Positions 1 through 64,000 of a DNA stretch of 64,000 bases are shown here, piece after piece. Within the stretch, counting starts at the first letter, position 1; the number at the start of each line of letters is the position of its first letter. The translations under genes and the position numbers were made by a program. The notes beneath the pieces were generated by a model. The model saw nothing but the letters and a program-made list of their open reading frames with translations. It was not told the origin of the DNA and made no database searches. The stretch comes from an uncultured Bacteroidales bacterium (GTDB lineage Bacteria > Bacteroidota > Bacteroidia > Bacteroidales > Bacteroidaceae): NCBI GenBank assembly GCA_902798685.1, contig CADBXO010000005.1:21064-85063 (forward strand), read 5' to 3'.

Positions 1-1111
1 TATCAATCTTGGGATCGTAGATGTCAAAGTCCTGCGGGAACTTCATCTCGGGTGTCTTGATAAGCTTCAGGTTACCGGTACCTGACAGGATTACCCTGAC
101 TGTAACGGCGTCATTGGCAGTCACATCGGTGCTGCTTATGGTCGAGCTTATGCTGAAATCACCTACACCGCCGTAGAATGAGCCTGTCTTGCCCTGCGGC
201 AGCGGCTTTACATTGATCTTTATGGGACGTGAAGTAAGGTCCTTCTTTACCTCTACATATCTTGAGGAGTTGAAGAACATGTCGAATATGTCACCGCTGT
301 TGTTCTCAACGCGCTGTGCTATAACGCCTTCAAACGGAGTTGCAGGTATCTCCAGCTCTCCTGAATGCTGCGGGAAGAGAACGTACTGGCTCCATACCAT
401 TGTCTGGTAATTGCGGCCGTTGTAATGCTCCAGATTGAACTCTTTCTGCTGCGGAAGCTCAACCTCCTGAACGTGGAAGTTCTTGAGATCAGGCATCTTG
501 TTGCTCATGGTCTGCAGGTCAACTGACGGCAGCTTGTATATCTTGAATGTCAGCAGAATGGCCTCCTGCTCGTAAACGGTAGTCTTATCGACGGTTGCAA
601 GCATGAACAGGTCATCGTTTCCTACAGCGGAACTCTGGCCCGATGACGGTCTGGACTGGTTCTGGGTGCTCCCCTGCCCTTGTCCACCCTGGGCTTGCGA
701 TGCCTGGTCAGGCGGCAGCACCTTGATGGTCAGTTTGTTGGAGGTAAACTGCTTTCCTCCGGCCTTTATGGTTGCACCGTCCAACTCCACATCACCCTGC
801 TCTGTGGCGACGACAATATACGTATAGGTAATAGTGGTGCTGTTCTCACTCTTTCCATTGATGATGGTATAACTGGATTGGGTAGATGTGTTGGGGCCTG
901 AAAGAATCTGAAGGCTCTTCATATCAGGAGCGCGCAACTCTTTTGCGTCACGTGTATTAATCTTATACGTGATCCTGAAACGTTCACCTACCGCTACGGC
1001 CTTGGGGGCCTGGGCGGTAAATGTCACATCCTGGGCAATAACAGTTACTCCGGTCAGCATGATCAGCATGACCGAAAGCAAAAGTCCTTTTGTCTTGTTG
1101 AGTATATTCAT
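1..1111 (-). CDS. batD: BatD family protein (3' end outside window)
   Basis: The reading frame begins about 3 bases after the stop of the TPR gene and runs off the left edge, so only the N-terminal ~370 residues are seen. The start gives MNILNKTKGLLLSVMLIMLT, a signal peptide ending near VIAQD. The exported part is beta-rich, with a Q/S/G-rich linker around residues 165-185, and matches the layout of BatD ('oxygen tolerance') proteins, which are usually about 600 residues with a C-terminal membrane helix. In Bacteroides fragilis the bat genes were linked to aerotolerance; their biochemical role is unsettled. Position as the last visible gene of moxR-DUF58-batA-batB-batC-batD supports the name. 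The C-terminal TM segment and any batE lie outside the window. Confidence 0.85.
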   Translation of the reverse strand, partial: MNILNKTKGLLLSVMLIMLTGVTVIAQDVTFTAQAPKAVAVGERFRITYKINTRDAKELRAPDMKSLQILSGPNTSTQSSYTIINGKSENSTTITYTYIVVATEQGDVELDGATIKAGGKQFTSNKLTIKVLPPDQASQAQGGQGQGSTQNQSRPSSGQSSAVGNDDLFMLATVDKTTVYEQEAILLTFKIYKLPSVDLQTMSNKMPDLKNFHVQEVELPQQKEFNLEHYNGRNYQTMVWSQYVLFPQHSGELEIPATPFEGVIAQRVENNSGDIFDMFFNSSRYVEVKKDLTSRPIKINVKPLPQGKTGSFYGGVGDFSISSTISSTDVTANDAVTVRVILSGTGNLKLIKTPEMKFPQDFDIYDPKID

Positions 1112-1113
1112 AT

Positions 1114-1866
1114 TTACCAATCTTTTTCCAACGGTTTCTTAGGCTGAACCTTCATAAGCTGTTCCTGAACTCGTTCCTGAACCTCTTTTTCATCCTGCAT
1201 TGCAGCTTCAAGAATCTGCTCGGCATTCTCCTGTGACATATCCTGAGGTTGCTCCTGTTGCTGCTGTTGCTGTTCCTGCTGCTGTTGTTGCTGTTGTTCC
1301 TGTTGCTGCTGTTCCTGTTGCTGTTCCTGCTGCTGTTCCTGTTGTTGCTCCTGCTGCTGTTGCTGTTGCTGTTGCTGTTGGTCCTTGAGCATACGCTGGG
1401 CAAGAATCATGTTGTAGCGGGTCTGATCATCCTGAGGATTGTTGCGCAGAGCCTGTTTGTACGCCTCTACAGCCTTGTCAAACTGCTCGCACATGTGGTA
1501 AACCACGCCGGTGTTGTGATAGGTCTGGGCAAGGTCCTTCTTGCATTTCTCGAGCTCCTTGGGAGAAGCCTCAGGGTTATCCATCAGTTCTTTCTTCTTA
1601 GCTTCAAGGGCGCTGGCCATCTTACTGTACTGCTCAACGGCCTCGTTAGGCTTCTGCTGAGCGGTATATGCGTTGCCCAGATTGTAGTATCCCTCAAGGA
1701 GTTCCGGATTCATATCCAAAGCCTTAAGGTAATTCTCCTCGGCCTTGATGAACAGGCTGTCCTCAAACAGATGGTTGCCCTTGCGTACGAACGAACGGTC
1801 CGAACGCTGTGCATACGCACCTGCAACGGAAGCTGTCAAAAGGCAGAACAACAATATCTTTTTCAT
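1114..1866 (-). CDS. batC: BatC: exported TPR protein with long poly-Gln/Glu tract
   Basis: A 250-residue protein with a signal peptide (residues 1-19, cleavage after AYA). Tetratricopeptide repeats cover about residues 24-160, including the typical GYYNLGNAYTAQQKPNEAVE helix pair and HNTGVVYHMCEQFDKAVEAY. Residues 163-208 are almost pure Gln broken by single Glu, followed by an acidic helical tail ending EKDW. It lies between batB (4-base ATGA overlap, so translationally coupled) and batD, the place of BatC in the aerotolerance operon. TPR proteins of this set are thought to scaffold the VWA proteins BatA/BatB in the periplasm; that role is inferred. The Q/E tract is encoded by CAG/CAA/GAG/GAA repeats that could change length by slippage. 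Confidence 0.9.
   Translation of the reverse strand: MKKILLFCLLTASVAGAYAQRSDRSFVRKGNHLFEDSLFIKAEENYLKALDMNPELLEGYYNLGNAYTAQQKPNEAVEQYSKMASALEAKKKELMDNPEASPKELEKCKKDLAQTYHNTGVVYHMCEQFDKAVEAYKQALRNNPQDDQTRYNMILAQRMLKDQQQQQQQQQQEQQQEQQQEQQQEQQQQEQQQQQQQEQQQQQQEQPQDMSQENAEQILEAAMQDEKEVQERVQEQLMKVQPKKPLEKDW
1243..1380 (-). repeat. Poly-Gln/Glu codon repeat in batC
   Basis: About 46 codons that read CAG/CAA with single GAG/GAA (QQQE-type units of 4-8 codons) on the minus strand. On the plus strand the same stretch looks like (CTG/TTG)n and gives false Leu-rich and Val/Ala-rich frames. The mix of CAG and CAA interrupts perfect trinucleotide runs, but the units are repetitive enough for copy-number change. 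Confidence 0.9.
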
Positions 1867-2903
1867 TTCACTTTCTCCTCATCGGTTTTGAACAGACTGA
1901 AATTCCTGAGTCTGGGGTTACGGCTCTCGCAGATGAATATCTCAAAGAGCAGTACTACCAGGATCATCCAGGCAATTATTGCAAACTGTTCGTCATATTC
2001 AGTATAGACTGTGCTCTCGACATCGGCCTTGGCCAGTTTGTCAATCTCCTTCTGAAGGGCCTTCTCGGCGGCATTTGAGTTGTCCACGTAGAAGTAGGCG
2101 CCCTTGCCTGCGGCTGCTATGTTGCGGCACATCTCCTCATTAAGGCGTGTAACCACCACATTACCCTCACGGTCCTTGCGGAACTCACCTCTCCTGTCAC
2201 CCGGAATGGGAGAACCGGACGGCGAACCTACGCCCATGACATAGACTATGTAGCCCTTCTCGGCTGCAGCCTGGGCAGCCTCAACGGCACCGCCTTCATG
2301 GTTCTCACCGTCAGTTATCACGATTATGGCCTTACCTACTCCCTCATTTGGAGTAAAGCTGCGGGTTGCCAGTTCAATGGCGGTCTTGATATCGGTTCCC
2401 TGGCGTGTAATGAGTGCCGGGCTGATGGTATTGAGGAATACCTTGGCCGATATGAAATCACTTGTGATAGGCAGCTGTACGAATGCGTCGCCTGCAAAGA
2501 CGATAAGACCGATCTTGTCATCCTTGAACTGGTCAACCAGATTCGAGATGATACGCTTAGACTTGTCAAGACGGCTCGGTGCGACATCATCGGCCAGCAT
2601 TGAGTTGGATATATCCAGTGCAATGACTGTCTCGATGCCCTTGCGGGTTACGGTCTCCTGCTTGGAGCCGAACTGCGGTCTTGCCAGAAGGAAGCAGCAT
2701 AGCGTATAGCATGCAAAGAGCAGCCAGAATTTGATGTTGGGGCGTGTTACGGATGCATCGGGCATGAGTTGTGCCAGCAGTTCCCTGTCGCCGTACTCCT
2801 CAAGTTTCCTGCGACGGCGTATGTTGGAGACCACATGTAATGCCACCAGCACCGGAACGAGTGCCAGCAGATAGAGATATTCGGGATTTGCGAACTTGAA
2901 CAT
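1863..2903 (-). CDS. batB: BatB: membrane-anchored VWA-domain protein
   Basis: 346 residues. An N-terminal membrane segment (YLYLLALVPVLVALHVV) and a second helix around residues 60-75 (LLFACYTLCCFLLARPQF) precede a von Willebrand factor A domain at about 90-300. The MIDAS metal site is visible as DISNSMLADD and TDGENHEG. A last helix (FAIIAWMILVVLLFEIFI) sits near the C-terminus. The LARPQ motif after the second helix is typical of BatA/BatB. It overlaps batC by 4 bases and follows batA after 12 bases. Together with BatA it is expected to present a VWA domain on the outer face of the inner membrane; MoxR upstream is the likely partner ATPase. Confidence 0.93.
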   Translation of the reverse strand: MFKFANPEYLYLLALVPVLVALHVVSNIRRRRKLEEYGDRELLAQLMPDASVTRPNIKFWLLFACYTLCCFLLARPQFGSKQETVTRKGIETVIALDISNSMLADDVAPSRLDKSKRIISNLVDQFKDDKIGLIVFAGDAFVQLPITSDFISAKVFLNTISPALITRQGTDIKTAIELATRSFTPNEGVGKAIIVITDGENHEGGAVEAAQAAAEKGYIVYVMGVGSPSGSPIPGDRRGEFRKDREGNVVVTRLNEEMCRNIAAAGKGAYFYVDNSNAAEKALQKEIDKLAKADVESTVYTEYDEQFAIIAWMILVVLLFEIFICESRNPRLRNFSLFKTDEEKVK

Positions 2904-2915
2904 AGTGACTCCTTT

Positions 2916-3914
2916 TTATGGTATTGTACGCAGAACGGTCTGTTTGAGCAGGATCGAGAGCAGCAGTGAGAGCAGCAGTGCCAGCGCAAGCGGCTGATAC
3001 TCCTCCTGGTTCTTGCTGAACTCCTTAACCTGCAGTTTGGTACGTTCCAGCTTGTCAATCTCTTCATAAACCTCCTTCAGCTTGCTGTTGCTGGTGGCAC
3101 GGTAATACTGGCCGTTCGCAGTCTGGGCAATCTGTCGGAGAACATTCTCATCAATCTCGACGGCCACATTCACATACTGCTTGCCGAACGCGCCCTGAAC
3201 GGGATACGGAGCAGTGCCGTTTGTTCCTACGCCGATGGTATAGACCCTGATGCCGAAACTCTTGGCCATCTCGGCGGCTGTCATAGGTGAAACCTCACCG
3301 CGGTTATTGGAACCGTCAGTAAGAAGTATTATGACCTTTGACTTGGCCTGGCTGTCCTTGAGGCGGCTTATGGCGTTGGCAAGACCCATTCCTATGGCTG
3401 TGCCGTCCTCAATGATACCCTTGGCGGCAATGTCACTGCTTACGTTCTGGAACATGTTCAGAAGCACTGCATGGTCAACTGTCATGGGGCACTGGGTGAA
3501 GGCCTCACCTGCGAATATGGTCAATCCGATATTGTCATTGGGACGTCCGTTTATGAATTCCGATGCCACCTGCTTGGCTGCCTCGATACGGTTTGGCTTG
3601 AGGTCCTCGGCCAGCATACTGGTTGAGACATCGACGGCAAGCATGATATCGATACCCTCTATCTCTGTATCCTGCCAGCGGTCAGTCGTCTGAGGACGTG
3701 CCAGGATAAGGGAGAGCAGTACGATAGCTGCCATATCCAGTATGAACGGAACATGAATAAGGTAATATTTCCAGCTTTTTCTCATGCCGCCGTACATGGT
3801 CAATGTAGGCACCGACATGGCGGCACGTCTCTTGCGGCCTCTCAGAACATACCAGACGATGCAAGGTATGATGAGAAGCATCAGGAGCAGATAAGCGCTG
3901 TTTGCAAATGTCAT
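2916..3914 (-). CDS. batA: BatA: membrane-anchored VWA-domain protein
   Basis: 332 residues, paralogous to the next gene. Two N-terminal helices (residues ~6-25 and ~58-73, ending LILARPQT) lead into a VWA domain with MIDAS motifs DVSTSMLAED and TDGSNNRGEV. A C-terminal helix (LALALLLSLLLSILL) anchors the other end. It sits 12 bases upstream of batB and 12 bases after the unnamed exported membrane protein, so it is a mid-operon gene. In Bacteroides fragilis the first VWA gene after the moxR/DUF58 part is batA. The substrate of these VWA proteins is not established. Confidence 0.93.
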   Translation of the reverse strand: MTFANSAYLLLMLLIIPCIVWYVLRGRKRRAAMSVPTLTMYGGMRKSWKYYLIHVPFILDMAAIVLLSLILARPQTTDRWQDTEIEGIDIMLAVDVSTSMLAEDLKPNRIEAAKQVASEFINGRPNDNIGLTIFAGEAFTQCPMTVDHAVLLNMFQNVSSDIAAKGIIEDGTAIGMGLANAISRLKDSQAKSKVIILLTDGSNNRGEVSPMTAAEMAKSFGIRVYTIGVGTNGTAPYPVQGAFGKQYVNVAVEIDENVLRQIAQTANGQYYRATSNSKLKEVYEEIDKLERTKLQVKEFSKNQEEYQPLALALLLSLLLSILLKQTVLRTIP

Positions 3915-3926
3915 GACTGTTATTGT

Positions 3927-5003
3927 TTAGAAGAACAGATAATATATTTTCAATACCGCCAGCACAAAGAATGCCGTACCTGCCACTGCAATGACTATAC
4001 CTGCAGTGAGCAGTGCGATACGTCCGCCCTTGCTGCGTTTCTCCTCAATGACCGTCTCCTCTACCTTGGGCTGAAGTTCCTCCTCGGATACCTCGATCTT
4101 GGTATCATTGACAAACTCCAGAGCATTGATCAGATTCTGGTCATTCTCGTTCAGCATAGGCTTGAACTTGGCGAACTTGACCATATCGGCCGTAGAAAGA
4201 AGGTCACGCAGTTCACTGAGCGACTCCTTGTCACGGCTCTCCTCCAGACGTTCCATAATCTCATATGATGTCATCTCGGTAGCGTTGAAACCGAAACGGT
4301 CATTGATATACTCACGCAGGATATCCGTCAACTGGGTATAATAGCCCTTGGCATCCTCGCTGTGGGGACCGCCGGCCTGACGCAGCTCCTCAATTCCGTT
4401 AATGGCACGTACATGAGCCGGAACCTTGGGCTCGATCTTGATTCTCCTTATTATGGGCTTGTCGTCGCGGTATCTGAGAAGCAGATATATTGCCGCAACA
4501 ATGGCAAGTGCCGCAAGAATCCAGTATAACGCAAGTCCTTTTACCTCATAGAACTTTACCGGAGTCTTCATGTTCTCCTTGGGACCGAATATCTCCTTGG
4601 CATTCTCCTCAGGGATATCATATGACATGAAAGCCAATGCCAGACGGTTGGACTGATACTCCTCTCCATCTACCGTAACGGGTATGTATGGAATATAGAT
4701 AAGAGCCGAATCAAAGCAAGTAACGGTGTAGTTGCGGGTAAGAACCATCCGCTGTCCGCCGTTCACGAACTGAGTATCGGTAGTTACGGGAGGAATTATC
4801 TCCAGACCTTTGACAATGGTATCGCGGTATGCGGGGAATGCAACCGTCTTACCGGCGTCACAGGCGACCTCGACATGTATTCCGGTCTGCTGCCCTACCC
4901 ACATCATCATAGAGTCCAGTTCTGCCTTCACAATGACATTCTGGGCCGATGACAACGCGGGAACAAGTCCCAGACACAGATATATAAGGAATCTTTTCAT
5001 CAT
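3927..5003 (-). CDS. Bat-operon exported membrane protein (DUF4381-like position)
   Basis: About 358 residues from ATG at 5003; the stop codon of the DUF58 gene (5003-5005) overlaps this ATG by one base. It has a signal peptide (MKRFLIYLCLGLVPALSSAQ), an exported beta-rich domain up to about residue 160, a membrane helix (LALYWILAALAIVAAIYLLL), a cytoplasmic helical region, and a second C-terminal helix (IALLTAGIVIAVAGTAFFVL). The helical part, with DILREYINDRFGFNATEMTS, resembles the segment found in the membrane proteins encoded between DUF58 and BatA in many bacteria. No enzyme motif is visible. Its fixed place between DUF58 and batA suggests a structural part of the MoxR/Bat membrane assembly. 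Confidence 0.8.
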   Translation of the reverse strand: MMKRFLIYLCLGLVPALSSAQNVIVKAELDSMMMWVGQQTGIHVEVACDAGKTVAFPAYRDTIVKGLEIIPPVTTDTQFVNGGQRMVLTRNYTVTCFDSALIYIPYIPVTVDGEEYQSNRLALAFMSYDIPEENAKEIFGPKENMKTPVKFYEVKGLALYWILAALAIVAAIYLLLRYRDDKPIIRRIKIEPKVPAHVRAINGIEELRQAGGPHSEDAKGYYTQLTDILREYINDRFGFNATEMTSYEIMERLEESRDKESLSELRDLLSTADMVKFAKFKPMLNENDQNLINALEFVNDTKIEVSEEELQPKVEETVIEEKRSKGGRIALLTAGIVIAVAGTAFFVLAVLKIYYLFF

Positions 5004-5872
5004 CAATTACGCTTTGCAAACAGTCCCATAAGGGCTTTTACATAATCCTGGTCAGTCCTGACTGATACTGAATCGACACTGCTGCGTGTCAGATAGTCCT
5101 GAATACGGGCGGTGTTCTCCTCAAACCACTTTCTGTGTGCGGCACGGACATTTGCAGATGATGTATCCACATACATCTCCTGTCCGCTTTCGGCATCGGT
5201 CAGTTTCATGAGTCCCACATCAGGCAGTTCCTCCATACGTCTGTCATAGACACGTATAGCTACGACATCATGCTTGCGGTTTGCAATTGTAAGCGCATTC
5301 CTGTAGTCATGCGGATCAATGAAATCGCTCAGCAGGAATGCCGTGCAGCGTTTCTTGACGGCTCCTGTAAGGAACTCCAGAGGAACGGTTATGTCAGTAG
5401 ACTTACTCTCAGGCTCGTAGTTAAGGAGTTCGCGGATCAGGTACAGGATATGCTTACGGCCCTTCTTGGGCGGTATGAACTTCTCAATCCTGTCACTGAA
5501 GAACACCAGTCCCACCTTATCATTATTCTCGATGGCGGCAAAAGCCAGTGTGGCGGCTATCTCGGTAACCATCTCACGCTTCATCATTACCTGCGTACCG
5601 AAGTTAAGACTGTCCGACACATCAACCATGAGCATAACGGTAAGCTCACGCTCCTCCTCAAAGACCTTTGAGTAGGGTTTGTTCATGCGTGCGGTAACAT
5701 TCCAGTCTATGTCGCGGGGCTCGTCACCGTACTGGTACTCACGCACCTCGCTGAATGCCATTCCGCGTCCTTTGAATGCGGTATGGTATTGACCGGCAAA
5801 AATGTTACTGGACAGACCACGGGTCTTGATCTCAATTTTCCGGACCTTCGCTATCAGTTCACTTGTTTCCAT
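5003..5872 (-). CDS. DUF58 domain-containing protein
   Basis: 289 residues, soluble. The DUF58 signature is clear: GMAFSEVREYQYGDEPRDID followed by WNVTARMNKPYSKVFEEERE, then a VWA-like fold with DVSDSLNFGT. No signal peptide or membrane helix. DUF58 proteins are the constant cytoplasmic partner of MoxR ATPases and of Bat VWA proteins. The gene follows moxR after 26 bases and overlaps the next gene by one base, which fits one operon. Function is inferred from this association only. Confidence 0.93.
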   Translation of the reverse strand: METSELIAKVRKIEIKTRGLSSNIFAGQYHTAFKGRGMAFSEVREYQYGDEPRDIDWNVTARMNKPYSKVFEEERELTVMLMVDVSDSLNFGTQVMMKREMVTEIAATLAFAAIENNDKVGLVFFSDRIEKFIPPKKGRKHILYLIRELLNYEPESKSTDITVPLEFLTGAVKKRCTAFLLSDFIDPHDYRNALTIANRKHDVVAIRVYDRRMEELPDVGLMKLTDAESGQEMYVDTSSANVRAAHRKWFEENTARIQDYLTRSSVDSVSVRTDQDYVKALMGLFAKRN

Positions 5873-5898
5873 ACTAAACTGATTACAAGGTAGTTAAA

Positions 5899-6894
5899 TT
5901 AAGGTACTTCAACCTTGTTCAAGATACGGCTTACCAGCTCGTCCTGAGTTACGTTAGTAGCCTCAGCCTCATATGTAAGGCCGATGCGGTGACGCAATAC
6001 ATCATGTGCGATGGCACGTACATCCTCAGGTACTACATAACCGCGACGCTTGATGAACGCATATGAACGTGCGGCAAGAGCCAGGTTGATTGATGCACGG
6101 GGTGAACCGCCAAATGAAATGAGTTCCTTAACCTCCTTGAGTCCGTATTTCTCGGGATAACGTGTAGCGAATACGATATCGGCAATATACTGCTCGATCT
6201 TCTCGTCCAGATATACCATATCAACCACCTTACGTGCCTCGATGATGTCATCAGTGCTCATAACGGGCTTTACGGTACCGATTTCATGGTGGATCTGCTG
6301 GTGGATGATCTTCTTCTCCTCCTCGATCTTGGGATAGTCAATGACAGCCTTGAGCATGAAACGGTCAACCTGTGCCTCAGGCAGCGGATATGTACCCTCC
6401 TGCTCTATCGGGTTCTGTGTAGCCATGACAAGGAAAGGCTTGGGAAGCTTGAATGTCTCACCGCCAAGTGTTACCTGACGCTCCTGCATGGCCTCGAGCA
6501 GAGCACTCTGTACCTTTGCCGGAGCACGGTTGATCTCATCGGCCAAAATGAAATTGGCGAATACCGGGCCTTTCTTGGGAAGGAAGGACTCATCCTTCTG
6601 GCTGTAGATCATTGTACCTACAACATCGGCAGGCAACAGGTCAGGAGTAAACTGTATACGGTTGAAACTTGCGTCAATAAGTGATGCAAGGGTCTTGATG
6701 GCAAGTGTCTTGGCCAGACCGGGCACACCTTCCAACAGTATGTGGCCATCTGAAAGAAGACCGATAAGAAGTGACTCTACAAGGTGTTTCTGCCCTACGA
6801 TAACCTGATCCATACCGGCCATCAGGTTGGTAACGAATGCGCTCTGTTTCTCTATGCGCTCATTCAGTTCCCTAATGTCAACGTTTTCACTCAT
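5899..6894 (-). CDS. moxR: MoxR family AAA+ ATPase
   Basis: 331 residues, a full-length MoxR/RavA-type AAA+ ATPase. Walker A is LEGVPGLAKT (residues ~55-64), Walker B is FILADEINRAPAK, sensor 1 region ATQNPIEQEGTYPLPEAQ, and the C-terminal lid has GGSPRASINLALAARSYAF. MoxR proteins act as chaperone-like motors that mature or insert metal ions into VWA-domain partners. Here the partners would be DUF58, BatA and BatB just downstream. It is the first gene of the minus-strand bat operon; 142 bases separate it from the HU-LysM gene. Confidence 0.96.
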   Translation of the reverse strand: MSENVDIRELNERIEKQSAFVTNLMAGMDQVIVGQKHLVESLLIGLLSDGHILLEGVPGLAKTLAIKTLASLIDASFNRIQFTPDLLPADVVGTMIYSQKDESFLPKKGPVFANFILADEINRAPAKVQSALLEAMQERQVTLGGETFKLPKPFLVMATQNPIEQEGTYPLPEAQVDRFMLKAVIDYPKIEEEKKIIHQQIHHEIGTVKPVMSTDDIIEARKVVDMVYLDEKIEQYIADIVFATRYPEKYGLKEVKELISFGGSPRASINLALAARSYAFIKRRGYVVPEDVRAIAHDVLRHRIGLTYEAEATNVTQDELVSRILNKVEVP

Positions 6895-6920
6895 AAGATT
6901 ATATTTATCAGTTAGTCAGT

Positions 6921-6988
6921 CCGTGCCCGTACCCTTTCGGGAACAGGCACGGCCCAAATATATGACTATTTATCAGCCGTTATCGGCT
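6921..6988 (-). other. Two hairpins between HU-LysM gene and moxR
   Basis: The 142-base gap holds an inverted repeat with arms CCGTGCC (6921-6927) and GGCACGG (6946-6952), plus CCC/GGG closer to the loop, and a second smaller one with arms AGCCG/CGGCT (6975-6988). Neither has a clear T-tract on the minus strand, so they may be an inefficient terminator or a 5' UTR element of the moxR operon rather than a strong stop. Confidence 0.4.
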
Positions 6989-7036
6989 AAAAAGGTTTAA
7001 ATAGTATTGCTTTTATAATACCGTTAAACTTAATTG

Positions 7037-7966
7037 TTATTTGTTTGCCAGCTCAGGCACCTTGATCTGGGTACCAACAGGCAGCTTCTTGAATGACTTT
7101 GACTTAAGACCGTTGTACTTGGCGATATACGGCCACAGCTTCTTTGTACCGTAGTACTTGAGAGCGATGGTGGTAAGCATGTCACCCTTCTCCATCTTGT
7201 GAGTGGTCTTGGTGCCTACGATCTTGTAGTTTACTGTATCTGCAACGGTAAAGAGCGGGAGAGCCTTCTCCTGGTCAGCCTTGATGAGAGCGAACTTGGC
7301 GGGCTCCTTCTTAGCGGGCTGAGCCTCGGGCTTCTTCTCTGGTGCAGGCTGTACTGCTGCGGGTGCCGGAGCCTTGGGCTTAACTTCCTTATCGGCCTTC
7401 TTCAAAGCCTTGCCGCCGAATACGGGCCAGAGCAGGATAACGATCAGAGCAATTACGAGAATGGCGATGATGATCTTGATCCATGCACCGCATCCGCTCT
7501 TCTTCTCCTCTTCCTTCTTAACTTCTTTCTTACTCTCCTTGGGAGCCTTCTTGGGCTCATTTGCTTTACCTTTTTCCATACTGTCTGTTGTTATTTGTGT
7601 TGAATTTTCATTCTGTTCCATCTTATCGAGCTGTGCAGCCTGCTCCTCGCTGATTTCAACTGTTTCAAATGCAGCGAACGGTTTGTTGATACGCTCCTTG
7701 AGGTCTGCGTCAGGGATAAATGAGATTTTCTGATGACCCTCGATGGTGAATCTCTCGCCTGAATTTACATTCACGCTCTCACGGTCCTCCATCTGGACAA
7801 GCTTGAAGGTACCAAGGCCCTTGACCTTGACAAGACCTTCAGAAAGCACACTCTGTGATATGATATCAAAGAAGTTCTTTACGAACTGCTCGGATGCGGC
7901 TTTTGACATTCCGCCAGCCTGTGACAGCAGGTCAGCAAGCTGAGAAAGATTAATCTTGTTATCCAT
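7037..7966 (-). CDS. HU-like DNA-binding domain fused to TM helix and LysM
   Basis: 309 residues with an unusual order. Residues 1-95 are an HU/IHF-type fold (KVKGLGTFKL; SGERFTIEGHQK). Residues 100-158 are a charged Lys/Glu linker. Residues 161-183 form one strong membrane helix (AWIKIIIAILVIALIVILLW). A Pro/Ala/Lys-rich spacer follows, then a LysM domain at 258-309 (MEKGDMLTTIALKYYGTKKL, then KVPELANK). Positive charges before the helix predict HU in the cytoplasm and LysM in the periplasm. In HU the DNA-intercalating proline lies in an N-P-x-T-G turn; here the turn is N66-V-N-S-G70, so the proline is lost. The gene follows a small HU gene by 8 bases. A nucleoid-to-cell-wall tether is my inference. 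Confidence 0.88.
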   Translation of the reverse strand: MDNKINLSQLADLLSQAGGMSKAASEQFVKNFFDIISQSVLSEGLVKVKGLGTFKLVQMEDRESVNVNSGERFTIEGHQKISFIPDADLKERINKPFAAFETVEISEEQAAQLDKMEQNENSTQITTDSMEKGKANEPKKAPKESKKEVKKEEEKKSGCGAWIKIIIAILVIALIVILLWPVFGGKALKKADKEVKPKAPAPAAVQPAPEKKPEAQPAKKEPAKFALIKADQEKALPLFTVADTVNYKIVGTKTTHKMEKGDMLTTIALKYYGTKKLWPYIAKYNGLKSKSFKKLPVGTQIKVPELANK

Positions 7967-7974
7967 AGCCGTCC

Positions 7975-8247
7975 TTATTTAAGTTTCTCCTTAAGAATTG
8001 AACTGGGCTTGTAGGTCAGTACAAGTTTGGGCGGTACGAGCATACGTACGCCTGTTGTCGGATTGACCGATACACGCTCATTCTTTTTCTTCACTTCAAG
8101 AACACCGAATCCGGAAAGACTCACGGAATCGCCGTTCTGCCATAGGTTCTCCATAACTCCGATAAGAGTCTGGATCTGTTCCGCAGCCTGTTCGGCCGAC
8201 ATCTGGCATTTGCCGGACAACTCTGTCAAAAACTGCTTGTTATTCAT
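7975..8247 (-). CDS. HU family DNA-binding protein
   Basis: 90 residues, the standard HU length. It has the HU beta-arm with SLSGFGVLEVKKKNERVSVN and the turn N62-P63-T-T-G, which keeps the proline that inserts between base pairs and kinks DNA, followed by a C-terminal helix ending KEKLK. It binds DNA as a homo- or heterodimer and shapes the nucleoid. It is encoded between rimO and the HU-TM-LysM gene, 8 bases upstream of the latter; a heterodimer with the membrane-bound HU domain is possible but unproven. Confidence 0.93.
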   Translation of the reverse strand: MNNKQFLTELSGKCQMSAEQAAEQIQTLIGVMENLWQNGDSVSLSGFGVLEVKKKNERVSVNPTTGVRMLVPPKLVLTYKPSSILKEKLK

Positions 8248-8267
8248 TTATCGGTTAGTTTGGTTGA

Positions 8268-9563
8268 TTATTTCACTTCTCCATACAGGTCAAAGGCATC
8301 GGCCTCTGTAACCTTTACATTCACGAACTCGCCTATGGGCAGCTCCCTGTCGGCCTTTATAAGGACCTCGGGGTCAACCTCAGGTGAATCGAACTCAGTG
8401 CGTCCCACATAATACTCACCCTCCAGACGGTCAATCATAGTCTTGAATGTCTTACCCACCTTTGATTCACTTATTAAGGCCGATATGTCCTGCTGCACGC
8501 GCATAAGGCGTGACAGGCGGGCCTGCTTGATTTCATCGGTGATATCGTCCTTGTAATGCAGGGCTGAGTATGTTCCGTCAACTTCACAATATGCAAATGC
8601 GCCCATGCGCTCAAAACGCTGTTCCTTTACAAAGTCCAGCAGCTGGGCGTAATCATCATCGGTTTCACCGGGGAAACCTACCATAAGCGTGGTGCGCAGA
8701 TGTATTCCGGGAACCTCCTCACGTATGCGTGCCAGGAACTCACGGGTCTGCTGAGCGGTAATATTGCGGTGCATACGCTTGAGTACCGGGTCGCTGATAT
8801 GCTGCAGGGCTATGTCCATGTACTTGCACACATTGTCACGCTCACGCATTACAGGCAGCAGATCAAACGGGAAGTTGTTGGGATAGCCGTAGTGCAGACG
8901 CAGCCACTCTACTCCGGGTATGTCTGATATACGCTGTACAAGCTCTGCAAGCATAGGCTTATGGGCAATATCAGTACCGTAATATGTCAGGTCCTGTGCT
9001 ATCAGCTGTATCTCCTTTACGCCTTTGGCAACCAGTTTGCGTGCCTCATCCAGTATATCCTCCTGACTGCGGGACTGGTATTTGCCGGTCATAAGGGGTA
9101 TTGCGCAGTATGCACAGCCGCGGTTGCAGCCCTCTGCGATCTTGAGATAGGCATAATGGGAAGGCGTAGTAATGATACGGTCATTCTCGTATTCACCGTG
9201 CCATTTGCGGCCCATTTCCTTGAGGATACCGCCCCAGTCGAACTTGCCGTACCAGCCGTCAACCTCGGGAATCTCGGCCATAAGCTCCTTGTGGAACTTC
9301 TGTGATAGGCATCCCATTACATATATTTTGCCGATTTTTCCGGTCTTTTTGAGCTCTGCGCACTCCAGGATCATATTGATTGATTCCTCCTGTGCATCGC
9401 CTATAAAACCGCACGTATTGATGACCACGGTCTCAGCGCTGACCTTGTCAGGATCATGTCTCACCTTGAGGCCCTCAGCTCTGAATTGAGCTATAAGTTT
9501 CTCAGAATCAACAAGATTCTTGGAGCAGCCTAAAGTGATTATGTCAACGCTGTTATGACGCAT
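8268..9563 (-). CDS. rimO: Ribosomal protein uS12 methylthiotransferase RimO
   Basis: 431 residues from ATG at 9563 (MRHNSVDIITLGCSKNLVDS); earlier in-frame starts would overlap ftsY. RimO is a radical-SAM enzyme that adds a methylthio group to the conserved aspartate of ribosomal protein S12. Three Cys of the N-terminal auxiliary cluster are in LGCSKNL, INTCGFI and VMGCLSQ. The radical-SAM cluster motif is CNRGCAYC. The C-terminal TRAM domain (about 365-431) starts after KVGKTFKTMIDRLEGEYYVG. The start lies 1 base after the ftsY stop codon, so the two are probably co-transcribed with the HU genes. Confidence 0.96.
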   Translation of the reverse strand: MRHNSVDIITLGCSKNLVDSEKLIAQFRAEGLKVRHDPDKVSAETVVINTCGFIGDAQEESINMILECAELKKTGKIGKIYVMGCLSQKFHKELMAEIPEVDGWYGKFDWGGILKEMGRKWHGEYENDRIITTPSHYAYLKIAEGCNRGCAYCAIPLMTGKYQSRSQEDILDEARKLVAKGVKEIQLIAQDLTYYGTDIAHKPMLAELVQRISDIPGVEWLRLHYGYPNNFPFDLLPVMRERDNVCKYMDIALQHISDPVLKRMHRNITAQQTREFLARIREEVPGIHLRTTLMVGFPGETDDDYAQLLDFVKEQRFERMGAFAYCEVDGTYSALHYKDDITDEIKQARLSRLMRVQQDISALISESKVGKTFKTMIDRLEGEYYVGRTEFDSPEVDPEVLIKADRELPIGEFVNVKVTEADAFDLYGEVK

Positions 9564-9564
9564 G

Positions 9565-10524
9565 TTACTCGGCATTGAAGAGTGAATCAACAAATTCGGT
9601 CTTGTTGAACACCTGCAGATTATCTATTCCCTCGCCCAGTCCTACGTACTTTACAGGCACCTTGAACTGGTCTGAAATACCTATTACGACACCTCCCTTG
9701 GCTGTTCCGTCAAGTTTGGTGATGGCCAGCTGTGTGACGTGTGTGGCCAGGGTGAACTGCTTGGCCTGCTCAAAGGCGTTCTGACCGGTGGAACCGTCCA
9801 AAACAAGCAGCACATCATCAGGAGCGCCCTCAACGACCTTGTTCATCACGTTGCGTATCTTGGTAAGCTCATTCATCAGGCCTACCTTGTTGTGCAGACG
9901 GCCTGCGGTATCAATGAGAACCACGTCAACATCATTTGCCACGGCTGAGCTGAGAGTATCATATGCCACTGATGCGGGATCAGAACCCATCTCCTGTCTT
10001 ATTACCGGAACATCAACCCTGCGTCCCCACTCCTGCAGCTGCTCTATTGCGGCGGCACGGAATGTATCGGCAGCACCCAGCATAACCTTGAGGCCGCGTT
10101 TCTTGAACTGATAGGCAAGTTTACCGATTGTAGTGGTCTTTCCCACTCCGTTCACGCCAACCACAAGCACAACGTACGGCTTGCGTCCTGCGGGAACGCC
10201 GAAAGGCTCCAGGCTGTCATCCGGATTGTTCTCCACGAGCAGGGCCGATATCTCATCACGCAGTATGGCGTTGAGCTCGGATGTGCCCATGTACTTGTCA
10301 CGTGCCACACGCTCCTGAATGCGCTTTACGATCTTGAGAGTGGTCTCTACGCCTACATCGGACGTAATCAGGACCTCCTCGAGATTATCCAGCACCTCAT
10401 CATCAACCTGTGATTTGCCTGCAACGGCACGTGCTATCTTGGAGAACACTGAACTCTTGGTCTTTTCAAGACCTTTGTCCAGGACCTCTTTTTTATCTTT
10501 TGAGAAAAATGAAAACAAACCCAT
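9565..10524 (-). CDS. ftsY: Signal recognition particle receptor FtsY
   Basis: 319 residues from ATG at 10524 (MGLFSFFSKDKKEV); an upstream in-frame ATG would add 16 residues that look non-coding. FtsY is the SRP receptor GTPase that docks ribosome-SRP complexes at the inner membrane. The NG domain is complete: P-loop GVNGVGKTTTIGKLA, DTFRAAA, DTAGRLHN, TKLDGTAKGG. The long acidic A domain of proteobacterial FtsY is absent, which is usual in this phylum. It leads the ftsY-rimO-HU-HU/LysM string. Confidence 0.97.
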   Translation of the reverse strand: MGLFSFFSKDKKEVLDKGLEKTKSSVFSKIARAVAGKSQVDDEVLDNLEEVLITSDVGVETTLKIVKRIQERVARDKYMGTSELNAILRDEISALLVENNPDDSLEPFGVPAGRKPYVVLVVGVNGVGKTTTIGKLAYQFKKRGLKVMLGAADTFRAAAIEQLQEWGRRVDVPVIRQEMGSDPASVAYDTLSSAVANDVDVVLIDTAGRLHNKVGLMNELTKIRNVMNKVVEGAPDDVLLVLDGSTGQNAFEQAKQFTLATHVTQLAITKLDGTAKGGVVIGISDQFKVPVKYVGLGEGIDNLQVFNKTEFVDSLFNAE

Positions 10525-10599
10525 AAAAAACATTGATGAATACGGCAAATCCTGGCCGTACCCAATGCGCAAAATTAAATAAATAAGGTGGAAAAAACA

Positions 10600-10643
10600 A
10601 TACTAAAATAAAAAAGAAGAGTGACTCGAAAAAGCCACTCTTC
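10600..10643 (-). terminator. Rho-independent terminator after rpmB-rpmG-DUF4295
   Basis: Inverted repeat with arms GAAGAGTG (10616-10623) and CACTCTTC (10636-10643). On the minus strand it is followed by a T-rich run (complement of the A-rich 10600-10615). It lies 24 bases past the DUF4295 stop and ends the ribosomal-protein transcript ahead of ftsY. Confidence 0.85.
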
Positions 10644-10667
10644 AATATTTATTTGTCAAGTATCTGC

Positions 10668-10814
10668 TTACTTGATAGCCTCCTTAAGCTGCTCGTCTGA
10701 AACGATCTGCTCGGTGAACATGTATGCACCGGTCTTAGGTGACTTAACCATCTTAATGACCTTGGCCATTGAGACCTTACCCTGACGCAGGGTAGCAACT
10801 ACTTTCTTTGCCAT
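10668..10814 (-). CDS. DUF4295 small basic protein (Bacteroidota ribosome-associated)
   Basis: 48 residues, MAKKVVATLRQGKVSMAKVI at the start, strongly basic, no Cys. It lies 12 bases downstream of rpmG. DUF4295 genes are constantly found after rpmB-rpmG in Bacteroidota. I recall that the Flavobacterium johnsoniae ribosome structure assigned such a protein as an extra large-subunit protein (bL38); this is from memory. Everything seen here (size, charge, operon) fits a ribosomal protein. Confidence 0.88.
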   Translation of the reverse strand: MAKKVVATLRQGKVSMAKVIKMVKSPKTGAYMFTEQIVSDEQLKEAIK

Positions 10815-10826
10815 GGTTCTTACGTA

Positions 10827-11015
10827 TTACTTGATCTCACGATGGATTGTCATCCTCTTGAGAATGGGGTTATACTTCTTAAGTTCCAGTCTCTCAGGAG
10901 TGTTCTTCCTGTTCTTGGTGGTAATGTAACGGGAAGTGCCCGGCATACCGCTGTCTTTGTGCTCAGTGCATTCCAGGATAACCTGAACCCTGTTGCCTTT
11001 TACTTTCTTTGCCAT
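10827..11015 (-). CDS. rpmG: 50S ribosomal protein L33 (bL33)
   Basis: 62 residues, full-length bL33, beginning [20 protein letters not shown] with the family core [20 protein letters not shown]. The zinc-binding Cys pairs of some L33 proteins are absent (one Cys only), so it is the Cys-minus form. It lies between rpmB (24 bases upstream) and DUF4295. Confidence 0.97.
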
Positions 11016-11039
11016 AGTAGTATGAACTCCTTTCTGTTA

Positions 11040-11300
11040 TTACGCAATGATTCTGATGTCTTTCCAATCGCAATAACCGTTAGCGACTGCCTCCTTGAGG
11101 GCGGCATCAAGACCTTTCTTGTTAATGATTCTCAGGCCGGCAGCACTGAGTTTGAGGCTGATCCAGCAGTTCTCCTCAACATAGAAGAACTTCTTAGTGA
11201 ACAGGTTAACATCAAATGTTCTCTTAGTTCTGCGCTTTGAGTGAGACACATTGTTGCCAACCATTGCCTTCTTTCCGGTGATCTGACAAATTCTTGACAT
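11040..11300 (-). CDS. rpmB: 50S ribosomal protein L28 (bL28)
   Basis: 86 residues. The N-terminus [20 protein letters not shown] is the L28 signature, followed by the basic [18 protein letters not shown]. First gene of the rpmB-rpmG-DUF4295 operon. A good Bacteroides-type promoter lies 48 bases upstream. Confidence 0.97.
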
Positions 11301-11347
11301 ATCTATCTGTTTTTATTCGTTTTTTGCTGTATTCTCAAAACAGGGTG

Positions 11348-11379
11348 CAAAATAACACATATTTTTTCATTCTGCCAAA
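11348..11379 (-). promoter_or_regulatory. Promoter of rpmB-rpmG-DUF4295
   Basis: On the minus strand TTTG (11376-11379), a 20-base spacer, then TTATTTTG (11348-11355). This matches the Bacteroidota sigma factor consensus -33 TTTG / -7 TAnnTTTG except for T instead of A at the second position of the -7 box. Confidence 0.6.
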
Positions 11380-11399
11380 CAAAACATCCTTTTTTTATG

Positions 11400-12428
11400 T
11401 TAAAGGCGCGTGTTGGAATAGATTGGAACGTCTATTCCGCAGAATTCCTTGTCCAAATACTTGAAATAGCCCGTGCAAGCTATCATGGCGGCGTTATCGG
11501 TGGTGTATGAGAAAGGCGGAATATAGACCTTCCAGCGGTAACGTCTGGCATGATCCTGGAACGCCTCGCGAAGTCCGGTATTGGCCGATACCCCACCCGC
11601 CACTGCAATGCGGTTTATGCCGGTATCCTTGGCCGCCTGACGCAGCTTCTTCATGAGTATCTCGACTATGGTACGCTCAAGTGATGCGCAAAGGTCCTCC
11701 TTGTGATGCTCTATGAAATCCGGATCCTCCTTGACCCAGTCACGCAGATTGTACAGGAACGATGTCTTGAGTCCGCTGAAACTGTAGTTGTATCCGGGAA
11801 TATTGGGCTTGCTGAAGGTGTATGCCTTGGGATTTCCCTGACGTGCCAGGCGGTCGATTATCGGACCTCCGGGATAACCGAATCCCATTACTTTTGAGCA
11901 CTTGTCCATGGCCTCGCCGGCAGCATCGTCGATAGTCTGTCCCAGAATCTCCATCCTGTTGTATGATTCCACCTTGACAATCTGTGAGTTACCGCCTGAA
12001 ACCAGCAAACAGAGGAACGGGAACTCCGGAGCATTGGATTCCTCACCCGGTTTGCGGATGAAATGGGCCAAAATGTGTCCCTGCAGATGGTTCACTTCAA
12101 TCATAGGAATGTTCAGTGAACGGGCAAAGCCTTTGGCAAACGAAACACCCACCAGAAGTGAGCCCATCAGACCCGGACCACGTGTGAAAGCAACCGCGCT
12201 GAGCTGTCCGGCATCAATTCCGGCCCTTTTCAACGCAGTATCCACCACAGGAACGATGTTCTGCTGGTGAGCGCGCGAAGCAAGTTCAGGAACCACTCCG
12301 CCGTACTCCTCATGAACCTTCTGGCTGGCCACCACATTGGACAGAAGTTCGCCGTTGCAGATCACTGCAGCCGACGTATCATCGCATGATGACTCAATAC
12401 CTAGTATATAAATGTTATTATTATTCAT
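11400..12428 (-). CDS. tsaD: tRNA N6-adenosine threonylcarbamoyltransferase TsaD
   Basis: 342 residues, full length for TsaD (Kae1/Gcp). It transfers threonylcarbamoyl to A37 of tRNAs that read ANN codons, with TsaB and TsaE. The start has GIESSCDDTSAAV; metal-binding histidines are in VNHLQGHILAHF; nucleotide-binding glycines are in LVSGGNSQIV and VAGGVSANTGLR. It is transcribed divergently from paaK, and its stop lies 99 bases from the rpmB start. Confidence 0.97.
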   Translation of the reverse strand: MNNNNIYILGIESSCDDTSAAVICNGELLSNVVASQKVHEEYGGVVPELASRAHQQNIVPVVDTALKRAGIDAGQLSAVAFTRGPGLMGSLLVGVSFAKGFARSLNIPMIEVNHLQGHILAHFIRKPGEESNAPEFPFLCLLVSGGNSQIVKVESYNRMEILGQTIDDAAGEAMDKCSKVMGFGYPGGPIIDRLARQGNPKAYTFSKPNIPGYNYSFSGLKTSFLYNLRDWVKEDPDFIEHHKEDLCASLERTIVEILMKKLRQAAKDTGINRIAVAGGVSANTGLREAFQDHARRYRWKVYIPPFSYTTDNAAMIACTGYFKYLDKEFCGIDVPIYSNTRL

Positions 12429-12516
12429 CAGCCCATTTTTTTGCTTTCGGTCTGCAAAGTTACCACAAATATTCTCTTATTTTGCACCAATTTGATTACT
12501 TACCTTACTTCATACT

Positions 12517-13818
12517 ATGATTTGGAACCAGAAACTGGAATGTATGTCGCGCGACGAGATGCGTGAACTGCAAAGTGAGAAACTCAAAAAGATCGTAGCA
12601 CACGCCTACAACAACTCGCCTTTTTACAAAAAAAGATTCGATGAACACGGTGTTCGTCCGGAAGACATCAAAAGTATTGACGACATTGTAAAGCTGCCCT
12701 TCACTGTCAAGCAGGACCTTCGCGACAACTATCCCTTCGGTATGATGTGCGTTCCTATGACTGACATCCTGAGACTGCACGCCTCATCAGGTACAACCGG
12801 TAAGCCTATCGTTGTAGGTTACACAGCAAAGGACCTTGACAACTGGTCAGAAGCTGTAGCCCGCTGCCTTTCAGCCTTCGGATTGGGCAGTGATGACCTG
12901 GTTCAGATATCATACGGATACGGCCTTTTCACCGGCGGTCTGGGCGCTCATGACGGCGTAACCAAGATTGGCGGTACCGTTATCCCTACAAGTAGCGGTA
13001 ATACACAGAAACAGCTCCAGCTCATGCAGGATTTCGGTGCTACTGCAGTAGCCTGCACCCCCTCCTACGCCCTCTATATGGCTGAGGAGATCCGCAAGCA
13101 GGGACTCGATATCAAGAACTTCAAACTCAAGGTAGGTATTTTCGGTGCAGAGCCCTGGACCGAGGCAATGCGTAAGGAACTTGAGGACAAGCTCCATATC
13201 CGCGCATACGACATCTACGGACTTACCGAGATAAGCGGACCCGGCGTAGGCGGCGAGTGCGAGTGCCAGAACGGCACACACCTCTGGGAGGATCTCTACT
13301 ACCCCGAGATCATCGACCCGGTTACACTGCAGCCTGTTGAGCCCGGTCAGAAGGGTGAGCTTGTATTCACCACCCTTGACAAGTGGGGCATGCCTATGAT
13401 CCGTTATCGTACACGTGACCTCACCTACCTCAATTATGACAAGTGTGAGTGCGGCCGTACCGCAGTCCGCATGGGTAAGATCCTGGGCCGCAGCGACGAC
13501 ATGATGATCATCCGCGGTGTCAACGTATTCCCGTCACAGGTTGAGTCCATCCTGCTTGAGTTCCCCGAGTACGAGCCCTACTTCCTCATTGAGGTTGACC
13601 GTATCAACAACACCGATACATTCGACATCCAGGTTGAGGTTAAGCCGGAGTTCTATACTGACCAGGTTAATGAACTGGTACGTCTGCGCCAGCGCCTGAC
13701 TTCACGCATCCAGAGCGTCATCGGCATCCAGCCTGCCATCAAGATAGTACAGCCCGGTACAATCGAGCGTTCAACCGGTAAGGCAAAGCGCGCCATTGAC
13801 CACCGTAAATTCGAGTAA
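12517..13818 (+). CDS. paaK: Phenylacetate--CoA ligase family protein
   Basis: 433 residues of the adenylate-forming superfamily. The ATP-binding motif is SSGTTGKP, followed by GYTAKDLDNWS; the A5-type segment is YDIYGLTEISGPGVGGECE, and the C-terminal lid contains GRSDDMMIIRGVNVFPSQVE. Closest family by eye is phenylacetate-CoA ligase (about 430 residues), which makes phenylacetyl-CoA from phenylacetate, CoA and ATP; gut anaerobes may use it on aryl acids in either direction. It is followed 21 bases later by an ACT-domain protein. No other phenylacetate catabolic gene is visible nearby, so the substrate is uncertain. Confidence 0.92.
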   Translation: MIWNQKLECMSRDEMRELQSEKLKKIVAHAYNNSPFYKKRFDEHGVRPEDIKSIDDIVKLPFTVKQDLRDNYPFGMMCVPMTDILRLHASSGTTGKPIVVGYTAKDLDNWSEAVARCLSAFGLGSDDLVQISYGYGLFTGGLGAHDGVTKIGGTVIPTSSGNTQKQLQLMQDFGATAVACTPSYALYMAEEIRKQGLDIKNFKLKVGIFGAEPWTEAMRKELEDKLHIRAYDIYGLTEISGPGVGGECECQNGTHLWEDLYYPEIIDPVTLQPVEPGQKGELVFTTLDKWGMPMIRYRTRDLTYLNYDKCECGRTAVRMGKILGRSDDMMIIRGVNVFPSQVESILLEFPEYEPYFLIEVDRINNTDTFDIQVEVKPEFYTDQVNELVRLRQRLTSRIQSVIGIQPAIKIVQPGTIERSTGKAKRAIDHRKFE

Positions 13819-13839
13819 TAACCTTAAACATCACCTAAT

Positions 13840-14238
13840 ATGCTTATCAGACAGATCTCTGTATTCCTTGAGAATGAAAAGGGCAAGTTTGCCGAGATAG
13901 CAAGGCTCCTTGGCAACAACGGTATCAACATGAAGGCTTTTACCGTTTCTGAGACACAGGATTTCGGTATTGCACGTATAATTGTTGAGCGCGACCAGAT
14001 TGAGCGCGCATTCAACCTTATAAAGGCTAATTCATACGCCGTTACAATGACTCATGTGGTATATCTAGAGTGCGCTCACAAGCCCGGCGCTATGGCTGAA
14101 GCTATGGAACGCCTGTCAGCAGCAGGTATTTCAGTGGAGTATATGTACGCTTTCGCAGACTCTTCATCAGAGTTCTCACGCGTCATCATCCGCCCCGACA
14201 ATACCGAGCTCGCAAACCAGATTATACAGGAATTATAA
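13840..14238 (+). CDS. ACT domain protein (tandem ACT)
   Basis: 132 residues made of two ACT domains: LIRQISVFLENEKGKFAEIA (residues ~2-65) and VVYLECAHKPGAMAEAMERL (~70-132). ACT domains bind amino acids or related ligands and act as regulators. There is no catalytic domain attached. The gene always looks paired with the CoA ligase in front (21-base gap), so it may sense the aromatic product or precursor and control the ligase; that is inference. Confidence 0.92.
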   Translation: MLIRQISVFLENEKGKFAEIARLLGNNGINMKAFTVSETQDFGIARIIVERDQIERAFNLIKANSYAVTMTHVVYLECAHKPGAMAEAMERLSAAGISVEYMYAFADSSSEFSRVIIRPDNTELANQIIQEL

Positions 14239-14253
14239 AAAATGTTTCGGGCG

Positions 14254-14283
14254 CTTGAAGTACCTGTTTTTTGTGTACTTTTG
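14254..14283 (+). promoter_or_regulatory. Promoter of tRNA-Ser
   Basis: CTTG (14254-14257), 18-base spacer and TACTTTTG (14276-14283), the -7 box of Bacteroidota promoters. It places the transcription start about 6 bases before the tRNA. Confidence 0.45.
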
Positions 14284-14295
14284 CACCCGAATTCA

Positions 14296-14383
14296 GGAAA
14301 GATGCCAGAGTGATCGAATGGACCGGACTCGAAATCCGGCGTACGGCCTAGCCGTACCGTGGGTTTGAATCCCACTCTTTCCG
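14296..14383 (+). tRNA. tRNA-Ser (anticodon CGA)
   Basis: An 88-base class II tRNA. The acceptor stem pairs GGAAAGA with TCTTTCC; the anticodon stem CCGGA/TCCGG encloses the loop CTCGAAA with anticodon CGA; the long variable arm has TACGGC/GCCGTA typical of tRNA-Ser; the T arm is GTGGG-TTTGAATC-CCCAC. The CCA end is not encoded. It reads UCG serine codons. Confidence 0.95.
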
Positions 14384-14384
14384 C

Positions 14385-14416
14385 AAAAATGGCTACCCTT
14401 TTGGGCAGCCATTTTT
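14385..14416 (+). terminator. Terminator after tRNA-Ser
   Basis: Inverted repeat AAAAATGGCT-a-CCC / GGG-c-AGCCATTTTT with a four-T loop, starting 2 bases past the tRNA end and finishing in a T run; it can work in both directions. Confidence 0.8.
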
Positions 14417-14662
14417 ACGTAAAGAGTGGGAAAACCTTTTTTAGTTTGCTCCGCAAACGCGCTCACTCCGTTCGCTTGGCGGCCCTCCGGGACCGCGGTC
14501 TCGTTCGTCGCCTCACTCGCTCCAATACTATAGAACCTGCGTAATGGGCTTTGTGTTTTCTTAACTAAATTGTTGATAAAAGGGAACCTTTTACAAATAT
14601 GTGATTTCGGATAGAAATTGTAATTTTGCGGCCAGAATACTAAACACATTTCTCTATAGCAA
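14417..14662. other. Intergenic region with GC-rich low-complexity patch
   Basis: Between the tRNA terminator and the PurF-like gene. Bases 14444-14525 are GC-rich and dense in CGCTCACTC / TTCGCT / CGCCTCACTCGCTCC motifs, unlike the AT-rich spacers elsewhere. Open frames cross it but show no codon pattern or homology I recognise. A TAATTTTG -7-like box is at 14621-14628, upstream of the PurF-like gene. Confidence 0.5.
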
Positions 14663-16099
14663 ATGGGCGGATTTTTTGGAGTCGTCTCGAAAGCGAGATG
14701 CATCAATGATCTTTTTTACGGTACTGATTATCAGTCACATCTTGGAACAAGCCGCGCCGGTATGGTAACCTATCACCCTGATCTGGGTTTCAAGCGCAGC
14801 ATACACAACCTTGAAAACGATTATTTCAGAAGTAAGTTTGAATGCGAACTTGACCGTTTCTGCGGCGGAAGCGGTATCGGTGTTATCAGTGATACCGATG
14901 CACAGCCCATGCTGATGAACAGTCACCTGGGCCGATTCGCCCTGGTTACCGTTGCCAAGATCAACAACAAGGAAGAGATTTGTGAGAAGCTGCTTGCCGA
15001 GAACATGCACCTGAGCGAGTTCAGCAGCGGCAAGATCAATATCACAGAACTCATAGCTCTGCTCATCATTAAGGGCAAGGATTATGTTGACGGCATTGAG
15101 AATGTCTACAAGACAATCAAGGGATCCTGCTCCATGCTTCTTCTTACCGAACAGGGAATCATTGCTGCCCGCGACTCATGGGGACGTACTCCTATCGCAT
15201 TAGGCCAGAAAGACGGAGCAATAGCCGTCACAACAGAGACTACGGCATTCCCCAACCTGGGATATGAGACAAAACTGCACATGGGCCCCGGCCAGATAAT
15301 CAGGATCACTGAGAACGGCTATGAGGAACTGCGCAAGCCCAATAAGAAGAACCAGATATGCTCATTCCTTTGGGTTTATTACGGATTCCCCACCAGTTGC
15401 TACGAGGGCCGAAATGCAGAGGATGTCCGTAACGAACTTGGACGCGTTATGGGACGCGATGATGATGTCGAGGTCGATGGCGCATGCGGTATCCCCGACA
15501 GCGGTCTCGGTATGGCCGTAGGTTATGCCGAGGGTCACAAATGTCCCTATGTAAGAGCCGTTGCCAAGTACACTCCCACATGGCCCCGTTCTTTCATGCC
15601 TACCGATCAGGAGAGACGTAACCTTGTGGCTAAGATGAAGCTTATCTCAAACAAGGATATTCTCAACGGCAAGCGTCTGGTATTCTGCGATGACTCAATC
15701 GTACGCGGCACACAGCTCAAGGATAACTCACGTGATTTCTACGCATCTGGCGTAAAGGCCGCACATATGAGAATCTCTTGCCCGCCGCTTATCTACAGCT
15801 GCCCGTTTGTAAACTTCTCGGCCAGCAAGAATGACCTGGAGCTGATTACACGTCGTATCATTCAGGACTTTGAGGGTGAGAATCCCAGCCAGGAGACACT
15901 CAAGAAGTATGCTACCACAGGCACACCTGAATATGAGAAGATGGTTCAGGAAATAGCTAAGCGTTTGCAGCTTACTACACTGAAATTCACTTCATTGGAG
16001 GCATTGGTTAAAGCCATCGGCCTACCCAAGGAAAGCATCTGCACACACTGCTTCGACGGCAGTTCCTTCTACACCTTGGAAGAGCAGAACGAACAGTAA
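14663..16099 (+). CDS. PurF paralogue lacking glutaminase catalytic residues
   Basis: 478 residues with the PurF architecture (N-terminal Ntn glutamine amidotransferase fold, C-terminal phosphoribosyltransferase fold). The start is MGGFFGVVSKARC: where PurF has the nucleophile Cys (CGVFGI in the true purF of this window) there is Gly. The oxyanion loop HNGN of purF reads TVAK here (RFALVTVAKINN), so glutamine hydrolysis is very unlikely. The PRPP loop is kept (VFCDDSIVRGTQ), as is the C-terminal CTHCFDGSSFY. It could use ammonia, act on another substrate or be regulatory. Similar MGGFFG proteins occur in other Bacteroidota, so this is a stable family and not decay. It is monocistronic, with a shared palindrome at its 3' end. 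Confidence 0.85.
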   Translation: MGGFFGVVSKARCINDLFYGTDYQSHLGTSRAGMVTYHPDLGFKRSIHNLENDYFRSKFECELDRFCGGSGIGVISDTDAQPMLMNSHLGRFALVTVAKINNKEEICEKLLAENMHLSEFSSGKINITELIALLIIKGKDYVDGIENVYKTIKGSCSMLLLTEQGIIAARDSWGRTPIALGQKDGAIAVTTETTAFPNLGYETKLHMGPGQIIRITENGYEELRKPNKKNQICSFLWVYYGFPTSCYEGRNAEDVRNELGRVMGRDDDVEVDGACGIPDSGLGMAVGYAEGHKCPYVRAVAKYTPTWPRSFMPTDQERRNLVAKMKLISNKDILNGKRLVFCDDSIVRGTQLKDNSRDFYASGVKAAHMRISCPPLIYSCPFVNFSASKNDLELITRRIIQDFEGENPSQETLKKYATTGTPEYEKMVQEIAKRLQLTTLKFTSLEALVKAIGLPKESICTHCFDGSSFYTLEEQNEQ

Positions 16100-16103
16100 A
16101 ATA

Positions 16104-16132
16104 GTACAAAAGGGGTCTGTCCCCTTTTGTAT
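16104..16132. terminator. Bidirectional terminator / dispersed palindrome copy 1
   Basis: TACAAAAGGGG (16105-16115) and CCCCTTTTGTA (16121-16131) form an 11-bp perfect stem between two convergent genes. The same style of palindrome recurs at 21929, 40197 and 60977. Confidence 0.8.
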
Positions 16133-16136
16133 CATT

Positions 16137-16382
16137 TTAAAGCATATTCTCCAGGACGGCAACCGCATGGGTTATGTCGTCCTGGAATTTTTTATGGTCT
16201 TTGAGGTAATCCGGACGTCCCTGAGAGAGCAGTGACAGGAGTTCGGGATTGATCTGATCGGCATAGTCCCCTATTATCATCTCGATGTCATCCTTCTGCC
16301 AATCCAGAGTTGAGTGCTCATAGACTCTGAGTTTCTGGTGCAGAAAGGCGTAGGCGGTCTCTATGCTGTCTTTAGTTATCAT
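16137..16382 (-). CDS. Conserved small hypothetical protein
   Basis: 81 residues from ATG at 16382 (MITKDSIETAYAFLHQKLRV); a longer frame upstream lies inside the DUF4250 gene and is rejected. Predicted all-helical, soluble, with no Cys and no known motif. It overlaps the DUF4250 gene by 11 bases, which indicates coupled translation. I recognise no family; the linkage to DUF4250 and a sirtuin is the only clue. Confidence 0.7.
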   Translation of the reverse strand: MITKDSIETAYAFLHQKLRVYEHSTLDWQKDDIEMIIGDYADQINPELLSLLSQGRPDYLKDHKKFQDDITHAVAVLENML

Positions 16383-16572
16383 AGCCTTCGGGGCGGAACT
16401 GTTTCTGGTCTTCACTGTAGACGTATCCTTGGCCCTTGAGATAATCTTTGAGTTCCTGAGGGTCGCGGTCAAAATTGATGCACAGTGATTCAAGGGTATC
16501 AAATTCCTCGTCACGGAGGAGCATGTTTATGCTTGATACTAGTATTGCGGGGTCTTTTGGCAGGTATTCCAT
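16372..16572 (-). CDS. DUF4250 domain-containing protein
   Basis: 66 residues. The core LPKDPAILVSSINMLLRDEE and the C-terminal QGYVYSEDQKQFRP match the DUF4250 family of very small helical proteins of unknown function. Its ATG overlaps the sirtuin stop codon by one base, and its 3' end overlaps the next small gene, so the three form a tight operon. Confidence 0.85.
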   Translation of the reverse strand: MEYLPKDPAILVSSINMLLRDEEFDTLESLCINFDRDPQELKDYLKGQGYVYSEDQKQFRPEGYDN

Positions 16573-17282
16573 TATTCTGAAATCATTTCGCGGAACTTTC
16601 GCATTCCGGCTGTAGCTACTTCTTTAATGTGTATTACTTCGCTGACATGAGCGGCAGCGGCAGGATCCGGATCGATCATGTATATTTTGCATCCTGCGGG
16701 AGCATAGTGGTAGAGTCCTGCAGCAGGATAAACCTGCATTGAGGTTCCTACTATGAGCAGGATATCGGCCGTACTAACGGCATCGGCGGCTTTCTGGAGG
16801 TTGGGAACCTGCTCGCCGAACCAGACAATGTGCGGACGCAGCTGAGAGTTGTGAGGGCCTCCCTTATCGCCTATATTGATGGCTTTGTAGCCGATGTCCT
16901 GCACGTAACGCTCGCTCCACCAGTCCATATCGGTATATGTATCCTGGGGACGGACCTTGGTAAGCTCTCCGTGCAGATGTATGATATTGGTACTGCCGGC
17001 GCGCTCATGAAGATTATCGACATTCTGTGTGACCACCGTCACGTCATAATCCTTTTCAAGCTCAGCAACGATTCTGTGAGCCTCATTGGGCTCTACTGTT
17101 GCCAGCTGGGCGCGGCGTTCATTGTAGAAGCGCAGAACGCGTGCAGGATCGCGATACCAGCCGTCAATGGTGGCAACGGCCTCTACAGGCTCGTTGTCCC
17201 ATAGGCCGTTACCGCCACGGAATGTGGAGATACCGCTCTCAGCGCTTATGCCGGAGCCGCTCAGTACTACTATTCTTTTCAT
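16572..17282 (-). CDS. cobB: Sir2 family NAD-dependent protein deacylase
   Basis: 236 residues, a class III sirtuin without extensions. NAD-binding motif GSGISAESGISTFRG at the N-terminus, NVDNLHERAG, catalytic His in HLHGELTKVR, and VGTSMQVYPAAGL near the end. It lacks the usual zinc Cys tetrad: the insert after HLHGEL has no CxxC pair, as in the CobB forms with a short or absent zinc ribbon. It removes acyl groups from lysines using NAD. It overlaps the S46 peptidase gene upstream by 4 bases (ATGA). Confidence 0.93.
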   Translation of the reverse strand: MKRIVVLSGSGISAESGISTFRGGNGLWDNEPVEAVATIDGWYRDPARVLRFYNERRAQLATVEPNEAHRIVAELEKDYDVTVVTQNVDNLHERAGSTNIIHLHGELTKVRPQDTYTDMDWWSERYVQDIGYKAINIGDKGGPHNSQLRPHIVWFGEQVPNLQKAADAVSTADILLIVGTSMQVYPAAGLYHYAPAGCKIYMIDPDPAAAAHVSEVIHIKEVATAGMRKFREMISE

Positions 17283-19261
17283 TTTACTATGTTCATCTCA
17301 TCGAGCAGATAGCCGGCACCGCCGAACTTATCCATCATCCAGAGCACGTAGCGGATGTCAACGCAGATGCAGCGCTGCAGCTCAGGCTCAAAGATGACGT
17401 CACCGCTCATAGCCTCCCAGTTGCCGTCAAATGCAAGGCCGATAAGGTTACCCTCGGCATCCATTACGGGGCTTCCTGAGTTACCGCCGGTAATATCAAG
17501 GTTGGTAAGGAAGCATACGGGTACATCACCGTCGGGACCGGCATACTGGCCGAAATCACGGGCCTCAAAGAGCTCTTTCTGACGGACGGGAACGCGGAAC
17601 TCATAGTTGGTGGGATCCTCCTTGTCAATTACACCCTGCATTGATGTGTAATATGTGTACTTCTTGCCCTCCTTGGTGGTATAACCCTGAACGGTTCCGT
17701 ATGTGAGACGGCACGTTGAGTTGGCGTCAGGATATGATTTTGCACCCTTTGTCCACTTCATAAGGCCTTCAGTATAGAGAGTTGATGCAGGATAAAGCAG
17801 TGCATACTCACCTGCCGGGAAAGATCTTGAGATACGGTTGCGCAGTTCAACCAGTCTGGAGTTCAGCTGACGTGCGGGATCATCGGCCAGAGAGTCTGCA
17901 TTGGCTGCGCTAAGCTTTTCGGGATCAGTGTATACGCTGTATTCGAACAGAGTGTCCACATTGATGTCTGAAAGGTCAAGTGAATCCTTGGCGTTTGCGT
18001 TATCCGCATAGAACTTGATCATGGCCTTGGTAATGTCGCGGTCAAGTGATGCGCTGTAGTTGCGGTAGAATGACTCTCTGCTCGCTTCATTCATGGTTGC
18101 AAGCCTGAGGAGTTCAATATTGCCCAGACTCTCGCTGTAAACGGCATTGCGGATATTGTACTCGGTTGATGCCTGTACAGCCTTCTCAATATCTGAAATG
18201 GCATTTGCGTACTTGGCAGCACGTTTGGGTTTGGCATTCACCCACTCCATGAAATCGGCCTCTTTCTGACGCTGGCGCTCAATTACATCCAGATCAGCGA
18301 AGCACTCCCTCATTCCCTGCCATTTCTTCCAGCCGTTGGCCGATGAGGCATACTTGTTGGCATACTGGAGTCCGATGGTATCGTTGGAGCGCATTCCCTG
18401 CCACATTACGTCCTGACGGACCGTGCGGGCTGCAATGCGTACATCCTGAACCTCCATCATCTGCTCCAGCTGTGCGGCAGTCTGGAAACGCTGAGTGCGG
18501 CCGGGATAACCCATTATCATGGCGAAATCGCCCTCTTCCATACCCTTGAGTGATATGGTCAGGAACTTCTTGGGACGCAGGGGAATATTCTCCTCACTGT
18601 AATCAGCAGGTTCTCCGTCGGGACCGGTATAGACACGGAACATTGAGAAGTCACAGGTGTGACGGGGCCACATCCAGTTATCTGTCTCACCGCCGAACTT
18701 ACCGGCCGATGCAGGAGGAGCACCTACAAAACGAACATCGCGATATATCTTGTTTACTATAAGATAGCGCTGGTTGTCATTGTAGAAACCTGTCTGCTGT
18801 ACCTGACACTCGGTATCCTTGTCTGTGATCTTTTGAATCAGGGCTTCAACCTTACTATCTTTCATGCCGGTTATATCAATCATGCTCTGAAGGAATGTAA
18901 CCGTAAGACCCGGTACTGGGATCTCCTCTTCACGGCTCATTGCCCAGAAACCGTCCTCCAGATAGTTGTGCTCGGGAGTTGACAGTCCCTGAATGCTTGA
19001 ATAGCCGCAATGGTGGTTGGTTACCAGAAGACCGTATTCTGAGATGATCTCGGCTGTACAACCGCCTCCAAAGTGTACCACGGCATCCTTGATTGAGGCT
19101 TTCTTTTCATTGTAAATTTCTGATGCACTGATCTTGAGTCCCAGTTTCTTCATATCGGACTCATTCATCTTCTTGATTGTGGGGAGCATCCACATACCTT
19201 CATCGGCTCTGACCGATGAAACTGCCATAAGCAGGGCAAGTAAAACTATTGACTTTTTCAT
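17279..19261 (-). CDS. S46 family dipeptidyl-peptidase (DPP7-like)
   Basis: 660 residues with a signal peptide (MKKSIVLLALLMAVSSVRA) and the family start ADEGMWML. The chymotrypsin-type triad His is in VTNHHCGYSSIQ and the Ser in GGNSGSPVMD. S46 enzymes release dipeptides from the N-terminus of peptides in the periplasm. The residue 18 places after the catalytic Ser is Gly (LAFDGNWEAMSGD). In the Porphyromonas enzymes that position is Gly in DPP7 (hydrophobic P1) and Arg in DPP11 (acidic P1), so DPP7-like specificity is expected. Somewhat shorter than the 710-720 residues of those two. It is the first gene of an operon with the sirtuin. Confidence 0.93.
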   Translation of the reverse strand: MKKSIVLLALLMAVSSVRADEGMWMLPTIKKMNESDMKKLGLKISASEIYNEKKASIKDAVVHFGGGCTAEIISEYGLLVTNHHCGYSSIQGLSTPEHNYLEDGFWAMSREEEIPVPGLTVTFLQSMIDITGMKDSKVEALIQKITDKDTECQVQQTGFYNDNQRYLIVNKIYRDVRFVGAPPASAGKFGGETDNWMWPRHTCDFSMFRVYTGPDGEPADYSEENIPLRPKKFLTISLKGMEEGDFAMIMGYPGRTQRFQTAAQLEQMMEVQDVRIAARTVRQDVMWQGMRSNDTIGLQYANKYASSANGWKKWQGMRECFADLDVIERQRQKEADFMEWVNAKPKRAAKYANAISDIEKAVQASTEYNIRNAVYSESLGNIELLRLATMNEASRESFYRNYSASLDRDITKAMIKFYADNANAKDSLDLSDINVDTLFEYSVYTDPEKLSAANADSLADDPARQLNSRLVELRNRISRSFPAGEYALLYPASTLYTEGLMKWTKGAKSYPDANSTCRLTYGTVQGYTTKEGKKYTYYTSMQGVIDKEDPTNYEFRVPVRQKELFEARDFGQYAGPDGDVPVCFLTNLDITGGNSGSPVMDAEGNLIGLAFDGNWEAMSGDVIFEPELQRCICVDIRYVLWMMDKFGGAGYLLDEMNIVK

Positions 19262-19279
19262 ATCTGATTGTTAGTGATG

Positions 19280-19310
19280 CAAATTTAGTATTATTTTCCT
19301 ACCTTTACAA
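19280..19310 (-). promoter_or_regulatory. Promoter of S46 peptidase operon
   Basis: On the minus strand TTG (19308-19310), 20-base spacer and TAAATTTG (19280-19287), a full match to the Bacteroidota -7 consensus, 18 bases before the start codon. Confidence 0.6.
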
Positions 19311-19331
19311 TCAACAAATGAATTGACAGTC

Positions 19332-20300
19332 ATGAAAAGGACGTTCAAGCTATTCATAACTATACTGTTCTTATTCAGCCTTGCCCTTCCGTCAAAGGCC
19401 CAGTTCCAGTTGCCTGAATGTAAAACCTATGAGTTCGCAAAAAGGGACTCAGCACTCCATCTGGATGTATATAAGCCGGAAAATCCGCGTCAGGACAGAG
19501 CGGCTGTCATAGCCCTATTCGGCGGCGGTTTCTTTAGCGGTGCCCGCAACAACAGGGAGATGAAACAGGTGGCTCAGGCTCTTCTGGAACGCGGATTCAC
19601 GGTCATCTCAATTGATTACAGACTTGGATTCCAGGATAAGGAGATGGTTGCCAGCCACAGTTCACTGTTCAAGCTGACAGAACTCTTCCAATACTGCATT
19701 GACATTGCCACCGAGGATTGCGCCGCAGCTGTTGCCTGGACATGCTCCAATGCCGGAATGCTGGACATCGACCCGTCCAGAATCATACTCACCGGCAGTT
19801 CTGCCGGAGCCGTATCGGTCCTTCAGATGGATTATTGCCGCGCCAATTCACTCAAGCAGGCAGCCGTATTGCCCGAAGGATGGAAACCGGCAGCAGTAAT
19901 ACCCTATTCCGGCGGTATAATGTGCCACAAGCGCGACCTTAAATACAAGACAGCCCCCGCTCCTACCATGCTCATGCACGGCAAGAAGGATAAGATCGTG
20001 AATTACAAGAGTTTCGGACTGCCGCTTTCATCCAAACTGTTCGGCTCAAAAAAGATAAACAAGGCCATGAACCGTCAGGATATACCGCATTGGTTCATCA
20101 GTTTTGAGGATGTAGGTCATGAGGTGGCAATCTGGCTGCCCGGTTCAACAGACCTGTTCTGCTCATTCGTTGACATGGCTCTGGCCGGACGAACCACAAC
20201 CCTTGAGGCCGATATTACCGACTCAGACCTCAAGCCCGCAAAATGGGCACAGATAGGCATCCTGCAGCTTTACGGTGGCGGCGGTCCCAGAAAGAGATAA
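19332..20300 (+). CDS. Exported alpha/beta hydrolase (esterase/lipase)
   Basis: 322 residues from ATG at 19332. Signal peptide (MKRTFKLFITILFLFSLALP, then SKAQ). The fold is that of carboxylesterase/BD-FAE-type hydrolases: oxyanion segment ALFGGGFFSG, nucleophile elbow LTGSSAGAV, and a late His in EDVGHEVAIW. Likely a periplasmic esterase acting on acylated sugars or similar; the substrate is not visible. Followed 21 bases later by a Gfo/Idh oxidoreductase. Confidence 0.87.
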   Translation: MKRTFKLFITILFLFSLALPSKAQFQLPECKTYEFAKRDSALHLDVYKPENPRQDRAAVIALFGGGFFSGARNNREMKQVAQALLERGFTVISIDYRLGFQDKEMVASHSSLFKLTELFQYCIDIATEDCAAAVAWTCSNAGMLDIDPSRIILTGSSAGAVSVLQMDYCRANSLKQAAVLPEGWKPAAVIPYSGGIMCHKRDLKYKTAPAPTMLMHGKKDKIVNYKSFGLPLSSKLFGSKKINKAMNRQDIPHWFISFEDVGHEVAIWLPGSTDLFCSFVDMALAGRTTTLEADITDSDLKPAKWAQIGILQLYGGGGPRKR

Positions 20301-20321
20301 ACCTTACAACACTGACCTTAT

Positions 20322-21290
20322 ATGAAGATTGGAATTATTGGTGCCGGCTGGATAGCCGACAAGATGGCCGAGACACTCACAGGCCTTGACAGTTCAATGA
20401 AGTATGCCATTGCAGCCCGTGATCTGGAACGCGCTCAGGAGTTCGCAAAGCATTGGGGATTCCAGAAGGCCTACGGCTCATACAAAGAGATGGTCGAGGA
20501 TCCTGAGGTAGACCTGGTTTACGTTGCCACTCCCCACTCCCACCACTTTGAACACGCCAGCCTGGCCATCAACGCCGGCAAGCCCGTCCTCTGCGAGAAG
20601 GCATTCACTGCCAATGCACGTGAGGCCGATGCCCTGCTCAATCTGGCTCACAAGAAAGGAATCTTCATTACTGAGGCTATCTGGACACGCTATATGCCGC
20701 TCTCCATGAAGGTAAAGGAGCTGCTCGACTGCGGTGCCATCGGCCAGCCACGTCTTCTTAACGCAAGCCTTTGCTATATGATGGAGTTCAAGGAGCGCAT
20801 CCTGCGTCCCGACCTTTGCGGCGGCGCGCTTCTGGACCTTGGAGTCTACAGCATCAACTTCTGCCGTATGTACTTTGGGGCCGATATCATCAATGAGAGC
20901 ACAAACTGCATCAAGAGCGATACCGGAATGGATATGCACAACTCAATAAGCTGGTCATACCGTGACGGAAAGATTGCAAACATCCAGTCCAGCACACTCT
21001 GCCTTTGCGGTCGTCTGGGCCAGATATGCGGCACCGAGGGCTATCTGATTGTAGATAATATCAACTGCCCCGAGCGCATAACGGTCTATAACGATTACAA
21101 GCCTACGGCTGTCTTTGAAAAGCCTTCGACACAGATAACAGGATACGAGTATCAGGTGATAGCCTGCAAGGAAGCCCTTAAGAACGGCTGGCTGGAATCA
21201 CCGTACATGCCTCATCAGGAGACCCTTGACATCATGAAAGTCATGGATTCCCTCCGCAAGAAATGGGGTGTCGTATATCCGATGGATTAA
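20322..21290 (+). CDS. Gfo/Idh/MocA family oxidoreductase
   Basis: 322 residues. Rossmann motif IGIIGAGWIADKMAETL at the start, then YVATPHSHHFEHASLAINAG and the CEKAFTANAREAD segment holding the catalytic Lys that replaces the EKP motif. The C-terminal domain includes DLGVYSINFCRMYFG. These enzymes oxidise or reduce sugars and cyclitols with NAD(P); the exact substrate is unknown. The gene ends in a 4-base convergent overlap with the transporter on the other strand. Confidence 0.92.
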   Translation: MKIGIIGAGWIADKMAETLTGLDSSMKYAIAARDLERAQEFAKHWGFQKAYGSYKEMVEDPEVDLVYVATPHSHHFEHASLAINAGKPVLCEKAFTANAREADALLNLAHKKGIFITEAIWTRYMPLSMKVKELLDCGAIGQPRLLNASLCYMMEFKERILRPDLCGGALLDLGVYSINFCRMYFGADIINESTNCIKSDTGMDMHNSISWSYRDGKIANIQSSTLCLCGRLGQICGTEGYLIVDNINCPERITVYNDYKPTAVFEKPSTQITGYEYQVIACKEALKNGWLESPYMPHQETLDIMKVMDSLRKKWGVVYPMD

Positions 21291-21895
21291 ACCTTCTCCT
21301 CGCCTATCATTATAAAGCGATAGAGGTTGCAGCCTATGAAGTTGCCGATAACCAGGCAAACATAGAGCAGCAGCACGCTACCTAAGTTCTCCTTTATGAA
21401 ACTGAAGGGAACTGTCAGGTAGTAGAAAGCATCTGCTATGCAGTGCGGAAATCCGCACAGGATGAACATGGGGACTGCAAAGAGCAGCGGCAGCCACTGG
21501 TTACGGCGTGCAAACGTAACTGCTGTAGTCATCAGGAATCCGCAACCGATTGCAAGCAGACCGGCTTTTACGGGGCCGATGGCCAGACGTCCGGCCAGGA
21601 TCTTTTGGGCAGCCTCCTGCAGCGGCATGGGAGAAACTCTGGCAAGCAGAGCCACCAGCAGACAACCTATGATATTTCCTACCAGGATAAGCAGCAAGTC
21701 ACCCACCTGCCCCTTCTCAATGAAACCGGCAGTACCGGTATAGAGCTTGAGCTTGTAGCAAACCACGGTGATAAGACCGAAAGCGAACATGACGGCACCT
21801 ACAACACCGCCCAATGCCAGAAAACCGAAACCTGCTATTCCTATGCAGATTCCTGCCAGGATAGATGACTTTAAGATTGTACTGAACTTTCCCAT
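21287..21895 (-). CDS. Formate/nitrite transporter (FNT) family protein
   Basis: 202 residues from ATG at 21895 (MGKFSTILKSS); a longer frame would cross the palindrome upstream. Six hydrophobic helices. The pore histidine motif is recognisable as LCGFPHCIADAF, compared with GFEHS-type motifs in FocA/NirC. It is shorter than FocA (~280) but keeps the core. FNT channels move formate, nitrite, hydrosulfide or similar small anions. Placement at the end of the nitrogen block (62 bases after purF) hints at nitrogen or one-carbon flux but does not fix the substrate. Confidence 0.85.
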   Translation of the reverse strand: MGKFSTILKSSILAGICIGIAGFGFLALGGVVGAVMFAFGLITVVCYKLKLYTGTAGFIEKGQVGDLLLILVGNIIGCLLVALLARVSPMPLQEAAQKILAGRLAIGPVKAGLLAIGCGFLMTTAVTFARRNQWLPLLFAVPMFILCGFPHCIADAFYYLTVPFSFIKENLGSVLLLYVCLVIGNFIGCNLYRFIMIGEEKV

Positions 21896-21928
21896 ATTCA
21901 AAGAATTATGGCGCAAAGTAAAGAAAAT

Positions 21929-21959
21929 AGTACCAAACGGAACCGTCCCCAATGGTACT
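21929..21959. repeat. Dispersed palindrome copy 2
   Basis: AGTACCA and TGGTACT arms flank a GG-AACCGTCCCC centre. It straddles the purF stop codon and lies between purF and the FNT gene. It resembles the palindromes at 16104, 40197 and 60977 in having GTAC/GACGC outer arms and a GGGG/CCCC-type core. Confidence 0.55.
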
Positions 21960-23346
21960 ACTTTTCAACAGCGTGACCGTAGAGGTTTGTGGGGTAATCA
22001 CCGTTGAAGCAGGCGGTGCAGAGCTGGCACTTCTCCATTGAGCGGCCGGAAGCTTTGTACAGGGCTTCAAGTGAGAGATAATAGAGCGAATCGGCTCCTA
22101 TGTAGTCACGGATCTCCTCGACTGAATGCTTGGCACCGATAAGTTCCTCGTATGTGCCGGTGTCCACGCCGTAGTAGCAGGGATATGCGTACTTGGGGCT
22201 TGCTATGCAGACATGGACCTCGGTGGCTCCTGCCTCACGCAGCATACGTACAATCTGACGCGATGTGGTTCCGCGAACAATTGAATCATCAATCAGAATC
22301 ACACGCTTGCCGTTCACGATACTGCGCACGGGTGACAGCTTCATCTTGACACCCTTGTCACGAAGTTCCTGGGCCGGCTGGATGAACGTACGGCCTACGT
22401 ATTTGCTCTTGAGCAGACCCATCTCATACGGAATGCCGCTGGCCTCAGCGTAACCCATTGCGGCGCTCAGGCTTGAATCAGGCACGCCTACAACGATATC
22501 AGCCTCAACAGGATGCTCCTCGTAAAGCAGGCGGCCAGAGAGCTTACGGAAAGAATGTACGTTGCAGCCCTCAATGTCACTGTCCGGACGTGCAAAATAG
22601 ATGTACTCCATAACGCACATACGGTTGCTCTTGAGCTTTGAATAGTCATTGGAGCGTATGCCGTGATGATCTATTGATATAACCTCACCGGGATTAACGT
22701 CACGGATGAATTCGGCGCCGATGGCATCGAACGCGCAGGTCTCGCTTGCAACCACATAACCGTTGCCCAGCTTGGCAATTGAGAGCGGATGGAATCCGTA
22801 CTTGTCACGGCAGGCATAGATGCGGTTGGGAGTCATTATTACCAGTGAGAAGGCACCCTCAATCATATTCAGGGCGTTGATGATATTGACAATCCTGTCC
22901 TCCTCGCTGGGATCCTTCTTGATCAGATGGGCAAAGAGCTCACTGTCAGAGGTGGTCTGCAGCAGGCTGCCGCGACGTTCAAGATAATAGCGTAACTCCT
23001 TGGAGTTGATGATATTACCGTTGTGTGCTATAGCAAAGTTACCCGTGTAATGATGGAATGTGAACGGCTGGATGTTCTCCATTCCGCCCACATTGGTAGT
23101 CGGATAACGTACGTGGCCGATGGCTATGTTTCCGGTCAGTTCATCAAGATGCTTCTGGCCGAATATCTCAATCACCAGACCGGCGCCCTTGTGCAGGTGG
23201 AACTGCCCCTCTGAATCGGCCGATACTATACCGCAACCCTGCTGACCTCTGTGCTGCAGGCTGTGCAGTGCATAATAGGCATACTGTGCGGCGTTCTCCA
23301 CACCGTAGATGCCAAATACTCCACATTCGTGATGCAATTCCTCCAT
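21958..23346 (-). CDS. purF: Amidophosphoribosyltransferase PurF
   Basis: 462 residues. PurF makes phosphoribosylamine from PRPP and glutamine, the first step of purine synthesis. A 7-residue propeptide (MEELHHE) precedes the nucleophile in CGVFGIYG; the oxyanion loop is AIAHNGNIIN; the PRPP loop is ILIDDSIVRGTT; the C-terminal CQLCTACFNGDYP is typical. It is the complete, active-looking member of the two PurF homologues in this window. Last enzyme gene in the minus-strand glutamine/nitrogen block, 10 bases after carB. Confidence 0.96.
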   Translation of the reverse strand: MEELHHECGVFGIYGVENAAQYAYYALHSLQHRGQQGCGIVSADSEGQFHLHKGAGLVIEIFGQKHLDELTGNIAIGHVRYPTTNVGGMENIQPFTFHHYTGNFAIAHNGNIINSKELRYYLERRGSLLQTTSDSELFAHLIKKDPSEEDRIVNIINALNMIEGAFSLVIMTPNRIYACRDKYGFHPLSIAKLGNGYVVASETCAFDAIGAEFIRDVNPGEVISIDHHGIRSNDYSKLKSNRMCVMEYIYFARPDSDIEGCNVHSFRKLSGRLLYEEHPVEADIVVGVPDSSLSAAMGYAEASGIPYEMGLLKSKYVGRTFIQPAQELRDKGVKMKLSPVRSIVNGKRVILIDDSIVRGTTSRQIVRMLREAGATEVHVCIASPKYAYPCYYGVDTGTYEELIGAKHSVEEIRDYIGADSLYYLSLEALYKASGRSMEKCQLCTACFNGDYPTNLYGHAVEK

Positions 23347-23356
23347 ATCCGGTTAT

Positions 23357-26300
23357 TTATACGTATTCGTCAATTCTCTTTATAGCCAGTCCGTCAACAC
23401 CGATCTTGCAGAACGCATAGATGAATGCGCTTGCCTGACGTGCGTTGGTAATGAGCGGAATGTTGAAGTCAACGGCTGTACGCCTGATCTGATATCCGTT
23501 CTGAAGCTCACGTGCTGTATTGTTCTTGGGGATATTGATAGCCAGGTCAATCTTACCGCCGCGCATATAGTCAATTACGTTAGGCTTCTCCTCTGAATCC
23601 GGCCAGTGAAGCACCTCCTTGACGGTTATGCCGTTCTCCTCAAGGAACTTGGCGGTACCGCTGGTGGCGTACAGGTTATAGCCGTAATCACTGAGTATGC
23701 GTGCTGCATCCAGCAGGTCGATCTTGGACTTTGTCGGGCCCGATGAGAGCAGGACGCCCTTCTCCTTTGAAGGAACGCGAGTGCCTACAGATATCATACT
23801 CTTGAGCAGAGCCTCATGGTAGTTGTCACCTATGCAGGCAACCTCACCCGTTGAAGCCATGTCTACGCCCAGTATAGGATCGGCCTTGAGAAGACGTGCA
23901 AATGAGAACTGTGAGCACTTGACACCCACGTAGTCAATATCGGCAAACGTCTTACCAAAGGGCTCAACCTCCTTGCCCAGCATGATCTCTGTAGCCATGC
24001 CGATGAAGTTGAACTTGGTGATCTTGCTTACGAACGGGAAGCTTCGTGAAGCACGCAGGTTACACTCGATAACCTTGATGCTGTTCTCCTTGGCCAGGAA
24101 CTGTATGTTGAAGGGACCTGAGATGTTCAGGGCACCTGCAATCTTCTTGGATATCTTCTTGATCTGACGGATGGTCTCGTAGTAGAGCTTCTGAGCCGGG
24201 AATACCACGGTAGCGTCACCAGAGTGAACGCCGGCAAACTCAATGTGCTCGCTGATGGCGTAGCACTTGATTACACCGTTCTGAGCCACGGCATCAATCT
24301 CAACCTCCTTGGCACGCTGAAGGAACTCGGTAACCACAACGGGATGCTCCTGACTTACCACAGCTGCATTATTAAGGGCTGTCTCTAGCTCTGCACGGTC
24401 ACTTACCACGCGCATTGCAGCACCTGAGAGCACGTATGAAGGACGGATGAGCACAGGCAGACCCACCTCATCTACAAAACTCCAGATGTCATCCATGCTG
24501 GTAAGCTCCTTCCAACGCGGCTGGTCAATACCCAGAGAGTCACACATCTCGGAGAACTTCTGACGGTCCTCAGCCATATCGATTGACTTGGCCGATGTTC
24601 CCAGGATATTCACGCCCTCGTGGTCAAGCAGCAGCGCCAGGTTGTTTGGAATCTGTCCGCCGGTTGATACGATAACGCCCTTGGGAGCCTCCAGATCGCA
24701 TATATCAAGTACACGCTCCAGTGTCAGTTCATCAAAGAACAGACGGTCACATGTATCATAATCGGTACTTACAGTCTCAGGATTGTAGTTGATCATCACT
24801 GAACGGTAACCCATCTCCTGAATCTTCTTTACGGCAGCCACACCGCACCAGTCAAACTCAACGCTTGAACCGATTCGGTAAGCACCGCTACCCAGAACAA
24901 TTACGGACTTGCCGTCCTGCTCAAACTGAACATCGTTCTCTGAGCCGTTATAAGTCAGATAGAGGTAGTTGGTAAAGGCGGGATACTCACCGGCCAGCGT
25001 ATCAATCTGCTTTACAACCGGCAGAATGCCCAGACCCTTGCGGTATTTGCGTACTGCAGCCTGTTTCTCATGCGGATTGAGCTTGTCACCGGCAATGGTG
25101 ATCTTACCAATCTGATAGTCGCTGAATCCCATGCACTTGGCCTCACGCAGCAAGTCCTCGCTTACCTTCTCAAGACCTCCTGCAGCAGCCAGCTGCTCCT
25201 TAATATTGTGGATGTTTGCCAGACGGCACAGGAACCACTTGTCAATCTTGGTAAGGTCATGCAGCTTGTCAACGGTATAACCCTGAGCAAATGCCTGCTC
25301 AATGGCCGGCAGACGACGGTCGGTAGGATTGACCAGCTCGGCCTCAATATCGGGAACGTTGACGTTGTTGCCAACGAATCCGTGCAGGCCCTGACCGACC
25401 ATACGCATACCCTTCTGGATAGCCTCCTCAAAGGTGCGTCCTATTGACATAACCTCACCGACAGACTTCATTGAAGAGCCTATCAGACGTGAAACACCCT
25501 CAAACTTACCCAGGTCCCAACGAGGTATCTTACATACCACGTAGTCCAGAGCGGGTTCAAAGCAGGCCGATGTAACCTTGGTTACAGAGTTGGGAATTTC
25601 ATCCAAGCCATAACCCAGACCCAGTTTAGCAGCAACAAATGCCAGAGGATAACCTGTAGCCTTTGAAGCCAGGGCCGATGAGCGGCTCAGACGTGCGTTA
25701 ACCTCAATCACGCGGTAATCATCAGAGTTGGGATCCAGAGCATACTGGACGTTGCACTCTCCTACTATACCCACGTGACGTATGATGTCGATTGCTATGC
25801 GGCGCAGCTTGTGGTACTCATGGTCGCTGAGTGTCTGTGACGGAGCCACAACCACACTCTCACCGGTATGGATACCCAGCGGGTCGAAGTTCTCCATGTT
25901 GCAGACCGTGATGCAGTTGTCATAACGGTCACGTACAACCTCGTACTCAATCTCCTTCCAGCCCTTGAGTGACTCCTCGACCAGAATCTGCGGAGAATAT
26001 GAGAATGCTGATGCTGCAACCTTCTTGAGTTCCTCATCATTGGAGCAGAATCCTGAACCCAGACCGCCAAGTGTATAAGCGGCACGTACGATTACGGGAT
26101 AACCTATCTCCTTTACAACCTTGAGGGCCTCCTCCATATTGTTGACAGCCTCACTGCGAGGTGTCTTGACGCCGATTGAGCGCATCATATCGGCAAACAG
26201 TTCACGGTCCTCAGTGTTGATGATGGCCTGAACCGGAGTACCCAATACCTTGATGCCGTATTTCTCCAGAATACCGCTCTGGTACAGCTCAACGCCGCAG

Positions 26301-26581
26301 TTCAGGGCTGTCTGACCGCCGAATGCAAGCATGATGCCGTCGGGATGCTCCTTCTGGATAACCTTCTCCACGAAAGCAGGAGTGATGGGCAGGTAATAGA
26401 TGGCATCGGCCACACCCTCGGATGTCTGGACCGTAGCCACATTGGGATTTATAAGGATTGTGAACTTGCCATCCTCACGCAGAGCCTTGAGGGCCTGTGA
26501 ACCGGAATAGTCAAACTCACCTGACTGACCTATCTTGAGTGCTCCTGAACCGAGCACAAGTACTCTCTTCACATCTTCCAT
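23357..26581 (-). CDS. carB: Carbamoyl-phosphate synthase large subunit
   Basis: 1074 residues, full length. Two homologous ATP-grasp halves: the first opens VLVLGSGALKIGQSGEFDYS, the second VIVLGSGAYRIGSSVEFDW. A C-terminal MGS-like regulatory domain follows (SKIDLLDAARILSDYGYNLY). It makes carbamoyl phosphate from bicarbonate, ATP and ammonia channelled from CarA, for pyrimidines and arginine. carA ends 4 bases upstream. Confidence 0.98.
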   Translation of the reverse strand: MEDVKRVLVLGSGALKIGQSGEFDYSGSQALKALREDGKFTILINPNVATVQTSEGVADAIYYLPITPAFVEKVIQKEHPDGIMLAFGGQTALNCGVELYQSGILEKYGIKVLGTPVQAIINTEDRELFADMMRSIGVKTPRSEAVNNMEEALKVVKEIGYPVIVRAAYTLGGLGSGFCSNDEELKKVAASAFSYSPQILVEESLKGWKEIEYEVVRDRYDNCITVCNMENFDPLGIHTGESVVVAPSQTLSDHEYHKLRRIAIDIIRHVGIVGECNVQYALDPNSDDYRVIEVNARLSRSSALASKATGYPLAFVAAKLGLGYGLDEIPNSVTKVTSACFEPALDYVVCKIPRWDLGKFEGVSRLIGSSMKSVGEVMSIGRTFEEAIQKGMRMVGQGLHGFVGNNVNVPDIEAELVNPTDRRLPAIEQAFAQGYTVDKLHDLTKIDKWFLCRLANIHNIKEQLAAAGGLEKVSEDLLREAKCMGFSDYQIGKITIAGDKLNPHEKQAAVRKYRKGLGILPVVKQIDTLAGEYPAFTNYLYLTYNGSENDVQFEQDGKSVIVLGSGAYRIGSSVEFDWCGVAAVKKIQEMGYRSVMINYNPETVSTDYDTCDRLFFDELTLERVLDICDLEAPKGVIVSTGGQIPNNLALLLDHEGVNILGTSAKSIDMAEDRQKFSEMCDSLGIDQPRWKELTSMDDIWSFVDEVGLPVLIRPSYVLSGAAMRVVSDRAELETALNNAAVVSQEHPVVVTEFLQRAKEVEIDAVAQNGVIKCYAISEHIEFAGVHSGDATVVFPAQKLYYETIRQIKKISKKIAGALNISGPFNIQFLAKENSIKVIECNLRASRSFPFVSKITKFNFIGMATEIMLGKEVEPFGKTFADIDYVGVKCSQFSFARLLKADPILGVDMASTGEVACIGDNYHEALLKSMISVGTRVPSKEKGVLLSSGPTKSKIDLLDAARILSDYGYNLYATSGTAKFLEENGITVKEVLHWPDSEEKPNVIDYMRGGKIDLAINIPKNNTARELQNGYQIRRTAVDFNIPLITNARQASAFIYAFCKIGVDGLAIKRIDEYV

Positions 26582-26585
26582 AGCA

Positions 26586-27665
26586 TCATTTCTTTGAATA
26601 GTTCTTCATGTTTTCAACAAACAGACCGAACAGGTTGCCTGTATCGGTAGGTCCGCTCGATGCCTCAGGATGGAACTGGGTTGAGAAGAAAGGCTTTGTC
26701 TTATGCTTGATACCCTCATTGGTACCGTCGTTCAGGTTCTCGAACATACGCTCCCAGTCTGAAGGAAGTGTATTGTCATCGATGGCAAAGCCGTGGTTCT
26801 GTGATGTCACAAAGCACTTGTGAGTGCCCGGAATGCGTACGGTCTGGTTGTGACCGCGATGACCGTATTTGAGCTTGTATGTCTTGGCGCCTGCGGCAAG
26901 AGCCAGAAGCTGGTTGCCAAGGCAGATACCCATGATGGGACGGTCCTGCTGGAGAGCCTTGCGGATATGCTCAACGGTTACACCGCACATTGCAGGGTCA
27001 CCGGGGCCGTTAGAGATGAACAGACCGTCATAATCCTCGTTTGAGAAGTCATTATCCCAAGGTACGCGCTTGATCTGAACGTCATAGTCAAGCAGGCAGC
27101 GCAGGATGTTGTTCTTCATTCCGCAGTCTACCATGAGCACCTTGTACTTGCCGTTTCCGTAGTGCTTGATCTCGGGGCATGAAACCTGAGCTACCAGGTT
27201 GTCCTTGTTGGGATCATAGAACGGAATATCCTCATCACCGAATACTATCTTGCCCAGCATGGCGCCTTTCTCACGCAGACGCTTGGTAAGAGCTCTTGTG
27301 TCAATGCCGTAGATTCCGGGAACCTCCCACTTCTTAAGCCATTCACCAAGACTCTTGGCCGAGTCCCAATGGCTGTATTCAGCCGAATACTGAGAAATGA
27401 CAAGAGCCGAACACTGAATTCTGTCCGACTCATAGAACTTGGAAATGCCATTGACTACCTCGTCACCGGGAACTCCGTAATTGCCTATCAAAGGGAATGT
27501 AGGCACCAGGATCTGTCCCTTGTATGACGGGTCACTCAAACTCTCCGGATAACCGGTCATGGCTGTGTAGAAGACCAACTCGCCCGATACGGACTTCTCG
27601 TAGCCGAACGAGCGGCCACGGTACCGGGTACCGTCTTCAAGAATAAGAACTGCTTCTCTGTCCAT
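26586..27665 (-). CDS. carA: Carbamoyl-phosphate synthase small subunit
   Basis: 359 residues. N-terminal CarA domain (EAVLILEDGTRYRGRSFGYE) and a class I glutamine amidotransferase with nucleophile Cys in GICLGNQLLALA and the His-Glu pair in FHPEASSGPTDT. It hydrolyses glutamine and passes ammonia to CarB. It lies 9 bases after dapL and 4 before carB. Confidence 0.98.
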   Translation of the reverse strand: MDREAVLILEDGTRYRGRSFGYEKSVSGELVFYTAMTGYPESLSDPSYKGQILVPTFPLIGNYGVPGDEVVNGISKFYESDRIQCSALVISQYSAEYSHWDSAKSLGEWLKKWEVPGIYGIDTRALTKRLREKGAMLGKIVFGDEDIPFYDPNKDNLVAQVSCPEIKHYGNGKYKVLMVDCGMKNNILRCLLDYDVQIKRVPWDNDFSNEDYDGLFISNGPGDPAMCGVTVEHIRKALQQDRPIMGICLGNQLLALAAGAKTYKLKYGHRGHNQTVRIPGTHKCFVTSQNHGFAIDDNTLPSDWERMFENLNDGTNEGIKHKTKPFFSTQFHPEASSGPTDTGNLFGLFVENMKNYSKK

Positions 27666-27674
27666 CTATCTTTA

Positions 27675-28871
27675 TTACAATATCTTCTTTATTCTCTCCA
27701 TGGCCTCGATGGTACGCTGTCGGTCAGCAAACGATGTTATGCGGAACCAACCTTCGCCGGCAGGACCGAATCCCGATCCCGGGGTAACCACTACCCCCGC
27801 CTCTCCAAGCAGCCTGTCAAAGAACTCCCACGAACTGATGCCGCCCGGAGTCTGAGCCCAGATATAGGGAGCGTTCTCACCGCCCAGGGCTTTCAGGCCT
27901 GCCTCATTGAGGCTTTGACGAATTATGCGTGCCGTTTCAAGGTAATAATCTATTGTGGAGCGTATCTGTTTCTGACCCTCGGGTGTGTAGACAGCCAGCG
28001 CTCCGCACTGTGATATGTAAGATGCGCCGTTGAACTTGCAGCTCTGCCTGCGCTCCCACATTCCGTTCAGTGCAATCTTTCCGCCGTTACCGTCACTTAC
28101 CTCAAGCTCGCGTGGCACTACCGTATAACCGCAACGTACACCAGTGAATCCCGCTGTCTTTGAAAAACTTCGGAACTCAATTGCGCACTTCTTGGCTCCC
28201 TCAATCTCGTAGATTGAATGGGGAATTAGGGGATCACGGATGAATGCTTCATAAGCGGAGTCGTACATAATCAGAGAACCGTTCTCCAAGGCATAATCGA
28301 CCCACTTTTTGAGCTTGTCTCGGGTAATAACTGCACCCGTCGGATTATTCGGGTAGCAAAGATACACAATATCCAGCTTTTCTGTAGGGATATCGCCCGT
28401 AAATCCGTTCTCTTCATTGCAAATAATGTACTTGATGTTGAAACCGCGCATCAGGTTGGTATCGACATATACCGGATATACAGGATCGGTAATGCCAACC
28501 AGGTTATCTGAAGAGAGAATATCACCTATGTTACCGGTGTCGCTCTTGGCTCCGTCATTGATGAAAATGTCCTCGGCAGTGAGCTCTACGCCAAGGGGTG
28601 CATAATCACCTTTAACTATAGCTTCCCTGAGCCACTGATAACCGCGCTCAGGGCCGTAACCGTGGAATGTGGACTTATCGGCACACTCGTCGACAGCCTT
28701 GTGCATGGCATCAATCACAGCGGGTGCAAGCGGACGGGTTACGTCGCCTATACCCATGCGGATGATGTCAGCCTCGGGGTGTTTCTCACTGAAAGCCGCA
28801 ACTCTCTTGGCAATGTCAAGAAAGAGGTACCTCTGCGGCAGTTTTGCAAAGTTCAGATTAGCTTTTACCAT
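27675..28871 (-). CDS. dapL: LL-diaminopimelate aminotransferase
   Basis: 398 residues, fold type I PLP aminotransferase. DapL-type features: [30 protein letters not shown], and the PLP lysine in [17 protein letters not shown]. It converts tetrahydrodipicolinate and glutamate directly into LL-diaminopimelate, the short lysine/peptidoglycan route used by Bacteroidota. Start codon overlaps the dapF stop by one base (TAATG). It consumes glutamate, which fits the surrounding genes. Confidence 0.96.
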
Positions 28872-29707
28872 TATTCTGTAACAGTTCCGTCAAATACAAA
28901 TTCGGCAGCACCGGTCATAAGGACCTCCTTAGTCTGGGGATCCCATTTGACATTCAGTGTACCGCCGTCCATTATCACATCACAACCGTCGGCATCAGTA
29001 TATCCCTGCATGGCCGATGCAACCGCCGTAGCGCATGCACCTGTACCGCAGGCAAACGTAATGCCGCTGCCGCGCTCCCAGACACGCATACGGATGTGCT
29101 TGCGGTCAATCACCTGGGCGAACTCGATGTTGGCACGGTCCGGGAACATCTTATGATGCTCCATCAGAGGACCCACCTCCGATACTCTTGACTTCTCGGC
29201 ATCCTTCACGAACATAACCAGATGCGGATTGCCCATATCGATGGCTGAGCAAACGGTAGGACCTTCACCCACATTGAGTGTCTCGCCTACCAGCGTGCCT
29301 GAACCGTGATTCACCTTAAGCGGCAGACCCTGGCCCATGTTTACGGTAACCATATCCACAGTACCGTCAGAGTCCAGATGCAGCTTGAGCACCTTTATTC
29401 CTGAAAGGGTCTCAAGCCTGATCTCGGTCTTATCGGTCAAACCCTTGTCATGAAGGAATTTACCGACACAACGCGCACCGTTTCCGCACATGCGTGCCTC
29501 AGAGCCGTCAGCATTGAAAATGCGCATGCTGAAATCGGCAATGGCTGACTTACCTATCATGATAAGTCCGTCTGAGCCGATGCCCTTACGGCGGTCACTC
29601 CAGCGTATGGAGAACTGCTCGGGATTGCTTATGGGGCACTCCATGACATTGACATAGATGTAGTCATTGCCAAGGCCCTGCATCTTTGTGAAACGGATCA
29701 CGCTCAT
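28871..29707 (-). CDS. dapF: Diaminopimelate epimerase
   Basis: 278 residues from ATG at 29707 ([20 protein letters not shown]). The two catalytic cysteines are in [12 protein letters not shown] and [13 protein letters not shown]. It interconverts LL- and meso-diaminopimelate, the step after DapL. The start lies 1 base past the gltD stop. Confidence 0.97.
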
Positions 29708-29708
29708 A

Positions 29709-31055
29709 TTACTTGTTTTTAAGGTATGCGTCAACCTGTGCGGCAGTCTCACGTCCGCTTGCCAGAGCCCTTACAACAAGGCTGGCACCGTTCTTGGCAT
29801 CACCTGCCAGGAACACGTTCTCAGCGTACTGAGGATGCTCGGGCTTGAGGAATCCCATAGCCAGCAGCACCATGTCGCACTCAATGATCTCCTTGTTTCC
29901 GGTCAGTTTCATCTGAGGACGGCCGCCGTTAGGATCCGGTACCCACTCCACAGTCTCAACCTCAACGCCCTTAAGGTTACCCTTGCCGTCATCCAGGAAC
30001 TTGTTTGATGTCAGGCACCAGCGACGCTCGCAACCCTCCTCATGGCTGGTTGTGGTCTTGAGGATGTTAGGCCACTGCGGCCAGGGTGTTGCGGGGTTGT
30101 AGCCGATTGGCGGCTTGGGCATGATCTCAATCTGGGTAACGCTTACGGCACCCTGACGATGGCATGTTCCGATGCAGTCACTGCCGGTATCACCGCCACC
30201 GATAACAAGTACCTTCTTGCCCTTGGCCGATACAGTCTCCTCGGGGGTGAACTGGAATCCGGCCAGACGCAGGTTCTGCTGGGTAAGCATCTGCAGTGCA
30301 AAGTATACGCCCTTGAGTTCACGTCCCGGAATCTTAAGGTCACGGGCGGTGGGTGTACCGTTTGATATGATGTATGCGTCAAAGCCCTCAGGAAGCTTGT
30401 TCAGGTCAACGGGGGTGTTGAACTTGAACTTGATTCCCTCCTGCTCCATGATCTCCATACGGCGGTCAATCACATACTTGTCAAGCTTGAAGTTAGGAAT
30501 ACCGTAACGGACCAGACCACCTGCTGAAGGCATCTTGTCGAACAGAGTCACCTCATAACCCAGGCAGTTCAGACGGACAGAAGCAGAGAGTCCGGCAGGA
30601 CCTGCACCTATGATGGCAACCTTCTTTCCGTTGCGTGCGTATGTCTTTGGCTTGATATAACCCTCACGGTATGCATGTTCAATTATTGAGCACTCGTTCT
30701 CACGGATGGTTACGGGAGCATCGATGCAAAGGTTCAGCGCGCAGCTCTTCTCGCAGAGTGCCGGGCAGATACGGCCCGTGAACTCCGGAAAATCATTGGT
30801 GGCTGAGAGCAGCTTGTATGCCAGTTCCCACTTGCCTTTGTAAACGGCATCCTGCCATTCGGGCTGCTTGTTGCCCAGCGGGCATGCCCAGTGACAGAAG
30901 GGTACGCCGCAATCCATGCAGCGTGATGCCTGCAACTGACGGCTGCTGTCGTTCAGCGTCTGCTCAACCTCACTGAAGTCGGCTATTCTCTCATATACTG
31001 GTCTATGACCGGCGTCCTGTCTGGGTACGGTCAGGAAAGCTCTTGGATTTCCCAT
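29709..31055 (-). CDS. gltD: Glutamate synthase small subunit
   Basis: 448 residues. N-terminal iron-sulfur region with Cys-rich CMDCGVPFCHWACPLGN and CPALCEKSC, then FAD-binding AIIGAGPAGLSASVRL and NADPH-binding VIGGGDTGSDCIGT. It feeds electrons from NADPH to GltB for glutamate formation from glutamine and 2-oxoglutarate. It follows gltB after 19 bases. Confidence 0.97.
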   Translation of the reverse strand: MGNPRAFLTVPRQDAGHRPVYERIADFSEVEQTLNDSSRQLQASRCMDCGVPFCHWACPLGNKQPEWQDAVYKGKWELAYKLLSATNDFPEFTGRICPALCEKSCALNLCIDAPVTIRENECSIIEHAYREGYIKPKTYARNGKKVAIIGAGPAGLSASVRLNCLGYEVTLFDKMPSAGGLVRYGIPNFKLDKYVIDRRMEIMEQEGIKFKFNTPVDLNKLPEGFDAYIISNGTPTARDLKIPGRELKGVYFALQMLTQQNLRLAGFQFTPEETVSAKGKKVLVIGGGDTGSDCIGTCHRQGAVSVTQIEIMPKPPIGYNPATPWPQWPNILKTTTSHEEGCERRWCLTSNKFLDDGKGNLKGVEVETVEWVPDPNGGRPQMKLTGNKEIIECDMVLLAMGFLKPEHPQYAENVFLAGDAKNGASLVVRALASGRETAAQVDAYLKNK

Positions 31056-31074
31056 AGTAGTGTCTCTTTAGAAT

Positions 31075-34000
31075 TTAGTAATCACGCTGAACATTATCAA
31101 TCTTCTGCTGCAGCGCCTTCATACGCTCCTCCTGCAGGATACGGCGGTACTCGATAGGAGTAACCTGTATGAACTCACCTACATACTGAGCCCAGTTGTC
31201 AAGCATCTTCTTGGCCAATGCTGAGCCGGTATATTTGTAGTGCTTCTCAATCAGTCCGCGCAACTCGTCACGACCGGCCTTGTCCTCAATCAGGTCAAGC
31301 TCGATCATATCCATGTTGCAGTAGTAGTCAAAGTCATGGTTCTTGTCCCAGACGTAAGCCAGACCGCCTGACATACCTGCGGCGAAGTTACGTCCTGTAG
31401 TACCCAGAACAACCACGCGACCGCCGGTCATATACTCGCAGCAGTGGTCACCTGCGCCCTCAACTACGGCTGTGGCGCCGGAGTTGCGTACAGCGAAACG
31501 CTCACCTGCACGACCGTTGATGAATATCTCACCGCTGGTGGCACCGTAAAGGATTGTGTTACCGGCTATGATGTTCTCAGATGCGTCAAACTTGCTCTCG
31601 ACGGGCGGGCATATAGCGATGCGGCCACCTGAAAGGCCCTTTCCTACATAGTCATTAGCCTCACCTTCAAGTTTGAAGTTAACACCCTTCATAAGGAATG
31701 CGCCGAAGCTCTGTCCAGCCGATCCCTTGAACTTGACGTTGATGGTGTTATCGGCCAGACCGTCATGTCCGTACTTGCTTGCTATCGCACCTGACAGCAT
31801 TGCACCTGCGGCACGGTCAGTGTTGATTATATCGTATGAAAGGTCAACCTTCTTGCCGTTCTCAATGGCATCGGTCGATGCCTTGATGATCTTCTGGTCA
31901 AGAATCTGACTCAGGTCATGCTTCTGATCCTCCTTCTTATAGAGGTCACCGTCTATCTTGGCCAACAGGCGGCTGAAGTCAAGACCGCGGGTCTTATCGT
32001 TGAACTTGGCGGTATCAATCTCGATAAGGTCTGTACGACCTATGATATCCTCAAACTTGCGGAATCCCATATCGGCCAGCAGTTCCCTTACACCCTCTGC
32101 CATATACATGTAGTAGTTGATAAGGTACTGGCTGTGACCGCGGAACTTGGCGCGCAGAGCGGGATCCTGTGTTGCAACACCTACAGGGCAGGCGTTTGTA
32201 TGACACTTACGCATCAGCAAGCATCCCAGAACGATAAGCTGAGCAGTTCCGAATCCGAACTCGCCTGCACCCAGCAGAGCCATTGAAATGACATCACGCG
32301 GGGTCTTGAGCTGTCCGTCAACCTGAACCTCGATCTCCTTACGCAGACCGTTCAGAACCAGAGTCTGCTGAGTCTCGGAAAGGCCGATTTCAGGTGAGAT
32401 ACCTGCATAACGGATTGATGATGCGGGTGATGCACCTGTACCGCCCTCAGAGCCTGAGATAACCACCAGGTCAGCCTTTGCCTTGGCAACACCGGCTGCG
32501 ATGGTACCTACTCCGCTCTCGGCAACCAGCTTGACGCTGATCTTGGCCTTGGGGTTCACGTTACGCAGATCATAGATCAACTGTGCCAGATCCTCGATTG
32601 AGTAGATGTCGTGATGAGGAGGAGGCGAAATCAGAGAAATTCCGGGAATTGAGTTACGTGTACGGGCAATGATCTCGTTCACCTTGAATCCGGGCAGCTG
32701 ACCACCCTCACCCGGCTTAGCACCCTGGGCAATCTTGATCTGGATCTCCATTGCGTTGACCAGATACTCGGCAGTTACACCGAATCGGCCCGATGCCACC
32801 TGCTTGATACGGCTGCTCAGTGATACGCCGTCCACATCATTGTGGAAACGGTCGCTGTCCTCACCACCCTCACCGGTATTGCTGCGTGAGTCAAGAGTGT
32901 TAAGGGCAATTGCGATAGCCTCGTGAGCCTCCTTGCTGATGGCACCGAATGACATTGCTGCACCGATAAAGCGCTTGACGATGTTCTCGGCAGGCTCTAC
33001 CTCATCAATAGAGATGGGGTTGCTCTTGAACTTGAAGTAGTTACGCAGGAACAGCGGCTCCTGACGGTCGTCAACGATAGAGCAGAATTCCTTGAATTTC
33101 TTGTAGCTTCCCAGACGGGTTGCAAGTTGCAATGTTGAAATGGCCTCAGGTGTCCATGCATGACGTATACCGTCCTTGCGGAATGCATATTGGCCTATGA
33201 ACGGAAGCACATCATCGGTCTCGGTCTTGCCGAATCCCTGCTCCTGCATACGCTGGGCGTCCTTGCAGATACCCTCCAGAGTTACACCGCCTACGGTTGA
33301 TGATGCTGTTCCGAAATACTTGGCCAGAAGCTCCTGGCTCAAGCCGATAGATTCAAATATCTTGGCACCGCGGTATGAACGTATGGTGCTGATACCCATC
33401 TTACTGAGTATCTTCTTAAGGCCCTTGTCGACGGCCTTGATGTAGTTGTTCTGAGCGGTCTCGTAGTCAAGTTGAATCTCTCCCTTCTTAACAAGATCGT
33501 CAATCACTGCAAATGCCATATAGGGGTTGACGGCACTTGCACCATAGCCCATAAGCAGAGCCACATGCATCACCTCGCGGATCTCACCGCTCTCAACGAT
33601 AAGAGCAGTCTGGACACGCTTCTGGATTGATACAAGATAGTGGTGAATTGCGCTGACGGCAAGAAGTGAAGGAATTGCGGCGTGTGTTTCGTCAATGCCG
33701 CGGTCGCTCAGGATAATGTAGTTGATACCTGCATCAACTGACTTTTCGGCCTCATGGCAAAGATTTTCTATGGCTTCGGCCATACCCTTGGCACCTTTTG
33801 ATTTCTCAAACAGGATGGGCAGGACCTCTGTATTGAATCCCTTGTAACGGATGTTGCAAAGGGTATCGAGTTCAGTGTTGGTAAGAACCGGCTGCGGCAG
33901 ACGTACCATCTTGCAGTGGCCCTCGCTGGGTGTAAGGATGTTCATGCCTACGGCGCCGATGTACTCGGTCAGTGACATTACAAGCTCCTCACGGATGGGG

Positions 34001-35538
34001 TCGATAGGCGGGTTGGTAACCTGCGCAAACTGCTGTCGGAAGTAGTTAAACAGCAACTGAGGACGGTCAGAAAGGACAGCCAGCTGGGTATCGTTACCCA
34101 TTGATGAAAGCGGCTCCTGTGCAGTCTGACACATAGGAACTATTATACGGTCGATATCCTCACGGGTGTAGTCAAAGGCACGCAGACGACGGCTGAACTC
34201 AGGCACATCATTCGCAGCCTTACGGCCGCTCTTAAGCTTACCCAGCTCTACACGTCCGGCACTGAGCCATCCGGCATAGTCAAGTTCGCTTGCAAGAGCA
34301 TCCTTAACCTCGTTGTTACGGTAAATCTGACCGTTGTCAGTATCAATAAGGAGAATCTTACCGGGCTGCAGTTTACCCTTCTCCACTACCTTTGATGCAT
34401 CAACCTGGATGCAACCAACCTCGGATGCCATAATCAGCATGCCGTCATCGGTAATAAGGTAACGTGCAGGACGCAGACCGTTACGGTCCAGCATACCTCC
34501 GGCGTAACGGCCATCAGTAAAGAGCATTGCGGCAGGACCGTCCCACGGCTCCATAAGGATTGAATGGTACTCGTAGAATGCCTTCAGCTTGTCGCTTATG
34601 GGGTTCTTCTCATTGAATGACTCAGGAATCATCATGGCCATTGCATGAGGCAGAGACATGCCTGAACGCACAAAGAACTCCAGTGCATTATCGAACGATG
34701 CACTGTCGCTCATATCGGGCTGAACGATAGGATGAATATCGCTCACATCGCCCAGAGCCGGTGATGAAAGCACGCTCTCGCGGGCCTCCATCCAACCGCG
34801 GTTTCCGCGAATGGTGTTAATCTCACCGTTGTGAGCCAGCATTCGGAACGGCTGTGCAAGCGGCCATGTGGGGAATGTGTTGGTACTGAAACGGGAATGA
34901 ACCATAGCAAGTCCGCTCGTAAAGAACGGACTGCTAAGATCCGGATAGTACTCACGCAACTGGGTTGATGTGAGCATTCCCTTATAGACCATTATGCGGC
35001 ATGAAAGTGATACGATATAGAAATTACGGTCATCTATACGCTTCTCAGTGTGCTTGCGCACCTTATAAAGAAGAGTCTCCAGACCATCGGCCTCGGATGC
35101 ACCGGTAATGAATATCTGAACTGTGCGCGGCTCGGTAGCACGTGCGGCTTCGCCCAGGATATTGCTGTTAACGGGTACTTCACGAACGTTGGTAAGTACA
35201 AGTCCCATCTTGGACGCCTCCTCACGGATAATGTCCAGATACTTGTCACCAAGGGCCTTGTCCTTGGGCAGGAATACGAGTCCTGTTCCGTAACTAAGGC
35301 GCTCAGGCACCGGGATACCCTGCAAGAGAATAAACTCGTGCGGTATCTGGAGTGTGATTCCGGCTCCGTCGCCCGACTTGTTGTCGGCAGCCTCGGCACC
35401 ACGGTGCTTCATGTTCTCAAGCAGTGTAAGAGCGCTGTCAACAAGCTGGTGTGTCTTTCCCCCCTTAAGGTTGACCATCATACCTATACCACAGGCATCA
35501 TGCTCATTCTGAGGGTCGTATAAACCGTATTTTTTCAT
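31075..35538 (-). CDS. gltB: Glutamate synthase large subunit
   Basis: 1487 residues, full-length GOGAT alpha. A 15-residue propeptide precedes the N-terminal nucleophile in HDACGIGMMVN; the class II amidotransferase domain runs to about residue 430; the central and FMN-binding domains contain SGSEGGTGASPASSIRYAG; the 3Fe-4S cysteines are in CLLMRKCHTNACPVGVAT; the C-terminal beta-helix (GXG repeats) is present. It is 64 bases downstream of glnN, so GS and GOGAT can be made from one transcript. Confidence 0.98.
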   Translation of the reverse strand: MKKYGLYDPQNEHDACGIGMMVNLKGGKTHQLVDSALTLLENMKHRGAEAADNKSGDGAGITLQIPHEFILLQGIPVPERLSYGTGLVFLPKDKALGDKYLDIIREEASKMGLVLTNVREVPVNSNILGEAARATEPRTVQIFITGASEADGLETLLYKVRKHTEKRIDDRNFYIVSLSCRIMVYKGMLTSTQLREYYPDLSSPFFTSGLAMVHSRFSTNTFPTWPLAQPFRMLAHNGEINTIRGNRGWMEARESVLSSPALGDVSDIHPIVQPDMSDSASFDNALEFFVRSGMSLPHAMAMMIPESFNEKNPISDKLKAFYEYHSILMEPWDGPAAMLFTDGRYAGGMLDRNGLRPARYLITDDGMLIMASEVGCIQVDASKVVEKGKLQPGKILLIDTDNGQIYRNNEVKDALASELDYAGWLSAGRVELGKLKSGRKAANDVPEFSRRLRAFDYTREDIDRIIVPMCQTAQEPLSSMGNDTQLAVLSDRPQLLFNYFRQQFAQVTNPPIDPIREELVMSLTEYIGAVGMNILTPSEGHCKMVRLPQPVLTNTELDTLCNIRYKGFNTEVLPILFEKSKGAKGMAEAIENLCHEAEKSVDAGINYIILSDRGIDETHAAIPSLLAVSAIHHYLVSIQKRVQTALIVESGEIREVMHVALLMGYGASAVNPYMAFAVIDDLVKKGEIQLDYETAQNNYIKAVDKGLKKILSKMGISTIRSYRGAKIFESIGLSQELLAKYFGTASSTVGGVTLEGICKDAQRMQEQGFGKTETDDVLPFIGQYAFRKDGIRHAWTPEAISTLQLATRLGSYKKFKEFCSIVDDRQEPLFLRNYFKFKSNPISIDEVEPAENIVKRFIGAAMSFGAISKEAHEAIAIALNTLDSRSNTGEGGEDSDRFHNDVDGVSLSSRIKQVASGRFGVTAEYLVNAMEIQIKIAQGAKPGEGGQLPGFKVNEIIARTRNSIPGISLISPPPHHDIYSIEDLAQLIYDLRNVNPKAKISVKLVAESGVGTIAAGVAKAKADLVVISGSEGGTGASPASSIRYAGISPEIGLSETQQTLVLNGLRKEIEVQVDGQLKTPRDVISMALLGAGEFGFGTAQLIVLGCLLMRKCHTNACPVGVATQDPALRAKFRGHSQYLINYYMYMAEGVRELLADMGFRKFEDIIGRTDLIEIDTAKFNDKTRGLDFSRLLAKIDGDLYKKEDQKHDLSQILDQKIIKASTDAIENGKKVDLSYDIINTDRAAGAMLSGAIASKYGHDGLADNTINVKFKGSAGQSFGAFLMKGVNFKLEGEANDYVGKGLSGGRIAICPPVESKFDASENIIAGNTILYGATSGEIFINGRAGERFAVRNSGATAVVEGAGDHCCEYMTGGRVVVLGTTGRNFAAGMSGGLAYVWDKNHDFDYYCNMDMIELDLIEDKAGRDELRGLIEKHYKYTGSALAKKMLDNWAQYVGEFIQVTPIEYRRILQEERMKALQQKIDNVQRDY

Positions 35539-35589
35539 ATAATATTAAAACTTTCAATACCTTTTATTCAATTTCCAACTATCGTTTGA

Positions 35590-35623
35590 GAATTGTTGCT
35601 CATCAGTTGATGAACAACAATTC
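35590..35623 (-). other. Hairpin overlapping the glnN stop codon
   Basis: Arms GAATTGTTG (35590-35598) and CAACAATTC (35615-35623) with an inner CATCA/TGATG pair form a long stem that contains the glnN stop codon (35603-35605). No T-tract follows on the minus strand. It could slow termination, limit read-through into gltB or protect mRNA. Confidence 0.5.
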
Positions 35624-37789
35624 ACGATACTTCGGCAGCGGCCACATATCATTGTCAACCACCTCCTCAAGCTTATCGATGGTCTTACGCAGCGGGAACA
35701 GAGACTCGGCAATATCGTGGTAAGCAAGAGCCTTCTCATATTCGCCCTCAATTACGTTAGCCTTCTTGCGGGCCTCGACCATATCATCAACCTGAGTCTT
35801 GAGTTTGTTAACCAAATCAGAGATCTTGGTAACGAATCCCATGCTTACAGCAGCCATATCCTTGTAGTTGTCACCGTAAACATCCTTCATAAGGTCGATG
35901 TTCTTGAGCAGCTTGGTCTGATACTCAAGTGCGGCAGGAATGATGTGGTTGATAGCCATACGACCTGTTACGCGGGCCTCGATCTGTACCTTCTTGGTAT
36001 ATATCTCCCACTTAACCTCGTTGCGGGCCTCAAGTTCCTTCTCGGTGTAAACACCCAGCTTGGTGAACAACTCGATAGCCTTGGGAGTGGTGAATGACTT
36101 GAACATCTCAGGAACGTTGGTCAGAGTATCCAGACCACGCTTCTTGGCCTCAGCCTTCCACTCATCGGTATAACCGTTACCGTCAAAGCATACAACATCA
36201 ATAATGCTCTTGATGATGGGCTTCAGGGTATCCATGATGGCTATGTTCAGAGCCTTACCGGCCTTAAGTTCCTTGTCAACATCGGCCTTGAAGGCAATCA
36301 GCTGCTCGGCTACGGCTGCGTTCAGAGTGGTCATTGCACCAGCGCAGTTTGCGCTTGAACCAACGGCACGGAACTCAAAACGGTTACCGGTGAATGCGAA
36401 CGGTGATGTACGGTTACGGTCGGTGTTATCAACGAATATCTCAGGAATCTCAACCAGACCTACTGACTTACCCTTCTTGCCGGCAATCTCGATAGGAGTA
36501 TCGGACGGAACCTCAAGCAGTTTCTTGAGCACGGCAGTCATTGTACGACCAAGGAAGGCCGATACGATGGCGGGAGGTGCCTCGTTGGCGCCCAGACGGT
36601 GAGCGTTGGTAGCGGTTGCGATAGAAGCCTTCAGGATATCGTTGTGCTTCTGTACGGCAGCCAGAACGTTTACAAAGAATGTAACGAACTGCAGGTTACC
36701 CATAGCATCCTTACCGGGAGCAAGCAGCAGTGTGCCGGTATCGGTACCCAGTGACCAGTTGTTGTGCTTACCTGAACCGTTGATACCATCGAACGGCTTC
36801 TCGTGGAACAGAACAACGAATCCGTGCTTGCGGGCGATGCTGTTCATCACGTTCATCATCTGCTGGTTCTGATCGTTTGAAAGGTTGGTCTCACCGTAGA
36901 TAGGAGCAAGCTCGAACTGGTTAGGAGCAACCTCGTTATGACGTGTCTTAAGAGGAATACCCAGCTTGTAACCGGCAATCTCGATGTCGCGCATGAAAGC
37001 GGCAACACGTGAAGGAATGGCACCGAAGTAGTGGTCATCCAGCTGCTGGTTCTTTGATGAGGCGTGACCCATCAGTGTGCGGCCTGTAAGCATCAGGTCA
37101 GGACGTGCTGCGTAGAGGTCCTCATCAACCAGGAAGTACTCCTGCTCCCAACCCAGGTATGAGTATACCTTCTTTACTTTGGGATCAAACAGACGGCAGA
37201 TAGGCAGAGCGGCGTCGTTTACAGCCTTCAGAGCCTTCTTAAGAGGAGTCTTGTAATCAAGAGCCTCACCGGTATATGAAATAAATACTGTAGGTATGCA
37301 GAGAGTGTCATCCTGTATGAACACAGGTGATGTAGGATCCCATGCTGTGTAACCGCGGGCCTCGAAAGTGGCACGGATACCGCCGCTGGGGAATGATGAT
37401 GCATCAGGCTCCTGCTGTGCAAGTGCTTTGCCGTCGAAAGTCTCGATCATACCGCCCTTGCCATCGTACTCCATGAATGAGTCGTGCTTCTCGGCAGTAC
37501 CGTCAGTAAGCGGCTGGAACCAGTGTGTAACATGTGTTACTCCGTGCTCCATAGCCCAGGTCTTCATACCTGCAGCAACTCCATCAGCAGTCTTGCGGTC
37601 CAGAGGCTCGCCATTGTCAATGCAGTTCACAATAGCTTTGAAGGTCTTGTCATCAAGATACTTGCGCATCTTGTCACGGTTGAACACCAACTCACCGAAG
37701 TATTCGGAAGTCTTCACGGCGGGTGTCTCGACTACAGCAGCCTTCTTCTTGAAAGCATCCTGTATCACATCAAATCTAAGTTCACTCAT
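35603..37789 (-). CDS. glnN: Type III glutamine synthetase
   Basis: 728 residues from ATG at 37789 (MSELRFDVIQDAFKKKAAVV); the longer frame upstream lies in the leader. GSIII is the long form found in Bacteroidota and cyanobacteria. Visible motifs: FQPLTDGTAEKHDSF, GYTAWDPTSPVFIQ, YLGWEQEYFLVD (metal site), KTRHNEVAPNQFELAPIYGE, and GINGSGKHNNWSLGTDTG (nucleotide/glutamate site). It fixes ammonia onto glutamate. It is followed by gltB-gltD and preceded by a 353-base leader that may control it by attenuation. Confidence 0.98.
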   Translation of the reverse strand: MSELRFDVIQDAFKKKAAVVETPAVKTSEYFGELVFNRDKMRKYLDDKTFKAIVNCIDNGEPLDRKTADGVAAGMKTWAMEHGVTHVTHWFQPLTDGTAEKHDSFMEYDGKGGMIETFDGKALAQQEPDASSFPSGGIRATFEARGYTAWDPTSPVFIQDDTLCIPTVFISYTGEALDYKTPLKKALKAVNDAALPICRLFDPKVKKVYSYLGWEQEYFLVDEDLYAARPDLMLTGRTLMGHASSKNQQLDDHYFGAIPSRVAAFMRDIEIAGYKLGIPLKTRHNEVAPNQFELAPIYGETNLSNDQNQQMMNVMNSIARKHGFVVLFHEKPFDGINGSGKHNNWSLGTDTGTLLLAPGKDAMGNLQFVTFFVNVLAAVQKHNDILKASIATATNAHRLGANEAPPAIVSAFLGRTMTAVLKKLLEVPSDTPIEIAGKKGKSVGLVEIPEIFVDNTDRNRTSPFAFTGNRFEFRAVGSSANCAGAMTTLNAAVAEQLIAFKADVDKELKAGKALNIAIMDTLKPIIKSIIDVVCFDGNGYTDEWKAEAKKRGLDTLTNVPEMFKSFTTPKAIELFTKLGVYTEKELEARNEVKWEIYTKKVQIEARVTGRMAINHIIPAALEYQTKLLKNIDLMKDVYGDNYKDMAAVSMGFVTKISDLVNKLKTQVDDMVEARKKANVIEGEYEKALAYHDIAESLFPLRKTIDKLEEVVDNDMWPLPKYRELLFIN

Positions 37790-37833
37790 AATTGTATTGT
37801 TTTGTGGTTTTTGTTCTTGTTTGTTATTAAAGA

Positions 37834-37866
37834 CGAAAGGCCAGTCCAAGTGGGCCAGCCTTTTCG
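37834..37866 (-). terminator. Terminator-like hairpin in glnN leader
   Basis: On the minus strand CGAAA-a-GGCTGG pairs with CTGGCCTTTCG (two G-U pairs) around a short loop, followed by CTTTAAT. The T-run is short, so it is weaker than the asnB terminator. It ends 44 bases before the glnN start. Confidence 0.55.
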
Positions 37867-37897
37867 TTATGTTTAAAGATAAGTGTTGCCGATTGAC

Positions 37898-38005
37898 TTA
37901 CTCCCCGGCTGGAGAGAGAATAGCCAAACAGCCGCAGACATTACGCTTAGGATTGAAACCAACCTCCAGAGCATATCTGAAACCATATTCTATCAACACT
38001 TTCAT
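37898..38005 (-). CDS. Candidate leader peptide of glnN
   Basis: A 35-residue frame (starts MKVLIEYGFRYALEVG, ends LAILSPAGE) in the glnN 5' leader. No Gln/Glu codon run is present; a CGC tripeptide lies at residues 24-26. The RNA around it can form alternative pairings: CGGCTG (complement of 37929-37934) with CAGCCG (37906-37911), or CCAGCC (37907-37912) with GGCTGG of the terminator arm (37855-37860). That pattern suggests an attenuator leader. The peptide could be incidental. Confidence 0.35.
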   Translation of the reverse strand: MKVLIEYGFRYALEVGFNPKRNVCGCLAILSPAGE

Positions 38006-38038
38006 ATCTTCGATCGTCTTTATGTATCAAAAACGATG

Positions 38039-38046
38039 CAAAAGTA
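38039..38046 (-). promoter_or_regulatory. Possible -7 box of glnN transcript
   Basis: Minus-strand TACTTTTG matches TAnnTTTG. No clean TTTG is found 19-21 bases upstream. It would give a leader of about 240 bases that contains the small ORF and the terminator-like hairpin. Confidence 0.4.
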
Positions 38047-38142
38047 CGAATAAATGTTGCAATTTGAAAACGATTCTCCATTATTTTTTCACAAAATGAT
38101 ATTAAAAAAATGTTATCTGCAGCAAACCGATATTTAAAAGGC

Positions 38143-39837
38143 TTATTTGTAGGCATTTTCATGTACACCCTTTACTGCACGACCGCTCGGATCGTTCAGT
38201 TTGCGGAAACTTGCATCCCATTTCAGAGCCTCAGCAGTAGAGCAAGCTACGCTTGGTACGCTGGGTACGCACATGGCTGCTGATGCGCTTGGGAAATGCT
38301 CCTCAAATATGCTGCGATAGTAATATTCCTCCTTGTTCATGGGAGTGTTGATGGGGAAACGCTCCTCGGCATGAGCCATCTGCTCATCGGTTACTGCGGC
38401 AGCGGTAATCTCCTTCAGAGTGTCAATCCAACTGTAACCTACTCCATCGCTGAACTGCTCCTTCTGGCGCCATGCAACGCTCTCGGGCAACATATCGGCA
38501 AAAGCCTCACGAACCACACGCTTCTCAATCTCATGACCCGGGCACATCTTAGCCTTGGGGTTCATGCGCATTGCAACATCCAGGAACTCCTTGTCCAGGA
38601 AAGGTACTCGGCCCTCAACGCCCCATGCTGCCAGTGACTTGTTTGCACGCAGGCAGTCATAAAGGTGCAGTTTGGAGAGCTTACGTACAGTTTCCTCATG
38701 AAATGCCTGGGCATCGGGAGCCTTGTGGAAATAGAGATAACCTCCAAATACCTCATCGGCCCCCTCGCCACTCAGCACCATCTTGATTCCCATACTGCGT
38801 ATCACGCGGGCAAGCAGGTACATGGGAGTGCTGGCACGTACCGTGGTAACATCATATGTCTCAATGAAGTATATCACGTCACGAATGGCATCCAGTCCCT
38901 CCTGGACTGTATAGTTGATTTCATGGTGTACTGTACCTATGTGTTCGGCAACCTCGCGAGCCTTAGCCAGATCCGGAGCACCCTTCAGACCAACTGCAAA
39001 CGAGTGCAGACGCGGCCACCATGCCTCCTGCTGGTCATCGGTCTCAACACGGCGTGCAGCGTTTTTCTTTGCTATGGCCGATATCACCGAACTGTCCAGA
39101 CCGCCCGACAGAAGCACTCCGTAAGGAACGTCACACATAAGCTGACGCTTTACGGCAGCCTCAAGGGCATCATGGAGTTCCTCTATGCTGGCGTCGTTGT
39201 CCTTGACAGCCTCATACTTGAACCAGTCACGGGTCCACCAGCGCTCAATATGTCCGGTGCGGCTGCTCAGGAAATGTCCGGGCAGGAACGGCTCGTACTC
39301 AGGGCAGATACCCTCAAGAGCCTTCAGCTCGCTGGCTACGCAGATATGTCCTTCCTTATCCTTGCCTATGTAAAGAGGAATAACGCCTATCGGATCACGG
39401 GCAATCAGGTATTCATCACGCTCGGCATCATAAAGAGCAAAGGCAAAAATACCGTTCAGGCGCTCCAGCATGCGGATAAAGTCCTCCTGGCTGCCGCCTG
39501 CACGAACTGCATCGCGGTAAAGCGCCAGGATAACCTCGCAGTCACTGCCGGTACTGAATGTGTATCGGCCCTCATACTCACGGCGTATTGCCTGATGGTT
39601 GTAAATCTCACCGTTAACGGCCAGCACCTGCAGACGGTCCTCACTGAACAGAGGCTGACCGCCCGACTGGGGATCGACAATACTCAAACGCTCATGAGCC
39701 AGTATGGCAGAGCCTCCGCACCAGATACCGCTCCAGTCCGGACCGCGATGACGAATCCTGCGACTCATTTCCAACGCACGCTGTCGTAACTGCTCTGACT
39801 GCTCCTTAATCCTGAAGATTGAAACTATTCCACACAT
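38143..39837 (-). CDS. asnB: Asparagine synthase B
   Basis: 564 residues. The nucleophile Cys follows Met1 (MCGIVSIFRI). Class II amidotransferase residues are seen in RHRGPDWSGIWC, VNGEIYNHQAI and TGSDCEVILAL; the synthetase PPi loop is LLSGGLDSSVISAIA. It makes asparagine from aspartate, glutamine and ATP. It heads the minus-strand nitrogen block. A leader of about 225 bases with an Asn/Gln codon run and a strong terminator precedes it, so expression is probably set by attenuation. Confidence 0.97.
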   Translation of the reverse strand: MCGIVSIFRIKEQSEQLRQRALEMSRRIRHRGPDWSGIWCGGSAILAHERLSIVDPQSGGQPLFSEDRLQVLAVNGEIYNHQAIRREYEGRYTFSTGSDCEVILALYRDAVRAGGSQEDFIRMLERLNGIFAFALYDAERDEYLIARDPIGVIPLYIGKDKEGHICVASELKALEGICPEYEPFLPGHFLSSRTGHIERWWTRDWFKYEAVKDNDASIEELHDALEAAVKRQLMCDVPYGVLLSGGLDSSVISAIAKKNAARRVETDDQQEAWWPRLHSFAVGLKGAPDLAKAREVAEHIGTVHHEINYTVQEGLDAIRDVIYFIETYDVTTVRASTPMYLLARVIRSMGIKMVLSGEGADEVFGGYLYFHKAPDAQAFHEETVRKLSKLHLYDCLRANKSLAAWGVEGRVPFLDKEFLDVAMRMNPKAKMCPGHEIEKRVVREAFADMLPESVAWRQKEQFSDGVGYSWIDTLKEITAAAVTDEQMAHAEERFPINTPMNKEEYYYRSIFEEHFPSASAAMCVPSVPSVACSTAEALKWDASFRKLNDPSGRAVKGVHENAYK

Positions 39838-39881
39838 AGTATTTATTGTTTTTGTTATTTATTCGCCTTGCCGTTAGGAAC

Positions 39882-39914
39882 AAAAAAAAGACTGATCAAA
39901 TTGACCAGTCTTTT
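39882..39914 (-). terminator. Intrinsic terminator in asnB leader (attenuator)
   Basis: Minus strand: AAAAGACTGGTCAA (complement of 39901-39914) pairs with TTGATCAGTCTTTT (complement of 39886-39899), a stem of about 13 bp with one G-U, followed by a run of eight T (39882-39889). It lies between the leader and the asnB start, in the sense direction, so asnB needs read-through or antitermination. Confidence 0.88.
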
Positions 39915-39942
39915 ATGTTTTGTTCTTTATATACCTGAATGA

Positions 39943-40032
39943 TTAGCTTTCCCGCTGGCCAAAAGAAGTAACCATCCGAACCTGATTATTATTCTGGTTC
40001 TGATTCTGCTGGTTATTCTGATTATTATTGGC
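39943..40032 (-). CDS. Candidate asnB leader peptide (Asn/Gln run frame)
   Basis: In this frame 40029 down to 39982 reads 16 codons in a row that are Asn (10) or Gln (6), then VRMVTSFGQRES and a stop at 39943-39945. AAT and AAC alternate, a synonymous change only in this frame. The stop falls just beyond the RNA segment that can pair with the terminator arm. Problem: a TAG sits two codons before the run and no start codon is in this frame. The only ATG (40038-40040) is one frame off and gives an Ile/Arg-rich 37-residue peptide ending at 39927. A one-base sequence error, a frameshift or an odd start is needed. Confidence 0.4.
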   Translation of the reverse strand, partial: ANNNQNNQQNQNQNNNQVRMVTSFGQRES

Positions 40033-40037
40033 CTAGC
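39954..40037 (-). promoter_or_regulatory. asnB attenuator: alternative pairing segments
   Basis: RNA segment 1 GCTAGGCCA (40029-40037) can pair with segment 2 TTGGCCAGC (39954-39962), closing a hairpin around the Asn/Gln codons. Segment 2 (TTGGCCAG, 39955-39962) can instead pair with segment 3 CTGGTCAA (39901-39908), all eight positions with one G-U, which would destroy the terminator. Segment 3 otherwise pairs with segment 4 in the terminator. A ribosome stalled on Asn/Gln codons would cover segment 1 and favour 2:3 (asnB on); one at the stop codon would cover segment 2 and favour 3:4 (asnB off). Confidence 0.65.
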
Positions 40038-40069
40038 CATCGATCTTGTTTTTTGCTAAATTTCAATCG

Positions 40070-40101
40070 CAAAATTACACACTCTATTTGGAACCACCAA
40101 A
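40070..40101 (-). promoter_or_regulatory. asnB promoter
   Basis: Minus strand TTTG (40098-40101), exactly 20 bases, then TAATTTTG (40070-40077): a full match to the Bacteroidota consensus. The predicted start of transcription is about 20 bases before the leader ATG. Confidence 0.75.
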
Positions 40102-40302
40102 GCATTTAGCAGGAAAATATCACTTTATCGCAATATTTTTTGCAGTGCTTACATTTTGCCACCTTTATATATAATAGAGTGTCATTTTGTCAAAATGATA
40201 CAAATGGGGTCAGGCCCCAATTGTACCATCTTTATCGGCAAGAATTGCGGACTTAAATATAATAACACATGTTTCAAGAAATGAGTAATTTTGCATCCGA
40301 TT
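40102..40302. other. Spacer between asnB promoter and mtgA
   Basis: AT-rich, no open frame with coding character. It contains the dispersed palindrome at 40197-40227 and a TAATTTTG box (40286-40293) just before mtgA. Confidence 0.6.
40197..40227. repeat. Dispersed palindrome copy 3
   Basis: GATACAAATGGGG and CCCCAATTGTACC arms around TCAGG. Very close in design to copy 1 (16104-16132). Confidence 0.65.
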
Positions 40303-40968
40303 ATGAAGAAGCGCAAGTGGACATTCCGGCTGTTTGTAAGGCTCCCCCTACTCTTTATCGCACTGAGCTTTGCGCTGGTGCTGCTGTTGCGCTATGTTCC
40401 TATCAAATACACTCCGCTTATGCTTAAGCGTAGCATCGAGAACAGGAAATCGGACACATTCAAGACTCAGCACACATGGGTAAGCCTGGATCAGATATCA
40501 CCCCAACTGTCCAAAGCTGTGGTTATGACCGAGGACCAGAAGTTCTATGACCACAAGGGTTTTGATTGGGAAGAGATCCGCAAGATGCGTGAGGACCACC
40601 TGAACAAAGGAACCAAACTGCGCGGCTGCAGCACCATATCGCAGCAGACCGCCAAGAACTTGTTCTCATTCGGCACCAGAACGGGCGCCAGAAAGGTCTG
40701 GGAGGCATATTGGACCGTCCTGATAGAATTACTCTGGACCAAGGACCGAATCATGGAGGTTTACCTCAATATCATAGAGATGGGACCGGGCATTTACGGG
40801 GCCGAAGCAGCCGCCGAGCATTATTTCAAATGCCACGCCGACAAACTGACCCGCAGGCAGGCCGTATCCATAGCGATATGCCTACCCAACCCGCTAAGGA
40901 GTAACCCCACCAAACTCACTCCTTATCAGACAAGCCGTTGCAACCGTCTGTTGCAGCAGATGCAGTAA
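40303..40968 (+). CDS. mtgA: Monofunctional biosynthetic peptidoglycan transglycosylase
   Basis: 221 residues from ATG at 40303. One N-terminal membrane helix (LPLLFIALSFALVLLLRYV), then a GT51 domain with the catalytic Glu in TEDQKFYDHKGFDW, the motif GCSTISQQTAKNLF, and KDRIMEVYLNIIEMGPGIYG. No transpeptidase domain. It polymerises lipid II into glycan strands. A TAATTTTG box ends 9 bases before the start, which would give a nearly leaderless mRNA. Confidence 0.95.
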   Translation: MKKRKWTFRLFVRLPLLFIALSFALVLLLRYVPIKYTPLMLKRSIENRKSDTFKTQHTWVSLDQISPQLSKAVVMTEDQKFYDHKGFDWEEIRKMREDHLNKGTKLRGCSTISQQTAKNLFSFGTRTGARKVWEAYWTVLIELLWTKDRIMEVYLNIIEMGPGIYGAEAAAEHYFKCHADKLTRRQAVSIAICLPNPLRSNPTKLTPYQTSRCNRLLQQMQ

Positions 40969-40987
40969 AAAAAATGAACAATTGAAT

Positions 40988-41536
40988 ATGGAAGACCAGC
41001 TGTACTACAACATGTTCCAGGACCGCCTGGAAAGGGAATTGCTCAAGTTATGTACCGATGCCGGAATGCTTGAAGGCATACTTTTAAGGTCCGATGACAT
41101 CGACCTGAAATGGAAGGAACTTGCGCCGGAGTATATTGCCGACGGTGTGAAGGAGATAGCCGCCTACCCTACGGTTTCGGTTGCCTGGGCTGGTTATATC
41201 GGTATGGCTGTGGCTTGCTGGTGGAACCGCGATTGGGCAAAACTCAAGGGACAGCCTTACAGCGTTCTGCTTGGTCCCAACGGCTTTGACGACATGGATG
41301 ACCACATCCTTAAAGACATTCTGGGCCTGCTTCCCGATGGAAAACAAGCCCAGCAGATTACGTCTCTTATGCAGACCTGCGCCCAGACCGCAGTCACGTT
41401 TATACGTCAGGAGAAGATTGAGCCTCAGAGCCCCCGCGCCTTCTACGTCTACGCCCGCGCCGTACAGGTAATGTTCAGCATCGGCGCCGCAATAGAACTG
41501 CACCGCCTGGGCTACGAGATGAAGAAGCTCAAATAA
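40988..41536 (+). CDS. Hypothetical protein
   Basis: 182 residues from ATG at 40988, 19 bases after mtgA. Predicted mostly helical and soluble, Trp-rich around residues 66-85 (VSVAWAGYIGMAVACWWNRD). No domain I recognise. Similar length hypothetical proteins occur in Bacteroidales next to cell-envelope genes, but I cannot assign a function. Confidence 0.75.
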   Translation: MEDQLYYNMFQDRLERELLKLCTDAGMLEGILLRSDDIDLKWKELAPEYIADGVKEIAAYPTVSVAWAGYIGMAVACWWNRDWAKLKGQPYSVLLGPNGFDDMDDHILKDILGLLPDGKQAQQITSLMQTCAQTAVTFIRQEKIEPQSPRAFYVYARAVQVMFSIGAAIELHRLGYEMKKLK

Positions 41537-41541
41537 GAATA

Positions 41542-41916
41542 TTACTTACTTCTGATCTCTTTTCCGAACGGAAGCAGTGCAGCTATGGCTATTTTGAAAT
41601 GAGCCAGGCCCAGAGGTATTCCAATAATTGTAATGCAGAATACCAGGCCGCAAAGCGCATGCAGTATTGCAATCTCCCACCATCCTAGCAGTATCCAGAG
41701 GATATTGAATCCCATACCCAGGCAACTGGGCTCGTTGGGACGGTCACCAAGTTCCTTGCCGAACGGCCACAGTGCATATGCACCGATCTTGAACATCTGC
41801 AGTCCGAAAGGTATACCTACTATCGTTACACACATAAGCAGGCCTGCAACGAAATAAAGCAGACTTGTGGCAATGCCTCCAAGCAGGAGCCAAAAGATAT
41901 TTCCTAATGCATTCAT
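41542..41916 (-). CDS. yccF: YccF domain-containing membrane protein
   Basis: 124 residues with two copies of the YccF repeat: GLLMCVTIVGIPFGLQMFKI followed by ALWPFGKEL, and GLVFCITIIGIPLGLAHFKI followed by ALLPFGKEI. About four membrane helices. Inner-membrane protein of unknown function. Convergent with the previous gene, 5 bases apart. Confidence 0.92.
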   Translation of the reverse strand: MNALGNIFWLLLGGIATSLLYFVAGLLMCVTIVGIPFGLQMFKIGAYALWPFGKELGDRPNEPSCLGMGFNILWILLGWWEIAILHALCGLVFCITIIGIPLGLAHFKIAIAALLPFGKEIRSK

Positions 41917-42031
41917 CTTGAAAAAGGTTTTTGCGAAATTAGAGAAAATATCCTTTTATATTGTTATTATTTATAAATTTGTGACTTTAAATTCAAACTG
42001 AATTACTAGACTCAATAGGACCTTTGCAATC

Positions 42032-43102
42032 ATGGAAGTATCCATTACTATTGCTGTTTTTACCATATGCCTGACAGCATCCGTTATTTTCGGAGTCATA
42101 CTCTGGCGTAAACGTAAAGATGTACCGGACAGGTCACGTACTTTTCTATCCATATCACTTCTGTTACTCTGCCCGTTCCTGATATCATTCATTTCGTCGT
42201 TAAGCATAGGCAAAATACCTCCCATTCACTCAAAGCTCAATCCATTCATGAGCATAGGGGGACTATATGCCATATTGTTTATTCTGTATTATCCTGTCGA
42301 AGTAATCAGGCCAAGATGGTTAACAGGTTGGAAATTGCTTTTGCCGTTAACTCCTGCTATTCTCATATCCTTCCCCTTACTGTTTGGAATACAGTTTCAC
42401 GATATCCAAACCTTTGGCGATATAAAGGAAAATATTACCGACATAGACATTCTGATCAGACTGATCTCAATCTCATTGTTTATAATCATATCACTTTTTA
42501 TTCTGATTATCCCGTTTAACTGGCGTAAATCAAGCGCAAGTAAAGCAATAATACGTCGCTATGTAATCTTATCGGAAATAACAAGTTTCCTGTTTTTGGC
42601 CGGTTGCCTGTCAGGAAGCCAGATGATTACAAACCTGAATGTTTTATGGGGCGTCTTCTTTATCTCCCAGCTCACTTATTATGAACTGGAACAAAGAGTG
42701 ATCGCACCCCTAGATACGCAGGACCTGCCCGATGAACCGGAACAGATTGCGTTTGAGGCCGATGACAACCAGCCCGATGACCTGTGGCAGCGCATCAATC
42801 ATCAGATGGACAAACATGAGATATGGCGCAATCCCGACGTTACAGTTGAGATGATGAGCCGCGCCGTAGGCACCAACCGCATATACGTAGCCGATTGCAT
42901 ACGCGAGCACACGGGATTAACCTTCAACGATTACCTGAACAAATGGCGCACGGAATATATGGCCGATAAGCTCCGCCAGAATCCCTACCAGGACCAGAAA
43001 CCGCTCTATTTCGAGATAGGATACCGCAACCGTCAGACAGCATACCGCAACTTCATAAAGTTTGTAGGCTGTTCACCAAGCGATTTTGTCGCCTCACTCT
43101 AA
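42032..43102 (+). CDS. Membrane-anchored AraC-type regulator, copy 1
   Basis: 356 residues. About seven hydrophobic helices fill residues 1-225, followed by an acidic linker and a C-terminal AraC HTH domain (about 250-356): WRNPDVTVEMMSRAVGTNRI, HTGLTFNDYLNKWR, and the second helix pair YFEIGYRNRQTAYRNFIKFV. The helical N-terminus is probably the sensor. The next gene is a full-length paralogue 9 bases on. The operator may be the TTGCAAC array downstream or their own promoter; unproven. Confidence 0.88.
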   Translation: MEVSITIAVFTICLTASVIFGVILWRKRKDVPDRSRTFLSISLLLLCPFLISFISSLSIGKIPPIHSKLNPFMSIGGLYAILFILYYPVEVIRPRWLTGWKLLLPLTPAILISFPLLFGIQFHDIQTFGDIKENITDIDILIRLISISLFIIISLFILIIPFNWRKSSASKAIIRRYVILSEITSFLFLAGCLSGSQMITNLNVLWGVFFISQLTYYELEQRVIAPLDTQDLPDEPEQIAFEADDNQPDDLWQRINHQMDKHEIWRNPDVTVEMMSRAVGTNRIYVADCIREHTGLTFNDYLNKWRTEYMADKLRQNPYQDQKPLYFEIGYRNRQTAYRNFIKFVGCSPSDFVASL

Positions 43103-43111
43103 CTCTCAATT

Positions 43112-44182
43112 ATGGAAGCATCCTTTACAATAGCTGTTATTACCATTTTTTTGACATCATCTGTCATTTTTGGAACTATACTTTGGGGCAAACGCAAAGA
43201 AGTACCGGACAGGTCAAGGACATTCCTATCCATATCTTTTTTATTATTCAGCCCCTTCATGACAGCTGCCATTTTGTTGGTAGGCGCTGGCAAGGTATCT
43301 CCCTTTCCCTCAGTGATTCAACCCATCCTGGGCATTGGAGGATTATACTCAATTATTTTAATCATGTATTATCCTCTTGAAGTAATTCGACCTAGATGGT
43401 TAACGGGTTGGAAACTGCTGATACCTATATCTCCGGCAATTATTGCAACCATCCCTTTCCTGATTGGAATGCACTTCCAGGATATCCAAACTATTAACGA
43501 CATCAAAGAAAACCTGACCGACATAGATGTTCTGATTAGACTTATCACAATTGCATTAGTGGTAATTGTCTCTCTATTCATTATGATTATCCCATACAAC
43601 TGGCGTAAATCAAGCGCAAATAAAACGATAATACGACGTTATGTAATCTTATCAGAAATAACAAGCATCATTTTTCTAACGAATTGTTTTTCGGGAAGCT
43701 TAATAATTACCAACATAAATATTTTATGGAGCGTTTTTCTCTTCTCCCAGCTCACTTATTATGAACTGAATCAAAGAATTATCCCCCCTATTGAGACACA
43801 GAATCTGCCAGATGATCCGGAGCCTGTCTCAAATGTGGCCGATGACAACCAGACCGATGACTTGTGGCAGCGCATCAATCATCAGATGGATAAGCACGAG
43901 ATATGGAGGAACCCCGACGTTACAGTCGAAATGATGAGCCGCGCAGTAGGCACCAACCGCATATACGTGGCCGATTGCATACGCGAGCACACGGGATTAA
44001 CCTTCAATGATTACCTGAACAAGTGGCGCACCGAGTATATGGCCGATAAGCTCCGCCAGAATCCCTACCAGGATCAGAAACCGCTCTACTTTGAGATAGG
44101 ATACCGCAACCGCCAGACAGCATACCGCAACTTTATAAAGTTCATTGGCTGCTCGCCAAGCGATTTTGTCGCCTCACTTTGA
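43112..44182 (+). CDS. Membrane-anchored AraC-type regulator, copy 2
   Basis: 356 residues, same length and order as copy 1. The membrane halves differ at many positions, but the last ~115 residues (from DDLWQRINHQMDKHEIWRNP) are identical except for one Val/Ile change. This uneven divergence suggests gene conversion of the DNA-binding half or strong selection to keep one binding specificity with two sensors. It ends 10 bases before a strong terminator. Confidence 0.88.
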   Translation: MEASFTIAVITIFLTSSVIFGTILWGKRKEVPDRSRTFLSISFLLFSPFMTAAILLVGAGKVSPFPSVIQPILGIGGLYSIILIMYYPLEVIRPRWLTGWKLLIPISPAIIATIPFLIGMHFQDIQTINDIKENLTDIDVLIRLITIALVVIVSLFIMIIPYNWRKSSANKTIIRRYVILSEITSIIFLTNCFSGSLIITNINILWSVFLFSQLTYYELNQRIIPPIETQNLPDDPEPVSNVADDNQTDDLWQRINHQMDKHEIWRNPDVTVEMMSRAVGTNRIYVADCIREHTGLTFNDYLNKWRTEYMADKLRQNPYQDQKPLYFEIGYRNRQTAYRNFIKFIGCSPSDFVASL

Positions 44183-44191
44183 TACATTTGT

Positions 44192-44220
44192 AAAAGGCTG
44201 GTAATCAGCCTTTTTCTTTT
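44192..44220 (+). terminator. Terminator after the twin AraC genes
   Basis: AAAAGGCTG (44192-44200), GTAAT loop, CAGCCTTTT (44206-44214) and a T-rich tail. Confidence 0.88.
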
Positions 44221-44291
44221 TTGCAACCTCAAATTTCAGAATTGTAACGTCCCTTTGCGGAATTTGCAACGTCGTATTTCGGCATTGCAAC
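44221..44291. repeat. Four TTG(C/T)AAC boxes at 21-22 bp spacing
   Basis: TTGCAAC at 44221, TTGTAAC at 44242, TTGCAAC at 44264 and TTGCAAC at 44285: steps of 21, 22 and 21 bp, two helical turns. Copies 2 and 3 share the extension AACGTC. They lie 88-158 bp upstream of the giant surface-protein start, so they may be an operator array. Confidence 0.7.
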
Positions 44292-44378
44292 TTCCGCCCT
44301 ACGCGCCTGTTTTTATTCTTTAGTAACATTGCAGCGCAATAGTTTTGATTACAAACATCAAACAAAACAATAAACTCA

Positions 44379-47300
44379 ATGGTACTTAAAATCAAACAAG
44401 CGTTTTCAGTCAAACGCACAATGCAAGCAGTCATCATAATGATGCTCGCACTTTTTATGGGGCCGCAGAAAGCATATGCCGGCAGTATAGACCTTAAGGA
44501 CTACCGTCTGTTCTACGGAATCGGATGGAATGGCGAGCAGGCCCAAATCTATTTCTCAATGGAAGTCAAGAATGTTTATGGCTCTGATGAGGGTTTCTAC
44601 GAGCAGTATGGAGGACTGGGAATCTATGTCAGTAAGGACAACGGCCAGAATTGGCAGCAAATTCTCAATCTAAGATGTGGTGACGGTGAAAACATCTCAA
44701 CCGTTAATGGTTGGAACTGTTGGCAGTCCGAGCAGCACAGAGGACATGACGGAAACAACTCAATAGTCTCAGAGGTTTGCTTTCAAGCACCTTTAGATTG
44801 GCGTAACTGCAATCTTAAATTCAAATGTCAGGGTAACTGGTCTGAAAAGAACGGTAAGAATATGACTTGGATAAACAAGGAGATAAACTTTTCCAATCCT
44901 TACGGCTTTGAGGTTCGTTCACTGTATTGGAACGGTGATTACACCATTGCACCGGACGGTACAATTTCTATCCCCTACAGAACCGGTAGTTCCAAAAACA
45001 CTGACAACTACACTCATATCTGCACCCGTATTGACGGCAATTACAACAATGAAATAGGATGGAAAGACATTAATCTGAATGGAGGCACCTACTCTTTCAA
45101 CCTGGACCAGATAGGCAAAAACATGCTCTCAACATTCACAATTCAGCCATATCACGAATACGGTCACAATAATGATATGTATGCAAATGGTGGCTGGAAA
45201 TATTATACGAAAGATGCCGACATGAGGACATTCTACCCTCTGCCCTACGCCACCAACCTGTCGGGAGCATTCGACCAGCTCAATAATGAGATATCATTGA
45301 CATGGAACATAGAGAATTCCGGCCATTATGAGGGTCATTGGGCCATATACCGCAACGGACAGCGTGTAGGCGCAGTTGAACAAAACGAATCTTCATATAC
45401 CGACTCCGGTTTTGAAAACGGAAACGTTGAGTATCGGGTTTATTACGAGTTGTCAAACTGGCCCGAAGGAACACAGATCGACCTTCTTAAAAGTAATTCC
45501 ATATCGGTCAATGCCAAACGTTCAATCCCCGTGCTGAACGCCAATGCCGAGAGCCAATCGGACCGTATTGTATTCACCTGGAACTCTGACGGCTATCCGC
45601 TGGATTGGGGCAACAAGTTCAACATCTATGTTGACGACGAGGCCGAACCTATAATTACTATAGTACCTGCCGACAACCAGACCAGTTTCAAATGGGAGCA
45701 CCGCTCTACCGACAAACACGGCCAGCGTGAAACCTCACAGATTGACGGTACCAACTATTTCTATACAGAGGAGCCGTTAAATGCATGTACGCCTCACAAC
45801 TACCGCATAGAAGGCGTAATAGGCTCATCTACGCTCTCGTCGGTCACCATTCTGAAAAAGGCCGTAGGAGACGGAACAATATTCTACTCTTTTGACGCCA
45901 CAAAGGGAACATACCCCAATAAAGTAAGACTCTCATGGCATGTAAACCTTCAGGGATCAAAAGAAGCCAAGACTTACTATATAGAACGCAAACGCGCCGA
46001 GGATGATCAGGACCAATGGAGCGAGATATACCGCACATCAAGCACTGACGATTATCTTCTGTACACCGATGACACACCGTTGTCAGGCGTATATTACGAA
46101 TACCGTGTTACCGTAATCGACAAGTGTGAGGACGGTGAGGAAAAGACCAACTATATAGAGAACATCGGTTTCTCACAGACTTCCGGTACGGTTAGCGGCC
46201 GAATAACATACGGCAGCACCGGAAGCGCAGTAAGCGGAGCCGATGTCATTGTAAAGAAACTTTCCACCGATCCCATTAGCGATCAGTTCTATGCACTCCA
46301 CTTCACCAGTACTCTGGGTGAAGCCGCCTGGCTTTATACTGATGGTAATTATGCCGATAAGACTTTCGCTGATAACGACTTCACCGTTCAGACATGGATC
46401 TGTCCCGATGAACTGTCAGACAGCAAGATAATCCAGTTCAAAGGCGATGATTGCTACATAGGTATTACCGCTCAGGGAAAAGTAACCTTCAACGGTATTG
46501 TATTTGATAATGTTACCATCAACGCCAAGAGCTATTCACATCTGTCCATCATCCGCAAGGGAGCTGATGTAACCTGTCATGTGATCTACATCGACCCCAA
46601 ACAAGGTATTACGACATATCATGACAGCATCACGCTCCCGTCGGCCACACTATCACTGAGCAGTGCCACACAGTTGGCTATAGGTCACTTCAAAGGATAC
46701 CTTGACGAGTTCCGTCTTTGGACCAAGGCTCTCTCGATAGATGAAATTGAGGAGAACTACGACCACCTGCTGGTAGGTAACGAGAAAGGCCTTGAGACCT
46801 ACTGGACTTTTGATGAGAATCTGCGCGCACAGTTCTTTGACTATTCACGCAACGGTACCGTATATCACCAGCATCACGGTATAACCCGCACCAATACCGA
46901 GCCCTCGACCATAACTCCCAAGAAACTGGAACTCAAGGCAAGGACCGATGTTGACGGTAACTATATTATACAAGGTGTACCGTTTATGGGCGAAGGAACG
47001 ACCTATGAGATTATCCCCTCGCTGGGCATCCACACATTCAGCCCCAGCAAGCAGCTCAGGTATGTCAGCAGCAACTCGCTGGTACATAATGCTACCGATT
47101 TCACCGATGACTCGTCATTCCCGGTATCAGGTACTATCCGCTATTCACACACAGACTACCCTGTTGAGGGAGTCCTTTTCTATGTAGACGGACAGATATG
47201 CGCCAAGGACGGACAACCCGTCACCACCAATGCAAACGGACAGTTTGAGATCAGCGTACCTATAGGTAAGCACTACATCACCGTTCAGAAGGAGGGTCAC

Positions 47301-50300
47301 ACCTTTGAACTTAACGGCCGATACCCCGAAGATCCCAACAACACGGGAACACTCGAGGAGTTCTTTGACGCCAGAAAGAATCTGGAGTTCTGGGACAACA
47401 CTCTTGTAACCGTAGTGGGACGTATAACCGGAGGATTCATCGAGGACCAGAAGCCTCTTGGCTTTGGACTGAGCCACAACAACATCGGACAGGCCACCAT
47501 ACAACTGGAGGCTGTTCACTCCATGAATATGAAGAAAGTTGAAAGCGGCCTTATGTCAGATTATGTGTCCAGCGATGCCATTATGAACGTCGATTCGCCC
47601 ACCAAAGCCGTCAATAGCGTGGCTTTCCGAAATAGTGGAAACATAGAACAGACAAGAATCATAACCATCAAGACCGATCCCAAGACCGGCGAGTTCGCAG
47701 CTTTGCTCCCGCCCGTGGATTATCTGGTAAAAAGCGTCACTATTGAAAAGAATCCGGATATTGAACTGGGTTCGCTTTCAAACATCATAGCAAGCGATCC
47801 CACAACTACATATACCGATACGCTTGTAACTGAAGATGGCGAGCAGTACTTTGAGTATGTAGCCCAATTCAAGAAATCCTACTACACCGACCCCATTCTT
47901 GAGGTCACTCAGGTAAATGCCGATGGTGCATTCGGTGAAGAGAAGTTGGAATATAAGGACAAGAGCACCAGAGAGACTGTCATGCTCTATACCCAAAATG
48001 GCGACCAGACTGATTACACATTCAGTTATCCTGTATTCAAGCAGGCTAACAAATACACGTTCGATGTCAAGGGATACGAGGTTTACACCAACAAAGACGA
48101 TGCTGAGCCTGTTATAGACAAGGTTCCGCTACAGAACGTTGAGGTTGTATTCAGCAATCAGATGGGAACCGGACAGGAGGTTGTCATTGAAGCCGACCTC
48201 ACCCCCGAGGATGATGATCAGGACGGAGACCTGGGCAGCACCATACCCGATGTGGTAACACTTGACGACAACGGTTATGCACAGTACGAGTGGCAGGCCG
48301 GTCTTCCCAACATCACCAGCCCCTTCACCCTCTATCTGGCCGCAACGTTCACACATGTGGACAAGACGTATTCATGGGACGGCATAGAAGGTATAGTAAC
48401 AGGTGCACTTCCCTCGGGTAATAACTTCGTTACCGCAGGTCCGGACCTGGTTTCAATGATAATCCGAGATCCGGGTGGTACAGGTTCACAGGCCTTTATA
48501 GAAAAGGGTGAAACCAGAACCACCACATTGACCACCGATGTAGAGGTATCCTACAACAGGGAAGATGTGAGTCATAACGAGATAGGATTCAAACTGATTC
48601 AGTTCAACGGCGTCGGCGTAGGTGCCATCTCCGGTATCATAACTGACAACAGTCAAATTGCTACGGTGGACGTAGGCTTCAGCATTGAGGATACATATGA
48701 GAACTCACAGACCAGGACCCTTACAACCACAACCACCCGCCGCATATCCACCAGTTCCGAGCCTGAATATGTAGGTGCCATGGGCGATGTATTCATCGGT
48801 AAATCCACAAACTTGGTATTCGGAAATGCCCGATCAGTTGCCCTGGAGAAAAAGAACGGGCAGTACAGTTTTATACTCAAGGACGACTATGTTACAGACC
48901 AGAGTTTCAAGACCGAGTTTGCCTACTCTCAGAACTACATCATCAACACTCTTATTCCCAACATAATCAACCTGCGTAACGATATACTCAAGAAAGGTGT
49001 CGACCCAATCGGCTCAACATACTCAGTACATAGTGATGTGGATGAGGATGATGATAACTATGGAACCAATGGTACATATGACTTTACTCCCGTAACCCCC
49101 ATCCCGCAAACAGGTGTATCGGACCAGGTAAATCTGTATAACCAGATGATAAAGTGCTGGGAAAACCACCTCCGTGCCAACGAAGCGGCTAAGGTAGAAG
49201 CAATAAAGGAGCATGACGACTATATTGTCCGAAATGAGAGTTTTGAGACCGGTAGTTCCATAGAATCATCGGTTACCAACACCAAGAGCAAGACAACCAG
49301 CAACAGCGGAACATTCAAGACCGAGGTCTCACTGGCAGCGGGAACTGATATTGAGATATTCTCCCTTGAGATGAACTACAGTTCCAAGAACTCAATATCT
49401 ACATCAGTGACTGTTTCCGGAGAGACTCAGACTGAGTCAAGCGTTACCACAGGCTATATTCTTGCCGAGGCAGGCGATGACGATGCTCTGACCATTGACG
49501 TGTTCAATGCTCCCGACGGAAATGGAGCCATATTCGTTACCCGCGGCGGTCAGACTTCATGTCCGTACGAGGGTGAACAGAGGACTCAGTATTTTGAGCC
49601 CGGTAAGCACGTAATATCGGCAGCCACCATGCAGATTGAGATACCTAAGATCTCTGTCGAGAACGCCGCCAACCGCGTGGGTAGCATACCCGCAGGCAAG
49701 AGCGCATCATACATGCTGCTTCTGCGTAACGACAGCGAGACTCAGGAGGACTGCTTCTTTGACCTGTTCAGCATAGACGAGACCAACAAGAAGGGTGCCG
49801 GCCTGCATGTAAACGGCAATGAGTTGGGCAGCGGACGCTCAGTATTGGTTCCTGCCGGCGGTACCGTACGCATGAGACTCGACCTGGAGCAGAACAGCGT
49901 AGGTGACCTGAACTACGACAGCATAGCCATTGTGCTTGCCTCACAGTGCCAGAGCGATCCTACAAGCACCTGGGATGTCATAGGCGACACCGTATGGATA
50001 TCGGCCGAGTTCGTTCCCACAAGCACCGATGTGACTCTGCGTATAGACAACACCACAGTCAACACATCGACCGAAGGCCACCTGCAACTCAATGTACGTG
50101 ACTTTGACCCGCACTATGAAGGTCTCAAGTACATTGCAATACAGTATCAGGGTGCCGGCGAGACAACCTGGCGTGATGTACGCAAGTATTGGGTTGATTC
50201 AAAGGATGTGGACCCCAAGACCGGTATTGATGAGGTCCTGCCCACAAGCGGAATGATCAACTACACGCTTGACATGAACTCCGACATATTCACCGACCGC

Positions 50301-50768
50301 ACATATAAGTTCCGCGCCCTCTCTGCACGTGCTTACGGCAGCGGTGAGGTTACATGCGTAAGTGACGAGATTACCGTTGTCAAGGATATGAGACTTCCCA
50401 TGCCACTGGGTACCCCCCAGCCCAGCGACGGAATACTGTCGGCCGGCGATGAACTAAGCATACTGTTCAACGAAGATATCCAGACTGGCCGTGTGGTCAA
50501 CAGCAACTTCCTGGTAACAGGCGTGCTGAACGGCTCCACAATAAACCATCAGACCGCCCTTGCCTTGAACAACACCAAACTGGCAGCATCGACCGATGCA
50601 GATATCAACCTCATTGACAAGGACTTTACATTCGAGCTGTTCATCAAGCCCGAGGGAGCCGGAACCATACTCAGCCACGGAACCGGAACCAAGAAGATGT
50701 CAGTGGGAATCAACCAGGACAACAAACTGACTCTCACCATTGAGGGCCAGACCTACACATCAATATGA
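44379..50768 (+). CDS. Giant LamG surface protein, N-terminal part (frame-broken)
   Basis: 2129 residues. Signal peptide after an N-terminal extension (hydrophobic AVIIMMLALFMGPQKAYA). Exported, mostly beta: an Fn3-like region near 290-380, a carboxypeptidase-regulatory-like segment near 600-625, a complete LamG domain near 637-810 (FTVQTWICPDEL, GYLDEFRLWTKALSIDEIEE), a second regulatory-like domain near 915, and a start of another LamG near 2060. That last LamG stops after DNKLTLTIEGQTYTSI. The next ORF continues with its last strand (MTGAMHELLLWEKIL) but about 55-60 residues are missing between. The stop and the next ATG overlap (ATGA). Probably one gene of ~3050 residues broken by a deletion, or by an assembly fault. 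Confidence 0.75.
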   Translation: MVLKIKQAFSVKRTMQAVIIMMLALFMGPQKAYAGSIDLKDYRLFYGIGWNGEQAQIYFSMEVKNVYGSDEGFYEQYGGLGIYVSKDNGQNWQQILNLRCGDGENISTVNGWNCWQSEQHRGHDGNNSIVSEVCFQAPLDWRNCNLKFKCQGNWSEKNGKNMTWINKEINFSNPYGFEVRSLYWNGDYTIAPDGTISIPYRTGSSKNTDNYTHICTRIDGNYNNEIGWKDINLNGGTYSFNLDQIGKNMLSTFTIQPYHEYGHNNDMYANGGWKYYTKDADMRTFYPLPYATNLSGAFDQLNNEISLTWNIENSGHYEGHWAIYRNGQRVGAVEQNESSYTDSGFENGNVEYRVYYELSNWPEGTQIDLLKSNSISVNAKRSIPVLNANAESQSDRIVFTWNSDGYPLDWGNKFNIYVDDEAEPIITIVPADNQTSFKWEHRSTDKHGQRETSQIDGTNYFYTEEPLNACTPHNYRIEGVIGSSTLSSVTILKKAVGDGTIFYSFDATKGTYPNKVRLSWHVNLQGSKEAKTYYIERKRAEDDQDQWSEIYRTSSTDDYLLYTDDTPLSGVYYEYRVTVIDKCEDGEEKTNYIENIGFSQTSGTVSGRITYGSTGSAVSGADVIVKKLSTDPISDQFYALHFTSTLGEAAWLYTDGNYADKTFADNDFTVQTWICPDELSDSKIIQFKGDDCYIGITAQGKVTFNGIVFDNVTINAKSYSHLSIIRKGADVTCHVIYIDPKQGITTYHDSITLPSATLSLSSATQLAIGHFKGYLDEFRLWTKALSIDEIEENYDHLLVGNEKGLETYWTFDENLRAQFFDYSRNGTVYHQHHGITRTNTEPSTITPKKLELKARTDVDGNYIIQGVPFMGEGTTYEIIPSLGIHTFSPSKQLRYVSSNSLVHNATDFTDDSSFPVSGTIRYSHTDYPVEGVLFYVDGQICAKDGQPVTTNANGQFEISVPIGKHYITVQKEGHTFELNGRYPEDPNNTGTLEEFFDARKNLEFWDNTLVTVVGRITGGFIEDQKPLGFGLSHNNIGQATIQLEAVHSMNMKKVESGLMSDYVSSDAIMNVDSPTKAVNSVAFRNSGNIEQTRIITIKTDPKTGEFAALLPPVDYLVKSVTIEKNPDIELGSLSNIIASDPTTTYTDTLVTEDGEQYFEYVAQFKKSYYTDPILEVTQVNADGAFGEEKLEYKDKSTRETVMLYTQNGDQTDYTFSYPVFKQANKYTFDVKGYEVYTNKDDAEPVIDKVPLQNVEVVFSNQMGTGQEVVIEADLTPEDDDQDGDLGSTIPDVVTLDDNGYAQYEWQAGLPNITSPFTLYLAATFTHVDKTYSWDGIEGIVTGALPSGNNFVTAGPDLVSMIIRDPGGTGSQAFIEKGETRTTTLTTDVEVSYNREDVSHNEIGFKLIQFNGVGVGAISGIITDNSQIATVDVGFSIEDTYENSQTRTLTTTTTRRISTSSEPEYVGAMGDVFIGKSTNLVFGNARSVALEKKNGQYSFILKDDYVTDQSFKTEFAYSQNYIINTLIPNIINLRNDILKKGVDPIGSTYSVHSDVDEDDDNYGTNGTYDFTPVTPIPQTGVSDQVNLYNQMIKCWENHLRANEAAKVEAIKEHDDYIVRNESFETGSSIESSVTNTKSKTTSNSGTFKTEVSLAAGTDIEIFSLEMNYSSKNSISTSVTVSGETQTESSVTTGYILAEAGDDDALTIDVFNAPDGNGAIFVTRGGQTSCPYEGEQRTQYFEPGKHVISAATMQIEIPKISVENAANRVGSIPAGKSASYMLLLRNDSETQEDCFFDLFSIDETNKKGAGLHVNGNELGSGRSVLVPAGGTVRMRLDLEQNSVGDLNYDSIAIVLASQCQSDPTSTWDVIGDTVWISAEFVPTSTDVTLRIDNTTVNTSTEGHLQLNVRDFDPHYEGLKYIAIQYQGAGETTWRDVRKYWVDSKDVDPKTGIDEVLPTSGMINYTLDMNSDIFTDRTYKFRALSARAYGSGEVTCVSDEITVVKDMRLPMPLGTPQPSDGILSAGDELSILFNEDIQTGRVVNSNFLVTGVLNGSTINHQTALALNNTKLAASTDADINLIDKDFTFELFIKPEGAGTILSHGTGTKKMSVGINQDNKLTLTIEGQTYTSI

Positions 50769-53455
50769 CCGGAGCCATGCACGAGTTGCTGTTATGGGAG
50801 AAGATCCTTGACATAAAGGAGGCCGCCGGCCTGAACCTCAAATCCAAGAACCCGCACTCTCGCGGTCTTATAGGATATTGGAAGATGGATGAGGGCGAAG
50901 GCCGTACCATCACCGACTATTCACGCAACCGCCATATGACAATGGAGGCCGAGAACTGGTATTTCGAGAACAGGAACAAGGCTGTCGTACTGGACGGAAC
51001 CCAGTATCTGACCATTCCTACCGGCGACATCCCTGTAACTATGGATAATGACTATGCTGTCGAGATGTGGGTAAAGGCTCCCGCTCAGGCAGCAGAGGCC
51101 CAGTTGCTTCAGGCCGGCCAGGTTGCATTGTACATTGACCAGAGCGGTAAGCTTCAGATGACATCAGACGGTACAGAGATTCCTGTTCAGGATGTCCTAC
51201 TGGCCGATAACGCATGGCACCACGTAGCATTGAGCATTATCCGTAACGGTAATGCCAACATCTATGTGGACGGTATCAACAGGCTGACGGTAGGTTCCGA
51301 TCAGGTAGCCTCAACATCCGGTGCCAACCTGTACATCGGCCGTTACCTGACCGCTACCATCGATGAGATACGTATATGGCACGCAACCATGAATGCTGAC
51401 CAGATAAAGCGTCAGCGCAACATGCGTCTTACCGGAACAGAACCGGGTCTTGTAGCCTACTATCCGTTCGAGCTCAATAAACTTGACAGTTCCAACCAAC
51501 CTATCACTGTGATTGACTCGACAGACATTCACAGGAACGGTAAGGCGGCCCGCATCAACGGCCAGGAGTTGGAGGCATCAAATTTCACCGATCAGACCCC
51601 TGCCCTGCATGTCAAGCCCGAGATGGAGAACGTACAGTACAGTTTCATCACATCGGACAACAAGATTGTAATCAACATTACAGAGCAGTTGGCCAAAATT
51701 GAGGGTACCACTCTCAACGTTACCGTACGCAACATAAGTGACCTGAACGGTAACCTGAGCAACAGCGTCACCTGGTCCACATATGTTGACCTGAACCCGC
51801 TCAAGTGGGATAATCAGGAACTCGACGTTACCCAGAACGTAACCCGACAGAGCACATTGGAGGCCACACTTGTCAACAAGGGCGGTCAGCAGCAGACCTG
51901 GTCACTCTCCAACCTGCCCTCATGGCTGGATGCCGATATTGAATACGGTGTTCTCATGCCGCTGGCAGAGCAGACAATCACATTTACCGTAAGCCCCGCC
52001 ACACCTATCGGCAAATATGAGCAGACGGTTTATGTATCGGGCAACGACGGCATTGAGACCCCGCTTGTAATCAACGTCAACGTTACCGGCAACATCCCCG
52101 ACTGGAGTGTCAACCCGTACGACTTTGAGACCTCAATGAACGTTATAGGCGTACTTGTAAAGGACAACACCTATATGGCCGATCCTGACAATATCATGGC
52201 TGCATTCATCGGCGAGGAGTGCCGCGGAATTGCCCAGCCGGTATACAACGAGCGTTACGGCAACTACTTTGTAACAATGGATATCTACGGCAGCAGCGCC
52301 GATATGAGCAAGGAGGTTACATTCCGTGCTTACGACGCTCTTACCGGTACAATCTATCCTGAGGTAACTTGGAATTCAGGCACATTCAGCTTTGTTCCGC
52401 TTACCCTGGCCGGCACTTATGCCGATCCTAAGGTATTCAACGTTCAGGATAAGGTTGAGCAGGTAACAGAACTCAAGAAGGGCTGGAACTGGATATCGGT
52501 TTATGTCAATGCTCAGGATATGACCGTTCCGTCAATCTTCAGGAACATTGCCGATGATATCGTCGCCATCAAGAGCCAGACTGACGGATTCAACATGTAT
52601 GAGGGCGGAAACTGGACAGGTAGTCTTATTGACCTCTCCAACTCCCAGATGTATGCCGTTCAGACCAAGTCAGACTGCAAGCTGCGCATTGTAGGTACAG
52701 TTCCCACCGCTCCTGTTACAATTAGAAAGGGTTGGAACTGGACCGGATACTACGGACGTCAGGTAGCCATATTGGCCGATGCTCTGGCAGACCTGGATAA
52801 GGATAACGGAGATATGGTAAAGGCTCAGCAGGGTATCGCTTACTGGGACAGCTATGAATGGTCAGGCTCACTGATCATGATGAAGCCCGGTATGGGTTAC
52901 CAGATGAAGAGCAACTCTGAAAGTACTCTGACATTCTCCTACCCGTCATCCATTGTAAACGCTGCACATTTTGCACCGATGCGCAAGAGCGGTGAGAGCA
53001 AATCATACAACGGCGTATTCAAGCCCGTCAATGTACGTGAGTATCCCGACAATGCCATCATGTCCGTCAAGGTAATGGCCGGCGGCAGGGCCTTGAGCAA
53101 CGTTGAGATAGGAGTATTTGCCGGTGATGAATGCCGCACCGCTGCAATCACCGACAGTGAGGGTGTAGCTCTGCTCACCATACCTGGTGACGAGCCGTGT
53201 CTGATTACATTCAAGGCTGTCATCAACAACCAGGTTGCTGAATCACCTATAACACTCCTCTATCAGACTGATGCCATCTACGGTACACCCGCCAATCCTA
53301 TCAGCGTTGATATGGGCACCACAGGTATCAGCTCTGTAGATGACGAGAACGCCATAGAGTCAGTATATGATCTGGGTGGTCGCAAGATAGAGTCTCAGAC
53401 ACCTGACCGCAAGGGTATCTACATCATTAACGGTCAAAAGCAGGCTGTGAAATGA
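50765..53455 (+). CDS. Giant LamG surface protein, C-terminal part
   Basis: 896 residues, no signal peptide, so alone it would stay in the cytoplasm. It opens with the last strand of the broken LamG, then a complete LamG at about 65-225 (YAVEMWVKAPAQ, NAWHHVALSIIRNGNANIYV, TIDEIRIWHATMNADQIK). Later come Ig-like segments, two GWNW repeats near residues 573 and 658 (KKGWNWISVYV, RKGWNWTGYYG), and a C-terminal tail with VYDLGGRKIES and GIYIINGQKQAVK, the tail type of many Prevotella/Bacteroides secreted proteins. It overlaps the following exported-protein gene by 4 bases. Confidence 0.75.
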   Translation: MTGAMHELLLWEKILDIKEAAGLNLKSKNPHSRGLIGYWKMDEGEGRTITDYSRNRHMTMEAENWYFENRNKAVVLDGTQYLTIPTGDIPVTMDNDYAVEMWVKAPAQAAEAQLLQAGQVALYIDQSGKLQMTSDGTEIPVQDVLLADNAWHHVALSIIRNGNANIYVDGINRLTVGSDQVASTSGANLYIGRYLTATIDEIRIWHATMNADQIKRQRNMRLTGTEPGLVAYYPFELNKLDSSNQPITVIDSTDIHRNGKAARINGQELEASNFTDQTPALHVKPEMENVQYSFITSDNKIVINITEQLAKIEGTTLNVTVRNISDLNGNLSNSVTWSTYVDLNPLKWDNQELDVTQNVTRQSTLEATLVNKGGQQQTWSLSNLPSWLDADIEYGVLMPLAEQTITFTVSPATPIGKYEQTVYVSGNDGIETPLVINVNVTGNIPDWSVNPYDFETSMNVIGVLVKDNTYMADPDNIMAAFIGEECRGIAQPVYNERYGNYFVTMDIYGSSADMSKEVTFRAYDALTGTIYPEVTWNSGTFSFVPLTLAGTYADPKVFNVQDKVEQVTELKKGWNWISVYVNAQDMTVPSIFRNIADDIVAIKSQTDGFNMYEGGNWTGSLIDLSNSQMYAVQTKSDCKLRIVGTVPTAPVTIRKGWNWTGYYGRQVAILADALADLDKDNGDMVKAQQGIAYWDSYEWSGSLIMMKPGMGYQMKSNSESTLTFSYPSSIVNAAHFAPMRKSGESKSYNGVFKPVNVREYPDNAIMSVKVMAGGRALSNVEIGVFAGDECRTAAITDSEGVALLTIPGDEPCLITFKAVINNQVAESPITLLYQTDAIYGTPANPISVDMGTTGISSVDDENAIESVYDLGGRKIESQTPDRKGIYIINGQKQAVK

Positions 53456-54651
53456 AAATAGCTGCAAAGATCCACGGATTAACGGCACTCCTCATTTTGG
53501 GGAGTGCCAACCTGTGGGCTACAGACAGGGATCCCTTCCCGGACGTTGATTACTATCAGTATCAGGGAAGCATGATTATGGTCAATCAGGTGGTCCGTGA
53601 CGGCATTATTGTTGACGACGCCATCATTGCCGTATATTGCGATGATGTGCTTCGCGGCAAGGAACATGTGGGAAATGACCCCAGAAATCCCCATCATGCC
53701 TACACCACCGTCTGCGGCGATTATACGGGTGAAGACCAGTACCTCTACTTCAAGGTCTATGCTGACGGAGTCATGTACAGTTACTACCCCGACCCCGCCC
53801 TGCTCTACACCTTCAACGGCATTGTAGGATCAACTGCTGATCCTTATACCATTGACCTGTCGCAGGTATGTCTGGACGAAACTGACATAGCTCCTCTGAT
53901 AAGCCAGTACAAAGGCAGCCAGGTGAACGTTTCGTTCCGTCGCAAGTTCACCGGGAACGTGAGCAGCACCATCTGTATGCCGTTCAGCATCAGCAGTCAG
54001 CAGGCTTCGGCATATGGCACATTCTACGAGTTCTCAGGCGTTACACGTGAAGGAGATGAGTGGACCGTGACCATGACCGATGCAACCGGTGACAGCCCGC
54101 TCGTGGCAGGCAAGCCCTATCTGTTCAAGCCTTCTGCAACAGGAACCATATTGCTGACCGGTATTGTTGATGTTCCGGCCGATGCCACAACCGACAGCTT
54201 CATACCTGCGGATGTCGATGCCATAGGCGGATGGTCGTTTATCGGCACATACGGATCAATCAACTGGACTAAAGGGCACAAAGACCTGGGTTCAGTTTAC
54301 GGATTCGTGGCCATAGAATATACCGGAAATGATTTCAGTGCAGGTTCATTCGTAAAGGCCGGTGCCGGAGCAAGCATTGCCCCGTTCCGCGCATACCTTA
54401 AAAGGAACCAGGCAAGCTATGCCCCCGGAAGGGCACAGATGAACGCCGCCGGTGATGTGCCTCAGCGCCTGCAGGTGCGTCTGGTAGACAGGAGTGGCAA
54501 CTTAACCGAAACCGGCATTATGGATCTGCGTAGCGGCAATTTCAAGTTTGACAGTGATGTCTGGTTCTCAATTGACGGCAGCAGACTTGACACTGCACCA
54601 AGCGCTCCGGGAATCTACATCAACGGCTGCAGGAAAGTGATAATTCAATAG
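53452..54651 (+). CDS. Exported companion of the LamG protein
   Basis: 399 residues with a signal peptide (IHGLTALLILGSANLWA). Beta-rich. The N-terminal half (VVRDGIIVDDAIIAVYCDDV) resembles the module in the giant protein that reads NTYMADPDNIMAAFIGEECR. The C-terminus ends PGIYINGCRKVIIQ, the same tail motif as the giant protein. Co-transcribed with it (ATGA overlap). Function unknown; a surface or matrix protein is likely. Confidence 0.8.
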   Translation: MKIAAKIHGLTALLILGSANLWATDRDPFPDVDYYQYQGSMIMVNQVVRDGIIVDDAIIAVYCDDVLRGKEHVGNDPRNPHHAYTTVCGDYTGEDQYLYFKVYADGVMYSYYPDPALLYTFNGIVGSTADPYTIDLSQVCLDETDIAPLISQYKGSQVNVSFRRKFTGNVSSTICMPFSISSQQASAYGTFYEFSGVTREGDEWTVTMTDATGDSPLVAGKPYLFKPSATGTILLTGIVDVPADATTDSFIPADVDAIGGWSFIGTYGSINWTKGHKDLGSVYGFVAIEYTGNDFSAGSFVKAGAGASIAPFRAYLKRNQASYAPGRAQMNAAGDVPQRLQVRLVDRSGNLTETGIMDLRSGNFKFDSDVWFSIDGSRLDTAPSAPGIYINGCRKVIIQ

Positions 54652-54675
54652 TCAACTATATAGTAACCACAAGTA

Positions 54676-54819
54676 ATGAGAAAAGCATACCAAAAACCAC
54701 AGACAAGGGTTTATGATTTCCAAAGCACAAGAATTCTCTGCATGAGTGGCGATGAGGATCTCTATTACGGCCCGTTCGGTCAAGTATCGGGCCGTAATGA
54801 GACCTTTCATCTGGCTTAA
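54676..54819 (+). CDS. Small Bacteroidales peptide, MRKAYQKPQT type
   Basis: 47 residues starting MRKAYQKPQTRVYDFQSTRI and containing LCMSGDED. The pattern (basic start, K/R-x-Y-x-x-P, then a Leu-x-x-Ser-Gly turn) is that of many very short, poorly conserved proteins in Prevotella and Bacteroides. Function unknown. It is followed by a TonB receptor. An 11-bp inverted repeat lies inside its 3' half, so the stretch may instead be a structured leader. Confidence 0.55.
   Translation: MRKAYQKPQTRVYDFQSTRILCMSGDEDLYYGPFGQVSGRNETFHLA
54764..54798. repeat. 11-bp perfect inverted repeat
   Basis: ATTACGGCCCG (54764-54774) and CGGGCCGTAAT (54788-54798), 13-base loop. GC-rich stem without T-tract. It lies 112 bases before the TonB receptor start. 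Confidence 0.75.
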
Positions 54820-54846
54820 CATCTGATATCAACCACTATTTTTAGG

Positions 54847-54879
54847 TATTGCAGCCCCTCTGGCATGCCTGTACCTTTG
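54847..54879 (+). promoter_or_regulatory. Promoter of TonB receptor operon
   Basis: TATTG (54847-54851), 20-base spacer, TACCTTTG (54872-54879): full Bacteroidota match. It supports the receptor start at 54910 rather than the earlier in-frame codon at 54865. Confidence 0.65.
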
Positions 54880-54909
54880 CACCCGTCAATTCAAGCAATA
54901 GACAGGTAC

Positions 54910-57273
54910 ATGAAAAATATTGGTTTTATCAGAACAGCACTCTTATTTGCAACACTAGTCCTTCCTACCGGCATAAAGGCCGATGACAACGACACAGATG
55001 TAGACATCAAAGGAACCGTCTACGACATCAATCAGAACGAGATACTGGCGGCAGCGACAGTTTATGTAGAAGAACTTGGTATAGGCGTAATCACCGACAA
55101 CGAAGGTGTATTCAGAATAGCCGGAATCCCCGACGGTACATATACACTTAAAGTCCAGTATCTGGGCTATCAGCCTACCGAGAAGACAATCCGCACCGAC
55201 CGCGGAGCCAAACTCAATAACATAGGTCTTAAGCCTGAGGCTCTTTCACTCTCAGAGGTTATCATAACTGAGAAAAGCCAGGCCCGTCTGCTGCGTGAGC
55301 AGGCCATGCCCGTAACGGTCATCAGCATGCAGCAGCTGCAGGGCACGGTGAGCGATGTGCAGAGCATACTTGCCAAGACCGTAGGCGTAACGGTACGCGC
55401 CACAGGCGGCCTGGGCAGCACTTCGCGCTTATCGGTCCGTGGATTGGAAGGTAAACGCATAGGATTCTTCATTGATGAGACTCCTATGAATGATCAGTCA
55501 GATTTTGTTGACCTGAACGACATTCCGGTTGATATGATTGACCGCATCGAGATATATAAAGGTGTGGTTCCGGCCAAGTTCGGAGGCTCTTCAATGGGCG
55601 GCGCGGTCAACATAGTCATAAAGGAGTATCCTGAGCATTATGCCGATGTTAGTTACCAGCGCGAGTCTTACAACACCAACCGTTTCCAGACGGTTATGAA
55701 GAAGAATGATTTCAAGCACGGTTTAGTCTATGGCATAGGCGGCGGTTACACTTATGCCGACAATGATTACACCATGGATTCACCTTATATTGAGGGACTT
55801 AAGATACACCGTGACCACGATGCATTCCGCAAAGTGATGCTGGGAGGCAGCATAAAGGCGCACAAGTGGTGGTTCGATGAGGTTGAACTGGAGCCCGTCT
55901 ACGTAAACACATACCATGAGATCCAGGGTATTGACATAGATATCCGTCACGCACACAGCAAGTCAGAGGGTTATTTGTGCAACCTGAAACTGGTCAAGGA
56001 TGATTTCCTTGTAGAGGGACTGGATTTTGACATGTCAACCGCCATTGCATATACCCGTTACAGCATGGTGGATACCGCCAAGACCTATTATGACTGGGCG
56101 GGCCGTGCGTATGCCACACCCTCTCCCTACGGCGGTGAGATAACTGGCAACCGATACGCATCAAACTCAGACAACGGCAAGTTCACCCTGTTGAACAAGC
56201 TCTACATGGAGTATCTGATTGACAAACGCAACTCACTGACATTCAACTCACTGATACAGACTGCCGACGGCCGTCCCAGCGACGAGCTCAAGATACGCAG
56301 CCTGGGCAAGCAGGTTGATTTTGACTCACGTATGCGCAGTTGGGTGGTTGGTCTGACCTATGACCTGCGCTCCCTTGACCAGCGTTTCCTGAACTCCATT
56401 ACCGGCCGATACTACTGGTACGGCATGGATACCCGTTACCAGAACCTCTACGTGAACGTTCCGTCTGAGGATATATCCTTGCGCAAGACAAGCGCCGGAT
56501 TCAACGAGGCCATGCGCTACCGCATAACTCCGGGCCTGATGGCCAAAGTCTCAGGAGGCTATGACGTACGCATCCCGGCCGAGAACGAACTGCTGGGTGA
56601 CGGCGCAACCATCACCCCTTCAGAGCAGCTCATGCCCGAGCGTAACCTGAGTTTCAACGCCGGACTGCTCTATGACCTGACCGGACTGCATGACTCCAAC
56701 CTTCAGATTGAACTGAACGGCTACTACATGCATGTGGATGACATGATACGCTTTGTGAAAGGCATTCTGGGTGCACAGTACCAGAACTTCGGCGAGATGC
56801 GCACAATGGGCGTTGAGGCCGAGGTAAAGGCCGATATGTTCCCCTGGCTGTACGGATACGCCAACGTGACCTACCAGGATTTGCGTGACACACGTGACCA
56901 CGAGGCCGGTACCGACCTGCCCAACCCCACCAAGGGCAAGCGTATGCCCAACATCCCCTACTTCATGTCAAACGCCGGACTGGAATTCCACAAGGAGAAT
57001 CTCTTTGGAGGCAAGGGCCAGAACACCCGTTTCTTTGCCGACATGTCATTCATTGAGGAGTACTTCTATGACTTTGAGCTTACCAAGAACGAGAAACGCC
57101 GCATACCGCGCAGTACCACCTTTGACCTGGGCTTTGAGCACAGTTTCTTTGACCAGCGTCTGTACATATCGGGCAAGATCAAGAATGTGGCCGATGCCAA
57201 GGTGATATCGGAATACAACTGCCCGCTGCCCGGCCGTACATTCGGTCTGAAACTCAGATACATTCTCAGATAA
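54910..57273 (+). CDS. TonB-dependent outer-membrane receptor
   Basis: 787 residues from ATG at 54910. Signal peptide (FIRTALLFATLVLPTGIKA), an N-terminal carboxypeptidase-regulatory-like domain (IKGTVYDINQNEILAAATVY), a plug domain (VTVISMQQLQGTVSDVQSIL; RLSVRGLEGKRIGFFIDETP; PAKFGGSSMGGAVNIVIKE), and a beta-barrel ending GLKLRYILR. It imports a bound ligand with TonB energy. Size and the DUF4374-like lipoprotein partner (32 bases on) point to a siderophore, heme or other metal chelate rather than a SusC/SusD glycan system, as no SusD is present. Confidence 0.93.
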   Translation: MKNIGFIRTALLFATLVLPTGIKADDNDTDVDIKGTVYDINQNEILAAATVYVEELGIGVITDNEGVFRIAGIPDGTYTLKVQYLGYQPTEKTIRTDRGAKLNNIGLKPEALSLSEVIITEKSQARLLREQAMPVTVISMQQLQGTVSDVQSILAKTVGVTVRATGGLGSTSRLSVRGLEGKRIGFFIDETPMNDQSDFVDLNDIPVDMIDRIEIYKGVVPAKFGGSSMGGAVNIVIKEYPEHYADVSYQRESYNTNRFQTVMKKNDFKHGLVYGIGGGYTYADNDYTMDSPYIEGLKIHRDHDAFRKVMLGGSIKAHKWWFDEVELEPVYVNTYHEIQGIDIDIRHAHSKSEGYLCNLKLVKDDFLVEGLDFDMSTAIAYTRYSMVDTAKTYYDWAGRAYATPSPYGGEITGNRYASNSDNGKFTLLNKLYMEYLIDKRNSLTFNSLIQTADGRPSDELKIRSLGKQVDFDSRMRSWVVGLTYDLRSLDQRFLNSITGRYYWYGMDTRYQNLYVNVPSEDISLRKTSAGFNEAMRYRITPGLMAKVSGGYDVRIPAENELLGDGATITPSEQLMPERNLSFNAGLLYDLTGLHDSNLQIELNGYYMHVDDMIRFVKGILGAQYQNFGEMRTMGVEAEVKADMFPWLYGYANVTYQDLRDTRDHEAGTDLPNPTKGKRMPNIPYFMSNAGLEFHKENLFGGKGQNTRFFADMSFIEEYFYDFELTKNEKRRIPRSTTFDLGFEHSFFDQRLYISGKIKNVADAKVISEYNCPLPGRTFGLKLRYILR

Positions 57274-57305
57274 CAATACAACAAACTAATAAACAATAAA
57301 TTGCA

Positions 57306-58529
57306 ATGAAGAAAACACTTTTCTACAGTGCTGCCATGTTGTGTGGCGTAGCGCTGATGATCACATCATGTGACAAGGAGAACAACGGTTCCGATGATGA
57401 GCAACTGCCCGGTGGCAAAGGCCATATCCTGCTGGAGCCCACAGTAAAGAACGATGACGGTGCCAGCGGCTCTTCATACCTGCTGCAGATTGAGGATTTC
57501 GGCAGTGAGGTCAAGTTTGACAATGCCATCCAGATAGGTTTCTCGGCCACATTCTCAGTTTACGGCAATGACGTTTACATGTTCCCCGGCGAGATGGTCA
57601 AGAGCAGCCAGCTTCTTACCCGTTTTGAGCGTTCCGAGGAGGGACTCAAGGCTGTCGCAACCTATCAGATCCTGCCCGGCTCTAGCCCCTACACACTTCT
57701 CAAGATAAACGACAGCAAGTCATACATCCCTCTTTACGGACAGGGCAACATACAGATTGTAGACTCCAAGACTCTCAAGCTGAAGGGTGAGATTGACCTG
57801 TCAAAGTATGCATTCAGTGACCAGTGTGCCGATCCTGCCATGGGTATCATACGTGACAACCTGATGTATCTGACACTTGACCAGATTGGACCCACATGGA
57901 TGCCTTTTGAGAACTACCGTCAGACCGATGTCGCCATCATTGACATCAATGCCGATACCGTCGTAAAGGTCATTTCTGAGACTCAGAGCGGACTCTGCTT
58001 CCCCACCCGTCCTTTCCTGCCCGGCATGATATTCATGAATGAGGCTCAGGACATCTACATTGCCTGCACAGGTTACTTCGGCTATGATCCCTCATATCTC
58101 AAGAACGGATTTGTATGCATCCCCGCAGGACAGACAGAGTTTGACCCCAGCCGTTCATGGGACATCAGCAACACCGTCATCGAGGGCACGGACAACTGGA
58201 AACCCGCCACCGTTTACAACTCATGCTACATGGGTAACGGAAAGCTCCTGGCATACGTAGGACTTATTGAGCTTAACGGTGACAATCCCTACACCGCCCG
58301 CAACACCATGGCCGTTGTCATCGACCTTAACAATAAGACTATCAGCAAGATTGACGGTATTCCTTACACTGACGGACACAGCTGCTCAATTGAGAAGTAT
58401 CAGAACAAGTACTACTTCGCTGCATATGGCGTTGACAAGTCAGGCGTATTCTCATATGATCCTGCAAACGGCGCCGTTGAGCACGTCATCAACTTCAACT
58501 CAGATATATCCTATCTACACATATTCTGA
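57306..58529 (+). CDS. DUF4374-like lipoprotein (XusB-type partner)
   Basis: 407 residues. Lipoprotein signal ending ALMITSC, so a surface or periplasmic lipoprotein. Repeated beta segments (VDSKTLKLKGEIDLSKYAFS; VAIIDINADTVVKVISETQS; MAVVIDLNNKTISKIDGIP) suggest a beta-propeller. DUF4374 proteins sit next to TonB receptors; XusB of B. thetaiotaomicron, which captures xenosiderophores, is the characterised example I recall. The assignment is by likeness and context. A strong terminator follows. Confidence 0.75.
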   Translation: MKKTLFYSAAMLCGVALMITSCDKENNGSDDEQLPGGKGHILLEPTVKNDDGASGSSYLLQIEDFGSEVKFDNAIQIGFSATFSVYGNDVYMFPGEMVKSSQLLTRFERSEEGLKAVATYQILPGSSPYTLLKINDSKSYIPLYGQGNIQIVDSKTLKLKGEIDLSKYAFSDQCADPAMGIIRDNLMYLTLDQIGPTWMPFENYRQTDVAIIDINADTVVKVISETQSGLCFPTRPFLPGMIFMNEAQDIYIACTGYFGYDPSYLKNGFVCIPAGQTEFDPSRSWDISNTVIEGTDNWKPATVYNSCYMGNGKLLAYVGLIELNGDNPYTARNTMAVVIDLNNKTISKIDGIPYTDGHSCSIEKYQNKYYFAAYGVDKSGVFSYDPANGAVEHVINFNSDISYLHIF

Positions 58530-58551
58530 TAATACTGACGCATGAAAACAC

Positions 58552-58579
58552 CGGCGGGCTTAATGGCTCGCCGTTTTTT
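58552..58579 (+). terminator. Terminator after the receptor-lipoprotein operon
   Basis: CGGCGGGC (58552-58559) and GCTCGCCG (58566-58573) with one G-U, then six T. Confidence 0.88.
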
Positions 58580-58617
58580 GATTATCTTTGCACCGCCTTT
58601 TCTTGTTACCAAACAAT

Positions 58618-58932
58618 ATGAATCTTAACGGAATAATTGTAGGAGCAGCAGTGTTCCTGATCATAGGGATATGCCATCCCATTGTAATTAAGCTTGAGTA
58701 TCATTGGGGAAAGCAGAGCTGGTGGGTTATGGCTCTGGCCGGTGTGGTATTCTCAGCATTCTCCATATTCGTCGACAACCTCATTTTATCAACAATATTA
58801 GGTGCAGCCGCATTCTCCTGTTTCTGGGGAATCCACGAGATAATATGCCAGGAAAAACGCGTCCTGCGCGGCTGGTTCCCCGAAAATCCCAAGCGTCACG
58901 ACTACTACGAGAAGCTAAGGGGACGGTGTTAA
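58618..58932 (+). CDS. DUF4491 family membrane protein
   Basis: 104 residues from ATG at 58618 (MNLNGIIVGAAVFLIIGICH). Three hydrophobic helices, the second WWVMALAGVVFSAFSIFVDN, and the conserved end RGWFPENPKRHDYYEKL. Matches DUF4491, inner-membrane proteins of unknown function. TATCTTTG at 58583-58590 is a good -7 box. Confidence 0.85.
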   Translation: MNLNGIIVGAAVFLIIGICHPIVIKLEYHWGKQSWWVMALAGVVFSAFSIFVDNLILSTILGAAAFSCFWGIHEIICQEKRVLRGWFPENPKRHDYYEKLRGRC

Positions 58933-58935
58933 GAT

Positions 58936-58946
58936 ATTGTTACAAT
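58936..58946. promoter_or_regulatory. Palindrome ATTGTTACAAT upstream of Na/Pi transporter
   Basis: A perfect 11-base palindrome (ATTGT-T-ACAAT), 75 bases before the transporter start and about 35 bases upstream of its likely -7 box (TATATTTG, 58982-58989). Candidate operator. Confidence 0.35.
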
Positions 58947-59010
58947 CGTTTTCAGCTATTTCAAAGATGAAGGATTAATCATATATTTGTGCTGAAAACA
59001 AAAGATAAAG

Positions 59011-60975
59011 ATGTTAGTTGTATTGAAACTATTGGGCTCTATCGCCCTGCTCATTTACGGTATGAAGGTCATGAGCGAGGCGTTGCAGAAGATGGCAGGC
59101 CCGCAATTGCGTCACCTGTTGGGCGCAATGACCACGAACCGTTTCTCTGGAGTGGCAACAGGAGCACTTGTAACAGTAGCAGTTCAATCATCGGCCGCAA
59201 CAACCGTAATGACGGTGTCATTCGTCAACGCGGCACTGCTCACACTCAGCCAGGCCATATCGGTCATCATGGGTGCCAACATCGGTACCACACTCAGCGC
59301 CTGGATCATGTCGGCCGGATTCTCGTTCAACATTGCGAACTTGGTCTGGCCCGCTTTTTTAATAGGTATCATCCTAATTCAGATAGGCAAGCACCGCTAT
59401 GTGGGAGATTTCCTGTTCGGTATCAGCTTCCTGCTCTTTGCGCTCGGTATGCTCAACCAGACCGGCCGCGAGATGGATCTGGCCAGCAACCCCGCAGTGG
59501 TTGATTTCTTTGCATCATTTGACTCAGGCAGTTACTGGACAATCCTGCTGTTCCTGCTCATAGGCGCCGTCCTGACGTGCATTGCGCAGTCATCGGCCGC
59601 ACTTATGGCCATCACCATGGTGCTCTGTTCAACAGGAGCAATCTCAATCTTCCAGGGTATCGCTCTGGTTATGGGTGAGAACATCGGCACTACACTGACA
59701 GCAAACCTGGCTGCCATGTCGGCCAACACACAGGCCCGCCGCGCGGCTATGGCCCACCTGCTGTGCAACGTATTCGGTGTGATCTGGGTTCTGATACTCT
59801 TCTTCCCGTTTGTAAGAATGGTCTGCCGCATAGTCGGAATTGACGTTACGGCCGATGCCATTGACCCTGCAAGACTCACATTCGCCCTGGCAACGTTCCA
59901 CACGGCATTCAACGTGATAAATACATCACTTCTGATAGGTTTCATTCCTCAGCTGGAGAAACTGGTCTGCAAGATTATCAAGCCCCGCAAGACCGATGAG
60001 GAGGACGAGTTCCGTCTGCAGTTTATCCGCGGCGGTATCATGAAGACTCCGGAAATCTCGGTATTCCAGGCTCAGAAGGAGATTGTGATCTTTGGCGAGA
60101 AGATGCAGCACATGTTCCACATGACCAGGGACCTCTACTCCACTACTGATGAGGATGAGTTCAAGAAGCTGTTTGAGCGCATTGAGAAGACCGAGGACGT
60201 AAGCGACCGTATGGAACAGGAGATCGGAAAGTACCTGGGTGATGTAGGTGACGCACACCTTTCAGATGACACCAAGGAGAAGATCCGCGCCATGCTGCGT
60301 CAGATCGGCGAGTTGGAGTCAATCGGCGACAGCTGCTTCGGTCTGGCTCGCATAATGCGCCGCAAGCGTGACAACCAGATCACCTTCAATGATGAGCAGC
60401 AGGCCGGAGTTGAGCAGATGTTCACTCTGGTTGACCAGGCTTTGACCCGTATGAACGAGCTGCTGGCCGGACGCCGCGAGGACTATGACCTGACCGCATC
60501 AGAGGAGCTAGAGAACAGCATCAACGGTTGCCGTAACCGCCTGAAGCAGTGGAATATAAGCAACCTCGACCAGCATGTCTACAGCTATGACAACGGTACT
60601 GTATTCTCAGACCTGATAAACGAGTTTGAGAAGAACGGCGATTACATAATCAACGTGGTTGAATCACGTCTGCGCGCAACCCGCACCGGTATCCGTTTCA
60701 AGGGCATTTACATTGATACAGACGCCAAGACCGTATCTGTCGACGGAGAGCCCGTTTCATTCACCAAGACTGAATATGAGCTGCTCAAGATGTTCATGAT
60801 GAACCGCGGCATGGTATTCTCACGTGAGGACCTGCTCCAGGCAATCTGGCCCGATGACGTGGTCGTTAACGCCCGCACCGTCGATGTGAACATCACCCGC
60901 ATCCGCAAGAAGATCGAGCCCTACGCTGATTACCTTACAACACGCGCCGGTTTTGGCTACTCTTTCCAGGAATAA
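59011..60975 (+). CDS. Na/Pi cotransporter-PhoU-winged helix fusion
   Basis: 654 residues. Residues 1-320 are an NptA/PNaS-type Na-phosphate transporter with the two QSSA repeats (TVAVQSSAATTVM and CIAQSSAALMAI) and GANIGTT / GENIGTT. Residues ~345-555 are PhoU-like helices (FGEKMQHMFHMTRDLY; LRQIGELESIGDSCFGLARI). Residues 560-654 are an OmpR/PhoB-type winged helix: SFTKTEYELLKMFMMNRGMV, SREDLLQAIW, recognition helix ARTVDVNITRIRKKI, wing TRAGFGYSF. No receiver domain or phospho-Asp is present. Usual relatives stop after PhoU at about 560. The frame is uninterrupted. This would put a DNA-binding domain on a phosphate transporter at the membrane. Confidence 0.9.
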   Translation: MLVVLKLLGSIALLIYGMKVMSEALQKMAGPQLRHLLGAMTTNRFSGVATGALVTVAVQSSAATTVMTVSFVNAALLTLSQAISVIMGANIGTTLSAWIMSAGFSFNIANLVWPAFLIGIILIQIGKHRYVGDFLFGISFLLFALGMLNQTGREMDLASNPAVVDFFASFDSGSYWTILLFLLIGAVLTCIAQSSAALMAITMVLCSTGAISIFQGIALVMGENIGTTLTANLAAMSANTQARRAAMAHLLCNVFGVIWVLILFFPFVRMVCRIVGIDVTADAIDPARLTFALATFHTAFNVINTSLLIGFIPQLEKLVCKIIKPRKTDEEDEFRLQFIRGGIMKTPEISVFQAQKEIVIFGEKMQHMFHMTRDLYSTTDEDEFKKLFERIEKTEDVSDRMEQEIGKYLGDVGDAHLSDDTKEKIRAMLRQIGELESIGDSCFGLARIMRRKRDNQITFNDEQQAGVEQMFTLVDQALTRMNELLAGRREDYDLTASEELENSINGCRNRLKQWNISNLDQHVYSYDNGTVFSDLINEFEKNGDYIINVVESRLRATRTGIRFKGIYIDTDAKTVSVDGEPVSFTKTEYELLKMFMMNRGMVFSREDLLQAIWPDDVVVNARTVDVNITRIRKKIEPYADYLTTRAGFGYSFQE

Positions 60976-60976
60976 C

Positions 60977-61005
60977 GACGCAAAGGGGTCGTTTCGTTTT
61001 GCGTC
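60977..61005. terminator. Bidirectional terminator / dispersed palindrome copy 4
   Basis: GACGCAAA (60977-60984) and TTTTGCGTC (60997-61005) around GGGGTCGTTTCG, between two convergent genes and overlapping the AraC stop codon. Core GGGGTC is shared with copies 1 and 3. Confidence 0.65.
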
Positions 61006-61894
61006 ACTTTGTGAATTGGCGGGGTGTGATGCCGGTAATTTTCTTGAACAGACGTGTAAAATGGTGGGGATAGTCAAAACCCAACAGGTGGGCGGTCTCG
61101 TTGATGTTATGGCCGTTCATCAGAAGGTTCTTGCCCTGCTCAATTACGAATGAATGTATGTAGCCGATGGCCGTGCCGCCGGTAGCCTTATGCACCACAT
61201 CGCCTAGGTATCGGGCCGAATACGCCAACTGGTCGGCACAGTACTGAACCGTTGGCACTCCCAGGTCCAATTGGCGCTGCTCAAAGTAGTACTCACGCAG
61301 CAGGTTGTTGAACCTCTTATGCAGATCCGACGAGCTCTTGTCCTCCTTGGAAAGCTGGCGCAGGTAAATTCTGTTGCAGTATTCCAATATCAGGCGAATA
61401 TATCCGAGTATCACTATTCGCAGCGCAGGCGAATCGGAATTCTCCTGCAACTCATGTCTTAACTGAGTGAGTAACTGGGTTATCCTGCCCCACTCCGATG
61501 TCTCCATCACCAGCGTCTCGGTGGCAAAATATGAGAAGAAACGGTAATCCTTCATCCTGGGCTCAAGGTCCGTACCGTGAATGAGTTGGGGCGAAAACAG
61601 CAATGCCCACCCGCTCAGGTAGAGTTCCTCACCATTATCCTCACGTCCGCCTATCTGACCCGGCTCCACGGCAATGATGGAGCCGTCGGGGGCATCGAAC
61701 ATCTTCATGCCGTAGGTCAGGTTCTTGGGGAAACTGCGCTGGATAAAGAGCCCGTAAACACCGTACCGGTTAAGGCTGGAGTGTATGGGCGACACCTCAT
61801 CATAATGCACGATACTTACCAGCGGATGCAACACCGGAGCGTTCACGTATCGGCCGTAAACATTAGGATCTGAGACCTGCAGGATATTCTTCAT
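61004..61894 (-). CDS. AraC family transcriptional regulator
   Basis: 296 residues, soluble. N-terminal cupin-like sensor domain (VHYDEVSPIHSSLNRYGVYG; GWALLFSPQLIHGTDLE), then a C-terminal AraC HTH pair: TVQYCADQLAYSARYLGDVV and NINETAHLLGFDYPHHFTRL, ending KKITGITPRQFTK. This type often controls a divergent or adjacent redox/hydrolase operon. It is divergent from the lipoprotein-flavodoxin-hydrolase operon with 78 bases between starts. Confidence 0.93.
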   Translation of the reverse strand: MKNILQVSDPNVYGRYVNAPVLHPLVSIVHYDEVSPIHSSLNRYGVYGLFIQRSFPKNLTYGMKMFDAPDGSIIAVEPGQIGGREDNGEELYLSGWALLFSPQLIHGTDLEPRMKDYRFFSYFATETLVMETSEWGRITQLLTQLRHELQENSDSPALRIVILGYIRLILEYCNRIYLRQLSKEDKSSSDLHKRFNNLLREYYFEQRQLDLGVPTVQYCADQLAYSARYLGDVVHKATGGTAIGYIHSFVIEQGKNLLMNGHNINETAHLLGFDYPHHFTRLFKKITGITPRQFTK

Positions 61895-61938
61895 AACGCC
61901 CGGGCAAAAATCGGTATTTTACTCTCTTTATTGCCCGT

Positions 61939-61946
61939 TACCTTTG
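61939..61946 (+). promoter_or_regulatory. -7 box of lipoprotein-flavodoxin-hydrolase operon
   Basis: TACCTTTG, consensus -7, 26 bases before the lipoprotein ATG and 45 bases from the divergent AraC start. The -33 region is only TTTT, so activation by the AraC protein is plausible. Confidence 0.5.
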
Positions 61947-61972
61947 CATTGGTAATAAAAACTGACAATCGT

Positions 61973-62548
61973 ATGAGACAGATCCTTATTATTATAACCG
62001 CAATGCTTATGGCATGCTGCTCCAAGGAGAGTGAGATAGTAGCCCAGGATACATTAGATTATAAGATGAATATTACAATTTACGGACAGACTAAAAGTGT
62101 TACTCTTGTGGATAATGCAGCCACTAAAACTCTGATAGAGAAACTGCAGCAGGGCCCTGTAACCGTGACTCTTAACAGCAGCGGCGGTTTTGAAATCTGG
62201 GGCGCACTGGGATTCTCATTACCCACCAGCAACCAGCAGATAACGGCCCAGCCCGGCGATGTAATACTCTACAACGGCAGCAACATCTGCATATTCTACG
62301 GCTCAAACTCATGGAGTTACACCCGTCTGGGCAAGATTGACGGTCTGACAGGAAATGAGCTGAGCACGTTCCTCAAGGCAGGCCAGAGCAATATCAGTGT
62401 TACGCTCTCGCTTACATCGGACGTGACGGCAATCAATGACATTCATCATTTACAAGACCAGAATGAATTTTATTCATTAAGCGGTTTTAAGGTGGAACAT
62501 CCATCCAACGGTATTTATATAAGAAACGGTAAAAAAGTAGCATTATGA
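61973..62548 (+). CDS. Cyclophilin-like fold lipoprotein
   Basis: 191 residues from ATG at 61973. Lipoprotein signal (IIITAMLMACC). The core matches cyclophilin-like fold proteins: MNITIYGQTKSVTLVDNAAT, FEIWGALGFSLPTSNQQITA, QPGDVILYNGSNICIFYGSN, LGKIDG. The C-terminus ends NGIYIRNGKKVAL, the same tail as the giant surface protein. Usually found next to flavodoxin-type reductases, as here (4-base ATGA overlap). Function unknown. Confidence 0.85.
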   Translation: MRQILIIITAMLMACCSKESEIVAQDTLDYKMNITIYGQTKSVTLVDNAATKTLIEKLQQGPVTVTLNSSGGFEIWGALGFSLPTSNQQITAQPGDVILYNGSNICIFYGSNSWSYTRLGKIDGLTGNELSTFLKAGQSNISVTLSLTSDVTAINDIHHLQDQNEFYSLSGFKVEHPSNGIYIRNGKKVAL

Positions 62549-63081
62549 AAAAGGTAATAGTAATCTCCACGAGCTTGCGCGCCGGCTCCAACAGCGACAT
62601 GCTGGCCGACAGGTTTATTGATGGCGCCAAGGCCGCCGGAAACGATGTAGAGAAGATCTCTCTGGTGGGCAAGAACATCCAGTTCTGCAAGGGTTGTTTC
62701 GGCTGCCAGAAGTTGGGCCGATGTGTGATCAAGGACGATGTGAACGACATCATGGCCAAGGTTCTCAAGGCCGATGTCATCTGCTGGGCCACCCCTATCT
62801 ACTATTATGAGATGAGCGGCCAGATGAAAACCCTCATTGACCGTATGAACGCAATGTATCCGCTGGACTATCAGTTCCGTGACGTCTATCTGCTCACAAC
62901 CGCAGCCGAGAATGAGGAGCAGACTCCCAAGCGGGCCGAATCAGGCCTGATGGGCTGGATAGAGTGCTTCCCCAAGAGCCGTCTGGCCGGAACGCTTTTC
63001 TGCGGCGATGTCAACGACGCCCGCGAGATTGTGGGCAACCCCAAACTTGATGAGGCTTTTGAATTAGGTAAGAAGGTATGA
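62545..63081 (+). CDS. Flavodoxin-fold NAD(P)H-dependent oxidoreductase
   Basis: 178 residues. FMN-binding loop VISTSLRAGSNSDMLADRF; Cys-rich FCKGCFGCQKLGRC typical of iron-sulfur-flavoprotein-like reductases; second FMN contact ATPIYYYEMSGQMKTLIDR. A quinone, nitro- or flavin reductase role is likely. It overlaps both neighbours by 4 bases (ATGA on each side). Confidence 0.92.
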   Translation: MKKVIVISTSLRAGSNSDMLADRFIDGAKAAGNDVEKISLVGKNIQFCKGCFGCQKLGRCVIKDDVNDIMAKVLKADVICWATPIYYYEMSGQMKTLIDRMNAMYPLDYQFRDVYLLTTAAENEEQTPKRAESGLMGWIECFPKSRLAGTLFCGDVNDAREIVGNPKLDEAFELGKKV

Positions 63082-64000
63082 AACAGATTATTTTAGCAGC
63101 AGCATTGCTGGGCTTAATGCTCACGGGCTGCACAGGTAACGGACAAACAAAAACAGACAATAATATGACAACACTACAATTGACACAGGAGTGGGACAAG
63201 ACGTTCCCCAAGAGTGATAAGGTTGACCACAAGAAGATTACTTTCCGCAACCGCTACGGCATTGAGCTGGCGGCCGATATGTACACACCCAAGAATGCCA
63301 AGGGCAAGCTGGCAGCGATTGCCGTGACCGGCCCGTTCGGCGCCGTTAAGGAGCAGTCAAGCGGTCTGTACGCACAGCACATGGCCGAGCGCGGATTCCT
63401 GACTATTGCCTTTGACCCCTCGTTTACCGGTGAGAGCGGCGGCGAGCCCCGCCGTATGGCATCGCCCGATATCAACACCGAGGATTTCCTGGCAGCGGTT
63501 GATTTCCTCTCCGTTCAGGATAACGTTGACCCCGAGCGCATCGGCATAATCGGCATATGCGGATTTGGAGGTATGGGCGTGAATGCGGCAGCACTTGATC
63601 CGCGCATTAAGGCAACCGTGGCATCCACCATGTATGATATGAGCAAGGTGAACGTGGAGGGTTATTTTGCCAGCGAGGACACCCCAGCTCAGCGTATGGA
63701 AAAGCGCAAGGCCATTGCGGCACAGCGCACAGAGGATTACAAATCAGGTACTTATAAGCGCGCAGGCGGTGTTATTGACCCCCTGCCCGACGATGCGCCC
63801 TGGTTTGTAAAGGATTACCACGCATACTACAAGACTCCGCGCGGTTACCACAAGCGCAGCGGCAACTCCAACGACGGCTGGAACGTTATAGGCTGCCAGA
63901 GTTTCATGAACCAGCCTCTGCTGGCATGGGCTCAGGAGATTGAGAATCCGGTGCTGCTCATCCACGGCGAGAAGGCCCACTCACGTTACTTCTCGGAGTA
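63078..64000 (+). CDS. Alpha/beta hydrolase lipoprotein, Cys nucleophile type (3' end outside window)
   Basis: The visible 307 residues start MKQIILAAALLGLMLTGC, a lipoprotein signal. Alpha/beta-hydrolase segments: AAIAVTGPFGAVKEQSSGLY (oxyanion side), AFDPSFTGESGGEPR, and a nucleophile elbow IGIIGICGFGGMGVNAAA in which Cys replaces Ser (G-x-C-x-G), as in dienelactone-hydrolase-like families. The strand NPVLLIHGEKAHS marks the acid-residue region; the catalytic His would be past the window end. It is the third gene of the AraC-controlled operon. Confidence 0.88.
   Translation, partial: MKQIILAAALLGLMLTGCTGNGQTKTDNNMTTLQLTQEWDKTFPKSDKVDHKKITFRNRYGIELAADMYTPKNAKGKLAAIAVTGPFGAVKEQSSGLYAQHMAERGFLTIAFDPSFTGESGGEPRRMASPDINTEDFLAAVDFLSVQDNVDPERIGIIGICGFGGMGVNAAALDPRIKATVASTMYDMSKVNVEGYFASEDTPAQRMEKRKAIAAQRTEDYKSGTYKRAGGVIDPLPDDAPWFVKDYHAYYKTPRGYHKRSGNSNDGWNVIGCQSFMNQPLLAWAQEIENPVLLIHGEKAHSRYFSE

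Follow-up and report, generated by a model that had tools for sequence, protein, structure and literature searches.

The window, by which we mean the whole 64,000-nucleotide stretch of DNA analyzed here, carries on its minus strand the gene for a glutamine-hydrolysing asparagine synthase (asnB), behind which lie, on the same strand, glnN, gltB, gltD, dapF, dapL, carA, carB, purF, and a formate/nitrite transporter gene. The region upstream of asnB had been read in an earlier note as an amino-acid attenuator composed of a consensus promoter, 16 consecutive Asn/Gln codons, and a terminator. The run, the terminator, and the promoter-like boxes are real, and we recovered the run at the same coordinates and with the same counts (10 Asn and 6 Gln). 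The positions of all features are collected in table 1. The promoter-like boxes TTTG and TAATTTTG, separated by 20 nt, fit what we take to be the Bacteroides-type promoter consensus (TTTG / TAnnTTTG) and are assigned by this consensus only; judging from them, transcription would start roughly 25 nt upstream of the leader open reading frame (ORF). The terminator hairpin (39914-39886) has 13 pairs and a loop of 3, with T's down to 39882. Scanning found 2 terminator-like sites in the region versus 1.8 in shuffles, a count as in shuffles. When Rfam models were run on the window, only a tRNA reached the gathering score.

The length of the Asn/Gln run, NNNQNNQQNQNQNNNQ, is far beyond chance. It is the longest such run across the six frames of the window, the runner-up being 10 Gln within a protein ORF, and in random sequences (n = 120) the longest run never exceeded 6 (3–6 when the window was regenerated 60 times under a first-order Markov model, and 4–6 in 60 random 64-kb sequences built with the local dinucleotides).

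Table 1. Positions of the asnB leader elements and of the nitrogen-related genes behind them in the window
Feature	Position	Strand	Basis or remark
Promoter upstream element, TTTG	40098..40101	-	Presumed Bacteroides-type consensus
Promoter downstream element, TAATTTTG (TAnnTTTG)	40070..40077	-	Similar boxes by eye in relatives
Leader ATG	40038..40040	-	Aligned with relatives' in-frame leader ATG; here out of frame with the run
Junction of 16-nt deletion relative to L003/L005/L023	40032..40033	-	Alignment with relatives
Asn/Gln run of 16 codons (proposed as control codons)	39982..40029	-	Conserved in relatives
Segment 1, 5' arm of conserved post-run hairpin, GGATGGTTA	39969..39977	-	Folding and pair counts
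Segment 2, antiterminator 5' strand, TTGGCCAG	39955..39962 (CCAG core 39958-39955)	-	Complementarity to segment 3
3' arm of 1:2 hairpin, TAATCATTC, overlapping the Asn/Gln-frame stop	39937..39945	-	Pair counts
Asn/Gln-frame stop codon, TAA	39943..39945	-	Sequence
ATG-frame stop codon as assembled	39927..39929	-	Sequence
Segment 3, CTGGTCAA, partner of segment 2 or segment 4	39901..39908	-	Complementarity
3:4 intrinsic terminator and T-tract	39882..39914	-	Hairpin scan and covariation
asnB, glutamine-hydrolysing asparagine synthase	38143..39837	-	NCBIfam NF006949/TIGR01536
glnN, type III glutamine synthetase	35603..37789	-	GSIII_N; no NCBIfam match at 1e-20
gltB	31075..35538	-	Family match
gltD	29709..31055	-	Family match
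carA, glutamine amidotransferase	26586..27665	-	Family match
carB	23357..26581	-	Family match
purF, glutamine amidotransferase	21958..23346	-	Family match

Asn/Gln Leaders within the Genus

We searched for asnB in 61 genomes drawn from the genus and the order to which the window belongs. Of these, 37 represent the genus, and 23 of the 37 gave a match; the match in G034 is purF, which leaves 22 genomes. An Asn/Gln leader lies directly before asnB in 20 of the 22. In G033, it precedes glnB-amtB, which asnB follows, and in G019, it is followed by a porin-like gene and glnB where the contig ends, asnB being on another contig ("porin-like" is a name guessed from the sequence of this gene, for which Pfam gives no match at 1e-8). 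All 22 genomes with an asnB match consequently have an Asn/Gln leader, although for G019 we infer the link to asnB across a contig break. In two drafts, G018 (L284) and G006 (L023), asnB itself is interrupted or shortened.

The earlier note had proposed looking for a conserved run with an in-frame ATG in relatives. Run length differs among the asnB-type leaders (13–16 Asn/Gln codons in the intact ones), yet 18 of the 20 hold the aligned ATG, the run, and the stop in one open frame, as in L003 (peptide MARILAYTANNNQNNQQNQNQNNNQVRMVTSFGQRES) and L002 (peptide MAKGLVFVTNNNQQNNQNQNNNQVLMVAPFDQRES); the two exceptions are the window and L009 (G005). The Asn codons of asnB leaders comprise 146 AAT and 28 AAC; those of eight genes of the window operon comprise 189 AAC and 47 AAT.

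A covariance-model search had been the second check proposed in the earlier note. Our model (R1), built from 15 leaders (14 of asnB and one of glnB) and blind to reading frame, yielded 61 matches in 24 of the 37 genus genomes, and 57 of the matches carry an Asn/Gln leader ORF. The other four (L188, L193, L196, and L197) are terminators without such an ORF, for which we dropped the leader reading. According to the genes behind them, the 57 leaders divide into asnB (20), glnB (22), glmS (8), pyrG (5), and purF (1, in G034) types, plus the one before the porin-like gene and glnB in G019. The downstream gene could be read in 54 of 57 cases and was always an ammonium-assimilation or glutamine-amidotransferase gene, placed directly after the leader or, in G019, one gene further on; for the glnB type, glnB was read directly downstream in 19 of 22, the others being L141, L144, and L181, the last at a contig edge. 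Examples of the encoded peptides are MFIGFKNITTVQLNNNQQQNNQNQNNNQVPMVIPFDRSGM (glnB type), MDRVLTYSSFHNQVDNNQNQNNNQVLNNQFCSSSRTIC (pyrG type), and MEGKVTYNCLSNQMNDKQNLNNNQVPVAPCCFTSRII (glmS type), and another glmS leader, SNQMNDKQNLNNNQ, has Asn/Gln codons within different flanks. Judged by these sequences, the asnB leader is one member of a set, in which leaders of one build stand before asnB, before glnB-amtB, and in some species before glmS, pyrG, or purF.

The glmS genes provide a further count: among 24 that exceed the NCBIfam cut-off in the genus, upstream scanning found an Asn/Gln leader before 13, carB directly upstream of 5, and neither for 6, one of which is in the window's own genome. 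R1 detected 8 of these 13 leaders and missed 5, and a degenerate pattern search returned glmS-type leaders only, in 9 of the 37 genomes. In the window's own genome, neither glmS nor pyrG is preceded by an Asn/Gln leader. G010 and G034 have leaders and no asnB match, and the 13 genus genomes without an R1 match (G001, G028, G031, G032, and nine others) also lack an asnB match; with the exception of G004, they are likewise devoid of a glmS match above the cut-off, and three of these 12 are at least 96% complete.

Two observations concern the relationships between leader types. The glnB leaders L112, L139, L141, L142, L203, and L204 carry segments 2, 3, and 4 of the asnB type (GACCAGC...GACTGGTCA), a pattern suggestive of exchange among leaders that are related. 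In G034 (L205, G034:C24:12506-12622), an asnB-type leader stands ahead of purF-pyrG, and a double change in it (CCGG with CCGG) preserves the 2:3 pairing.

Beyond the genus, R1 produced weak matches in 18 of 148 other genomes of the order (149 with the window's own), and the three loci examined (L198–L200) are terminators without an Asn/Gln leader. A glnB search gave matches in 57 of 198 genomes of the order; we examined 30 of these loci, some with short flanks (e.g., L235), and recognized no such leader at the 29 that lie outside the window's genome. Short Asn/Gln-rich stretches (5 of 8 residues) occur at glnB loci L214, L228, and L230. Likewise, none of the 75 asnB loci outside the genus (of 80) has an Asn/Gln leader before asnB in the flank scanned, with 10 of the 75 having less than 2.5 kb upstream, such that a leader before glnB could be missed; a few Asn/Gln-rich stretches are present elsewhere or on the other strand. 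Among the loci examined, the leader was recognized only in the genus, and more distant leaders with a different sequence might escape such searches.

Pairing Segments and Folding

The pairing scheme of the earlier note comprised a 1:2 hairpin, a 2:3 antiterminator, and a 3:4 terminator of 13 pairs with a T-tract. For the terminator, over 55 distinct leaders, 97.9% of cells are paired, 74 cells show double changes and the covariation score is 0.381, each value being reached in 0 of 500 shuffles; the number of pair types does not exceed that in shuffles.

The 1:2 pairing as first drawn (GCTAGGCCA, 40037-40029, with TTGGCCAGC) can be formed in the window, but it is absent in that form from relatives, and we rejected it because the deletion junction (40033/40032) falls within its left arm. 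A segment 1 located between the ATG and the run in relatives was rejected as well: its duplex energies are not clearly better than those of shuffles (median fraction of shuffles 0.145 for asnB, 0.03 for glnB, 0.13 for glmS, and 0.12 for pyrG), and for this reason we prefer as 1:2 a conserved hairpin just after the run, formed by GGATGGTTA and TAATCATTC. Its covariation was measured on 20 hand-chosen rows (14 asnB, 1 purF, and 5 glnB, of which 17 distinct), asnB-like glnB leaders such as L142 being omitted; 98.7% of cells are paired, with 10 double-change cells and a covariation score of 0.359 (each 0/500 shuffles), although the double changes all fall in one pair, the outermost, and shuffles match it in the number of changed pairs and of pair types. 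Both the terminator and the post-run hairpin are thus predicted structures supported by covariation. In the glnB leader L142, the hairpin has 5 pairs only. The glmS, pyrG, and G019 leaders can form hairpins of different sequence around CCAG; by helix length alone, 1:2 is not significant for the pyrG or G019 leaders.

The antiterminator of the earlier note, in which segment 2 (TTGGCCAG) pairs with segment 3 (CTGGTCAA), is present in the window, and its complementarity holds throughout the family: the CCAG (or CCGG) core forms at least six contiguous pairs with the 5' arm of the terminator in 48 of 48 leaders (from a set of 49, L181 being omitted as truncated by the edge of its contig), and the spacing between core and segment 3 differs among leaders by single bases. 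The median fraction of mononucleotide shuffles with an equal or better duplex energy is 0.03 for asnB, 0 for glnB, 0.03 for glmS, and 0.01 for pyrG leaders, with 0.01 and 0.10 for the single purF and G019 leaders. The helix has 85% of its cells paired, compared with at most 45% when slid. What the 2:3 pairing lacks is covariation support: 500 of 500 shuffles reach both its paired percentage and its score, and the helix slid by +3 scores higher (0.147 vs. 0.119). The leader stop lies 11–17 nt from the first base of the CCRG core in 47 of 48 leaders (L182 was measured at an upstream CCAG), a placement at which the ribosome would cover segment 2.

Folding gave mixed results for 2:3. When the RNA is freed from 9–15 nt past the last control codon, with the run masked, the minimum-energy fold is 2:3 in five of nine leaders (asnB L002 and L003, glnB L168, purF, and pyrG L183), and another fold wins in the other four (glmS L186 and L191, pyrG L174, and the G019 leader). 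With fixed ribosome masks and before segment 4 is made, 2:3 is near zero for the L003, glmS, pyrG, and G019 leaders and partial for purF; for L002 and L168, it is high with a stalled ribosome but also without any ribosome (1.00 and 0.73). With a ribosome at the stop codon, 2:3 is zero in these seven leaders. In these fixed-mask models, an effect of the ribosome is hence seen only at the stop codon, and the role of a stalled ribosome does not appear. For the complete leader at equilibrium, the terminator is preferred in every case, so that any switching would be kinetic.

These elements suggest the following scenario. With Asn-tRNA and Gln-tRNA well charged, the ribosome would cross the Asn/Gln run and stop in the 3' arm of the post-run hairpin, where it would cover the CCAG segment; the 3:4 terminator could then form and asnB would be off. 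Under a shortage of either amino acid, the ribosome would slow or stall in the run, and near the end of the run it would cover the 5' arm of the 1:2 hairpin, which would free CCAG to pair with the CTGG of the terminator 5' arm (2:3), so that transcription would continue. A stall early in the run would leave the 1:2 hairpin free to form and CCAG would not be released. Genes for AsnRS and GlnRS (asnS and glnS) are present, over the cut-off, and charging should therefore follow free Asn and Gln.

The features that characterize trp-type attenuators are largely found here, namely an intrinsic terminator, a leader, a promoter (by consensus only), a 1:2 hairpin, and the placement of the stop; the translatable Asn/Gln-rich leader ORF is found in 18 of 20 asnB-type leaders, the window copy and L009 being without it. 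The first interpretation of the locus would have fallen had relatives lacked either the run or a conserved pairing; the run is found in them, and the terminator and post-run hairpin are conserved. It is supported, with the corrections made above to segment 1 and below to the frame. We consider it very likely, from the comparison of leaders, that what precedes asnB is a ribosome-mediated transcription attenuator with control codons for Asn and Gln.

The Frame Break and Alternative Readings

As assembled, the window copy contains no translatable Asn/Gln ORF. The earlier note had pointed out that a TAG lies just upstream of the run, that no start codon is in frame with it and that the ATG (40040) is off frame, all of which we confirm; the frameshift or different start that it considered, besides a one-base error, need not be invoked. 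Compared with L003, L005, and L023, the window copy is missing 16 nt between ATGGCTAG and GCCAAT, and in relatives the ATG and the run share one frame. It is a frame-broken example of the leader family. In L009, the frame is broken by a one-base insertion inside the run.

The loss of 16 nt is either a mutation or an error in the assembly of the window genome, a draft that is 83.7% complete. If the deletion is real, regulation would be disabled in that strain while the family would still be an attenuator, a reading compatible with ours and one that we take seriously, at somewhat below an even chance. All but the 16 nt is intact, L009 is frame-broken as well, and a ribosome at the later ATG-frame stop would let segments 2 and 3 pair before segment 4 is made (P 0.69 in the simulation), which would favor expression. 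Conversely, the deletion rests on one draft assembly, the run shows no decay, and amtB of the same genome (L277:869-1753) encodes only 294 aa, versus about 409–426 in most listed relatives; this short amtB may be due to mutation or to an assembly problem, and could point to assembly trouble in the window genome.

The remaining alternatives question the attenuator itself. The run might be a low-complexity DNA repeat of the AATAATCAG type and the hairpin an ordinary terminator, with no peptide-based sensing, as the absence of an in-frame start in the window copy, the broken frame of L009, and the lack of covariation support for 2:3 would allow. We find this improbable, given that ATG, run, and stop share one frame in 18 of 20 asnB-type matches, that leader classes with different flanks keep Asn/Gln codons (for instance the second glmS leader quoted above), that hairpin and terminator covary, and that the downstream genes constitute one pathway group. 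About equally improbable is the action on the leaders of a trans-acting regulator or of a glutamine-binding RNA, the peptide being secondary. The hairpins are conserved, and cyanobacterial glnA-type RNAs accompany genes for PII, glutamine synthetase, and ammonium transporters (PMC2864571); but the leader has no Rfam match, the hairpin sequences vary between classes whereas the coded Asn/Gln run is common to all, and the stop is placed as in attenuators. Finally, it is hardly credible that the ATG frame is the true leader in the window strain and responds to Ile or Arg: this frame does run for 37 codons, 9 of them for Ile and 6 for Arg (MARPIIIRITSRIRTRIIIRFGWLLLLASGKANHSGI, beginning MARPIIIRI and stopping at 39929-39927), and enterobacterial thr and ilv leaders are Ile-rich, but the same ATG is in the Asn/Gln frame in 18 of 20 asnB-type genus leaders, the Ile and Arg codons are a shifted reading of the AAT/CAG run, and the downstream genes concern Asn/Gln metabolism.

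Known Attenuators and a Putative Nitrogen Regulon

Known attenuators of the ribosome-mediated type respond to Trp, His, Leu, Ile/Val, Thr, and Phe. In the genus itself, Trp-type leaders (WWWR) with terminators occur at L293 and L295 (about 1500–1700), the first (MKKINSFFWWWRSLQLN) scoring over the cut-off of the Rfam family Bacteroid-trp (RF01692) and the second (MIMTANFWWWRNSGFKKS) below it, and the ribosome-attenuation device is thus probably in use in this genus; RF01692 also matches L294 but has no match in the window or in the window's genome (G000). The Asn/Gln leaders resemble trp leaders, Bacteroid-trp included, in having a leader ORF with control codons, alternative hairpins, a terminator, and a biosynthetic gene behind, but they use two amino acids rather than one, with 13–16 control codons in intact asnB leaders, and their 1:2 hairpin comes after the run. 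The his, thr, leu, and ilv leader peptides of enterobacteria also contain runs of control codons, and those of thr and ilv sense more than one amino acid; the difference is that here leaders of one build precede several nitrogen operons. T-box leaders of asparagine genes in Firmicutes likewise control a terminator through tRNA charging, but the T-box binds tRNA without translation. The cyanobacterial glnA and Downstream-peptide RNAs (RF01739 and RF01704) are RNA elements by nitrogen genes that bind glutamine directly, whereas the proposed sensor of the Asn/Gln leaders is tRNA charging read by the ribosome. Neither these two families nor the T-box has a match in the window.

We found no paper on an Asn/Gln leader among the titles and abstract openings of the open-access papers listed for our queries, a scope outside which most subscription journals lie. 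Bacteroid-trp, glnA, and Downstream-peptide motifs are tabulated together (PMC2864571), 5' UTRs of B. thetaiotaomicron contain short ORFs reminiscent of leader peptides (PMC7366714), and flavobacteria offer clues of leader peptides ahead of amino-acid operons (PMC9723704); a paper on Actinobacteria (PMC1262725) lacks the terms asparagine, glutamine, and asn, and PMC5009743 has nothing relevant. The attenuation mechanism itself is known, and what is new is probably the amino-acid specificity, together with a probable use on several operons, functions that we infer from the leaders.

How far the control would extend in the window depends on read-through. Our claim is firm for asnB and uncertain for glnN, gltB, gltD, carA, carB, and purF, because glnN has promoter-like boxes of its own (by eye) and is often preceded by its own leader. 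In the window, a second leader ORF with promoter-like boxes lies before glnN (37898-38005, minus strand; peptide MKVLIEYGFRYALEVGFNPKRNVCGCLAILSPAGE), with a terminator-like hairpin at about 37864-37836 (GGCTGGCC...GGACTGGCC). An (S/I)PAGE ending before the stop and a terminator are present in 14 of 21 glnN upstream regions and missing in 7, the L021 peptide having 13 residues; the codons of these leaders are not consistently Asn/Gln-rich.

The Asn/Gln leaders probably form a nitrogen-assimilation regulon of the genus. The stronger proposition that the whole regulon, namely asnB, the genes for PII and the ammonium transporter, and in some species glmS, pyrG, and purF, is under related Asn/Gln attenuators, with the rate of the ribosome over the run as the nitrogen sensor of the genus, we regard as evenly balanced. 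At least one record of the genus (L031) comes from sheep reticulum, where the use of ammonia is of consequence for the host. Standing before several operons and reading the two amide amino acids together, such a leader would be a translation-based nitrogen sensor, and if this is true a long mixed Asn/Gln run would do the job carried out elsewhere by DNA-binding regulators such as NtrC or GlnR.
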